From IMG/VR virus record IMGVR_UViG_3300031277_000013, positions 1 to 35,025 of that record: 35,025 nucleotides of DNA, one strand, 5' to 3'. This DNA is from a virus. Positions 1 through 35,025 of the stretch are shown here, piece by piece. Below the pieces are notes generated by a model that worked only from the letters and a program-made list of their open reading frames with translations, ran no database searches and was not told where the DNA came from. Within the stretch, counting starts at the first letter, position 1. The number at the start of each line of letters is the position of its first letter. The translations under genes were made by a program, and so were the position numbers.

Positions 1-91
1 ACTGGCATTTCTCTCCCCTCTCGTCACGGTCGGTGATTGTGTGTCGCGTCATCGTGGTATCGTAAACGTCACACCAAACAGGGGAGGAAAA

Positions 92-343
92 ATGGGCATC
101 GTTTTTAAGGCGCCGTCCGAGGAAGTAGGTCGGTGGATCGAACAGCTAGTGGAACTGGACGGCGAACTGCCCGCCGGACGTGCCGCTGTCCTGGCGTCCA
201 CGTTGCGCCGGTTGACTGAAGCGATGGAACTTGCTACGCCGTCGGAGATCGCACAACTGGCACGGCAGTGCCGCGAGTTGTCGGGCGACCTCGCGGATCT
301 CGTAACCGAGGAAGATCCGATGTCCGAATTGGATGCGATCTGA
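92..343 (+). CDS. Putative terminase small subunit
   Basis: This 83-residue, helix-rich, acidic protein lies directly before the large terminase and overlaps it by 11 bases, the classic place for the small subunit that recognises phage DNA for packaging. An ATG at 92 is preferred over an in-frame GTG at 41 because a strong GGGGAGG ribosome site sits at 81-87. The sequence has no catalytic motif. Residues about 5-70 look like a bundle of amphipathic helices, as in small terminases, but I do not recognise a specific family, so the assignment rests on position and size. The 91 bases before it hold no gene that I can support. Confidence 0.55.
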   Translation: MGIVFKAPSEEVGRWIEQLVELDGELPAGRAAVLASTLRRLTEAMELATPSEIAQLARQCRELSGDLADLVTEEDPMSELDAI

Positions 344-1988
344 CGTGGCAGAGGAACGCGACGACTGGCGTACTCCTGCCCGCCTGGCCGAACAGTGCGA
401 GGAACTATACGGATTCACGGCGGCTCCCCGATGGGGTCCTCTTCGTGATCTGTCGCTGCAAACGTACGGGCCGGTAGTAGCTAAGATCATGACTGGGTGG
501 GGTGAACCGCCGATGCCTCACCAGCGGTACATCCTTGACACTGCCCTTGAAGTAATCGTTGATTCTCACGGTGAGAAACGCTTCAAATATTCACGTGTCC
601 TATTGTCGATTATGCGTCAACAGGGTAAAACAACGATTGCGTATGCTCTTGTCGCGTGGCGCGCTATGGCTTTCGTCAACCAGCTTATCTATTATGCTGC
701 GCAGGACAGAAACTATGGTCGGCAGAGATTAGAGGAAGAATTATGGCCTCGTATTTCGCGAGGTAAGTTCAACGGGAAGATGCTTAAATCTATGTGGACG
801 TCACGTTTCGCGAACGGCAATGAACGGCTCATTTACGAACCGAAACAGTCCAGAATTCGTATTATTGCCCCTACTGCCAGTGGTGGCCACGGTCCGCCAC
901 TCGATTTCTGTTTCCTTGACGAAATCTTCAAGCACCAGAACATGGATGTTCTACAGGCCGTGTCTCCCGCGATGCTGACCCGTGGGCAGTGGGGACAACT
1001 ATGGATGGGCAGCAACGCGGGTGATGAGAAATCAGTATTGTTGAATAAGGAGCGGTCTGCCGGTCGGTTGGTTACCGAGTCGTTTTATCGCCACGGTGCA
1101 CCACACCGCTATGCCTACTATGAGTGGTCTTTCCCGGACGGTGAGGATCATTCCGACCCTGACCTATGGGTCAGGCACATGCCTGGCTTGTGCCCGAATC
1201 CACCGTGCCATTGTGACCCGCGCGGCACCTTGTACCACCCGCGTGGAATCTGGCACCACACCTGTACGGCGGAAACGATCCGGGCCGAACTCGACGCGAT
1301 GCGGGAAGACCCCGGAGCATTTTTACGAGCTTACGGGAACCGCACGGCGGAGATCCGCCCCTTGGCCGACCCGAATATCCCCCGGAAAGCATGGCGTGAA
1401 TCCGTTGACGAAACGTCCTGTATCGGTAAAGACGCTGATATCGTGTTCGCTGTCGAGGTTTCGCCCGGCCGTGACAGGGCATCGATTTCGGTAGCCGGAC
1501 TACGGGACGATGGGCTCGTGCACGTCGAGTGCGTCACGAACCGGACCGGCGTCGATTGGGTCCCGAGCGCCCTAGCACGCCTAGTTGCGGTCAATAATCC
1601 CCTGGCCGTAGTGGTAGACGCGAAAGGCCCAGCTGGGCCGATGATCGGCCAAATGGAACAGCGGGGGCTACGGCGTTCGCGAGACATTGATCGTCCCCGT
1701 CGGGGGAATCTCGCCGTAGTCGATCTTGCTTTCGTGCTGGGAGCGAATTCTAGGGGGGTAGACGAGATCCGGGCAGGCCGGGTTCGTCACCGTGATCAGC
1801 CCATGTTGACGGCCGCTCTGAACTCCGCCATGACCCGGCCTATCGGGGACGGATGGATCATTTCCCGGCGCATGTCCGGGCTTGACGTGTCGCCGTTCGT
1901 GGCCGCCCTGCTGGCACGGCACGGCCTTGAGGTGATAGGGCCCAAGGTCCGCGCCAAGGTGTATGATGTTGCTGGTTCAATTGCTTAG
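333..1988 (+). CDS. terL: Terminase large subunit (ATPase and nuclease)
   Basis: This is the packaging motor: it hydrolyses ATP to pump DNA into the prohead and cuts the concatemer. The 551-residue length is normal. An adenine-binding region precedes a Walker A-like MRQQGKTT (94-101). Walker B FCFLDE (192-197) and the coupling motif MGSNAG (225-230) follow. The C-terminal RNase H-like nuclease shows its first acidic strand in FAVEVSPGRD near residue 372 and a second in VVVDAKGP. The ATG at 333 overlaps the small subunit stop; a GTG four codons later is an alternative. The N-terminal ATPase and C-terminal nuclease are both intact, so the enzyme should be functional. Confidence 0.95.
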   Translation: MRSDVAEERDDWRTPARLAEQCEELYGFTAAPRWGPLRDLSLQTYGPVVAKIMTGWGEPPMPHQRYILDTALEVIVDSHGEKRFKYSRVLLSIMRQQGKTTIAYALVAWRAMAFVNQLIYYAAQDRNYGRQRLEEELWPRISRGKFNGKMLKSMWTSRFANGNERLIYEPKQSRIRIIAPTASGGHGPPLDFCFLDEIFKHQNMDVLQAVSPAMLTRGQWGQLWMGSNAGDEKSVLLNKERSAGRLVTESFYRHGAPHRYAYYEWSFPDGEDHSDPDLWVRHMPGLCPNPPCHCDPRGTLYHPRGIWHHTCTAETIRAELDAMREDPGAFLRAYGNRTAEIRPLADPNIPRKAWRESVDETSCIGKDADIVFAVEVSPGRDRASISVAGLRDDGLVHVECVTNRTGVDWVPSALARLVAVNNPLAVVVDAKGPAGPMIGQMEQRGLRRSRDIDRPRRGNLAVVDLAFVLGANSRGVDEIRAGRVRHRDQPMLTAALNSAMTRPIGDGWIISRRMSGLDVSPFVAALLARHGLEVIGPKVRAKVYDVAGSIA

Positions 1989-2009
1989 ATGGTCTAGGAT
2001 GGGGTAGGG

Positions 2010-3266
2010 ATGGGCATATGGTCCGCAGTGAGGGGGCTGTTCGATAGCTTTACCGAGCGGGTGGAGGCCCCATCGGCGCCCGAGACACGTTCGGCGTCCC
2101 TTGAGGCCCTTATCCGTGCCCAAGCCGGGATGTTCGGGTCTGTCCCGGGGACTAAGTTTCCGATCACGGGCCGAACGGCGGATTCTCACTCTGCGGTGTG
2201 GCGTGCGAAAATGTTGCGCGCGAACCTGATTTCGTCGATGCCGCATTCTGCGGTGCGTGTTGTCGGCAATGTCCCGTATGAGGTTCCACTACCAAGGTCG
2301 CTTACCATCCCATGGCCGTCGAACATCTCAGGACGGCCCGAATATAGGTTCGACCAATTCCTGTGGTCTTCACAGTGGGACTTGGATACTTATGGAAATA
2401 CGTTTTCCATCGTGCACGCACGAGACGCGTTCGGTCTCCCGTCGGTTGTCGAACCAGTTCCGATGGATTATGTATCCATTTCAATGATCGGCAGATTCAT
2501 TCGTGAAATTCGTATCGATGGATATCACGTCGATATAAAAAACCTGTTTATTGAATCGCAATACCGTTTGCATGGTTACGATCTCGGAATGTCGCCCATT
2601 CGTTATGCGACTATGGCAATTGGTGCGTTTCTTGCTGCCCAGTATTCGGCACAAGATTGGTTCGAACGGCGTCGAATGATGCCGAACGTGACACTGAAAA
2701 ACACCGAGGTAGAATCTTTCACTCCTGAAAAAGTGGAAGAAATTAAGATGGCTTGGAATATGGCCATGGAATCCGGACAGTTGTTCGTCACCGGGGCCGA
2801 TTGGACTTGGGAAGCAACCAAGGTCACTCGGGAGGATGCCGGTTTTATTGAAGCGATGGAAGCTGGAATAGCGGACATTGCAAGATTCTTCGATGTTCCC
2901 GCATCCATGCTCGGTGGCGGCGGGCAATCCGGTACTTATAGCAACGTGACACAACAACAACTTCAGCTACTTGTGAACCACCTTGGCCCGACGATTCAAC
3001 GTCGGGAAAAAACTTTTTCAACATGGTTGCCGAAACCTAGATTGTTCCGGTTCGATACTCAATCGTTGTTGAGGATGGATCCGGAACAACAGTCTCGTAT
3101 TTTCGGTTCCGGTATCACAAGTAGGTATATTACGCCGAACGAAGTGCGAGCGAAAATGGGGATGCCGCCATTGACGACAGAGCAAATCGGCGAATTCTCG
3201 GAACTTTTTCCGGCCCGCGCGCCGGTAGCGATGACACCGGAGAAAGGCGAAAAACTGTGGATGTAA
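2010..3266 (+). CDS. Portal protein
   Basis: A 418-residue portal of the HK97-type family, expected to form the dodecameric ring at the capsid vertex through which DNA enters and leaves and to which the connector attaches. Recognisable portal features are the early SAVWRAKMLRANLISSMP stretch, the helical stem sequence with AAQYSAQDWFERRRMMP, and the FDVPASMLGGG region followed by a Q-rich helix. It starts 21 bases after the large terminase with a GGGGTAGGG ribosome site and overlaps the protease start, so the two are probably translationally coupled. Base composition is locally more AT-rich than the terminase gene. Confidence 0.93.
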   Translation: MGIWSAVRGLFDSFTERVEAPSAPETRSASLEALIRAQAGMFGSVPGTKFPITGRTADSHSAVWRAKMLRANLISSMPHSAVRVVGNVPYEVPLPRSLTIPWPSNISGRPEYRFDQFLWSSQWDLDTYGNTFSIVHARDAFGLPSVVEPVPMDYVSISMIGRFIREIRIDGYHVDIKNLFIESQYRLHGYDLGMSPIRYATMAIGAFLAAQYSAQDWFERRRMMPNVTLKNTEVESFTPEKVEEIKMAWNMAMESGQLFVTGADWTWEATKVTREDAGFIEAMEAGIADIARFFDVPASMLGGGGQSGTYSNVTQQQLQLLVNHLGPTIQRREKTFSTWLPKPRLFRFDTQSLLRMDPEQQSRIFGSGITSRYITPNEVRAKMGMPPLTTEQIGEFSELFPARAPVAMTPEKGEKLWM

Positions 3267-3967
3267 ACATTCGTGAAGCCGCTGTTGCGCGCCGTAGCGC
3301 GGTCCGCGCACCGGCCGACCGGCCCAGTCAGAGACGCTCTACCGCGAACGTGGCCCGTACCCCCTACGTCCGAACACCCCTCACGGCCACGGGGAAGACC
3401 GGACCGTCTTGCCGCATGAGCATCCGGGGCGGAATCGAACCAGCGGAACCCCTGATTTTTGAGGGTTTCGCGTCGATCACTGATAAGCCGTACGAGATGT
3501 ATGACATGTTCGGCCCCTACATGGAAGTTGTGCACGTCGGTGCGTTCACGGAAACCCTGTCCAAGAATCCCGACGTCCCATTGGTTATTTCCCATAACCA
3601 GGAACGCCGTATCGCCCGCACGGGGAATGCTGAGTCCCCGCTTCTACTGTCCGAGGTAGTGGACGGTGAAGAAACCGGCCTGAAGGTGTTCGCGCCGTCG
3701 CTCCCCCGGGAACTTACCGATGTTGTCGAGGTTACGAAACGAATTAGCCTTGGATTGATCGACGAAATGTCATTCGCATTCACCATTACCGCAGGAAGGT
3801 GGAACGAATCATATGATGAGTTTCACATTAGTGTGGTAGATATTCACCGTGGTGATGTGTCGATCGTCGGGTACGGGGCGAATCCCTACACGTCGGCCGG
3901 GGTGCGTGAGCAGTCCAGCGGGGTGGACTCGGACTCACTCCGTGCTATGCTCTTGGGCATCGTGTAA
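3257..3967 (+). CDS. Prohead maturation protease (S78 / HK97 type)
   Basis: This serine protease is expected to act inside the prohead, removing the scaffold-like N-terminal part of the capsid protein. The start is a GTG overlapping the portal stop, with GGAGAAAGG upstream. The first 55 or so residues are Arg/Ala-rich and poorly conserved. Family-like features follow: FEGFASITDKPYE, then PLVISHNQE with the likely catalytic His, ISLGLIDEMSFAF with the likely catalytic Ser, and DVSIVGYGANPYT. The 236-residue length fits Peptidase_S78. It lies between portal and capsid, as expected for HK97-like morphogenesis. Confidence 0.9.
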   Translation: MDVNIREAAVARRSAVRAPADRPSQRRSTANVARTPYVRTPLTATGKTGPSCRMSIRGGIEPAEPLIFEGFASITDKPYEMYDMFGPYMEVVHVGAFTETLSKNPDVPLVISHNQERRIARTGNAESPLLLSEVVDGEETGLKVFAPSLPRELTDVVEVTKRISLGLIDEMSFAFTITAGRWNESYDEFHISVVDIHRGDVSIVGYGANPYTSAGVREQSSGVDSDSLRAMLLGIV

Positions 3968-3980
3968 GCTTGCGCGTCGC

Positions 3981-4002
3981 GTCGGATCCGACCTGACCTG
4001 CC
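3981..4002. promoter_or_regulatory. Palindrome plus reverse-oriented CGCAGGTCAG-like box before the capsid gene
   Basis: A perfect 12-bp palindrome GTCGGATCCGAC (3981-3992) is directly followed by CTGACCTGCC (3993-4002). The latter is the reverse complement of GGCAGGTCAG, a near copy of the box repeated in the origin region. It lies 34 bases before the capsid start in the only intergenic gap of this stretch. A role as operator or stoperator is inference. Confidence 0.45.
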
Positions 4003-4035
4003 GTCAGAGACCATGACAACAGGGAAAGGAACGAC

Positions 4036-5484
4036 GTGACTCTCGCCGAACGCATCGCGCACCTGCGAAGCCAGATCGCAGCGCAGATCACCGCACGGTC
4101 CGCGCTCGCGGATCAGCTGAATGCGGCCCGGAACGAACTCCCCGAAACCGGTCCCGCCCCGGACGCCTTGGCCGAAAGGATCCGTACGGGTGTCGAGGCT
4201 CTTAGGTCACAGGACTCTCAGATTACGACACTGTCCGGTCAGCTCACCGAGCTTGAGGATGAGCAGACCAGGGACGCCGCCATGGAGGAGCTTCAGTCGC
4301 GGATCGTCCCGACCGGCGCTCCCGACGCTGATACTCGACGTGCCCATGGTGACGGCGTCATCCGGTCTGAGCCCCGGACGTACACGCGGGAAACAGCGCG
4401 TCAAGGAACGTCGTTTTACCGTGATGCCATCGCTGCGAAGGAAGATTTCGAAGCACGCGACAGGCTCGCGCAGCACATGAGGGAAGAAAGAGTAGAACGC
4501 GCCGAATTCTTTGAAGGCATGCAAACTCGTGACGTGTCTACCTCCGGCCTGGCCGGTATCACGATCCCGCAATACTTGGTCGATCTGGTAGCACCATCGA
4601 TCAAGAATGCGGACCCGTTCGCGCAGAATTGTCGTCAGCTCGAACTTCCTAGTTCTGGCATGAAGATTGAGATTTCGCGGATCACCACGGGTACTACCGC
4701 TGGTGCTCAGACAACCGAGCACGGTGCCCTCTCGGAAACCGATATCGACGATACCGTCCTTGAGGTTCCCATCCGGACTGTGGCCGGGATGCAAGATGTT
4801 TCCTGGCAGACCCTACGGCGATCCACTGGTGCCGACGACCTCATCACGAGTGATCTGGTTCGTTCGTGGTATACCCAGCGTGATTACCAGATCATTAACG
4901 CGGACGAAACGTCCGGGACGATGCTAGGAGTTCGAAACGTCACCGATATCAACGCTGTCACGTACACCGACAGCACACCCAGTGTCCCCGAAATGTGGGG
5001 CCGGTTGCACGACCTGATCTCTCAGTGCGAAAGTGACGTGCCCGGACTCGGCATGACACATTGGCTCATGCACACCCGTCGGTGGCAGTGTTTTTCGTCC
5101 GGACTGTCCACTAACAACACCGTTGTCCAGCAGCCCAACACCCCGCCGCAGATCATGGGTGTCAACAACGGCGCCGGTTACGGTCCGGGTGTCCGAGGTA
5201 TCCTCGCAGGCTACCCCGTGATCGTGGATGCGAACATTCCGACTACGATCTCTTCTACACAGGATGTCATTCTTGGTGTCAACACCAATGAGTGCCTTCT
5301 GTGGACCGATCCCGGTGCACCGCTGTTCCTGAGGTCCGACGAAATCGGGATGAAAACGCTGTCCTCCACTCTCGTGGTGTGGGGTTACACGGCTTTCACG
5401 GCGGGCCGGTACCCGGCCTGCCACGGAACGATTTCCGGCACCGGACTCACCACTCCGACCTTCGACCTGACGGTTACCCCCTGA
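4036..5484 (+). CDS. Major capsid protein (HK97 fold) with N-terminal scaffold domain
   Basis: A 482-residue capsid protein of the HK97 type that builds the icosahedral head. Residues 1 to about 95 are predicted coiled coil, rich in Ala, Leu, Gln and Glu, and correspond to the delta (scaffold) domain removed by the protease encoded just upstream. The mature part begins around residue 120-160 and shows the family's TSGLAGITIPQYLVDLV region, an E-loop-like segment, and a C-terminal domain ending in a Thr-rich strand. The GTG start at 4036 has AGGGAAAGGA upstream. It is followed by a strong hairpin, which would let the capsid be made in excess of downstream genes. Confidence 0.93.
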   Translation: MTLAERIAHLRSQIAAQITARSALADQLNAARNELPETGPAPDALAERIRTGVEALRSQDSQITTLSGQLTELEDEQTRDAAMEELQSRIVPTGAPDADTRRAHGDGVIRSEPRTYTRETARQGTSFYRDAIAAKEDFEARDRLAQHMREERVERAEFFEGMQTRDVSTSGLAGITIPQYLVDLVAPSIKNADPFAQNCRQLELPSSGMKIEISRITTGTTAGAQTTEHGALSETDIDDTVLEVPIRTVAGMQDVSWQTLRRSTGADDLITSDLVRSWYTQRDYQIINADETSGTMLGVRNVTDINAVTYTDSTPSVPEMWGRLHDLISQCESDVPGLGMTHWLMHTRRWQCFSSGLSTNNTVVQQPNTPPQIMGVNNGAGYGPGVRGILAGYPVIVDANIPTTISSTQDVILGVNTNECLLWTDPGAPLFLRSDEIGMKTLSSTLVVWGYTAFTAGRYPACHGTISGTGLTTPTFDLTVTP

Positions 5485-5486
5485 CC

Positions 5487-5531
5487 GGTAGCGGCCATGG
5501 GGTGGGGGATGTCCTCCCCATGGCCGCTACC
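5487..5531 (+). terminator. Strong hairpin after the capsid gene
   Basis: A perfect 16-bp inverted repeat (5487-5502 with 5516-5531; arm GGTAGCGGCCATGGGG) and 13-base loop lie three bases after the capsid stop. There is no T-run, so it may be a leaky terminator or an mRNA-stabilising 3' end rather than a full stop, since the tail genes continue in the same direction. Confidence 0.7.
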
Positions 5532-5553
5532 ACACTGTAGAAAGGACACGCGG

Positions 5554-6120
5554 ATGACACGTCAGGCAGGATGCCTCACCGACAGGGACTACCTGCTACA
5601 GGGCAGTCCCACGAACACCACTTTCCGGGAGACATTCTCCCGTGAATTGATCACTTCGGATTGTGCGATTGCCGCGACCGGCGTCGCGTATTGCACGAGG
5701 ATCCCCGTGGATTACGGGGACATCATCGGGAACGTCACGTTCATTACCGGTGGGACGGCGGCCGATACGCCTACCGCTGGTTACGTCGCTGTCCGAGATG
5801 CGACCGGGGCCGTAGTCGCACAGTCCGCCGATCTCTCGACAACGGCCAGAGCTGCGAATACCGCCTACACTATCCCCATGGCATCGTCGTATCTGGTCGA
5901 AACACCGGGCCTGTACTACGTCGAAATCAGTTTCACGGCGACCGCACCGCCGACCATTGCCGGTCGGGTTTTCGAAGACGCCGCACAGGCGGGGGCGGCC
6001 GGTCTGTCCCTGCCGATCCTGGCACAGTCCCACGGGTCCGCCGTGGCCGCGACTCCTCCTGCTACCATTGCCACACCGACCACCGTGGTTTCCCGAATCT
6101 GGGCAGCCATCACCGAATAA
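5554..6120 (+). CDS. Structural protein, possible head decoration protein
   Basis: A 188-residue protein immediately after the capsid gene. It is rich in Thr, Ala, Val and Gly with alternating hydrophobic residues, suggesting a beta-sandwich. Position after the capsid suggests a head decoration or head-fibre protein; I recognise no diagnostic motif. ATG at 5554 is chosen because GAAAGGA lies upstream, while longer in-frame starts would run into the hairpin after the capsid gene. The last 40 residues are a low-complexity Ala/Thr/Pro stretch. Confidence 0.55.
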   Translation: MTRQAGCLTDRDYLLQGSPTNTTFRETFSRELITSDCAIAATGVAYCTRIPVDYGDIIGNVTFITGGTAADTPTAGYVAVRDATGAVVAQSADLSTTARAANTAYTIPMASSYLVETPGLYYVEISFTATAPPTIAGRVFEDAAQAGAAGLSLPILAQSHGSAVAATPPATIATPTTVVSRIWAAITE

Positions 6121-6135
6121 GATAGGGGCAAAAAA

Positions 6136-6378
6136 ATGAGTAATGCTCAGGATAAGCGAGACCGGCAGGCCGCCGCGCAGGCACGCGCTTACCAGGCCGG
6201 ACTCGTGCATGAGTTCGGACAGCAGTTCCGCAGAGATCATTCGAACGGCAGGCGCCGGGCGGGTGAGATCATCGAGGAATACCGGAGTGTCGGGGGAACC
6301 CCGACCTCGGAAATGCTGGCCTGGACACGGCAGGAGCAGCAGCGGAACGCTAAGGCGGCTGAGAAAAACAAGGCGTGA
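6136..6378 (+). CDS. Small charged protein of unknown function
   Basis: An 80-residue, Arg/Gln/Glu-rich, helical protein between the putative decoration protein and the head-tail connector. It has an AGGGGC ribosome site before ATG 6136. There is no recognised motif and no membrane segment. Position within the head module suggests a structural or assembly role, which is inference. Its abundance of Ala, Arg and Gln points to an extended amphipathic helix. Confidence 0.6.
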   Translation: MSNAQDKRDRQAAAQARAYQAGLVHEFGQQFRRDHSNGRRRAGEIIEEYRSVGGTPTSEMLAWTRQEQQRNAKAAEKNKA

Positions 6379-6391
6379 CGTTTCCATGACC

Positions 6392-6435
6392 CCGGTAGCG
6401 TGACTTGGTCGGCCCCTACACAGTCACGCTACCGG
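6392..6435 (+). terminator. Hairpin between head genes
   Basis: A perfect 14-bp inverted repeat (6392-6405 with 6422-6435; arm CCGGTAGCGTGACT) with a 16-base loop and no T-run. It shares the GGTAGCG start with the hairpin after the capsid gene. Possibly a leaky terminator or processing signal. Confidence 0.6.
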
Positions 6436-6466
6436 ACAGGCCCCACAGAAAGGCAGGTGAATCGTC

Positions 6467-7048
6467 GTGACAGCATCGGATCCGTACGTTCCTCTCGCTA
6501 CCCTGAAATCTAAAATGGGTATTACGGAGACAACTCGGGACGCTGACATCACGGCGTCCTTGCTTGCCGCCGCAAGGGTCATTGACGAATACTGCGCCAG
6601 GACGTTCTGGCAGGACGCCACGGTGAGCGCGCGCATCTACCGGCCGTACGGACGAACCACCGTGATACCGGTCGGCCCCGAATACGTCCTATGGACCGGA
6701 GATATCTCAACTGCCACCGGGTTGATTGTCGAGGTCGGTGACGGGACGACGTGGGAAACCATAACGTCCGACGTCGATGTCCTGGACCAAGGTTCGGCAC
6801 CGTACCTTGGGCTTGTGTCCCCGTCCCGATGGTCCGACCCCCGGGCTCGGGTCACGGCACGGTGGGGCTGGCCGTCCATTCCCCCACAGATCAGCGAGGC
6901 AAACCTACTCTTGGGAGCGCGGTTCTGGCGTCGGAAGGACTCCCCTGAAGGGGTCCTTGGTTCGTCCGAGTGGGGTACCATTCGCGTGTCCCGGTACGAT
7001 CCGGACGTTGACCGGCTGCTCAGACCGTTCCGACGGGTTGCTTTCTAA
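6467..7048 (+). CDS. Head-tail connector protein (gp6-like adaptor)
   Basis: A 193-residue protein resembling HK97 gp6-type adaptors that dock under the portal. The N-terminal helical domain has the typical pattern YVPLATLKSKMG followed by DADITASLLAAARVIDEYC. A beta-rich middle follows (RIYRPYGRTTVIPVG, VEVGDGTTWETI). The C-terminal helix contains ANLLLGARFWRRKDSPEGV, the most characteristic segment. GTG 6467 follows an AAAGGCAGG ribosome site. The stop overlaps the next ATG by one base, consistent with coupled translation of neck components. Confidence 0.8.
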   Translation: MTASDPYVPLATLKSKMGITETTRDADITASLLAAARVIDEYCARTFWQDATVSARIYRPYGRTTVIPVGPEYVLWTGDISTATGLIVEVGDGTTWETITSDVDVLDQGSAPYLGLVSPSRWSDPRARVTARWGWPSIPPQISEANLLLGARFWRRKDSPEGVLGSSEWGTIRVSRYDPDVDRLLRPFRRVAF

Positions 7049-7485
7049 TGGATATGGGCACGGTGTGTAGCCGTCTTGCGGCCTTGGCTGCCACGATTCC
7101 GGGGATGACGGGAACCGGGTACCTCCCGGACGGCGTGACGACGCCACATTTTTTCACCGCAGAATACGACGTGACGTTCGACACTGCGCACGGTAGAGGT
7201 TGCGATAACGTCGAGTTGACGTGTCGCATTCTCGTATCGAGGGCAGACGACCTGTCAGGTCAGGCTAAGCTTCATTCTCTACTGTCAGATGGTACGTATT
7301 CCCTTAAAACGGTGCTTGAGTCCGGGCGTCGGACGGGTGCCGATGGGACGTCGCTCCCCGCTACCCCCGGGAGCGCTGGTGCTTGCGACGACTACCGGGT
7401 GACACGGTATCAAGCGATGCGTGTTTACCAACACATGGGGGCGGACTACTACGGTGCTGACCTTATTGTCACAGTGATCGGGTGA
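7048..7485 (+). CDS. Tail terminator protein
   Basis: A 145-residue protein of the tail terminator type, forming the ring that ends tail-tube growth and joins tail to head. The pattern fits actinophage terminators: an N-terminal helix (LAALAATIPG), then YLPDGVTTPHFFTAEYDVTFD, a central strand pair (CRILVSRADDLSGQAKL) with LHSLLSDG, SLKTVLES, and a terminal strand YYGADLIVTVIG. It sits between the connector and the tail-tube genes, where this protein is expected. Confidence 0.75.
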   Translation: MDMGTVCSRLAALAATIPGMTGTGYLPDGVTTPHFFTAEYDVTFDTAHGRGCDNVELTCRILVSRADDLSGQAKLHSLLSDGTYSLKTVLESGRRTGADGTSLPATPGSAGACDDYRVTRYQAMRVYQHMGADYYGADLIVTVIG

Positions 7486-7489
7486 CCCC

Positions 7490-8239
7490 ATGGCGAAAAT
7501 GATCCTCACAAACGTCCGCGAATTTCACGGCCAGGCTGACCTGACGGCATCTACGAACAAGGTTGAAGTAATATCTAGCGTGGAAGCTAAGGACGCTACC
7601 ACCTACGGGTCAGGCGGGTGGAAAGAATTTAAGGGAGGAATTTTCTCCACCGAAATCAAGGATTCCGGATTTTTCGAGGCGGGTTTCGATTCCGCTCCGG
7701 ATGACACAGTGTGGGCCGCGCTCGGATCAGCGACCCTGCCCTACACCGTAGGGCCTACCGGAGCAACAGACGGATCACTCGCCTACCTCACCCGAGCGCT
7801 CCGTAAAAAGCACAACGTGCTAGAAGGATCGACCGGTGACGTAGCGGGATGGTCCGGTGAGCTCACCGGCTCTTGGCCGACAGTCCGAGGAACCATCGCG
7901 CATCCCCCGGGTACCGCCCGCACGGCCGACGGCGACGGCACCGGAATCAACCTCGGCACGATCACAGCGGCACAGCACCTGTATGCTTGTCTTCACGTTC
8001 TGTCTGTGTCCGGGACTCTACCTGAGCTGACCGTCACGGTGGAATCCTCACCGGACGACACGTTCGCCGTGCCAACGACGATGTTGACGTTTGCGGCGGC
8101 ATCGGCGCCAGGCGGTCAGGCACTCAGAGTTCCCGGATCGGCGTCGGGTGACACGTGGTGGCGCGTCACCTGGACCATCACTGGAACACTCCCGTCATTC
8201 CTTTTTTTAGCATCGTTTGGGGTGCACAACCATGGCTAA
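7490..8239 (+). CDS. Major tail (tube) protein with C-terminal extra domain
   Basis: A 249-residue tail-tube protein. It begins MAKMILTN and has the tube-fold signature VEAKDATTYGSGGWKEFKGG followed by an acidic strand and FFEAGF. From about residue 110 it carries a further beta-rich domain (HLYACLHVLSV, LTVTVESSPDDTF, WRVTWTITG) like the surface-exposed Ig-like or carbohydrate-binding domains of some actinophage tail tubes. It overlaps the next gene, which encodes a shorter protein with the same tube-fold motifs, by 8 bases. Confidence 0.8.
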   Translation: MAKMILTNVREFHGQADLTASTNKVEVISSVEAKDATTYGSGGWKEFKGGIFSTEIKDSGFFEAGFDSAPDDTVWAALGSATLPYTVGPTGATDGSLAYLTRALRKKHNVLEGSTGDVAGWSGELTGSWPTVRGTIAHPPGTARTADGDGTGINLGTITAAQHLYACLHVLSVSGTLPELTVTVESSPDDTFAVPTTMLTFAAASAPGGQALRVPGSASGDTWWRVTWTITGTLPSFLFLASFGVHNHG

Positions 8240-8648
8240 AATGGTCCTGACCGCAGAGCAGCTCACGGTCAACGCCACGGATCTTACGGCGCTCGGTGTT
8301 GTGAAATCTGCGGAACTCACGATCGACGTCGAGGAAAAAGACGTCACGAACTATGCGTCCGATGGGTGGAAAGAGGTACTCGGTGGTTTGAAGTCCGGAT
8401 CTCTGAAGATCAATTTCTTTCAGGACTACGCGGCCGGTGCGATTGATTCCATCATGTGGCCGTTGTTGGGGACCGTGGTTGCGTTTCTGGTGCGTCCGAC
8501 TACCGCAGTCATCGGCGCTTCGAATCCACAGTATTCGGGTAGCATTCTGATTTCCGGGTGGTCCGCCGTTGAGGGGTCTGTCGGTGATGAAGCGACGGCA
8601 TCGGTGACCTATAACACGTCCGGTGAAGTCACGCGAGCGGTTGCCTAA
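8232..8648 (+). CDS. Second tail-tube-like protein
   Basis: A 138-residue paralogue of the preceding protein. Shared features are the start MAKMVLT, the segment VEEKDVTNYASDGWKEVLGG, and a following strand and aromatic turn (FFQDYAAG), in the same order and spacing. It lacks the C-terminal extra domain. It could be the actual tube subunit with the upstream protein a decorated variant, or the two could co-assemble. ATG 8232 is chosen over the upstream TTG because it forms an ATGGCTAA overlap with the previous stop, a style also seen at 9672. Confidence 0.75.
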   Translation: MAKMVLTAEQLTVNATDLTALGVVKSAELTIDVEEKDVTNYASDGWKEVLGGLKSGSLKINFFQDYAAGAIDSIMWPLLGTVVAFLVRPTTAVIGASNPQYSGSILISGWSAVEGSVGDEATASVTYNTSGEVTRAVA

Positions 8649-8650
8649 CA

Positions 8651-9148
8651 ATGAAAGAAAAATCCTTGATAGGGATACAAGCTGTTCCTTCCAAGGATGT
8701 AAAACTAATCGTTGACGCATTGAAGCGGCACGGTGATCCGAAAGTGGTTCGCCGTGAAATCGCTAAGGAAATGCGTGCCGCGTTGAAACCGTCCGTAGCG
8801 CAAGCTAAGGCCGGGATCATGTCAATGCACAGTGGATCATCGCATGGTGGCGCGCCACTTCGATCCGCTATTGCACGGAAAACATCCGTACAGATCAGGC
8901 TCACGGCCAGAAGGACCGGTGTCACGGTACGGGTAGCTAAGACTCCGGCAATTCGTGGTTTCGCTCTGGCAGGTCGGTACACGAACCGAAAAAAGTGGAG
9001 ACACCAAGTTTTCGGTTCTGACGACTGGGTAGATCAGCGTGGAAAACCAGGGTGGTTCGATGATGCAATGAGTAAAGGGAGGTCTGACCAGAATAAGGCA
9101 GTCCGTACGGCATTAGAAACAATCACCAAACGAATAGTAGGGGCCTGA
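8651..9148 (+). CDS. Minor tail / neck protein, HK97 gp10-like
   Basis: A 165-residue basic protein with a helical N-terminus (LKRHGDPKVVRREIAKEMR), a central APLRSAIARKT segment, and a C-terminal W-rich stretch (WRHQVFGSDDWVDQRGKPGWF) followed by a helix. This arrangement resembles the gp10-like tail-completion family, in which a WVxQ-type motif is common. Such genes usually lie before the tail terminator, so its location after the tube genes is slightly unusual. The assignment is by resemblance only. Confidence 0.6.
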   Translation: MKEKSLIGIQAVPSKDVKLIVDALKRHGDPKVVRREIAKEMRAALKPSVAQAKAGIMSMHSGSSHGGAPLRSAIARKTSVQIRLTARRTGVTVRVAKTPAIRGFALAGRYTNRKKWRHQVFGSDDWVDQRGKPGWFDDAMSKGRSDQNKAVRTALETITKRIVGA

Positions 9149-9149
9149 A

Positions 9150-9560
9150 ATGATTATCACTTACAAGTTGGATGATGAGCCCGAACGTGCTTGGCCGTTC
9201 GATGCGGGTAAGATGATGTCTCCGGAGTGTGAGGCTATCGAACGTGTAACGGGGGTAGATTATTTGGAGTTTCAGAAACGACTCGCGACCGGAAATGCGA
9301 AATGCCGTAGGGCATTGCTCTGGGTTTTTCTTAAGCGCGAACATCCGACGTTGCGTTTCGACGATGTGACGTTCCCGTACGGTGCTGTTGATATCGAATT
9401 CAGTGTGGAAGACCTCGGCAGGCTTGAGAAACAGGCACGTGATGTGTTGCGTGATGATGAGCTGGACGATACGTTGCGTGCTCTTGACGTGTTGAGAGAA
9501 AGTGCGTATGAGGTGGTTGAGGGAAAAGCCGTGCGCAAGCCCGCCGTGAGCGATATCTAG
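9150..9560 (+). CDS. Tail assembly chaperone, short form (gpG-like)
   Basis: A 136-residue, acidic, helical protein directly before the tape measure gene, the position of the lambda gpG-type chaperone that coats the tape measure during tail assembly. Residues show the common layout: an N-terminal strand pair, then helices with LRRFDDV-like and LGRLEKQARDVLRDDEL segments. A GGGAAAA slippery heptamer near its 3' end and an open -1 frame continuing to 9679 predict a longer frameshift product listed separately. ATG 9150 is one base past the preceding stop. Confidence 0.85.
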   Translation: MIITYKLDDEPERAWPFDAGKMMSPECEAIERVTGVDYLEFQKRLATGNAKCRRALLWVFLKREHPTLRFDDVTFPYGAVDIEFSVEDLGRLEKQARDVLRDDELDDTLRALDVLRESAYEVVEGKAVRKPAVSDI

Positions 9561-9679
9561 GGTTGTTCGCGGCGTGGTTGAACATTCGCCCATGGGAATG
9601 GGCGTTACTGTCCGTAGCTGAAGTTGACGCACTTATAGCATGGTGCGATAAGCGCAGGGAGGAGAATGATAATGGCTAA
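9150..9679 (+). CDS. Tail assembly chaperone, frameshifted long form (gpGT-like)
   Basis: A fusion made by -1 frameshifting at 9521-9527: 126 residues of the short chaperone continue in the -1 frame for 50 more, to a TAA at 9677-9679. The added part contains GLFAAWLNIRPWEWALLS and VDALIAWCDKRREE. The W-x-I-x-PWEW pattern is typical of the T extension that binds the tape measure in lambda-like and actinophage tails. Its end overlaps the tape measure start by 8 bases (ATGGCTAA). It is seen directly in the sequence and has no start of its own. Confidence 0.85.
9521..9527 (+). promoter_or_regulatory. -1 ribosomal frameshift slippery site GGGAAAA
   Basis: The heptamer is in the correct phase (G GGA AAA in the chaperone reading frame) for canonical simultaneous -1 slippage. 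After slippage the ribosome reads AGC CGT GCG with no stop until 9677. The location about 35 bases before the stop of the short form matches tail chaperone genes in other long-tailed phages. Confidence 0.85.
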
Positions 9680-11726
9680 CTCTCTGGCGTTCGACATTCT
9701 TGCAAGAGAGAAAGTCGGTAAAGGGATCACTTCAGCACGTATGAAGATTAGTGATGGGATGAAGTCTATTGAGGAAAAAACTGGTGCTAGTGGTGGGATG
9801 ATCGGTATGGGCCTCGGTGCTGGCCTAGCTACCGGTCTTGGAACGGGTTTCGCGCAGTATCTCGACGTGTCGTCTAGCGCTACGAAACTTGAGAATCAGC
9901 TTGGTGTCGGCCCGGCTAAAGCAGCTGCAATGTCTAAGGTTTCAGCTAATCTGTTCACCAAATCATGGGGCGACAGTATGGACACGGTTAATAATGCCGT
10001 GTCTACTGTTTACCGGAATATTGGTAACACGTCTGCCGCTCAGGGTGGCCTTGAGGGTGTTACGAAAAAAGCTATAGCGTTGTCGCAGACGTTTGATCAG
10101 GACGTAGGCGGTGTTACCTCTGCCGTCGGCACGATGATGAAAACCGGTCTCGTCAAGAATGCCAATGAAGCATTCGATGTTTTAACGCGTGGTTTTCAGA
10201 CTGGCGCCAATAAGGCAGATGATCTGCTAGACACAATGACAGAGTATCCCCCTCAATTTACTATGGTCGGTCTCAATGCTGCTGAAGCTATGGGACTAAT
10301 GAGTCAAGGATTAGATGCTGGTGCACGAGACACAGATTTCTTAGCAGACGCGATTAAGGAACTCGTAAACACGTCTGCCGGTGAAATGAGTAAGCTTAGC
10401 TCTGACGGTAAAGTCGAACTTACTGCCTTGGGTAAGGCGTATAAAGCTGTTGGGCTTGACGGTAGCAAAGCGCAGAAAGATATTGCTAAGGGCGGTCCGG
10501 CAGCTAAGGCCGCCTTCAGTAAAATACTTGACGGTCTTCGTGAAATAAAAGATCCTCTGAAACGCAATAATGCCGCGTTTCAGATTTTCGGGACGAAATC
10601 TGAAGATCTCAGAGATACGTTATACGCGCTTGACATGAGTTCGGCGTCAAAAGAACTTGGGAATGTCGGTAATGCCGCCGATACCATGGCGAAAAAGATT
10701 GAACAGTCACCCGCTATGGCCTTGGAATCGTTTAAGCGTAAAGCACTTATGACTCTGACGGATCTATCCGGCGGACTCGTAATGTTTGGAACAGGCCATA
10801 AAACGGCTCTTCTAGGTTTCGTTGCTGTTGTCGGTGGCCTTGCCGCTGCAATTTTTACGGTGAATGCTGCAGTCCGTGTTGTGAATGCCAGTATTGCAGC
10901 ATGGAACACGGTTACCGCCGTCGCTACGGTGTTGCAAAAAGGTTGGAACCTAGCGATGAAATCCAACCCAATCGGGCTGATTATTACGGCACTGTTCCTT
11001 TTAGGAACGGTCCTAGTTATTCTGTGGCAAAGGAATGAAACGTTCCGTAATATCGTGACAGCGGCATGGAACGGTATTAGAGTAGCTGTCGGTAGCGTAA
11101 TTGGTTGGATCGGTAGTTTCTTTACTTCGACATGGAACAAACTTGGTCGGTCTATGACGTCCTTGCGTGATGCTGGTTCGTCAGCATGGCGTTTTCTGCG
11201 ATCTGTGGCAAGTAGTAGTATCAACGGGATCATGTCCAAGGTGAACGGATTGAAAAACAGCTCTAAAAGTTTGTGGAATTTTATTTCCGGTCCACTGTCG
11301 TCCGTATGGGATAAAGTAAGATCTAATGCAATTTCAGCTTTCAATAAAATCATTAGTTTTATTGATTCTGCAACGCGTCGTATTTCTGACGCATGGAACA
11401 GCACAGTCGGTCGGATCCATCTTCCCGGCGGTGTAGCGTCTATGCTGTCGATTCCCGGCCTAGCGAATGGTGGTACCATCGTGAACCCGGGGGTTACCCT
11501 AGTCGGTGAGCGCGGCCCCGAGCTGCTCATGCTCCCAACAGGTGCTTCCGTGACGCCGCTGACAGGGGCTTCACGGTCGGCATCAGGGGGACAGGGAATT
11601 GGGGGATCTGTGACCCTGGTGATTAAGGGAGACGATTCGGATACTGGCCGTTTCATCGCTGGCCTACTGCGGAAGACAGTGCGCACGGAGTACCGTGGTA
11701 ATGTCCAGATGGCTCTAGGTCGGTAA
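9672..11726 (+). CDS. Tape measure protein
   Basis: A 684-residue protein that sets tail length and is ejected during infection. Its short length predicts a tail of roughly 100 nm. Residues 1-60 are helical and Gly-rich (GGMIGMGLGAGLATGLGTGF). The core from about 70-340 matches the TP901-type pattern with repeated Lys/Ala helices. Two hydrophobic segments follow at about 378-403 and 432-453. The C-terminus has the common VNPGVTLVGERGPELLML motif. ATG 9672 is preferred to 9666 because the AGGGAGGAG site at 9656-9664 is then well spaced. Confidence 0.93.
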   Translation: MANSLAFDILAREKVGKGITSARMKISDGMKSIEEKTGASGGMIGMGLGAGLATGLGTGFAQYLDVSSSATKLENQLGVGPAKAAAMSKVSANLFTKSWGDSMDTVNNAVSTVYRNIGNTSAAQGGLEGVTKKAIALSQTFDQDVGGVTSAVGTMMKTGLVKNANEAFDVLTRGFQTGANKADDLLDTMTEYPPQFTMVGLNAAEAMGLMSQGLDAGARDTDFLADAIKELVNTSAGEMSKLSSDGKVELTALGKAYKAVGLDGSKAQKDIAKGGPAAKAAFSKILDGLREIKDPLKRNNAAFQIFGTKSEDLRDTLYALDMSSASKELGNVGNAADTMAKKIEQSPAMALESFKRKALMTLTDLSGGLVMFGTGHKTALLGFVAVVGGLAAAIFTVNAAVRVVNASIAAWNTVTAVATVLQKGWNLAMKSNPIGLIITALFLLGTVLVILWQRNETFRNIVTAAWNGIRVAVGSVIGWIGSFFTSTWNKLGRSMTSLRDAGSSAWRFLRSVASSSINGIMSKVNGLKNSSKSLWNFISGPLSSVWDKVRSNAISAFNKIISFIDSATRRISDAWNSTVGRIHLPGGVASMLSIPGLANGGTIVNPGVTLVGERGPELLMLPTGASVTPLTGASRSASGGQGIGGSVTLVIKGDDSDTGRFIAGLLRKTVRTEYRGNVQMALGR

Positions 11727-11767
11727 CTGGCTGTTGGGCCGGCTATCTACGGAGAGTGATATTTTTC

Positions 11768-14479
11768 ATGGTTTTCCCTGTAACGCCACTGCCGCTACGG
11801 TGTGAACTAGACCTTGACGGATGGGTTGCGGCAACTGTCCGTGAGGAATCTTCAGTGACCCTGTCGAGGGGATCCGAAGATGGGGTACTGGCAGTAAAAC
11901 CGTCGCAGTGCTCATTGACGTTGGATGATACGGCGGGTGATCTTTCACCTAGGAATCCGCTCGGTGCTTACTACGGTGTTATCGGACGTAATACTCCGAT
12001 CCGTGTCGGAATTGAACGCGACACGTCGTATCTCCTGCTAGATGGCTATGCCTCTACGATAACGACACCGGATCATGCATCGCTTGAATTGCCAAGTTTT
12101 TATTTCGAACTAGATTTCGAATCCGATGATGTGGCAGGCCCAGTAATTCTTGCCCATAAGTGGGATAGTGACACGAACAATCGGACGTGGAAACTCGTAA
12201 TGACGTCAGGTTCGCTCGTGTTGTTCATTTCAACGAACGGTGCCAATGAATACTATTTTCAGTCTACCGAAAGACTTAGAGCGATGCCGGGTGGCAGAGC
12301 AATTATCCTCTGCCAATACGAATCAACCACAGGAACAGCCCGTTTTTATTCTAAACAAACCGAGTCCGGATCGTGGGTGCAGCTAGGCAGTGGATTGACC
12401 TACGGCACAACAATGACGCCATACAACGGCGCCGCTCCCATGGTGATCGGACAGAAAACACCGGAAGGTGAAGAATCAACAGGTAGTTTCGTGCAAGTTG
12501 CCTTAAAGATTAATAGTGCGTGTCTCTATGACACAACACCTACAATACAAGCCTGGCCCGTCATGGCCGCTGTTCCGGCCGGAGCAACATCATTCGTTGA
12601 TTCAACCGGAAAAACTTGGACCCTGACCGGTAATGCTGAAATCACCGATGTTGATTGGGAATTCGTCGGTGAAGTCCCATCGTGGCCACGTTCTGTCGAT
12701 TTTTCGGGCAAGGACGCGACAGTGTCGGTGAATGCTGCCGGTATTCTTCGACGGATTCAATCGGCCAAGGACCATGTGGCATCTGCGCTACGGCGCGCAG
12801 CAACGGTTACCGCCGATGATGCCTCGGTTCTGGCGTATTGGCCGTGCGAGGATGGTTCGCTCAGTGAGCGCCTTACTGCGGTCAAGGGCATACCTGCTAC
12901 GTACAGTGGCGCACCAGGATTCGAACAGTGTACGTCGTTCGCGTGTTCTGACCCATTGCCGACATGGGCTAGTTCGACGTTTTCTGGTATTGTGCCATTT
13001 TATACTGCTAGTGGCCTGATTACGGTTAGAGCATTGTTAGATATTCCGTCCGGCGGTGTTACTTCCGGATCGTCATTGTTGACATTGCATTTAACGGGTG
13101 GAATTTCTGCTATCCGGGCGTGGTATAGCTCGGGTGGCAATTTGGCGTTGACGGCGTATGATCTTGACGGCTCTATTTTAGCGTCATCTACCATCACAGC
13201 GTTCGATATTGACGATTCACGTTTTCAGATCGGTTTGTCGATCGATAGCATGACAACTCCAGGCACAGCTATTTGCACATTATCTGTTTACAAGGTCGGT
13301 GATAGTGGCGGTACGTATACAACGCACAATTTCACGGGATATGTTTACAGAGTGACCTCGGTTGAAATCAATCGAGGAAAGTATATTAATCAGGCCATGG
13401 GTGGGGGACATGTCATTGTCCGGAAGGACAATCCTACAATTTTTGATTTGATCACTGCCGTTAATGCTCATAACGACGAACAGACATCATACAGATTTCA
13501 ACGACTCTGCTATGAAAATAATGTTCCTTACCGTAATGTCTCTCAAGGGTATGCGGATGCGATAAGATCTGGCGAACAGAAAACCGATTCGCTCATATCG
13601 TTGTTGGAAGATGCCGCTAATTCCGATGGTGCTATTCTTTCCGATGATGATTTTCCACGTCTCGGATTGAAATTTCGTCAACGGTCAACATTGTGGTCGC
13701 AAGTTCCTGCGGTTACCATCGATTATGCTACAGACGCGTTGTCTGATATAAAGCCGGTCGATGATGACATGCTCACGGCGAATGACGTTACGGTGACCCG
13801 TAGGGATTCAGCGTCTTATCGTTCCGTGAAGGAAACGGGCAGCATGTCCGTAAAAGACTTTCCGGAAGGAATCGGCCGTTACGATCCCGGAAGCATAGAA
13901 TTGTCATTGTCTGAGGATGTAATGGCACAATGGCATTCTGAGTGGATGTTGCATATTGGAACGCGGGATGAACCGCGTTATCCAACGATTGGCATCATTG
14001 GGGAAATGCTTTCAACAGCACAATTAACGGCTATGACTAAACTAAGGGTCGGTGACCTTATTGTCATAAAGAATATTCCCAATGTGTACGGTGACGTAAA
14101 GTTGCTGGTTAATGGAATAAATCAAACGCTAAACCAGTTTGGGCGTAGATGGGTCCTCAATACGTCGCCCGGTAGTCCTTATAATGTCGCACGTTATGGT
14201 ATAACCCGATATGACACGATATCGAGTACTCTTGGTTCTCCCGTCACGGCGTCCGCTACATCGCTGTCCGTCGTGGAATCGGGTACACTATGGACCACTA
14301 CCCCAGCACGGTTCCCCCTCGATATCAGAGTGGGACCCGAGGTCATGACCGTCACCGCTATTGCTGGTGCGACGTCACCGCAGACGTTCACCGTCACAAG
14401 AGGAACGAACGGCCTGGCAGTGGCACATGACGTAGGTGCCACCGTGCAACTGGCGGAGACATCATTCTACGGATTCTAG
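11768..14479 (+). CDS. Large minor tail protein with LamG-like domain (tail tip)
   Basis: A 903-residue tail-tip protein. The N-terminal part (LRCELDLDGWVAATVREESSVTLSRGSED) matches actinophage distal-tail and minor tail proteins. Residues about 110-275 look like a concanavalin/LamG sandwich, which often binds host glycans. The middle region resembles tail hub or baseplate domains. The end carries a beta domain with VGPEVMTVTAI and FTVTRGTNG, common at the C-terminus of Streptomyces phage tail proteins. ATG 11768 has GGAGAG upstream; GTG 11756 lies inside that site and is less likely. Host binding is likely but inferred. Confidence 0.8.
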   Translation: MVFPVTPLPLRCELDLDGWVAATVREESSVTLSRGSEDGVLAVKPSQCSLTLDDTAGDLSPRNPLGAYYGVIGRNTPIRVGIERDTSYLLLDGYASTITTPDHASLELPSFYFELDFESDDVAGPVILAHKWDSDTNNRTWKLVMTSGSLVLFISTNGANEYYFQSTERLRAMPGGRAIILCQYESTTGTARFYSKQTESGSWVQLGSGLTYGTTMTPYNGAAPMVIGQKTPEGEESTGSFVQVALKINSACLYDTTPTIQAWPVMAAVPAGATSFVDSTGKTWTLTGNAEITDVDWEFVGEVPSWPRSVDFSGKDATVSVNAAGILRRIQSAKDHVASALRRAATVTADDASVLAYWPCEDGSLSERLTAVKGIPATYSGAPGFEQCTSFACSDPLPTWASSTFSGIVPFYTASGLITVRALLDIPSGGVTSGSSLLTLHLTGGISAIRAWYSSGGNLALTAYDLDGSILASSTITAFDIDDSRFQIGLSIDSMTTPGTAICTLSVYKVGDSGGTYTTHNFTGYVYRVTSVEINRGKYINQAMGGGHVIVRKDNPTIFDLITAVNAHNDEQTSYRFQRLCYENNVPYRNVSQGYADAIRSGEQKTDSLISLLEDAANSDGAILSDDDFPRLGLKFRQRSTLWSQVPAVTIDYATDALSDIKPVDDDMLTANDVTVTRRDSASYRSVKETGSMSVKDFPEGIGRYDPGSIELSLSEDVMAQWHSEWMLHIGTRDEPRYPTIGIIGEMLSTAQLTAMTKLRVGDLIVIKNIPNVYGDVKLLVNGINQTLNQFGRRWVLNTSPGSPYNVARYGITRYDTISSTLGSPVTASATSLSVVESGTLWTTTPARFPLDIRVGPEVMTVTAIAGATSPQTFTVTRGTNGLAVAHDVGATVQLAETSFYGF

Positions 14480-14493
14480 GGAGGAGGAAGACA

Positions 14494-15264
14494 ATGGAAG
14501 GATTCTATCCGGGAGCAACACGATTCTTGGTTCCTTGGAACTATCAGCGGAAGAACGGCGTTGATCGAGTTCCGTTGTTCATTAAGAAACCCAAAAGTTG
14601 GGTGTTGCATGTTGCTGAGACGGACGGGCCCCTACGTTGGTTCAGAGACCTTAAAACGAATCTTAGATTTTCCCATCTTTGGTTTGGTAAAGATGGTGAA
14701 ATCGAACAGTATGGTGATCTGCGCCGTATTTCGTGGGCACAGGAGAATGGTAATAAATGGGGGTGGTCCTGTGAGACTGCGGGGTACGCCGATGAACCGC
14801 TCACCGATCTTCAATTGACCGCACTTGCCCGCTGGCACGTGTGGTGCGGAGCGGATGATACCGTAACCGATTCCGTGACCGGTCACGGAATCGGCACCCA
14901 CTCCATGGGTGGTGCTGCGTGGGGTGGGCACGCCTGCCCGGGGGTGATCCGGGCGGGACAGCGTAAGGAGATAATCCGTAGGGCAGTCGCTCTGCGGGCA
15001 GGAACCGATCCGGAAGAGGATGAAATGAAGACAACCGATCCGATCAAATTGTCAAACGGTACCACGACAACCGTTGAAAGGATTCTTGGTGGGATGTACT
15101 TGGCGGACCTAGCCATCCGTAACCAGACAGACGAATTGGAATCGTGGTTGCGTGCCAATACGGGGCATATCATTGAACAGAACAGACTAATGACAGCTCA
15201 GAATGAATTGTTGTTGAAATTGTGTGCTGAATTGAAAAGGCGTGATAATGGGTTCTGTGGATGA
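14494..15264 (+). CDS. Endolysin, N-acetylmuramoyl-L-alanine amidase (Amidase_2)
   Basis: Lyses the host by cutting the amide bond between muramic acid and the stem peptide. The 256-residue protein has an Amidase_2/PGRP catalytic domain in about residues 25-165: WVLHVAETDG with zinc-ligand H39, SCETAG with E94, and THSMGG plus GGHACPG with H146 and C148 as the terminal zinc ligands. A short linker (about 170-180) leads to a roughly 75-residue C-terminal helical part with no known cell-wall motif. A strong GGAGGAGG site precedes ATG 14494. The holin gene overlaps its end. Confidence 0.92.
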   Translation: MEGFYPGATRFLVPWNYQRKNGVDRVPLFIKKPKSWVLHVAETDGPLRWFRDLKTNLRFSHLWFGKDGEIEQYGDLRRISWAQENGNKWGWSCETAGYADEPLTDLQLTALARWHVWCGADDTVTDSVTGHGIGTHSMGGAAWGGHACPGVIRAGQRKEIIRRAVALRAGTDPEEDEMKTTDPIKLSNGTTTTVERILGGMYLADLAIRNQTDELESWLRANTGHIIEQNRLMTAQNELLLKLCAELKRRDNGFCG

Positions 15265-15478
15265 GAGTATCCTTGGTCGGCTTGACCGGCTTGAAGATGC
15301 CCTCATGGCCGAAATCCGGCGCACGTCGGATGATCTGTCCGATCGTGTAAACCAACACGAACAACGCCTTGATAAGTACGAAAAAATGCTATACGGCATT
15401 GTAGCGTGTATCATTGGGCTTGCCGGAATGTCGGAGCAATCAACGAAGTTGCTTACGGCACTGGTTGGAATCGGGTAA
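15248..15478 (+). CDS. Putative holin (XhlA-like)
   Basis: A 76-residue protein with an N-terminal coiled coil (about 8-45, ILGRLDRLEDALMAEIRR) and a single C-terminal hydrophobic segment from about 48 (MLYGIVACIIGLAGMS). This resembles XhlA/haemolysin-type holins, which help endolysin reach the wall. It overlaps the amidase stop by 17 bases. ATG 15248 is preferred to GTG 15242 because AAAAGG lies 8-13 bases before it. It ends the late operon, followed by a terminator. The function is inferred from location and architecture. Confidence 0.7.
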   Translation: MGSVDESILGRLDRLEDALMAEIRRTSDDLSDRVNQHEQRLDKYEKMLYGIVACIIGLAGMSEQSTKLLTALVGIG

Positions 15479-15490
15479 GTTCGACGTTCA

Positions 15491-15520
15491 TGGTCCCCTT
15501 ACTGCGACGTAGGGGGACCA
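15491..15520. terminator. Terminator between converging late operon and leftward gene
   Basis: An inverted repeat TGGTCCCC (15491-15498) with GGGGACCA (15513-15520), 14-base loop, followed on the + strand by AAATGTTTT. It lies between the holin stop and the end of the minus-strand structural gene, so it may act on both. Confidence 0.65.
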
Positions 15521-15526
15521 AATGTT

Positions 15527-15964
15527 TTAGGCACGCTCATAGTTAAATGATGCGTTTACGATACTGCCGCTGGACCATGTCGCAGGAGTTGTCGCAGTAA
15601 TACCAACGATAGCTTCACTACCGGGCGAAACACGCACTAAAAGAGCCGACAATCCTGACATGAGGATATGGCCAAGGTATCTTGTGCCACCAATCGTATA
15701 AACAGCCGAATCTACGAACCGTTGATCCGCAGCTGCGGAAAACGGTAACGAAAAATACGGATTCGACGCCATTACGCCGCCCGTCCCGAGAATAATATAC
15801 ATGATCACGTGCACGTCATGGTTTCCACGATCGTGATACCGTCCGGTAATCATCCCGCCCGTTCCGAGTGTGATACCGGACGTCGTCGGTGTATACGGGG
15901 TGTATGGTTTATCGGTCAAGGCATCGAAGTCAGCTGACAGGACGGGATCTCCCACAAGGACCAT
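15527..15964 (-). CDS. Putative structural (tail-tip or fibre-like) protein on the opposite strand
   Basis: A 145-residue beta-rich protein. Its start (MVLVGDPVLSADFDALTDKPY) matches the opening of many short actinophage structural proteins that begin with a 'vxAxDFxALtDkP' motif, and it ends in TWSSGSIVNASFNYERA. It has no membrane segment. Unlike the rest of the virion genes it lies on the minus strand, behind its own -10 box and a terminator. ATG 15964 is chosen over TTG 15979 because a TACACT -10 box then sits 6 bases upstream. Its role in the virion is inference. Confidence 0.6.
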   Translation of the reverse strand: MVLVGDPVLSADFDALTDKPYTPYTPTTSGITLGTGGMITGRYHDRGNHDVHVIMYIILGTGGVMASNPYFSLPFSAAADQRFVDSAVYTIGGTRYLGHILMSGLSALLVRVSPGSEAIVGITATTPATWSSGSIVNASFNYERA

Positions 15965-15970
15965 GGCACC

Positions 15971-15976
15971 AGTGTA
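15971..15976 (-). promoter_or_regulatory. -10 box (TACACT) of a leaderless-type promoter
   Basis: On the minus strand TACACT lies exactly 6 bases before the ATG at 15964, the same spacing as several other genes here. No good -35 is visible because the region upstream is the hairpin at 15984-16019. Confidence 0.45.
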
Positions 15977-15983
15977 CAACGAA

Positions 15984-16019
15984 AGGGACCCCCTGCCCGT
16001 ATTCCGGCAGGGGGTCCCT
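15984..16019 (-). terminator. Terminator hairpin of the leftward exonuclease operon
   Basis: A perfect 14-bp inverted repeat AGGGACCCCCTGCC (15984-15997) with 16006-16019, 8-base loop, starting 7 bases after the stop at 16026 on the minus strand. It is followed by TTTCGTTG, a weak T-run. Confidence 0.75.
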
Positions 16020-16025
16020 CAACGG

Positions 16026-16349
16026 TCAGACAGCGGCGTAACTGTCCTGACTCCAGGGATCATCGTTTCCACTGGCGTCGGCCGTAGCCTCGGGCTCGGA
16101 CGTAGTCTCGGGCTCGGACGGCTTCCGCCTACGGGTGCCCTTACTGGCCCGGTACTGGGTCAACATCGTGTCCACATCCACCGTGGCGCCGGTCACGGCG
16201 GCAACCTGCTTGATTTCCTCGGTACGGCGCTCCGTGACGACCCCTGCCATCGCTTCAGCGATGGCAAGTTTCTCACGGAGCGCCGTGACCCTGTCCTGCG
16301 CATCGGCAATGTCACGGATAAGACGGGTGTAGGGGTTTCCTCTGGCCAT
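16026..16349 (-). CDS. Coiled-coil protein of unknown function
   Basis: A 107-residue protein with a helical, probably coiled-coil first half (TRLIRDIADAQDRVTALREK) and a charged, disordered tail (RRRKPSEPETTSEPEATADA) ending DDPWSQDSYAAV. The acidic-aromatic C-terminal tip is reminiscent of the protein-docking tails of ssDNA-binding proteins, but I see no OB-fold. ATG 16349 has GAAAGGAC upstream; longer in-frame starts would overlap the previous gene. It is the last gene of the helicase-nuclease block. Confidence 0.65.
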   Translation of the reverse strand: MARGNPYTRLIRDIADAQDRVTALREKLAIAEAMAGVVTERRTEEIKQVAAVTGATVDVDTMLTQYRASKGTRRRKPSEPETTSEPEATADASGNDDPWSQDSYAAV

Positions 16350-16389
16350 GGTGCGTCCTTTCGGTATGTGTTTCGTTGATTGTAGCAGA

Positions 16390-17166
16390 TCAGAATGGAA
16401 CGGGTCCGGGGGATTGCGTGGGGGCGGGAGCGTTCTCCGCACGTGCACGCTCATACTCCCGGAAATCTTTAAGAGCACCGAGTACGGCAGTGTTGTAACC
16501 GGGATCGGCCAAGAGCCGCGATGCGGCGGCGTGTCCGGCGGGCGGCGCGGGAGCCATCTCGTACGCCTTACCCGCCTTGTTGAAGATTCCAACAACGGCG
16601 GCTCCTCCCGCCGATTTCAGTCCGGAGATGACTCGGAACCACGGAATGTAATACACCACGGGGAGGTTAGTGGTGTACGCTTCGGCGAGTTCCGTCATTT
16701 CGCCGTCCGCATCGATGTGGTGAGTGATGGGGTTGCCATTCAACATGGTAACGACGGCGACTGCAATTTCTTTTTGTTTTCCCGGATTGAAGGGGTCAGA
16801 CTCCGTGCGGAACTCGACAGGGAGGAGGAGGAGGCATCGTCCTCGCATGTTCTGAATGCGAGGATATTTTTTCTCACTCTTGTATACTGGCGCGTCCACT
16901 GCGCCGGTTGGCATGACGAATCCCTGGACCTGCTCAGGGGAGGCGAATCCGCCCATGGGGGAGGCGACGGAAACCGCCCCAGCTGGTGCGGGGTTGGTAG
17001 TCTGACCGTGCCATGGGTTGCGTGGTTCGACTGGTGCCTGGCCGGTTGCTGGTGCCTGACCGGCCGCCGGTCCAGGGGCCTGCCAAGGATCCACGGTCGA
17101 TTCAGGGGCCTGTCGCAGGGGATTTTCAGAATTGAATGCTTGAGCGAATTCGTACCACTCTGCCAT
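16390..17166 (-). CDS. Unknown protein of the recombination block, possible ssDNA-binding role
   Basis: A 258-residue protein. Residues 1-95 are Pro/Ala/Gln-rich and disordered, with short repeats like GQAPATGQAPVEP. The folded part (about 95-235) is beta-rich: RIQNMRGRCLLLLPVEF, KEIAVAVVTMLNG and NLPVVYYIPWFRVI. The C-terminal tail is again Pro-rich. The combination of a nucleic-acid-type beta fold and flexible ends, next to a RecB-like nuclease and SF2 helicase, makes an ssDNA-binding partner possible, but no family is recognised. A GAGAGAGG site lies upstream of ATG 17166. Confidence 0.6.
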   Translation of the reverse strand: MAEWYEFAQAFNSENPLRQAPESTVDPWQAPGPAAGQAPATGQAPVEPRNPWHGQTTNPAPAGAVSVASPMGGFASPEQVQGFVMPTGAVDAPVYKSEKKYPRIQNMRGRCLLLLPVEFRTESDPFNPGKQKEIAVAVVTMLNGNPITHHIDADGEMTELAEAYTTNLPVVYYIPWFRVISGLKSAGGAAVVGIFNKAGKAYEMAPAPPAGHAAASRLLADPGYNTAVLGALKDFREYERARAENAPAPTQSPGPVPF

Positions 17167-17199
17167 CTTGACCTCTCTCGATCGGTTTCTCCGAGAATA

Positions 17200-18117
17200 C
17201 TACATCCGTGTTGGGAAGTCGAACAGGGCACCGAGTTTACGGGCGCCGGTCGCGGTGCTTCCACGGTGCGCGGTACAGGCAAGCGCGAGCAACGCGGGAG
17301 ACAGCTTGATAACGTACGGCACACGGGAATTATGTGTGTTGAAAATCAGTCCGTATCCGGTGTGTAGGTCAGGGTGTATCGGTGTGTACCGTTCCGCCGG
17401 ATCCGCCTTAGGGTCGTGGGTGTACCTGTCCCCATGAGCATACGCCGTGAGCTGCACACACCACGGTATCGGCTTCACGTGTTTCCCTGTTTTAATGTCT
17501 CCGACCAGGACACGGCCGGAGACGTCTTCACCGTCGAAGACGGTACCGGACGGGAGCCGGTACAGTCCATCGATTGAACCGGCGACACGGTATTGCCGGT
17601 TCGCAACGAAAATTTCCGTCTGCGGTAATTGGTGAATGCCGCATTGTTGCAACATTTCCGTATAGGTATCAACTGAATTAGATACCATGAGGTCTATATG
17701 AGGGTCCACTGTATTCGGTTTTTTACCGGCTGCTACGCGCTCCGGCGTGGCATATCCATGTACGGTGGATCCGTACCGTGCGGCATCGTTCGCACCGCCA
17801 CGGTCCTTAGCCGTCTCGATAATCTTGTCAAGGTCTCCGATTTCCTCTGGATACAGGCTCGCAATGTACCGGCAGGAGTCCGGCATCTCTGCCAGACCGC
17901 GCGCTAGCAGCCGTTCGCTCCACTTCATGAGCCCCTTAGCCGATCCTCCAAGGGTGCCCGCAACCGTGCTGGCACGGGTGAACGGTACAGGGAGCCATTG
18001 GCCGTCTTCCTCCTGAAGAGGAAGGACCGGACGTCCGTACCGGTCCCGGGGGATGCCGTCGGACGTCTCGGGATCCGGGGCCGACACGATCCGTGTCGGC
18101 ATCATCCACTCGGGCAT
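17200..18117 (-). CDS. PD-(D/E)XK exonuclease (Cas4/RecB-type)
   Basis: A 305-residue nuclease of the PD-(D/E)XK superfamily. Motifs are in order: ARYGSTVHG with H120, E168 in LPQTEIFVA, D183 in VAGSIDGLYRL, D207-I-K209 in LVGDIKTGK, and the QLTAYA motif with Q222 and Y226. This is the pattern of RecB/Cas4-like nucleases. There is no four-cysteine cluster like that of true Cas4. It probably trims DNA ends in phage recombination or replication together with the helicase 11 bases upstream. Start ATG 18117 follows GAGGTG. Given the CRISPR array elsewhere, a spacer-acquisition role was considered but is not supported by the sequence. Confidence 0.85.
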   Translation of the reverse strand: MPEWMMPTRIVSAPDPETSDGIPRDRYGRPVLPLQEEDGQWLPVPFTRASTVAGTLGGSAKGLMKWSERLLARGLAEMPDSCRYIASLYPEEIGDLDKIIETAKDRGGANDAARYGSTVHGYATPERVAAGKKPNTVDPHIDLMVSNSVDTYTEMLQQCGIHQLPQTEIFVANRQYRVAGSIDGLYRLPSGTVFDGEDVSGRVLVGDIKTGKHVKPIPWCVQLTAYAHGDRYTHDPKADPAERYTPIHPDLHTGYGLIFNTHNSRVPYVIKLSPALLALACTAHRGSTATGARKLGALFDFPTRM

Positions 18118-18128
18118 GAAAACACCTC

Positions 18129-19706
18129 TCAGAACAGGACGTCGAAAACCGCGCTAGCTTTCACGCGGTTGATTGCGTCTGTCAGTGTACCGGACGTCAT
18201 CGTACTAGCGCTAGTGATACCCATTCGATGCGCGAACGCAATTTGTCTATCCGATGGCGTTTTCCGGCGCCACGGACGACCAGTCTCCGCAAGGAACCTC
18301 GAATCCGTGCTAAGGATCTTATCTTCGATCCGCAGGATTGCAGTCTCTAGGTTGACTGATTCGCAGAAACGTTCCGGCAATTCACCGTTCGGTCCCCAAA
18401 TAGACTGTTGGGAGAACGTTGCACCGGCCGAAAAAGTTCCGTCACCATTTGGGAAGATGAATAGGAAATTATTCTTGGTAGCAACGAAATTTATGCCTTT
18501 ATTCGTTTTCTGCCAAGCGATCGCACGTCCGGACATGATGTCTACACCGGTCATCCCGGCCTGTCCGAGGTCAACTGGGTCAACGCCGTCACCGGTACCG
18601 GTACCGGGCTCACCGCGCATGATCTCGATACCCTCAGCCGTCTTGCGCGGTTCGGGGATCACGGCGGCAAGATTCAGGGTCTTCCCCTGAGAGGCACCCG
18701 CCATGTCCAGCACGAGGGCACTGGTTTTCCCCGGGTACGGGCGGAGCACGCGCCCGACCATCTGAACGTACAGGGATTCACTTTTTGTCGGTCTGGCGAT
18801 TACGGCTACCTCGGCACGAGGTGAGTCGAATCCTTCCGTGAGGACCATGCACGAGCACAAGATGGTAATCTTACCGTCGGCGAAATCTTTATAGATTTTC
18901 CTGCGCTCAATCTTGGGGGTTGACCCCGTAATAGTTGCCGCCGTAATACCGGCATTGTTAAAGCCATCTGTGAACGCTTCAGTCATTTCAACTGAAGGCG
19001 CGAACAGAATTGTCGATTTCCTGTTCGCCTCATCTTGCCAGACGCGAACCGTTGTCTCAACAGCATGCGATTCACGCATAGCTTTAGAGATCGCACGATC
19101 CGTGTAGTCCGCACGATTAGTTTCCGGAATTTCAAGGTCCGCAACGTTAATCATGCGCCCGATCGGGCGCACCAAATGACCTTCACTAATCATCCAACTA
19201 ATATTTTTAGAATAGACGATTTCGTCCCACACACCATTGAGGTCACGCTTATCGGCACGGCTCATGGTGGCCGTGAAACCGACACGGTTGCAGTCCCAAT
19301 GGGAAAGTACCTCGAAATACTTATCCGAGGCATAGTGGTGGCACTCATCTGTGATGATAGCGTCGATCCGTCCGAGACGGATCCGGCGCAGTGGATGCAC
19401 TAGGGTCTGAGCGGACGCCACGATACAGGGCATCGTAGCGTCGTCGCGGTTGGCCTTGACAACTCCGAGGTGATGCATGGGGATGCCGCTATCGGCGAGT
19501 TTCCGAACCGTCTGATCAATGAGCTCGTCACGGTGTGCGATGACTAGCACTCGCTTGTGCTCACGGTGAAGCCGCTCGGTTAGGGCAGAGAAAATGACCG
19601 TCTTGCCGCTCCCCGTGGGGAGAACTACGGCCGGGGCGGTAACACCACGGTCCCACGCGGACGTGATAGCGTCGATCGCCTCGGTTTGGTAGTCCCTGAG
19701 TTCCAT
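18129..19706 (-). CDS. SF2 DEAD/DEAH-type helicase
   Basis: A 525-residue helicase. Motif I VVLPTGSGKT (29-36), motif II TDECHH (DECH, 120-123), motif III FTATMS (144-149), and motif VI QMVGRVLR (315-322) are all intact, with an EGFDSPRAEV motif V. The second RecA domain ends near residue 335. The remainder, about 190 residues, is a family-specific C-terminal region. It is similar to phage and plasmid helicases that act with RecB-like nucleases. It starts a leftward operon with the nuclease and two unknown proteins. The promoter has -10 TAGGAT, 6 bases to the ATG, suggesting a leaderless transcript. Confidence 0.93.
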   Translation of the reverse strand: MELRDYQTEAIDAITSAWDRGVTAPAVVLPTGSGKTVIFSALTERLHREHKRVLVIAHRDELIDQTVRKLADSGIPMHHLGVVKANRDDATMPCIVASAQTLVHPLRRIRLGRIDAIITDECHHYASDKYFEVLSHWDCNRVGFTATMSRADKRDLNGVWDEIVYSKNISWMISEGHLVRPIGRMINVADLEIPETNRADYTDRAISKAMRESHAVETTVRVWQDEANRKSTILFAPSVEMTEAFTDGFNNAGITAATITGSTPKIERRKIYKDFADGKITILCSCMVLTEGFDSPRAEVAVIARPTKSESLYVQMVGRVLRPYPGKTSALVLDMAGASQGKTLNLAAVIPEPRKTAEGIEIMRGEPGTGTGDGVDPVDLGQAGMTGVDIMSGRAIAWQKTNKGINFVATKNNFLFIFPNGDGTFSAGATFSQQSIWGPNGELPERFCESVNLETAILRIEDKILSTDSRFLAETGRPWRRKTPSDRQIAFAHRMGITSASTMTSGTLTDAINRVKASAVFDVLF

Positions 19707-19712
19707 GATGAC

Positions 19713-19772
19713 ATCCTACCACAAGCTGTTGACACGATGCACTTGCATGCTCCGTGGCGCTGTTGCTACCGT
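19713..19772. promoter_or_regulatory. Divergent leaderless promoters between helicase and membrane protein
   Basis: Leftward: -35 TGCATC (minus strand, 19736-19741), 17 bp, -10 TAGGAT (19713-19718), 6 bases to ATG 19706. Rightward: -35 TTGCAT (19743-19748), 18 bp, -10 TACCGT (19767-19772), 7 bases to ATG 19780. The two -35 boxes abut. No Shine-Dalgarno is visible for either gene. Confidence 0.6.
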
Positions 19773-19779
19773 CTTCACC

Positions 19780-20028
19780 ATGATGAAAAACACGCCCACA
19801 TCGGCAACGGAAATCGATTCCTTTTTTCAGGGAATCTTCGCATGGTGTGACACTACCGGGCCACTCTTGGTGGCGTTCCTGTTCGGATTCTTCGTTGGAC
19901 AGGAATTCGGCAGTTCAATCATGATGCTGTTGTTCAAACAGCGAGCACAGACAATCAGTCGGATCGGGTCGGTTGTGATCTGTGGCGCCATGGTGTACGC
20001 CTTGATCACCATTGCGCAGGGCATCTGA
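19780..20028 (+). CDS. Small two-pass membrane protein
   Basis: An 82-residue protein with two hydrophobic segments (about 28-50, GPLLVAFLFGFFVG; about 62-80, IGSVVICGAMVYALITI). It stands alone on the + strand among leftward genes with its own leaderless-type promoter and terminator. An in-frame start at 19705 is not used because it would overlap the helicase start. Size and topology fit a holin, antiholin or superinfection protein, but nothing in the sequence decides between these. Confidence 0.65.
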   Translation: MMKNTPTSATEIDSFFQGIFAWCDTTGPLLVAFLFGFFVGQEFGSSIMMLLFKQRAQTISRIGSVVICGAMVYALITIAQGI

Positions 20029-20037
20029 CCTAACGAA

Positions 20038-20073
20038 GGATCCCCCTACCGGGAACATCCGGTAGGGGGATCC
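20038..20073. terminator. Bidirectional terminator between converging genes
   Basis: A perfect 15-bp inverted repeat (arm GGATCCCCCTACCGG; 20038-20052 with 20059-20073) and loop GAACAT, between the membrane protein and the next leftward gene. It is closely related in sequence to the terminator at 23168-23197 (same CCCCTACC and AACATCC core), suggesting duplication. Confidence 0.85.
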
Positions 20074-20079
20074 TCTACG

Positions 20080-20460
20080 TCAGGCGAGTGCGTCATTTAC
20101 CGCTTTTTCGAATCGGCTCGCCATGAGCCGACCCAACTTGTGTTGCACAATAACTTGTGCAACCGCATTACCGGGCGTTCTCCCGGCTGAGAATTCAGAC
20201 GTTCTGACAAATCTGGTGCGACTCGCTATTGTTATGAACACGATACATGCCTCGTGTTTCTTCCCACGGTGGCGCACGACACATTTGCCGTACAAACCAG
20301 TACCAAGGAACTTAATGGTGAAAATTGTAGCACCATTCAGTGTTTCGACGTCTTCGACAACAGCCCTTTCAGGGGTGTACGGAGTTGGCATTGATTCGAA
20401 TTCACGAACCGGAGTTTCGAAGAATTTTTCGAGTTCGGCCGGGATGGGGGGACAGAACAT
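20080..20460 (-). CDS. Protein of unknown function with a strong promoter
   Basis: A 126-residue protein with an N-terminal helical part (PAELEKFFETPVREFES), a central beta section (ATIFTIKFLGTGLYGKCVV) and a basic C-terminal helix (KLGRLMASRFEKAV). I recognise no family. ATG 20460 is fixed by GGAAGGA upstream; the longer in-frame start lies inside the leader. Its promoter and leader are nearly the same as those of the next leftward gene, implying the same timing of expression, probably early. Confidence 0.7.
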   Translation of the reverse strand: MFCPPIPAELEKFFETPVREFESMPTPYTPERAVVEDVETLNGATIFTIKFLGTGLYGKCVVRHRGKKHEACIVFITIASRTRFVRTSEFSAGRTPGNAVAQVIVQHKLGRLMASRFEKAVNDALA

Positions 20461-20492
20461 TGTTTTTTCCTTCCGTTTGGCTGGCGGTGTAT

Positions 20493-20521
20493 ACACTACC
20501 ACCACCTGTATTCACTGTCAA
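20493..20521 (-). promoter_or_regulatory. Strong promoter TTGACA-17-TAGTGT with paired AGTGNNTACA boxes
   Basis: On the minus strand: -35 TTGACA (20516-20521), 17 bp, -10 TAGTGT (20493-20498). AGTGAATACA follows the -35 and AGTGTATACA covers the -10, about two helical turns apart. The leader ends in ACGGAAGGAAAAAACA before ATG 20460. Confidence 0.75.
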
Positions 20522-20579
20522 CAACAAGGGAGCGGTGAGTGATGTGATCACCATCGTGAAAACACACCGTGCACGAGCC

Positions 20580-20978
20580 CTAGGGGTAGATCGACCTGAC
20601 CTCTACGGGCAGATCGTTCTGATTAGTCCGAGATAAAACCAAGGCCGTAGTGATTGCGCCCTTATCCTTGGAATCGTATTCACTTGCTAAGAATTCTGCC
20701 AACGATTCGATTCCGTTGACTTCCCATACTCTAGAATTATTTTCACCATTTTCGAATACCCAGCTATCAAATGTTTTATTGACAATTTGGGCTAGGCTGT
20801 TTTCCTCTACTCTCCACTTGCCATTTGTCAAACGGCAAACAGTGAGTTCGGCATCATATCCGTATCCACTCTCTATGTCAACAGTAGTAATGCAAATGTT
20901 GAATGGCATGATACCTCGGCTATTGCTGACACGAATCTTCGTTCCGAACTCATAAATAGTACCGGCCTCTTGCATCAT
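20580..20978 (-). CDS. Protein of unknown function
   Basis: A 132-residue acidic protein, mainly beta in the first half (TIYEFGTKIRV, MPFNICITTVDI, AELTVCRL) and helical in the second (GIESLAEFLASEYDSKDKG). No family is recognised. A GAAAGGA site precedes tandem ATGs at 20978 and 20975; the first is listed. Its promoter and leader match those of the neighbouring leftward gene, although the proteins themselves are not clearly related. Confidence 0.7.
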   Translation of the reverse strand: MMQEAGTIYEFGTKIRVSNSRGIMPFNICITTVDIESGYGYDAELTVCRLTNGKWRVEENSLAQIVNKTFDSWVFENGENNSRVWEVNGIESLAEFLASEYDSKDKGAITTALVLSRTNQNDLPVEVRSIYP

Positions 20979-21010
20979 TTCTTTTTCCTTTCGTTCGGTT
21001 GGCAGTGCGT

Positions 21011-21040
21011 ACACTACACCATCTCTGTATTTACTATCAA
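21011..21040 (-). promoter_or_regulatory. Promoter TTGATA-18-TAGTGT
   Basis: On the minus strand: -35 TTGATA (21035-21040), 18 bp, -10 TAGTGT (21011-21016), with AGTAAATACA and AGTGTACGCA boxes as in the promoter at 20493-20521. The leader contains ACGAAAGGAAAAAGAA before ATG 20978. Confidence 0.75.
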
Positions 21041-21073
21041 CTAAAGATGTGATGCTGTTCGGACACTACAGGG

Positions 21074-21098
21074 CCCCGGACCGGTAACCGGTCCGGGG
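21074..21098 (-). terminator. GC-rich hairpin after the gene ending at 21114
   Basis: CCCCGGACCGGT (21074-21085) and ACCGGTCCGGGG (21087-21098) form a nearly perfect palindrome just past the stop of the leftward gene. The one-base centre means that a few central pairs must open to form the loop. Confidence 0.65.
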
Positions 21099-21113
21099 TC
21101 CTGTGCGCCTACG

Positions 21114-21407
21114 TCAGAACCCGAGTTCCCGCAAGTGAATCCGGAACTCGGTTATCAGGATTGCGGGAAGGACCTGCGGGTCCCGCCCGTGTTCCCACAC
21201 GGTGTGCTCAGGTCCTGTGAACTTCCCACAGGAACAGGTGACACAATACGTGGTCCCACCCGTCCCGGAGTACTGTACGTACTGCGGGGCGTGCCCCTGG
21301 TGCGGGTGCAACCATTCCTCTGAGGCTGTTTTCCAAAACCCTTCCGGCATTTTCGCCGGACGTTCCACGGCGCTCATCCGGAAGTCGATTTTCCTGTGTT
21401 TGCTCAT
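21114..21407 (-). CDS. Unknown protein with a His/Cys-rich, possibly zinc-binding region
   Basis: A 97-residue protein with a basic N-terminus (MSKHRKIDFRMSAVERPAK), then a His/Cys-rich middle (WLHPHQGHAPQ, TYCVTCSCGKFTG) with a CxxCxC cluster that could hold zinc. The C-terminal part is helical. I recognise no family. ATG 21407 is preferred over ATG 21416 because a TAGGAT -10 lies 7 bases upstream and would overlap the earlier ATG. Confidence 0.65.
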   Translation of the reverse strand: MSKHRKIDFRMSAVERPAKMPEGFWKTASEEWLHPHQGHAPQYVQYSGTGGTTYCVTCSCGKFTGPEHTVWEHGRDPQVLPAILITEFRIHLRELGF

Positions 21408-21414
21408 GGTTGAC

Positions 21415-21444
21415 ATCCTACACCCATCATGTTGTCTGTGACAA
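21415..21444 (-). promoter_or_regulatory. Leaderless promoter TTGTCA-18-TAGGAT
   Basis: On the minus strand: -35 TTGTCA (21439-21444), 18 bp, -10 TAGGAT (21415-21420), 7 bases to ATG 21407, so transcription would begin at or next to the start codon. There is no Shine-Dalgarno. Confidence 0.7.
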
Positions 21445-21465
21445 CTACAGGTGGCGAAAAACCCC

Positions 21466-21481
21466 CTGACCTGCCTACACT
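21466..21481 (+). promoter_or_regulatory. -10 box TACACT with overlapping GGCAGGTCAG site
   Basis: TACACT (21476-21481) lies 6 bases before ATG 21488. CTGACCTGCC (21466-21475), the reverse complement of GGCAGGTCAG, fills the spacer directly before it, where a bound protein would block RNA polymerase. The -35 (near 21452) is weak. Confidence 0.5.
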
Positions 21482-21487
21482 ACTGGC

Positions 21488-21889
21488 ATGGATCTTGACG
21501 ACCTGACCGAACACCTACACACCTACGTGAAAATGGGAGATTGGGACGGCGCAACACGTCTCGTATCACGACGGATCGAAAAAAGCCGTACTGCCGATGA
21601 ACGGTGGGGCATCGGAACAGCCATCATGCGCGCTATGAATCCGAATCGGCACTACACCTCGGAGCGACCTATCATCACCCGGCACTCAGCCGATAACTCA
21701 TCATGGTCGAAAGTCACGGACGCCATGACAAGGGCGTACCGGAAACACGATTGCCACCGTGTCCCCACCGCTGTTGTCACCGGCCTATGTCACGTCGCCA
21801 GCTACCTACGCGACCCGAAAACGCGATGGTCGAAAAATACGGCCATTAATGCGACGAACGCCGTGCATGACTGGCTCGCTCATGGGTAA
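21488..21889 (+). CDS. Helical protein of unknown function
   Basis: A 133-residue helical, basic and Trp-containing protein (MDLDDLTEHLHTYVKMGDWD, RWGIGTAIMRAMNP, HVASYLRDPKTRWSKN). No family is recognised and there is no membrane segment or catalytic motif. It is probably leaderless (-10 box 6 bases before ATG). Its stop overlaps the next gene's start by 8 bases (ATGGGTAA), so the two form a pair. Confidence 0.65.
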   Translation: MDLDDLTEHLHTYVKMGDWDGATRLVSRRIEKSRTADERWGIGTAIMRAMNPNRHYTSERPIITRHSADNSSWSKVTDAMTRAYRKHDCHRVPTAVVTGLCHVASYLRDPKTRWSKNTAINATNAVHDWLAHG

Positions 21890-22097
21890 ATGTCAGAAAA
21901 TCCGCTACCGAACCGCCAAGGACGCCGAACGCGCCTTGAGAACGGCCCGGCGCGCGGCTGACGCCGGAATACGGCGTCGGCTTGAGTGCCGGACCTACTG
22001 GTGCCAATACTGCAGTGGGTGGCACCTGACGTCCCACCCCCCGGACCCCGGACAGCCCCTCCTCCCCGGAGAGGTCTACCTGACCGACGACACCTGA
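21882..22097 (+). CDS. Small zinc-ribbon-like protein
   Basis: A 71-residue protein with a basic helix (RTAKDAERALRTARRAADAG) followed by CRTYWCQYCSGWHLTSH, a CxxC knuckle with the 'YxCxxCxxWHLT' ending seen in many tiny actinophage proteins. It probably binds zinc and may contact nucleic acid, as inferred from the family pattern. ATG 21882 overlaps the previous stop; translation is likely coupled. It is followed by a strong bidirectional terminator. Confidence 0.7.
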   Translation: MGKCQKIRYRTAKDAERALRTARRAADAGIRRRLECRTYWCQYCSGWHLTSHPPDPGQPLLPGEVYLTDDT

Positions 22098-22106
22098 CAA
22101 ACCAAC

Positions 22107-22142
22107 TGAGAGGGCATCTCCTGTGACGGGGATGCCCTCTCA
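22107..22142. terminator. Bidirectional terminator between converging genes
   Basis: A perfect 12-bp inverted repeat TGAGAGGGCATC (22107-22118) with 22131-22142 and a 12-base loop, lying between the + gene ending at 22097 and the - gene ending at 22148. Confidence 0.8.
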
Positions 22143-22147
22143 GGGTG

Positions 22148-23065
22148 TCAGGCGACGGACCGGCGTAGCTCCGTTGTGATCCGCCCGGCGGATGCCGGAC
22201 TGGCCGACTGACCCGTACGGTTCAGATGCTCGCACCGCTCCCGCACCGTGAGATCCAACCACTCAGCCGGAGACAGGCCCATCCGGACCAACTTGTCTGT
22301 GACCCAGCCGGGGACGTCCGGCAGGGAATCGGCCAGAGACAGCAGGGGGAGCGCGCCCTGCTCATGGTCCGGACCGTCAATGTCGGTCCGGACCATGGTG
22401 ATGGGCCATGTTCGGGGGGCGGGTCGGGGGCGGGACATGGGAGCGCTCACCGTGACGTCCTGCGCCGCCAAGAGTGCTCGGAGCGCTTGAGGGACCCTCT
22501 CACGATCCACGAGAGGGGCAACACGGTCAACGGGGAAGACCCCGAGGTCTACGGCCCGCACGAGGGCGCTGGTGGCCGTACGGGACGGGACCCGGCGCCC
22601 GGCAGCCAGGCGGGCGATCTGCACCCTCGCAGCCCTTAGAGCGTCCTCACGGGCACGCTCATGAGCGGACAGCGCGAGATGGTGCCAGGCGGACAACTCG
22701 GATACTAGGGCTAGCAGGAGCGGTGGCAGGGTGTGCAGAGCGGCGGACAGGGCACCGTGCTCGGTACCGCCCACGGCCGGAGCGTGATACGCCCCGAGCG
22801 CGTTCGTGATCACGGATGCCGCCACGCACCCATGTCCGGCTACCCTCACGGGGAGCGTCGGTCGCCCGGTGGCTGAAGTGGTGAGAGCAGCCCATCCCGT
22901 GAAGGCCAGCGCGAGGGCATCGACCAGCCCTGCCATGAGCGGCGCTTGCACGCCGAAATACGGTCTCAGCCCGTGGGATAGGCTCATGAACGATGTCATG
23001 AGGGCAAGGGCACCGACTGCCCACGACAGGGTGATAAAAGTTCTGACGGTGAGGATGTTTTTCAT
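22148..23065 (-). CDS. DUF2637-like membrane protein with cytoplasmic C-terminal region
   Basis: A 305-residue protein. The N-terminal 120 residues contain about four hydrophobic segments (ITLSWAVGALALMTSFMSL, GLVDALALAFTGWAALTT, CVAASVITNALGAY, LPPLLLALVSELSAW), in the pattern of the DUF2637 proteins of actinobacterial plasmids, integrative elements and phages. A helical Arg/Ala-rich linker leads to a C-terminal region with possible DNA-contacting helices (AEWLDLTVRERCEHL). Known relatives are poorly understood; some are linked to plasmid transfer or spread. ATG 23065 has no Shine-Dalgarno but a -10 box 7 bases upstream within palindromic operators, so it is probably tightly regulated. Confidence 0.7.
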   Translation of the reverse strand: MKNILTVRTFITLSWAVGALALMTSFMSLSHGLRPYFGVQAPLMAGLVDALALAFTGWAALTTSATGRPTLPVRVAGHGCVAASVITNALGAYHAPAVGGTEHGALSAALHTLPPLLLALVSELSAWHHLALSAHERAREDALRAARVQIARLAAGRRVPSRTATSALVRAVDLGVFPVDRVAPLVDRERVPQALRALLAAQDVTVSAPMSRPRPAPRTWPITMVRTDIDGPDHEQGALPLLSLADSLPDVPGWVTDKLVRMGLSPAEWLDLTVRERCEHLNRTGQSASPASAGRITTELRRSVA

Positions 23066-23117
23066 GGGGGTGAGACTAACCCCCATGAGTAGATGATGTC
23101 CACTCACGGGGGTTAGT
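23062..23117 (-). promoter_or_regulatory. Operator-promoter with overlapping palindromes
   Basis: Promoter on the minus strand: -35 TGGACA (23097-23102), 18 bp, -10 TAGTCT (23073-23078), 7 bases to ATG 23065. Two palindromes cover it: a 10-bp perfect repeat TCATGGGGGT (23062-23071 with 23079-23088), and a 16-bp repeat (23075-23090 with 23102-23117, one mismatch) built on the same GGGGGTTAGT word. This looks like binding sites for a dimeric repressor. Confidence 0.7.
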
Positions 23118-23167
23118 TGAATACTAAAAAATTGATCCTTGCACTAAACAATGTCCGGACAGAGTAA

Positions 23168-23197
23168 GCCCCCTACCAGAAACATCCTGGTAAGGGG
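23168..23197 (-). terminator. Terminator after the 58-residue membrane protein gene
   Basis: Imperfect inverted repeat GCCCCCTACCAG (23168-23179) with CTGGTAAGGGGC (23186-23197) and a loop near AAACATC. Related to the terminator at 20038-20073. Confidence 0.7.
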
Positions 23198-23211
23198 CCA
23201 CTCATGAGCGC

Positions 23212-23388
23212 TCAGGGACTCACCGACCGCTCAGGGGTCACCGTCACCGTGACCGTAGCCGTGGGATCCGTGTCCCACGGAGCGGACTCACCCGGCAGGA
23301 TGAAACTGTAGATCACGGCGACAATCGCCACCGCGAGGGCGAGTGCCTGGCCGATGGTGCGGCGGGTCTCAATCGACGGATTGTTCAT
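23212..23388 (-). CDS. Small single-pass membrane protein
   Basis: A 58-residue protein with a basic N-terminus, one hydrophobic segment (about 12-32, TIGQALALAVAIVAVIYSFIL) and a Thr/Val-rich outer tail (ATVTVTVTPERSVSP). ATG 23388 is chosen because GAGG lies upstream. No function is recognised. It follows the Pro-rich gene by 11 bases and probably shares its transcript. Confidence 0.6.
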   Translation of the reverse strand: MNNPSIETRRTIGQALALAVAIVAVIYSFILPGESAPWDTDPTATVTVTVTPERSVSP

Positions 23389-23399
23389 CTCAGAACCTC

Positions 23400-23735
23400 T
23401 CAATCGGTACTGGTGGTGTGGGGCAGGATCGGTGGGGGATTAGACGGATCCACCGGAATCGGAGTCGGTGTGATCGGTTTGTCCGGGGGAGGATCCGGGA
23501 TCGACTCCTGCGGTGGCGGAGTAGGCGTCAGACCTTCGATGAATGTAATCAACCACTCAGCGGATACCTGACGCTCAGCGGGCGATGGTGTAAGCATTAT
23601 CGCGTCCGCCACCGCGAGCACGCACGAGTAGCGCAACATGACGGTCGGAGACACGTCGTCGGCACTCACGTAGGGCTCTAGGATCTCTCTGACCATCATC
23701 CCGGGGGACACGTCCGGTACGGGTGTCTCTGCCAT
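23400..23735 (-). CDS. Protein with helical domain and Pro-rich tail
   Basis: A 111-residue protein: residues 1-70 are helical and acidic (GMMVREILEPYVSADD, VMLRYSCVLAVADAIML, AEWLITFIEGL), and residues 71-111 are a Pro-rich extended tail (PTPPPQESIPDPPPDKPITP). No family is recognised. A TAGGAT box 6 bases before ATG could be either a -10 of a leaderless transcript or a weak ribosome site. Confidence 0.6.
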   Translation of the reverse strand: MAETPVPDVSPGMMVREILEPYVSADDVSPTVMLRYSCVLAVADAIMLTPSPAERQVSAEWLITFIEGLTPTPPPQESIPDPPPDKPITPTPIPVDPSNPPPILPHTTSTD

Positions 23736-23747
23736 GAGGACATCCTA

Positions 23748-23806
23748 GCGACAAAAAAGGTCCGGCACCGTGGAGGAAGACGGGGAAAATCTCCACGGTG
23801 CCGGAC
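23748..23806 (-). terminator. Rho-independent terminator after the HTH protein gene
   Basis: A perfect 16-bp stem (GTCCGGCACCGTGGAG, 23760-23775, with 23791-23806) followed on the minus strand by CCTTTTTTGTCGC, giving a run of six T's. This is the clearest intrinsic terminator in the leftward block. Confidence 0.9.
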
Positions 23807-23822
23807 GCCGCCAGTAAGTCAG

Positions 23823-24335
23823 TCAGACCTTACCACGGTTTCGAAGGTTCATTAACATCACTTTTTCGGCAGGATATCTAGCTTGTATCGTCCTACCGAC
23901 CTTGACATACTTGCATGCTCGGATGCCCCACCTGGACAGGGTTTTTCGGGCCGATCCGGGAGTAGATAGGCCAAGATATTCGGCAACCTGTTGTGCCGTC
24001 AACTCTTCACTAAGGATATCGGCGACATCATGTTGTATGATGATGGCGTCCACGTCCACACTGTCGATGGCTTCACGAATCTTATCGTGAATGTTTTCGG
24101 TATAATACCGGTCATCGGCCGGGCCGATCAGCTCGGATCCTGCCAGGACAATATCGTCCGGCAGGGCGGCGGACAGGGCATCGGTGTAGTCCGACACCAT
24201 GTCGTCATACGCTCCGGACAGAACACACAATTCGGAGAATTGTGTGTCTCCGGAGAGATACGACGTGATCACGTCGGACGGGGCGGAAACCCCGGCGTAG
24301 CGGTAGAAAACACCGTACACGGTGGTGCGGGTCAT
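23823..24335 (-). CDS. Helix-turn-helix protein beside the origin region
   Basis: A 170-residue protein. The N-terminal 110 residues are acidic and helical with no recognised motif. The C-terminal part (about 115-165) is a winged HTH-like domain: LTAQQVAEYLGLSTPGSARK followed by a wing (KYVKVGRTIQARYPAEKV), as in MerR/excisionase-type HTH domains. It is transcribed away from the repeat region that begins just upstream of its start, so it is the natural candidate to bind those repeats as replication initiator or autoregulator. ATG 24335 has GGGAG upstream; an earlier in-frame start is less likely. Confidence 0.7.
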   Translation of the reverse strand: MTRTTVYGVFYRYAGVSAPSDVITSYLSGDTQFSELCVLSGAYDDMVSDYTDALSAALPDDIVLAGSELIGPADDRYYTENIHDKIREAIDSVDVDAIIIQHDVADILSEELTAQQVAEYLGLSTPGSARKTLSRWGIRACKYVKVGRTIQARYPAEKVMLMNLRNRGKV

Positions 24336-24421
24336 GCTGACGCTCCCAGCTCGGTGGGCCGTTCTGTTGACACCCACCACTATGCCTCACCTGAGACAGT
24401 GTGTCCAGTCCAGGGGGAAGA

Positions 24422-24467
24422 GCCGGCTACCGGGCCGGCTACCGGGCCGGCTACCGGGCCGGCTACG
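24422..24467. repeat. 12-bp tandem repeat (GCCGGCTACCGG)
   Basis: Three perfect units (24422-24433, 24434-24445, 24446-24457) and a fourth that diverges into GTGGAACC. The GGCTACGTGG ending recurs once more at 24479, showing how this tract grades into the larger repeat family. Confidence 0.85.
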
Positions 24468-24482
24468 TGGAACCTCGCCGGC

Positions 24483-24705
24483 TACGTGGAACCTCGCAGG
24501 TCAGGGGCACAATTCACTCTACGCTTACAGACAACTACGTGTTTGCGCGTAAGCGTACGGTAATCAGCTTCCCGGATCCTACGTGGAACCTCGCAGGTCA
24601 GGGGCACAATTCACTCTACGCTTACAGACAACTACGTGTTTGCGCGTAAGCGTACGGTAATCAGCTTTCCGGATCCTACGTGGAACCTCGCAGGTCAGGG
24701 GCACT
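24483..24705. repeat. 97-bp tandem direct repeat, 2.3 copies, with internal dyad
   Basis: Units start at 24483 and 24580, with a partial third at 24677-24705. The two full units differ at one position near the end. Each starts TACGTGGAACC, carries CGCAGGTCAG, then a dyad TACGCTTAC...GTAAGCGTA (24520-24528 and 24549-24557 in unit one), and ends with TAATCAGC. No gene crosses it. Confidence 0.9.
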
Positions 24706-24775
24706 TTCGTAGTGGAACCGCCCCCGCCCGGCCGATCGATGCCCCAGCTCACCGCCCACAGAACGAAAAAACTCA

Positions 24776-24932
24776 CTATCAGTGTGTGGAACCGACCGGA
24801 ACGTAATCAGCGCAGGTCACGGCAAAACGGGTCACCGCGGGAACATCTCACTGTGAGTAACGGCCATGGTGGGCAGGGCGCGTTGCCGCAGGTCACCGAG
24901 GTCATCATGATGTCGGTTCCACACACTGATAG
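24776..24932. repeat. 21-bp inverted repeat flanking 115 bp
   Basis: The sequence at 24776-24796 (starting CTATCAGTGTGTGG) is exactly inverted at 24912-24932. Each arm is followed within a few bases by the same direct word TAATCAGCGCAGGTCA (from 24804 and 24933). Confidence 0.85.
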
Positions 24933-24996
24933 TAATCAGCGCAGGTCAGAGGAAAAAGTTCCATGTGACCATCGTCAACTGCTAGAAGTGGAACCC

Positions 24997-25296
24997 GATG
25001 TGGAACCGTGCTCTGACCTGCGGTTATACCCCCAAAATCAAGATCAAGTTCCATGTTTCTAGATAGATGTTCACTCATTACGCGTATAGGGGGAAAATTT
25101 GTTGGCAGTAGCGTGATGGTTACGCTACTTTCTGTTATTACCACAGGTCAGGACTGTTGACTACGTACAGTAGGGTAACCGTTACGCTACTGCTAAAAAA
25201 TGTTTTTCCTATAGGGGAAGTAAGTGAGAACCGAGTTCATGGAACTTGATCTTGGTTTTGGGGGTATAACCGCAGGTCAGAGCACGGTTCCACATC
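24997..25296. repeat. 59-bp inverted repeat around a 182-bp AT-rich core
   Basis: 24997-25055 and 25238-25296 are inverted copies with a single mismatch (58 of 59). Each arm carries one CGCAGGTCAG box and a GTTCCAC/GTGGAAC word. Just inside the arms, GTTCACTCATTAC and GTAAGTGAGAAC are also roughly inverted, so the dyad once extended further. The core contains TATAGGGG words and poly-A/T tracts. Confidence 0.9.
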
Positions 25297-25570
25297 CCCA
25301 ATCGGGATCATCCCTATCTGGAACCTCGCAGGTCAGGGCGTTGCAGATGTGGAACCCATGTGGAACCCATGTGGAACCTCGCAGGTCAGGGGCATATCCG
25401 CAGGTCAGAGACGCGACAGGATCGGGGCCGGTCCCCCCATGGCCGTCCGCCGCCCGCCCGGTAGTGCTACAGTGAGGATCACGAGCTAGACGGGGCTGAT
25501 CACCCCGGACGACGCTCACCGCGCCGGGGCAGGTTCGGACTGATCCCCGCACACCCCGGACAGCGGCTAC

Positions 25571-25625
25571 GTCCCCCCCCGTTTTTCCTGTCGGATGCCG
25601 GGGGGGACTCATTTTCTCCGACAGG
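25571..25625 (+). promoter_or_regulatory. Interleaved inverted repeats in the primase leader (possible pseudoknot)
   Basis: GTCCCCCCC (25571-25579) pairs with GGGGGGGAC (25600-25608), and CCTGTCGGA (25587-25595) pairs with TCCGACAGG (25617-25625). The arms interleave (A-B-A'-B'), allowing either two alternative hairpins or a pseudoknot. It ends about 8 bases before the AGGAG ribosome site of the primase, so it may control its translation. Confidence 0.55.
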
Positions 25626-25646
25626 ATGAGACAGGAGCCGGACCTT

Positions 25647-28274
25647 ATGACGACCCGCCCGATAGCCGTAGACGTCGCTCTGTACCTCGCAGACCTCGGC
25701 TACCGGGTCTTCCCCGTCACAATCCAATACCGTGATGACGGGCGGAAAAACACGCATTTTCACGTTTCGTGGGAGCGTGCCGCCCTCGTGCCGACCACCC
25801 CCGGGATGATCCGCACCTGGTGGCGGCAACACCCCGGAGCGTGGCCTGCCATCGCCTGTGGGCCGTCCGGGATCGTCGTCCTGGACTGTGACCGCCACGG
25901 CGGCCCCGATGGTGTGGCGGAGTACCTCACGGCGGCGGGCGGCGAGATCCCGGCCTACACGCTCCCCACCACCACCCGGGGCGAGCACCACTTTTTCACG
26001 GCCGACCCTGACCGGCCCATCCGTCCGGCTCAGGGAGACACGTCGGTCCTCCCTGGAGTGGACGTCCGGGGAGTCGGCGGATGCATCTTCCTCCACCCGT
26101 GCGCGTGGCCCGCCGCGCTCACGCTCCCGGCCCCGGATGACCTAGACCCGGCCCCGTACTGGGTGCATGAGTGGCACAGTGAGCGTGAGCGTGCCCGTGA
26201 GCGAGTCCAGGCCCCCGTGACCGCCGCTCCCGATCGTGAGCGGGTCTTCACCCGGGATCAGGCCGCCGCGTACCTCGCGCGCCACGCCCGCGCACCCCTG
26301 GCTGAATGCGGACAGGGCACGATTAACGCGACCCTCAACGCGGCCGCCGTGGTTGCGGGGCATTTCGTGCCCGGCTACTGGTCGGCGTCCGACGCTACCG
26401 AGTGTCTGATTGCTGCGCAGCGGGACGCCTGGTTGCGCCACGGTGGTGCGGATGATGGTGACTACTCCGCCGCGCACGCGACCATCGCCAGCGGCCTACG
26501 CCACGGCGCGGCTGAGCCGTACACGATCCGTGAGGCACCCGCCGTGACCACGGTGCCCGTCCCGACCGGTATCCGGTCCGCCCTGGACACCGGACAGGAC
26601 GATCCGGAGAGCACCAGCACCGACCTGACAGATTCGCTCACGGCTATTGGTGAGGCCCTGTCCGCCGACGGTGTTACCGGGGCCGTCCGGGCCGTGAGGG
26701 AGGCCGTGACCACTCACTGGGCAGGCGCGGATCTCGCAGAGCGTGCCGGGTTCACGGACACCGTGGTTACGGTCCTGCGGATCCTCGGACGCCGTGAACT
26801 ATCTCGGCTGATCAAACAGGTCGAGGCGGACATTCGGTCGGCTGAGGCGGACGCTGAGCGTACCCGTGCTGAGGCTGAGGGCAGGTGCTTTCCGTCGCCT
26901 CGTGAGCCCTTGAGGGTCGCACGTGAGCTGGTTTCTGCGCTCCCTGTTGCGGATGGTGTTCCGTCTCTTATCCGGTGGCGTGGCGATTGGTACACGTACC
27001 GGCCTGACCTCGGACGGTGGGGCATCACGAGTGCCGAGGATTTCCGGTCCTCCCTCTACCGACGTCTTGAGTATTCGGTCTATGAAACAGAGGACAGAAA
27101 GTCGGGTGAGCGTAAGATGCTCCCGTGGAATCCGACGCGAAAAACGGTCGCCGACCTGTCCGAGGCCCTGGCGTCGTGTGTTTCACGATCGTCCGCAATC
27201 GAGGCGGACCGCATAATCGCATGCCGTAATGGAGTCGTCGATCTAGGCACGCGGGAACTCCTCCCACACACGCCACGGAATTTCAACACGTCGTCCCTGC
27301 CGTACGGGTATGACCCGGGGGCGGACTGCCCGCGTTGGATCGAATTCTTGAATCAGACATTCGGCGGGCAGGGAGAAACGTTCCTGGCCGAATCTCTGCG
27401 AGAGACGCAACAATGGTTCGGGTACGTCATATCCGGGCGTACTGATCAGCAAAAAATTATGCTCATGCTGGGGCCACCCCGGACCGGTAAGGGCACTCTC
27501 CTGCGAGTGCTCACCGCACTTATCGGGCGTGAGAACGTCACGTCACCGACCCTGTCCGGTTTGCTGGGGACATTCGGTGAACAGTCCCTCATTGGCCGGA
27601 CACTGGGGATATTCTCTGACGTCAAATGGTCATTGAGAGACGTCGGTGTCGGGATCGAAAAACTTAAGGCGATTTCGGGTGAGGATACTCGGACAGTCGC
27701 CCGGAAGAATCGTGAGGCATGGGAAGGAACCTTGCCGACCCGTTTCATGATGGTCAGCAATGATGAACCGTCGTTCATCGATGATTCGGGCGCGATGGTC
27801 TCCCGGTTTCTTGTGCTTCGGTTCAATCGTCAGGTCCTCGGACGGGAAGACCCTGGACTCACCGACGCACTACTGTCGGAACTTCCGGGGATTCTGAATT
27901 GGGCCTTAGACGGTCTGGCGGATCTTGAGTCGGAAGGTCGATTTTACGATCCGGCCTACATGGCGAGTGAGCGTCAGGACCTAAGAGCCAGTACATCGAT
28001 CATCGGCGAATTCTTGGATGAGCGAGTGAGCGCGGGTCCGGCGCCGGACGTCCGGATCCGGGTTGATCAGGTGTACGAAGCGTATCGGGCGTGGTCCGAG
28101 GCGGCGGGTGTCCGGCAGCCGCTCACGCGCCGCCGGTTCCTGGCCGATGTCCGAACGGCCCGCCCGGACGTCCGTAAGATCCGGGCGAAAGTCGATGGTG
28201 AGCTGTGCTACGTGTTGTGTGGTCTGGCGGAGTTGTATCCGGGTGCTCTGACAGTACGGCGGTTCGGTGTGTGA
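25647..28274 (+). CDS. Primase-helicase (Prim-Pol plus D5/SF3 helicase)
   Basis: An 875-residue bifunctional replication protein. The N-terminal Prim-Pol domain (about 5-190) shows IVVLDCDRHG with D80 and D82, RGEHHFF, and GVDVRGVGG. A linker and middle region (about 200-480) precede a D5-type superfamily 3 helicase: Walker A GPPRTGKGT (609-617), a Walker B-like FSDVKWS, and the sensor segment RFMMVSNDEPSF. It would make primers and unwind phage DNA at the nearby origin. ATG 25647 with AGGAG upstream is preferred to ATG 25626, which lies right after a stem. The C-terminal helical part resembles a DNA-binding wHTH. Confidence 0.93.
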   Translation: MTTRPIAVDVALYLADLGYRVFPVTIQYRDDGRKNTHFHVSWERAALVPTTPGMIRTWWRQHPGAWPAIACGPSGIVVLDCDRHGGPDGVAEYLTAAGGEIPAYTLPTTTRGEHHFFTADPDRPIRPAQGDTSVLPGVDVRGVGGCIFLHPCAWPAALTLPAPDDLDPAPYWVHEWHSERERARERVQAPVTAAPDRERVFTRDQAAAYLARHARAPLAECGQGTINATLNAAAVVAGHFVPGYWSASDATECLIAAQRDAWLRHGGADDGDYSAAHATIASGLRHGAAEPYTIREAPAVTTVPVPTGIRSALDTGQDDPESTSTDLTDSLTAIGEALSADGVTGAVRAVREAVTTHWAGADLAERAGFTDTVVTVLRILGRRELSRLIKQVEADIRSAEADAERTRAEAEGRCFPSPREPLRVARELVSALPVADGVPSLIRWRGDWYTYRPDLGRWGITSAEDFRSSLYRRLEYSVYETEDRKSGERKMLPWNPTRKTVADLSEALASCVSRSSAIEADRIIACRNGVVDLGTRELLPHTPRNFNTSSLPYGYDPGADCPRWIEFLNQTFGGQGETFLAESLRETQQWFGYVISGRTDQQKIMLMLGPPRTGKGTLLRVLTALIGRENVTSPTLSGLLGTFGEQSLIGRTLGIFSDVKWSLRDVGVGIEKLKAISGEDTRTVARKNREAWEGTLPTRFMMVSNDEPSFIDDSGAMVSRFLVLRFNRQVLGREDPGLTDALLSELPGILNWALDGLADLESEGRFYDPAYMASERQDLRASTSIIGEFLDERVSAGPAPDVRIRVDQVYEAYRAWSEAAGVRQPLTRRRFLADVRTARPDVRKIRAKVDGELCYVLCGLAELYPGALTVRRFGV

Positions 28275-28275
28275 G

Positions 28276-28305
28276 TTGATAGTGAACACCTGTAGGGGGT
28301 AGTGT
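28276..28305 (+). promoter_or_regulatory. Leaderless promoter TTGATA-18-TAGTGT
   Basis: -35 TTGATA (28276-28281), 18 bp, -10 TAGTGT (28300-28305), 7 bases to ATG 28313. AGTGAACACC follows the -35 and AGTGTTCGCA covers the -10. It starts right after the primase stop. Confidence 0.8.
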
Positions 28306-28312
28306 TCGCACC

Positions 28313-28588
28313 ATGAACAACAAAACGACGGAAGCGCAGAAACTCGCCCCGATTTGTCAAAAACTGGGGAGCAACCTTATTGGTGGTGACATCATCGTTC
28401 ATCCAAACGGTGGGGTATTGTTCGAAGTTTTCGGGAAAATCGAATGGTTAACTCGTCCCGGCGTGTGTTCGTACTACAGTTGTCGATTGCTCGGGTCTTG
28501 GGAACAGGGTCCGATGATGGAAAAAACCACTTTTATGAATCTGAATGACACCGACGTGTGTCAGGTGTACCGGCGGACGTGCGATTGA
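28313..28588 (+). CDS. Small protein, first of a duplicated cassette
   Basis: A 91-residue protein closely related to the next gene's product. Both start MNN, share TTEAQKLAP, GSNLI/GSDLI-GGDIIV, WLTRPG-CSYY, and end TDVCQVYRR. No known family is recognised; the Cys residues and aromatic turns suggest a small compact fold. It probably has a leaderless mRNA. A terminator and a CGCAGGTCA box follow, and the whole promoter-gene-terminator unit recurs downstream. Confidence 0.75.
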   Translation: MNNKTTEAQKLAPICQKLGSNLIGGDIIVHPNGGVLFEVFGKIEWLTRPGVCSYYSCRLLGSWEQGPMMEKTTFMNLNDTDVCQVYRRTCD

Positions 28589-28611
28589 CCCGATTGACCA
28601 TTGAACGGATG

Positions 28612-28642
28612 CCCCCTCGACTTTCGGGTCGGGGGGGTTTTT
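28612..28642 (+). terminator. Intrinsic terminator of the first cassette
   Basis: Stem CCCCCTCGAC / GTCGGGGGG followed by TTTTT (28612-28642). An identical sequence recurs at 29048-29078. A CGCAGGTCAA box starts at 28651, just past it. Confidence 0.9.
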
Positions 28643-28690
28643 CGTGTTTCCGCAGGTCAAGGCGTTGCTCCTGGTGTGACACGCCGTAGG

Positions 28691-28720
28691 TAGACAGTGT
28701 GCACAGGATGCTGGTAGTGT
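28691..28720 (+). promoter_or_regulatory. Leaderless promoter TAGACA-18-TAGTGT with twin TGTGCACA boxes
   Basis: -35 TAGACA (28691-28696), 18 bp, -10 TAGTGT (28715-28720), 7 bases to ATG 28728. The word AGTGTGCACA occurs at 28696-28705 and 28716-28725, exactly 20 bp apart. Confidence 0.8.
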
Positions 28721-28727
28721 GCACACC

Positions 28728-29036
28728 ATGAACAACACAGAGGAAACGACAGAAGCGCAGAAGCTCGCTCCCTACGCAAGGGACATCGTTTCGACTTGCC
28801 GCAAGAGAGGGAGCGATCTTATCGACGGTGACATCATCGTCCTGCCTAGCGGCGGGGCATTGTTCGAAATTTCCTGCCAGATTGGATGGCTAACCCGTCC
28901 CGGTGAATGTTCGTACTACGATGGTTGGTCACTTGACAAGTCCGGGTCTCGGGAACGGGATTCTAATCTGGCTCGGGACATTGTCTACCTGCGCGACACT
29001 GACGTGTGTCAGGTGTACCGGCGAGTGCGCGACTGA
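28728..29036 (+). CDS. Small protein, second copy of the duplicated cassette
   Basis: A 102-residue paralogue of the preceding gene's product, 11 residues longer, with insertions near residues 15 and 75 (RDIVSTCRK and SNLARDIVYLR). Conserved core words are TTEAQKLAP, GDIIV, WLTRPGECSYY and DTDVCQVYRR. It is probably leaderless. The function is unknown. The differences between the copies are mostly at the protein level, while promoter and terminator are nearly unchanged, suggesting that the duplication is kept for expression or diversification. Confidence 0.75.
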   Translation: MNNTEETTEAQKLAPYARDIVSTCRKRGSDLIDGDIIVLPSGGALFEISCQIGWLTRPGECSYYDGWSLDKSGSRERDSNLARDIVYLRDTDVCQVYRRVRD

Positions 29037-29047
29037 CAGAACGGATG

Positions 29048-29078
29048 CCCCCTCGACTTTCGGGTCGGGGGGGTTTTT
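29048..29078 (+). terminator. Intrinsic terminator of the second cassette
   Basis: The same stem and T-run as at 28612-28642. CCGCAGGTCAGGGCG follows at 29086-29100. Confidence 0.9.
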
Positions 29079-29128
29079 CGTGTTTCCGCAGGTCAGGGCG
29101 TTGTTCCTGGTGTGACACGCCGTAGGTG

Positions 29129-29158
29129 TAGACAGTGTGCACAGGATGCTGGTAGTGT
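29129..29158 (+). promoter_or_regulatory. Third copy of the cassette promoter, TAGACA-18-TAGTGT
   Basis: -35 TAGACA (29129-29134), 18 bp, -10 TAGTGT (29153-29158). The sequence from the preceding terminator to this promoter nearly repeats that before 28728. Where the earlier copies have ATG 7 bases on, this one has ACA, so the transcript here has a leader of about 65 bases and the gene uses a Shine-Dalgarno site. Confidence 0.8.
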
Positions 29159-29232
29159 TCACACCACAAGGAACGGGAACGAAAAAAGTCCCGATCCGCC
29201 GAACATTCACAAATCAAGAGAGAGGCAAGAAA

Positions 29233-29883
29233 ATGGTCAAGGTCACCATCGATGTCGTTGGCACCGTTGACATCTTCACTAAAGGGCAGGGACCGGTCAC
29301 CCACCTTGTAATAAGAGGGGCGGACGGGCGCTACCTGCCCATCCTGGTGGAGAACGCAACCCCTTACTATGAGCCCCTGCCGGAGATTCCCGGTTCCCTG
29401 ATCGAACATTTGGGGCAGGTCGAATCTGTCCCGACCACGGAACCGGAACCGGAACCGGAACCGGAACCGGAACCGGCTCTTGCACCGCCCCCGGGACCGG
29501 TTCCGGCCTTGAATCCCTGGACACGGCCAATGTCCCCTGCCCCTGCTCCGGCCCCTCGACTCACTGTCGAGCCAGACAAGTATTACGTCTTGGACCGACA
29601 GGACGGGGGAATGGATTTCGTCTTGTCCGTCCTATCTAAGAAAGGGAGACTGTACGGAAGAGTCCTTAAAGAAAATTATTTGTCAGCATCCGGATTTAGG
29701 TTCGAATACGAACCTAGAATCATCGATGAAGTGCAGCGGAGCGGTAGGCTTGCCACCGAACAGGAAATAGGAAAGTTCGGGCGTAGCACCGGTCGGTGCA
29801 TGATCTGTGGGAGGGAACTAACGCACCCCGATTCTGTCGAGAGGGGGATCGGGCCGGACTGTTTGAAAAAATGGTTCGGATGA
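29233..29883 (+). CDS. DUF6011-like zinc protein with Glu-Pro repeat linker
   Basis: A 216-residue protein. Residues 1-65 form a beta-rich domain (KVTIDVVGTVDIF, THLVIRGADGRYLPILV). An extended linker with six Glu-Pro repeats (TTEPEPEPEPEPEPAL) and a Pro/Ala tract spans about 70-115. A second domain (KYYVLDRQDGGMDFVLSVLS) follows. The end is a DUF6011-type zinc knuckle: C189 and C192, then RELTHPDSVERGIGPDC with C210. The knuckle is common in phage and plasmid proteins of uncertain role. ATG 29233 is chosen for its position after GAGAGAGGC. Confidence 0.75.
   Translation: MVKVTIDVVGTVDIFTKGQGPVTHLVIRGADGRYLPILVENATPYYEPLPEIPGSLIEHLGQVESVPTTEPEPEPEPEPEPALAPPPGPVPALNPWTRPMSPAPAPAPRLTVEPDKYYVLDRQDGGMDFVLSVLSKKGRLYGRVLKENYLSASGFRFEYEPRIIDEVQRSGRLATEQEIGKFGRSTGRCMICGRELTHPDSVERGIGPDCLKKWFG
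29439..29475 (+). repeat. Six tandem CCGGAA hexamers encoding (Glu-Pro)n
   Basis: A short in-frame tandem repeat inside the DUF6011-like gene. Copy number could vary between relatives, changing linker length. Confidence 0.85.
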
Positions 29884-29887
29884 TCAG

Positions 29888-29934
29888 CACCCTACCGCAC
29901 CGAGTGGACACGATACACTCGGTGCGGTAGGGTG
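29888..29934 (+). terminator. Hairpin terminator (19-bp perfect stem)
   Basis: The arms at 29888-29906 and 29916-29934 (CACCCTACCGCACCGAGTG and its inverse) have a 9-base loop. There is no T-run. A promoter for the next gene overlaps the stem. Confidence 0.75.
29905..29933 (+). promoter_or_regulatory. Promoter TGGACA-17-TAGGGT inside the terminator stem
   Basis: -35 TGGACA (29905-29910) lies at the loop edge, and -10 TAGGGT (29928-29933) lies in the second arm, 17 bp apart. It would drive the membrane protein gene, the paralogue pair and probably the CRISPR array. Confidence 0.55.
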
Positions 29935-29961
29935 TTCCTACCGACAACGGAAGGAAAAAAA

Positions 29962-30138
29962 ATGACCACCGTGGTGATCGTCTATTTGGCAATTTTCATC
30001 CTGACAATGATAGCTGTTGTCTATGCCGCTACTGCCGTAGTGCTCTTGCATCATCGCTGTATTACAGCGTTTCACTCATTCGTCCTGGCGTTCCTGTCCG
30101 GTGTCCTTGCTATCACTCTGGCAGAAAGGATTATATGA
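29962..30138 (+). CDS. Small two-pass membrane protein
   Basis: A 58-residue hydrophobic protein with segments at about 4-27 (VVIVYLAIFILTMIAVVYAA) and 37-55 (AFHSFVLAFLSGVLAITLA). A strong GGAAGG site and A-rich leader precede ATG 29962. The leader sequence ACGGAAGGAAAAA also precedes the genes at 20460 and 20978. The function is unknown; its stop overlaps no gene but the next start is one base on. Confidence 0.65.
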   Translation: MTTVVIVYLAIFILTMIAVVYAATAVVLLHHRCITAFHSFVLAFLSGVLAITLAERII

Positions 30139-30139
30139 A

Positions 30140-30427
30140 GTGATTAAAATTTTTGTCAATATCAACGAAATTAACAGGAGGATTGTTGCTACTGTCGATA
30201 TTTCTGGTGTTGTTACAATTGAATACGTTGTTACCATTGAGTCGGGAGCTAGGATTTGTAAATATAGATCTGGGCAATTGACGTCAACTGAGTATTTCCC
30301 TAATGCAATGACACTTCATAGCACAGTGGAATCTATGGGAAAGAGTATTGATTACCTGACGTGCATTGTTGCGCAAGTTATCATGCGTGATGACCGCTAC
30401 ATTGAAAGGGAGCAAGAAAATGGCTGA
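30140..30427 (+). CDS. Small protein upstream of the CRISPR array, paralogue 1
   Basis: A 95-residue protein with GTG start at 30140, chosen for GAAAGGA 9 bases upstream. Its pattern of beta strands (IKIFVNINEIN, RIVATVDISG, TIEYVVTIE) then a helix (TLHSTVESMGKSIDYLTCIVAQ) and a terminal IMRDDRY is shared over its length with the next gene's product. No family is recognised. It is AT-rich compared with its surroundings, which may indicate separate origin. Being small, paralogous and next to the array, it is a candidate modulator of host CRISPR-Cas, but this is speculation. Confidence 0.7.
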   Translation: MIKIFVNINEINRRIVATVDISGVVTIEYVVTIESGARICKYRSGQLTSTEYFPNAMTLHSTVESMGKSIDYLTCIVAQVIMRDDRYIEREQENG

Positions 30428-30701
30428 AATTGCTATCGACATTTCGAAAATCAACAGCGAAAAAATTGTTGCTAACGTTGATCTGGCCATATTTAAAAAG
30501 GATGTCGTAACATACACTATCCATGTTAATAATGTTGTTATCGTCCGTTCCGGCCGATGCATAGCTCATGAGTGCTATTCAACTGCTGAAACGCTTCATG
30601 AGACCGTGATGTCTATGCGTGAGAGCAGCGATGGTTTGACCCGCGCCGTCGCACGGGCAGTGCTGAGTGATCAGCGCTACGTCTCTCGGGTCATGACATA
30701 A
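30420..30701 (+). CDS. Small protein upstream of the CRISPR array, paralogue 2
   Basis: A 93-residue paralogue of the preceding product: AIDISKINSEKIVANVDLAI aligns with its NINEINRRIVATVDISGV, and TLHETVMSMRESSDGLTRAV and VLSDQRY align with its C-terminal half. It overlaps the previous gene by 8 bases (ATGGCTGA), with AAAGGGAG upstream of ATG 30420. Its stop is only 18 bases before the first CRISPR repeat, with no terminator between, so the array is likely read from the same transcript. The function is unknown. Confidence 0.75.
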   Translation: MAEIAIDISKINSEKIVANVDLAIFKKDVVTYTIHVNNVVIVRSGRCIAHECYSTAETLHETVMSMRESSDGLTRAVARAVLSDQRYVSRVMT

Positions 30702-30719
30702 ACTAGCAGCTCAATAAGT

Positions 30720-30930
30720 GTGTTCCCCGCGCACGCGGGGGTGATCCCGAAACCGTCGATGATGTCTCTTGCCGCGCCCAGTGTTCCCCGCGCACGCGGG
30801 GGTGATCCTTCCTGCGGGCGCCGCCCGGGTGCCCATCGGCCGTGTTCCCCGCGCACGCGGGGGTGATCCGGGCTGTTCCACGTGAAACACGCCGGATGAT
30901 GAGTGTTCCCCGCGCACGCGGGGGTGACCT
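30720..30930 (+). CRISPR. Compact type I-E CRISPR array: 4 repeats, 3 spacers, no cas genes
   Basis: Repeats of 28 bp start at 30720, 30781, 30842 and 30903, exactly 61 bp apart; spacers are 33 bp (30748-30780, 30809-30841, 30870-30902). The repeat starts GTGTTCCCCGCGCACG, contains the CCCCGC/GCGGGG stem and ends GTGATCC, as in type I-E repeats of Actinobacteria. The first three are identical. The last has two changes in its final three bases, marking the leader-distal end at the right, so crRNA would be read rightward. There is almost no leader (18 bp after a stop codon). No cas gene is in the window, so processing and interference would need host Cas proteins. By eye no spacer matches this window. 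Confidence 0.93.
30874..30889. promoter_or_regulatory. parS-like site inside the third CRISPR spacer
   Basis: TGTTCCACGTGAAACA matches the bacterial parS consensus TGTTTCACGTGAAACA at 15 of 16 bases. It lies within spacer 3 (30870-30902), so it may be copied from the genome that the spacer targets. Confidence 0.7.
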
Positions 30931-30946
30931 AGTTTCACGTGAAACA
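30931..30946. promoter_or_regulatory. parS site directly after the last CRISPR repeat
   Basis: AGTTTCACGTGAAACA contains the full 14-bp parS palindrome GTTTCACGTGAAAC (30932-30945). Host ParB (Spo0J) would be expected to bind it. It abuts the final repeat and lies 45 bp before the promoter at 30992. Confidence 0.75.
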
Positions 30947-30991
30947 GGGTGATGATTCCACCGGGTTATAAAAAACAACCCACAACCCGAG

Positions 30992-31020
30992 TAGACACGG
31001 TCTACCTGACGTGGTACGGT
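30992..31020 (+). promoter_or_regulatory. Leaderless promoter TAGACA-17-TACGGT
   Basis: -35 TAGACA (30992-30997), 17 bp, -10 TACGGT (31015-31020), 6 bases to ATG 31027. GGTCTACC and GGTAGACC words form an inverted pair across the -35 to -10 region. Confidence 0.7.
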
Positions 31021-31026
31021 AGACCC

Positions 31027-31374
31027 ATGACAACAGAACAGGGACAGAAACTAGCGGTCGCAATTGCACTGGTCGCCAATAAGTACGGATATCACCTTCT
31101 GGCGGCGATGACCATGCCTCAGTACCAGGGATGGGGCGGAACTGACGAAGAATTCTTCGTCAACGTCAGGAACTGGATTCGGAGAATCCCAAACGATGAA
31201 GCGGTCGAGGGACTGGACTTGGTGAGCATGGCTCTCAATACCGTCCTGGCGGCAGTGAAAGCAGGAGCGAAATCCGCAGACGCCTATGGTGAGGCAACAG
31301 AAATGATCCGAGAAATTTCGGACAGTGACGCTGATCCAATCTTACGAGGGGCGAAATTCCGTCCCTACCCCTGA
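31027..31374 (+). CDS. Protein of unknown function downstream of the CRISPR array
   Basis: A 115-residue helical protein (GQKLAVAIALVANKYGYHLL, DEEFFVNVRNWIRRI, LVSMALNTVLAAVKAGAK, AYGEATEMIREISDSD). There is no membrane segment long enough to be certain and no known motif. The start is fixed by the leaderless promoter; the longer in-frame start at 30949 lies in the parS region and is rejected. A strong terminator follows, so it is a single-gene unit. Confidence 0.7.
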   Translation: MTTEQGQKLAVAIALVANKYGYHLLAAMTMPQYQGWGGTDEEFFVNVRNWIRRIPNDEAVEGLDLVSMALNTVLAAVKAGAKSADAYGEATEMIREISDSDADPILRGAKFRPYP

Positions 31375-31386
31375 CCGGTGTCCTTG

Positions 31387-31420
31387 CCTCACCCGCACGG
31401 GAAACCGTGCGGGTGGGGTT
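31387..31420 (+). terminator. Hairpin terminator
   Basis: An 11-bp perfect stem CACCCGCACGG (31390-31400) with 31405-31415, loop GAAA, followed by GGGTTGG. A stable GNRA-type loop. Confidence 0.8.
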
Positions 31421-31454
31421 GGAACACCGACCACAACCAGAAAGGAACAACATC

Positions 31455-31823
31455 ATGAAGCGTCTCTTCACGAACCGGTACTTTCTACAGGGCATCTTTC
31501 TTTCCATCCTGATCGTCATTGCTGCCCTGGTCCTGTCCGGTTGTGGATTCCTGTCCAGTTGTGGATCCGGCCCGTCGGCTACTCCCACGGCGACCCCGGA
31601 CGCCGCAGAGTGCAAGGAATCATTCATCGCGACCATCTCAGGAGCAATCCTAGAGGCCAGAACAGAGGAAGACTTCAAGGCAGCCATGAAAAAACTTGGC
31701 CCGGAAAGTTTTCCCGCGTGCGCGGGACTGCCAGCCCCCCAAAAAGCGGCAATCAGAAATCAGGCAATCACAGAACTTGCCCCGATGCTCATGGCCGCTG
31801 ATTGGTACGCGGCATCCAACTGA
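31455..31823 (+). CDS. Lipoprotein, possible superinfection-exclusion protein
   Basis: A 122-residue protein with a lipoprotein signal: basic MKRLFTNRYF, hydrophobic core FLSILIVIAALV, and lipobox LSGC with C30. The mature part is short with a Thr/Pro/Ala linker (ATPTATPDAAECKES) and a helical domain (EDFKAAMKKLG, AIRNQAITELAPMLMAADW) with three more Cys residues. Phage-encoded surface lipoproteins often block entry of related phages; that is inference. A GAAAGGA site is upstream of ATG 31455. Confidence 0.75.
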   Translation: MKRLFTNRYFLQGIFLSILIVIAALVLSGCGFLSSCGSGPSATPTATPDAAECKESFIATISGAILEARTEEDFKAAMKKLGPESFPACAGLPAPQKAAIRNQAITELAPMLMAADWYAASN

Positions 31824-31838
31824 CGAGAGGAAAACACA

Positions 31839-32159
31839 ATGAGCATTGCAAAAATGACCCGAGGAATTTTCGTCCTTGACAGAGGATGGGTCCTCACCGG
31901 ATTCACCCCCGACTCTCACCCGTACGACACCATCACGAGTGCTGCCGTGATCCGACGGTGGGGAACCACTGCCGGACTTGGCCAACTGGCCGAACACGGC
32001 CCCACAGAGCGAACAATCCTCGATCCCCTAGGAGTGGTATGGGTCCCTAGGCACGCCATCATTCTCTATCTGGCTTGCTCGCCTGACGTCCTGTGGGAGC
32101 CGACAACGGAGAGCGCACCTGACCGTGTTTTCCCTTACGGCTTGCCAAATGGGTCTTGA
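31839..32159 (+). CDS. Protein of unknown function
   Basis: A 106-residue protein with beta-type segments (GIFVLDRGWVLTGFTPDSH, VVWVPRHAIILYLACS) and no recognised motif. AGAGG lies upstream of ATG 31839. It follows the lipoprotein gene by 15 bases and probably shares its transcript, ending at the hairpin at 32210. Confidence 0.65.
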   Translation: MSIAKMTRGIFVLDRGWVLTGFTPDSHPYDTITSAAVIRRWGTTAGLGQLAEHGPTERTILDPLGVVWVPRHAIILYLACSPDVLWEPTTESAPDRVFPYGLPNGS

Positions 32160-32209
32160 CGGAAACGGTCCCGGATGGGGTTTCATCTCCGTCTGACCAT
32201 CATGATGGG

Positions 32210-32233
32210 ACCCCCGGATGATGTCCGGGGGTT
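32210..32233 (+). terminator. Hairpin terminator
   Basis: An 8-bp stem CCCCCGGA (32211-32218) with TCCGGGGG (32224-32231), loop TGATG, followed by TTCTGT. Confidence 0.75.
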
Positions 32234-32258
32234 CTGTCCACTTTCAGGGAGAAAAACA

Positions 32259-32453
32259 GTGGAAAGCAATGGTCACGGTGAAGGCTACGGCCGGAGCAAC
32301 GATCTCCGATCCGGCCGTATGCTAAACGACTATTTCACCAGCGACGGCGATGGATGTGGCTACGGTTCCGGTTCCGCTATCGGCGCTGGCGATGCCGATT
32401 GGTACGACTACGGCTACGGCTACGGCTACGGCTACGGAACTGGCCTACTATGA
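32259..32453 (+). CDS. Gly/Tyr-rich small protein
   Basis: A 64-residue low-complexity protein: MESNGHGEGYGRSND, then GDGCGYGSGSAIGAGDAD, ending in YDYGYGYGYGYGTGLL. Similar Gly/Tyr/Asp-rich peptides are seen in many actinophages, always of unknown role. GTG 32259 is chosen for AGGGAG 8 bases upstream. Tandem TACGGC units underlie the GY repeat. It is directly followed (3 bases) by the endonuclease VII-like gene, so the two may be cotranslated. Confidence 0.6.
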   Translation: MESNGHGEGYGRSNDLRSGRMLNDYFTSDGDGCGYGSGSAIGAGDADWYDYGYGYGYGYGTGLL

Positions 32454-32456
32454 ACC

Positions 32457-32861
32457 ATGGCAAGAAAACCGGAATGTGTCGATTGTATTGCTGAAGGCAA
32501 CACGCGGTGGCGTCCCACGGACGGCGCTCCCCGCCGCCCGCGCTGCGCCACCCACGCCCGAGCACACCGGCGCTCGCAAGCACGCGCGCAACGCGCGAAA
32601 CGCCTTGAACGCATCTACGGCGTCACCCCCGAACAGGAAAACGCCTACCGGGCACGGTACGGTCACCTATGCATCATCTGTGGTGCCGTGACAGGGCACC
32701 ATGGCCGATGTCTTGACCACGATCACGAAACCGGGGCACCACGGGGGTTTCTGTGCCACACCTGTAATCGGTTGCTCGGAGAGTGGCGCGAGGATCCGGC
32801 AATTTTCGCCCGCGCGATCCGGTACCTACGGCATCCCCCGTTCGACTTCCTCGACAAATAG
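32457..32861 (+). CDS. Recombination endonuclease VII-like nuclease
   Basis: A 134-residue Holliday-junction-type nuclease of the T4 endonuclease VII family. The basic N-terminal part has an extra CVDC knuckle. The conserved core is YGVTPEQENAY, then C72-I-I-C75, LDHDHETGAPRGFLC with D87 and H88, and C100-H-T-C103-N104, followed by the helix LLGEWREDP. The four cysteines bind structural zinc, and the D-H-N set forms the active site. It would resolve branched DNA before packaging. Confidence 0.9.
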   Translation: MARKPECVDCIAEGNTRWRPTDGAPRRPRCATHARAHRRSQARAQRAKRLERIYGVTPEQENAYRARYGHLCIICGAVTGHHGRCLDHDHETGAPRGFLCHTCNRLLGEWREDPAIFARAIRYLRHPPFDFLDK

Positions 32862-32870
32862 TGTTACTAT
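32841..32870 (+). promoter_or_regulatory. Leaderless promoter TTCGAC-18-TACTAT
   Basis: -35 TTCGAC (32841-32846), 18 bp, -10 TACTAT (32865-32870), 7 bases to ATG 32878. The -35 lies inside the end of the endonuclease VII gene. Confidence 0.65.
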
Positions 32871-32877
32871 GGTCCAC

Positions 32878-33174
32878 ATGGAAAACAAAAAGAAAGAGGA
32901 AGTTGTCAAGGCGGCCATAGGGTCCCTCTCAGAGAGTGAGCTTGCGCGAATTCTCCCGGAAGGATGGGTGAATACTCGTAATCTAGTAACACACAGAATG
33001 CTCTACGAAGAATTCTTCGAACCTTACGGGCTCACGAAGCAATTGCTTTCCGCGAGATTCCGGCGGGGAATCTACGATATCGAACCGGTAGTTAAGGTCC
33101 CGGGAGCCACTCTGTACAACAGGGAGGAATTCGAAGTTGTTCATACCGCTTACGAGAGGTCACTAAATGGATAG
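32878..33174 (+). CDS. Possible DNA-binding protein
   Basis: A 98-residue charged protein (MENKKKEEVVKAAIGSLSES start). The middle LLSARFRRGIYDIEPVVKVPG with the following TLYNREEFE resembles an excisionase or MerR-type winged HTH, in which residues select a DNA-binding site, but the match is weak. It is leaderless by promoter position and overlaps the HNH gene by 8 bases. It may regulate or direct the nuclease. Confidence 0.6.
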   Translation: MENKKKEEVVKAAIGSLSESELARILPEGWVNTRNLVTHRMLYEEFFEPYGLTKQLLSARFRRGIYDIEPVVKVPGATLYNREEFEVVHTAYERSLNG

Positions 33175-33448
33175 GCCAGAATTGGAATCTACGGCCTACC
33201 GTAAGGCCAAGGTTCGTACTCTTGCACAGAACGACATCTGCCATCTCTGCGGGCACCCGAGAGCCGATTCCCTTGACCACATCATTCCGGTGTCCCGAGG
33301 CGGACATCCCACGGATCCGGCTAACCTTGCTCCGATCCATGGTCACCCCTGCCCAACCTGCGGACAGAAATGCAACGCCATAAAATCCGACAAACTGTTG
33401 TCGGAAATGGTTGATCCTAAAAACTCTAGAGATTGGTGGATAAGATGA
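33167..33448 (+). CDS. HNH endonuclease
   Basis: A 93-residue HNH nuclease: C25-H-L-C28, DHIIPVSRGG with D37 and H38, NLAPIHG with N53, and C62/C65 with N70 in the second knuckle. Two zinc knuckles flank the H-N-H core, as in the small HNH proteins that sit near terminase genes and help cutting at cos or headful packaging. Its place close to the right end, with the terminase at the left end, is consistent with such a role if the ends meet. It overlaps the previous gene by 8 bases. Confidence 0.9.
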   Translation: MDRPELESTAYRKAKVRTLAQNDICHLCGHPRADSLDHIIPVSRGGHPTDPANLAPIHGHPCPTCGQKCNAIKSDKLLSEMVDPKNSRDWWIR

Positions 33449-33687
33449 AATACCGAGTGGAACTCACGACAACCATCACCCTGACAACGTATGTAGAAGC
33501 CGACGGCCCGGATGATGCGGTGGATATCGCCGGTGGCATTGCGATGGATTACGATTTGTGTTATCACTGTTCGCAGGGTGACGGCTACACCGTTTCCTTG
33601 GGTGAATTCGATGATGGAGTGGAAGTAAAAAGAGAACTTGACGACGATGACAACAACAAGGAAGAGGAAACGGAGGAAGACCAATGA
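33445..33687 (+). CDS. Acidic small protein of unknown function
   Basis: An 80-residue protein: beta-rich N-terminal half (MKYRVELTTTITLTTYVEAD) and a strongly acidic tail (ELDDDDNNKEEETEEDQ). Acidic tails and DNA-mimic-like charge are found in some anti-defence proteins, but this one has no other resemblance. ATG 33445 overlaps the HNH stop (ATGA) and is followed by another ATGA overlap at its end, part of a tightly packed set. Confidence 0.65.
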   Translation: MKYRVELTTTITLTTYVEADGPDDAVDIAGGIAMDYDLCYHCSQGDGYTVSLGEFDDGVEVKRELDDDDNNKEEETEEDQ

Positions 33688-33989
33688 AAGATCAACCGAT
33701 GGAAGAGAAATTTACAGAATCACCGCTTGAATGGACTGATCAATGGGAGAATCCGGAGTATAATTCCCAAACGTTTCCGGGACATTGGGGGGCAATGGAC
33801 ACCAGGGGACGCGTGCACGTAGCACCATCCTATAATGACGCCGCAAGAATAGTGAGAGAACACAACGCGGCCAGGTCACAAGACCAATACGTTTTAGTGG
33901 TCAAAAAGCTTATCATCGTTTCTGAAGAATTTCAGGATTCCTTAGGATGTCCTAAGGCGTTCGAATACTGGCACCCGATGGAAAGGTAA
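33684..33989 (+). CDS. Protein of unknown function
   Basis: A 101-residue protein starting with an acidic Trp-rich stretch (ESPLEWTDQWENPEYNS), then HWGAMDTRGRVHVAPSYNDA, a helix with REHNAARSQ, and a beta strand (YVLVVKKLIIVS). No family is recognised. ATGA overlap with the previous gene and a GGAGG ribosome site upstream. Confidence 0.65.
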   Translation: MKDQPMEEKFTESPLEWTDQWENPEYNSQTFPGHWGAMDTRGRVHVAPSYNDAARIVREHNAARSQDQYVLVVKKLIIVSEEFQDSLGCPKAFEYWHPMER

Positions 33990-33994
33990 GGAAA

Positions 33995-34309
33995 ATGAAA
34001 AACCTCAGCACCAGCGACATTCTCACTATTCTATCAGGATACAACCTGACAATGAGGATGTTCGGCAACGACATGCAAATCTCAGGGACCGTGGATGAGA
34101 TTAAGCGTCTCATCCGGTCCGGAGAGTTGAACTGCACTCGCGCCGTGTCCTGTAACGGCGGCCCGTTGACCGATATCGGTATCAACCAGCATCCCCTATC
34201 TTGCAGCCTTGCCATTGTCGGGGAATGTTCCGAACAGGCATGCTATGGGGTTTACCTGCTCACGGGGGACACGAAACTGTTCATCAAGGCGACAGGAATC
34301 GGTAAATGA
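33995..34309 (+). CDS. Protein of unknown function
   Basis: A 104-residue protein with an N-terminal helical part (STSDILTILSGYNLTMRMFG) and four Cys residues in the second half (NCTRAVSC, SCSL, CSEQACYG), which might form disulphides or bind metal. No family is recognised. An AAGGTAAGG site precedes ATG 33995. Confidence 0.65.
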   Translation: MKNLSTSDILTILSGYNLTMRMFGNDMQISGTVDEIKRLIRSGELNCTRAVSCNGGPLTDIGINQHPLSCSLAIVGECSEQACYGVYLLTGDTKLFIKATGIGK

Positions 34310-34602
34310 GTGACGAAATCGTTCGCACATTCAAGCTTGTGCGTCGGGAAGACGAAACCGGTGTATCCGGTACCGGACACGTCGCAGACGGCGCCATCTT
34401 CCCGGACGGCACCACAATTCTCGTCTGGCGTACAGAAGTAAGCTCCGTCGGTGTCTACCGGTCCCTTGAGGATTGCCGCCGGATCCATGGCCACGGGGGG
34501 AAAACCATCATCCTTCCCACCGCTCCTTCCATGGCTAAACACATCGCAGCATGGGAGGAAAGCAATGCGAAAGAGGAAGAAAGGGAACGACAGAAACGAT
34601 GA
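34306..34602 (+). CDS. Protein of unknown function
   Basis: A 98-residue protein: charged start (MSDEIVRTFKLVRREDE), beta-type middle (GAIFPDGTTILVWRTEVSS), and a long Glu/Lys/Arg helix at the end (AAWEESNAKEEERERQKR). ATGA overlap with both neighbours. No known motif. Confidence 0.65.
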   Translation: MSDEIVRTFKLVRREDETGVSGTGHVADGAIFPDGTTILVWRTEVSSVGVYRSLEDCRRIHGHGGKTIILPTAPSMAKHIAAWEESNAKEEERERQKR

Positions 34603-34808
34603 AACCAACAATGACAATTCTTGCGCTCGTCGCAGGGGTCGTCATAACCTGTACCGCCTGCGACCCAGCCTCGGAAAGCAGATCCAATGATGATGATGAC
34701 ATCGTCGTCACTGAAAACGACGGGGAGACCACCAGGAAGATAAGGCAACCGAACAGGCCGATGCCGAACAGGCCGATGCCGAACAGGCCAAGAATCCCAC
34801 GCCGATAG
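34599..34808 (+). CDS. Small lipoprotein with Pro-rich repeats
   Basis: A 69-residue protein with a signal sequence (TMTILALVAGVVITCTAC; lipobox cysteine C21, imperfect), an acidic mature start (SNDDDDIVVTENDGE), then NRPMP repeats (NRPMPNRPMPNRPRIPRR) from a 15-bp tandem repeat near 34751-34795. A second phage lipoprotein in this arm. The repeats may give a rod-like spacer from the membrane. ATGA overlap with the previous gene. Confidence 0.65.
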   Translation: MKPTMTILALVAGVVITCTACDPASESRSNDDDDIVVTENDGETTRKIRQPNRPMPNRPMPNRPRIPRR

Positions 34809-34875
34809 GATCGGGGAGGAAAAAGACAGTCTCCCCTCCTCCTCCCCTACGCCCCGTCCTTGGCCACTGGACAGT

Positions 34876-34910
34876 GATGCCCACCACCACACGGCATGGT
34901 GGTGGGCATC
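34876..34910 (+). terminator. Terminator of the right arm, with end region to 35025
   Basis: A 14-bp perfect stem (GATGCCCACCACCA, 34876-34889 with 34897-34910) with a 7-base loop. It lies about 70 bases after the last gene. From 34911 to 35025 I see no gene, only a run of nine T's near 35000. If the window ends are genome ends, this would be the packaging-end region. Confidence 0.75.
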
Positions 34911-35025
34911 ACCATGCCAAGTTGCAACACGAACATCGCTCCCGTAAGCACACAACAACGACGATGTAAAGTCATCGCGCGAAAAAAGTTGGCCATTTTT
35001 TTTTTGAGGGAAAACGCCGAACAGC

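Follow-up and report, generated by a model that had tools for sequence, protein, structure and literature searches.

The box CGCAGGTCAG, repeated in the presumed replication origin of a phage, was also found in the presumed origins of other mobile elements and in host oriC. Chromosomes, phages, plasmids and integrative elements all keep this box together with its flank and a short distance to the initiator site, whereas the initiator site itself is exchanged, so that a box joined to a swappable initiator site has the look of a general module of actinobacterial origins. The explanation that fits best, and that we consider reasonably probable from the sequence comparisons, is that the phage origin combines an element-specific iteron with a conserved actinobacterial box that would recruit a host replication-initiation factor. 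With slightly less confidence, we suggest that actinobacterial origins share the element CGTTTYCGCAGGTCAG, which would be read by a host initiation factor beside interchangeable initiators and which mobile elements would carry so as to capture the host replisome.

The box cluster and the presumed phage origin

The window analyzed is the whole 35,025-bp stretch of DNA of one IMG/VR record and contains phage structural genes. The host of the phage is likely an actinobacterium, because the terminase is distantly similar to the terminases of Arthrobacter, Mycobacterium, Microbacterium and Gordonia phages. No close relatives of the phage were found by DNA, primase, capsid or HTH-protein searches.

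The presumed origin is an intergenic region (24380–25620) that contains boxes, iterons, inverted repeats and an AT-rich core. Twelve boxes lie in 24495–25408, nine of them exact copies of CGCAGGTCAG (eight on the + strand and one on the − strand) and three with one mismatch, starting at 24811, 24887 and 25142. On the + strand, the boxes at 24495–24504 (CGCAGGTCAG), 24592–24601, 24689–24698, 25327–25336 and 25380–25389 form composites with TGGAACC (TGGAACCTCGCAGGTCAGGG), those at 24811–24820 and 24887–24896 read CGCAGGTCAC, the variant CACAGGTCAG (25142–25151) sits in the middle of the AT-rich core, and further boxes occupy 24940–24949 and 25399–25408. The two remaining boxes lie in the left (25013–25022, − strand) and right (25271–25280, + strand) arms of a 59-bp inverted repeat. 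The number and extent of the cluster boxes, as well as the four outlying boxes at 28651, 29087, 3993 and 21466, had been given correctly by the sequence-only reading, which had also proposed computing the expected frequency of the motif. The whole window holds 18 matches with at most one mismatch vs. 2.0 in shuffles, and 15 copies of the 8-mer core GCAGGTCA vs. 1.08 expected; 11 of these cores fall within the 1.24 kb of the cluster, where 0.05 were expected. The cluster boxes are not all independent, with two in a 97-bp tandem repeat and two in the arms of the inverted repeat. Most retain the core and the G that follows it, and their upstream flank is mostly not the canonical one. In the five composites, the distance from box to TGGAACC is 2 nt, not 7–14 nt. 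The exact composite word matched five viral contigs, each with one to three copies of GCAGGTCA, which is about the chance level for 17 bases, and these contigs are not relatives.

TGGAACC, rather than the box, is more likely the element-specific iteron. The sequence-only reading had overlooked this repeat, as well as the AT-rich core and its inverted repeats. Fourteen copies were located in the cluster (24468–25378), compared with two in the rest of the phage; twelve are on the + strand, starting at 24468, 24487, 24584, 24681, 24713, 24787, 24989, 25001, 25319, 25350, 25361 and 25372, and two on the − strand, at 24915 and 25286. The left part of the cluster carries two tandem 97-bp units (24482–24675, + strand) that are 99% identical and have one composite each, together with a partial third copy; the composite box at 24592–24601 belongs to this repeat. 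Further right, the arms of the 59-bp inverted repeat (24997–25055, + strand, and 25238–25296, − strand; 98% complementary), each with one box and TGGAACC, enclose the AT-rich core (25056–25237), a presumed unwinding region of 182 bp with a GC content of 41.8% (56.0% in the genome) and an imperfect inner inverted repeat. Judging from this anatomy, the cluster at 24.4–25.6 kb is very probably the replication origin of the phage. The proposal that the clustered boxes are iterons thus stands in part, with the origin anatomy and the recurrence of the box in related origins and in oriC in its favor, and TGGAACC the more probable element-specific iteron. Three copies of a 12-bp tandem repeat, GCCGGCTACCGG, adjoin the cluster at 24422–24466.

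A DnaA-dependent origin of the BUS type, which is composed of DnaA boxes, a GC-rich spacer and DnaA-trios (PMC6669920, PMC8287927), was rejected for the window cluster, where neither the DnaA box TTRTCCACM nor the DnaA-trio sequence TACTACTAC was found. The iteron TGTGGAACC resembles a DnaA box with its flank (TGTGGATAACC) minus two bases, which could be chance.

Next to the cluster, the replication gene (25626–28274, + strand) encodes a protein of 882 aa with a Prim-Pol domain (aa 18–179), D5_N (462–580), a DUF5906 helicase (615–721) and a C-terminal winged-helix region. The helicase profile matches the structure of a staphylococcal primase-helicase (PDB 7ola, E 5e-28), with matches to RFX winged helices in the C-terminal region. 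A DEAD/ResIII-type helicase gene at 18129–19706 (− strand) provides the phage with a second helicase besides the D5 protein.

The box in related elements and in host oriC

Distant kin of the helicase were obtained from an element of Streptomyces corallincola (L014) and from plasmids of S. virginiae and Pseudonocardia (L015, L016), with further kin in genomes of the same class and in 80 viral contigs. A group of 47 deduplicated actinobacterial phage, plasmid and integrative loci (group A, from L014–L017 and L027–L072) was searched with the box as fixed beforehand from the window, L014–L016 having already been seen to carry it. Box density reaches 0.94/kb over the 500 bp that follow the helicase gene and is about 0.1/kb elsewhere, and 17 loci have a box within 800 bp vs. 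2.2 expected (p = 2e-10), with about two thirds of the group lacking an exact box near the helicase gene. In these distant relatives, the motif is kept. The window differs in having its presumed origin 5′ of the helicase gene; in the related elements, the box is downstream. Inverted box pairs (+ then −) 140–185 bp apart, with variants of the form [CG]C[AT]G[CG]TCA accepted, were counted in 14 of the 47 loci vs. 6 of 501 control windows, typically at a spacing of about 155 bp; the Fisher p of 4e-12 is descriptive, because inspection of the group A regions preceded the choice of variants and distance range. Pairs of opposite sense occur in L014, L016, L034 and the window.

The presumed origins of the related elements comprise iteron arrays, an AT-rich middle and boxes, and contain no DnaA boxes in the phages. 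Their iterons differ from element to element (TGCAGGGT, GTAGTCACC, GCTCCTAG, TGTTCAGGG, GGACAGGTA and others), and the first iteron mostly follows the box after 7–12 nt, with the linker gaaaac or ggaaacg. The box accompanies Prim-Pol as well as Toprim-like primase modules (L059 and L064, Toprim being assigned by eye). Among 23 more distant loci, mostly with Toprim primase modules (group B), none has the box. Downstream of the Toprim-module D5 helicases of this group (L073–L112), different words are conserved (TTGCATAAT among them), and group B is perhaps a different origin family, though its loci are closely related to one another. Two regions of the S. corallincola element, L014:800–1000 and L014:4917–5110, each combine boxes with iterons, and these iterons differ (CAGGGAGG, GGTCCGCG). 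Just 3′ of an integrase-like gene, two boxes form the hairpin arms GCCTCTGACCTGC...GCAGGTCAGAGGC (L030:11365–11396), and a similar palindrome is present at L014:6852–6874.

In the chromosomes of the class to which S. corallincola belongs, about 459 copies of TTYCGCAGGTCAG were detected in 247 genomes vs. about 43 for the reversed control. Three of 30 chromosomal contexts proved to be the dnaA–dnaN intergenic region (oriC), and dnaA regions were therefore collected; 110 were gathered, dnaN was found in 104, and the dnaA end was trimmed before 8-mers were ranked. In these 104 regions, GCAGGTCA has 39 copies opposite to the dnaA strand and three on it. The same box, read as TGACCTGC, ranks second in enrichment among all 8-mers (39 loci vs. 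1.0 expected, p = 2e-47); only the DnaA-trio TACTACTA ranks higher, and the DnaA boxes rank lower. The p-values over genomes overstate the case since the species are related, and the strand bias and fixed spacing are the robust signs. Where a DnaA-box core (TCCMC) is nearby, the box stands 14 nt from it in 44 of 61 cases and 13 nt in 11. The box is followed in turn by a linker (ggaaacg or similar), two DnaA boxes, CCCC, DnaA-trios and an AT-rich stretch, and stands at a fixed spacing to the DnaA boxes and at a variable distance from dnaN. In several oriCs that lack the exact word, a close variant (TCACCTGC or TGATCTGC, for example) occupies its place. The flank, YGTTTYC-GCAGGTCA-G, which was unused in selecting the matches, is identical in oriC and in element origins.

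An extension to the whole phylum was unproductive, as the combination of box and DnaA core was not clearly enriched vs. the reversed control, and the oriC-like matches recognised among those listed came only from the Actinomycetes G001 and G019. Neither iterons nor DnaA boxes are found near most of the lone chromosomal boxes, and the idea that these are disguised origins of mobile elements was set aside as a general answer, with iterons at only 4 of 30 by a crude count. Some of these boxes are directly beside tRNA genes (L116, L123 and L143; three of the 30 contexts), another (L127) is about 35 nt after an RNase P RNA gene, and the box at L028:14816 comes after a terminator beside a tRNA-Arg-like gene. 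Rfam recognised no known RNA at the boxes themselves. Because many lone boxes lie away from oriC, the factor that reads the box might possibly have a role besides initiation.

Proposed function and comparison with known origins

On the sequence comparisons, a host factor fits best as the binder of the box, and it is the simplest choice because the box is kept while the initiator, the initiator site and the primase module change. In this mechanism, CGCAGGTCAG would be the phage copy of an actinobacterial origin element whose place in host oriC is 14 nt beyond the unit of DnaA boxes and DnaA-trios. It would be bound by a host initiation factor other than DnaA, which may serve to load or position the replicative helicase or primase and might work beside any initiator that opens the origin, whether DnaA or a D5/SF3 helicase; the phage would thus exploit the box of its host to recruit the host replisome. 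For TGGAACC, the examples of P4 alpha and SaPI Rep suggest that the probable binder is the winged helix at the C-terminus of the adjoining Prim-Pol/D5 helicase. We know of no host protein that has been put forward as a binder of the box. DciA, which acts as helicase operator in most phyla, Actinobacteria among them (PMC5109545), might be considered as one candidate.

If the proposal is true, the DnaA sites of actinobacterial oriC are joined by a second conserved component, and the box sequence (CGTTTCCGCAGGTCAG) could serve as DNA-affinity bait for its binder. The steps that follow origin opening, poorly known in actinobacteria, a group that includes antibiotic producers and mycobacteria, would become directly testable, and the box would offer a simple signature for locating origins in the phages, plasmids and integrative elements of actinobacteria.

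Origins of the P4 and SaPI type consist of iterons and an AT-rich core beside a D5/SF3 helicase-primase gene. The window cluster has this composition, with an adjoining Prim-Pol/D5_N/DUF5906 gene and 14 TGGAACC copies around the core of 41.8% GC, and resembles these origins in helicase family, lineage-specific iterons, AT-rich core and adjacency of gene and origin. To our knowledge, the P4 and SaPI models contain no additional word that is constant between elements and common to host oriC. In P4, the repeats are bound by a winged helix (PMC4234260). The origin of pRN1 resembles those of box-carrying elements in being directly downstream of a Prim-Pol/SF3/winged-helix gene, but differs in being a 100-nt stem-loop without iterons (PMC4234260).

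With respect to the BUS, the actinobacterial oriC box and the core of the first DnaA box are 14 nt apart; the box is nevertheless a separate word, and the window cluster and phage origins carry it without DnaA boxes. The main text of the BUS survey names no such box element (PMC8287927). The actinobacterial oriC-binding proteins listed in a review, AdpA (TGGCSNGWWY), MtrA (GTCACAGCG) and IciA (AT-rich sequence) (PMC4285127), act at the oriC of Streptomyces or Mycobacterium, and their recognition words differ from TGACCTGC. No description of the box element was found in the open-access papers searched, and literature searches by box sequence returned essentially primers.

Alternative readings of the box

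One alternative, which takes P4 alpha and SaPI Rep as its model and is in our view unlikely, is that the phage's own Prim-Pol/D5 initiator binds both repeats, the box through a conserved domain and TGGAACC through another. The adjacency of the box to D5/SF3 helicase genes is consistent with it, as are the matches of the helicase profile and the C-terminal region given above; however, the box is equally conserved in chromosomal oriC, where DnaA initiates, and it is missing from group B in spite of the related D5 helicases there.

The box might also mark where a primase begins on the template, the primase being the phage Prim-Pol or host DnaG, a reading that we regard as improbable. The precedent is the NrS-1 polymerase, a Prim-Pol and helicase protein that needs an 8-nt template word, recognising 5′-TTTGGTTA-3′ once on each genome strand (PMC8718748, PMC7102993). 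The box shares with that site the length of 8 nt, the one copy per strand, the kind of protein and the ending GGTYA, and its T-rich 5′ flank and the inverted pairs that often flank an AT-rich core would suit a priming site. Unlike the NrS-1 site, the box also occurs with Toprim-like modules (L059, L064) and in chromosomes at oriC, on which the Prim-Pol version fails, and a Prim-Pol template site was dropped as the sole answer. Priming by host DnaG at the box is possible and overlaps with recruitment of a host factor, the explanation preferred here.

It is quite unlikely that the box is a transcription signal, that is, part of a terminator or a regulator site for replication or stable RNA genes. 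Two window boxes do come after terminators: at 28612–28660 (+ strand), a terminator hairpin and T-run are followed by a box with one mismatch (28651–28660) and the canonical flank (GTGTTTCC-GCAGGTCA), and at 29048–29096 (+ strand), a second copy of the terminator, duplicated with the preceding gene, is followed by an exact box (29087–29096), also with the canonical flank. The left box of many phage origins similarly comes after the helicase-gene terminator, and some chromosomal boxes adjoin tRNA or RNase P RNA genes as described. Against this reading, the spacing in oriC is fixed to the DnaA boxes and not to dnaN, and the box pairs of phage origins are on opposite strands.

The boxes at 28651 and 29087 form one duplicated gene-terminator-box block of 365 bp with 78.6% identity; at 28313–29158, two paralogous small genes have been duplicated together with terminator and box. 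The other two outlying boxes, lone copies of GGCAGGTCAG on the − strand at 3993–4002 and 21466–21475, have no conserved flank and are probably chance occurrences. All four are intergenic, and their excess over expectation (4 cores vs. 1.30, P = 0.04) is borderline and weak evidence, because only about three are independent. Stoperators of cluster A mycobacteriophages are repeated asymmetric words, partly intergenic, and the window box resembles them as a repeated asymmetric word partly between genes; unlike them, it is clustered at the origin, has few scattered copies and is common to host chromosomes. The sequence-only reading had proposed that the scattered boxes are such stoperators and that the HTH protein encoded at 23823–24335 is a candidate common binder. 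On this reading, the protein would silence genes and control the origin from every box; although its gene adjoins the cluster and its product resembles a helix-turn-helix at the C-terminus, the proposal is scarcely credible given the small excess and the single duplication behind two of the four boxes, the HTH protein has only a weak PHROG match and no relative in viral contigs, and it is an unlikely standing binder because the box also occurs in replicons and chromosomes without it, including host oriCs beyond the reach of a phage protein.

Follow-up and report, generated by a model that had tools for sequence, protein, structure and literature searches.

The 300-bp inverted repeat described here most probably forms the core of a phage replication origin that is bound by its initiator and resembles those of the PICI/SaPI elements, a reading to which we give a probability of about 0.8 from sequence and predicted structure. 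The source is an uncultured actinobacterial phage, and "the window" denotes the whole stretch of 35,025 nucleotides that was analysed. The repeat had been called origin-like in an earlier note on this DNA, and that description is now well supported, because the dyad lies in an iteron array next to a gene for a SaPI5/D5-type initiator, and many relatives of this gene are accompanied by an inverted-iteron layout. The anatomy of the region, the domain make-up of the protein and the recurrence of the layout in relatives are the observed parts of this case.

Anatomy of the dyad and its iteron array

The dyad lies within a noncoding region between divergent genes, whose features are as follows (dot, no strand assigned):

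24463..25411, dot: noncoding iteron array between divergent genes, 0.95 kb, putative origin/regulatory region
24482..24675, plus: 97-bp tandem duplication, with A+B plus a short dyad in each unit
24775..24933, dot: second, smaller dyad with 22-bp perfect arms 115 bp apart and an A site in each
24997..25055, plus: left arm, with an A site (25001, plus), a B box (25014, minus) and the A-variant ATGGAACTT (25046, minus)
25056..25237, dot: AT-richer core, a palindrome that has diverged and has a B box at its centre (25144-25150)
25107..25129, dot: 23-bp internal dyad AGTAGSGTRAYSGTTACGCTACT, copy 1
25169..25191, dot: 23-bp internal dyad AGTAGSGTRAYSGTTACGCTACT, copy 2
25238..25296, minus: right arm, with an A-variant (25239, plus), a B box (25273, plus) and an A site (25286, minus)
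25319..25410, plus: right-hand iterons, A at 25319, 25350, 25361 and 25372, B at 25329, 25382 and 25401
28645..28668, plus: solitary B element (GTTTCCGCAGGTCAAGGCGTTG...), intergenic, 3′ of the primase gene
29081..29104, plus: solitary B element (GTTTCCGCAGGTCAGGGCGTTG...), intergenic, 3′ of the primase gene

The dimensions given earlier for the dyad were reproduced at the same coordinates: arms of 59 nt each (24997-25055 and 25238-25296), complementary at 58 positions and separated by 182 nt of AT-rich DNA. The lone mismatch is T25038, where a C would pair with the opposite arm, and the longest uninterrupted exact match between the arms is 41 bp. At arm distances of up to 700 bp the window contains no longer inverted repeat, and the next in length (pairing of at least 88%) measures 22 bp. 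As single-stranded DNA, positions 24990-25303 fold at -107 kcal/mol, against -33.7 ± 3.9 for shuffled sequences (z = -18.8). The rarity claimed for such arms was also confirmed, as just one of the 118 regions examined 3′ of related genes has 40 or more matched arm bases.

With a GC content of 42% versus 56% for the window, the core falls in about the lowest 2% of 182-bp stretches and is presumed to be the melting region. The short dyads that the earlier note had seen within it are the 23-bp sequence AGTAGSGTRAYSGTTACGCTACT, present twice. Moreover, the core has an inverted symmetry of its own (25071-25129 against 25169-25227, 76%), with a self-alignment score of 32, the highest among 1000 shuffles being 18. 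Since a diverged palindrome thus continues through the core, the whole 300 bp is one old inverted duplication, whose outer 59 bp remained near-identical while the inner part drifted. The assertion that the arms must be maintained thus holds in part: they are still 98% alike while the core has fallen to about 76%, and selection or conversion may have acted on them.

The earlier note did not mention what the arms are made of, namely sites that recur across the 0.95-kb array. The heptamer A (TGGAACC) occurs 14 times in 24463-25411 versus twice in the rest of the window (P 4e-16), and B (CAGGTCA) 12 times versus seven (P 3e-13). Both are often joined in the unit TGGAACCTCGCAGGTCAGGG, found five times, and the A sites at 25350, 25361 and 25372 follow each other in 11-bp steps. 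In the window 3′ of the primase gene, B is present only as the two solitary elements. No clear switch in GC skew or strand composition was seen at the dyad, an Rfam scan of 24300-31100 gave nothing relevant, and no nucleotide relatives of 24400-28300 were found among phages. Three exact matches in IMG/VR to the 18-mer TGGAACCTCGCAGGTCAG lacked a surrounding iteron array and were judged to be chance.

Other repeats occur further to the right. Positions 28553-29158 form a tandemly duplicated module of gene end, terminator-like hairpin, solitary B element and leader, and hexamer repeats of the CGGAAC type lie at 29438-29476 within the ORF 29137-29883 (DUF6011). A CRISPR-like array at 30720-30927, type I-E-like by eye, comprises four copies of GTGTTCCCCGCGCACGCGGGGGTGATCC (the last one diverged) in 61-bp steps with 33-bp spacers; no cas gene was recognised, the repeat was not found in exact form either in IMG/VR or among 395 genomes from a single actinobacterial class, and its spacers have no convincing target in phages. 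Two near-perfect parS-like sites, one inside the third spacer (30874-30889) and the other just past the array (30931-30946), each differ by one mismatch from TGTTTCACGTGAAACA, which we take to be the parS consensus; 0.13 matches were expected in a search at up to three mismatches. No par gene was recognised among the window proteins scanned, and the phage might borrow the ParB of its host through these sites.

The primase-helicase and its relatives

Two genes of the window bear on the function of the dyad:

25626..28274, plus: Prim-Pol, D5_N/DUF5906 helicase and RFX-type winged helix, 882 aa, presumed initiator
32457..32861, plus: endonuclease VII family (Holliday-junction type)

The 882-aa protein has Prim-Pol (AEP type, PF09250), D5_N and DUF5906 domains, and a profile combining it with 17 relatives hits the SaPI5 primase-helicase (7OLA) with an E value of 2.8e-19. 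Its modelled full-length structure (mean pLDDT 68, with most values at 70-95 between about residues 390 and 870) matches 7OLA as well, with a TM score of 0.59-0.64 normalised by target length, together with poxvirus D5/E5, NrS-1 and AsfvPrimPol. The C-terminal 118 residues are modelled (pLDDT 77) as a winged helix nearest to RFX DNA-binding domains (8zjr, 1dp7), and the sequence profile of this end likewise indicates a winged helix of the RFX type. To the left of the array, the opposite strand carries genes including a helicase and an exonuclease. No rolling-circle Rep nickase family was detected among the proteins scanned, which were a subset of the ORFs.

Single-protein scans of IMG/VR with the primase or the terminase gave no match. 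An alignment-based scan for the primase-helicase family provided 42 IMG/VR loci and 80 kept loci from actinobacterial genomes, in phages, plasmids and integrated elements. These relatives are mostly 36-44% identical in their best segment, a few being more distant, and the closest does not exceed about 44% in its best primase segment. A frequent layout among them consists of lineage-specific iterons, B boxes, an AT-richer core and inverted iterons. Strong inverted 8-mer layouts, scored in the 500 bp 3′ of the gene at a threshold passed by 5.6% of other stretches and 0.6% of shuffles, were found in 34 of 107 loci and show a GC dip at their centre; about two thirds of the relatives stay below this threshold in those 500 bp. 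The iterons differ between lineages (GTTCAGGG, CCCTGCAAC, TGTCCCGCTG, GGGCCCCGCC, TGGACCGGGT) and often follow 9-12-bp steps. The box GCAGGTCAG, as defined in the window, has 35 matches 3′ of the gene, spread over 24 of the 40 loci of the first set; 60 permuted motifs gave on average 6.7 matches in 5.9 loci and at most 22 in 19. The signal is weaker in the genome set, with B 3′ of the primase in 24 of 69 loci and some permuted motifs scoring higher.

The position of the array counts against the origin reading, since it lies 5′ of the initiator gene and the strong layouts of relatives lie 3′: among 35 full-length relatives, 15 have a strong layout 3′ and none has one 5′, whereas in the window the 3′ region scores 3 and the 5′ stretch 24900-25400 scores 71.

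Work on SaPIs and PICIs (PMC6092414, PMC7581432), including the binding of iterons by SaPI Rep and the related Cch2 through their C-terminal domain (PMC7581432), served as the model for the mechanism that we propose. The primase-helicase (prim-pol and D5/SF3 helicase) would bind the A iterons of the array and of both arms through its C-terminal winged helix, and two oppositely oriented assemblies, presumably hexamers, would be loaded head-to-head on the mirror arms. These assemblies would then melt the AT-rich core, prime synthesis and depart in both directions. The B box of the arms would be another conserved part of the origin, probably serving as an accessory site or as one for a host factor.

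The main rival is a structure-driven start, in which the prim-pol/helicase recognises an extruded stem-loop and not sites in the arms. It could find a precedent in the crenarchaeal plasmid pRN1, whose initiator has the same three protein parts and whose stem must be intact for replication (PMC4234260), and the extreme single-stranded fold of the dyad would suit it. However, the pRN1 origin has no iterons, whereas the arms of our dyad are built of sites repeated through the array, and arms in relatives, for example in locus L014, are tandem iterons. We therefore consider such a start unlikely as the sole explanation, although it could operate together with an initiator-bound one.

The B box outside this primase family and other readings of the dyad

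The origin reading is also weakened by the occurrence of B, singly or clustered, away from the primase family of the window. Inverted B pairs number 61 and 59 in IMG/VR for the two orientations, versus 17 for a scrambled control, and most of these loci have no primase of this family in the locus DNA examined. The sequence TTTYCGCAGGTCAG has 39 sites in 8 actinobacterial genomes (none for the reversed control); these sites, together with clusters of 5-11 boxes in other phages, rule out B as an element exclusive to this family. Such clusters of GCAGGTCAG are seen in the phage loci L067 (4292-4720), L069 (8766-9574), L094 (509-1114) and L240 (110-689), and likewise in L252, L268 and L276. In L067, L094 and L240 the boxes are arranged as head-to-head pairs about 35 bp apart (CTGACCTGCRCGTTT...AAACGTGCAGGTCAG), and the clusters of L276 and L069 also contain sites such as TGTGACGCAGGTCACA, which presumably resemble operators of the Crp/GlxR type. 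Several phages have B pairs or clusters in the vicinity of integrase, portal or terminase genes. No paper was found in which the B sequence is described as functional; in phage phiJoe, CCGTTCCCGCAGGTCAGAGC lies within the forward primer for the int-attP region (PMC5311408).

As judged from these occurrences, B is a recurrent element that alone is no proof of an origin. A tentative and rather doubtful extension is that B ([TTT/AAA]NCGCAGGTCAGAGC) represents a cis element not yet described, which belongs to phages and mobile elements of actinobacteria and is read by a host factor common to unrelated initiators and iterons. If true, the dyad would be one case of a general rule, in which a lineage-specific initiator iteron is combined with a universal host-read box.

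The same distribution of B bears on a purely regulatory reading, where A and B would be operators of divergent operons and replication would begin elsewhere. The array does lie between divergent genes, solitary intergenic B elements occur at 28651 and 29087, and B is found in many actinobacterial places. This reading is nevertheless improbable, as mirror arms and an AT-rich core recur in relatives beside an initiator of the self-loading type, no second stretch of the window with a similar layout was found, and neither a repressor nor an integrase was recognised among the window proteins scanned.

Still much less probable is a site of recombination, resolution or packaging, for which one could invoke the B clusters and pairs near integrase, portal or terminase genes of other phages, as well as the endonuclease VII gene, whose product could act on a cruciform of the dyad. 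No recombinase gene was recognised adjoining the dyad, no sequence evidence for a resolution site was found there, and the terminase (333-1988) and HNH (33167-33448) genes are remote from the dyad, at the ends of the contig. Finally, an assembly or amplification artefact, conceivable for a palindrome seen once on a single virus contig, can hardly be credited, since it should have left uniform divergence, yet the core is about 76% and the outer arms 98% alike, and comparable dyads occur in independent relatives from named genomes.

Comparison with known systems

The closest parallel to the proposed initiator-bound origin is found in the PICIs, in whose origins an AT-rich region is invariably flanked by two sets of iterons (PMC6092414). 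The window shares with PICI/SaPI elements such two sets (PMC6092414, PMC7581432) and, as in the SaPI5 Pri-Rep, a D5-family primase-helicase with a C-terminal DNA-binding domain, here a predicted winged helix; both thus have an initiator with a D5/SF3 helicase, to which an AEP primase is often joined in PICI/SaPI-type systems. Unlike these elements, the dyad has near-perfect 59-bp arms and an additional B box. In PICI/SaPI elements rep and ori together drive a plasmid and the origin directly follows the 3′ end of rep, and PICIs are satellites that depend on a helper for capsid and tail, whereas the layout of the window lies 5′ of the gene and the window itself encodes terminase, portal, capsid and tail proteins. 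By this comparison, the dyad would work like a PICI/SaPI-type origin and is not a canonical member of the class, because of its 5′ position and because the element is a full phage.

Plasmid pRN1, with its ORF904 protein, is similar in combining prim-pol, SF3 helicase and winged helix with a large inverted repeat required in cis (PMC4234260), and the dyad is likewise a large inverted repeat able to fold as a stem-loop. It differs in that the pRN1 origin has no iterons and its stem-loop lies 3′ of the gene. The alpha protein of phage P4 is also an initiator with helicase, primase and a winged-helix origin-binding domain that recognises repeats (PMC4234260), but its primase is of the Toprim type, whereas that of the window is a Prim-Pol (AEP, PF09250).

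Chromosomal elements of Streptomyces and Dactylosporangium with a homologous primase-helicase carry the order iteron, B(-), core, B(+), inverted iteron. The closest layout is that of Streptomyces sp. H27-H1 (L183), with 43-bp arms that are 95% complementary and arranged as iteron-iteron-B, and S. olivochromogenes (L155) has the element order of the window as well; Dactylosporangium roseum (L114) is a partial match, its right-hand box being degenerate and in the opposite orientation. All three differ from the window in iteron sequence, in their shorter arms and in their 3′ position, and no literature describing these regions as origins was found.

The layout of inverted iterons has been regarded as exclusive to PICIs, being present in "no other known bacterial replicon" (PMC6092414). 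The present analysis extends it to an actinobacterial phage, to plasmids and to dozens of chromosomal loci, and it is therefore more likely to be a property of the self-loading primase-helicase family. This provides pairs of variable iteron and winged helix that can be tested, could supply actinobacterial vectors with origins, and points to a second conserved box for which a binding factor can be looked for.
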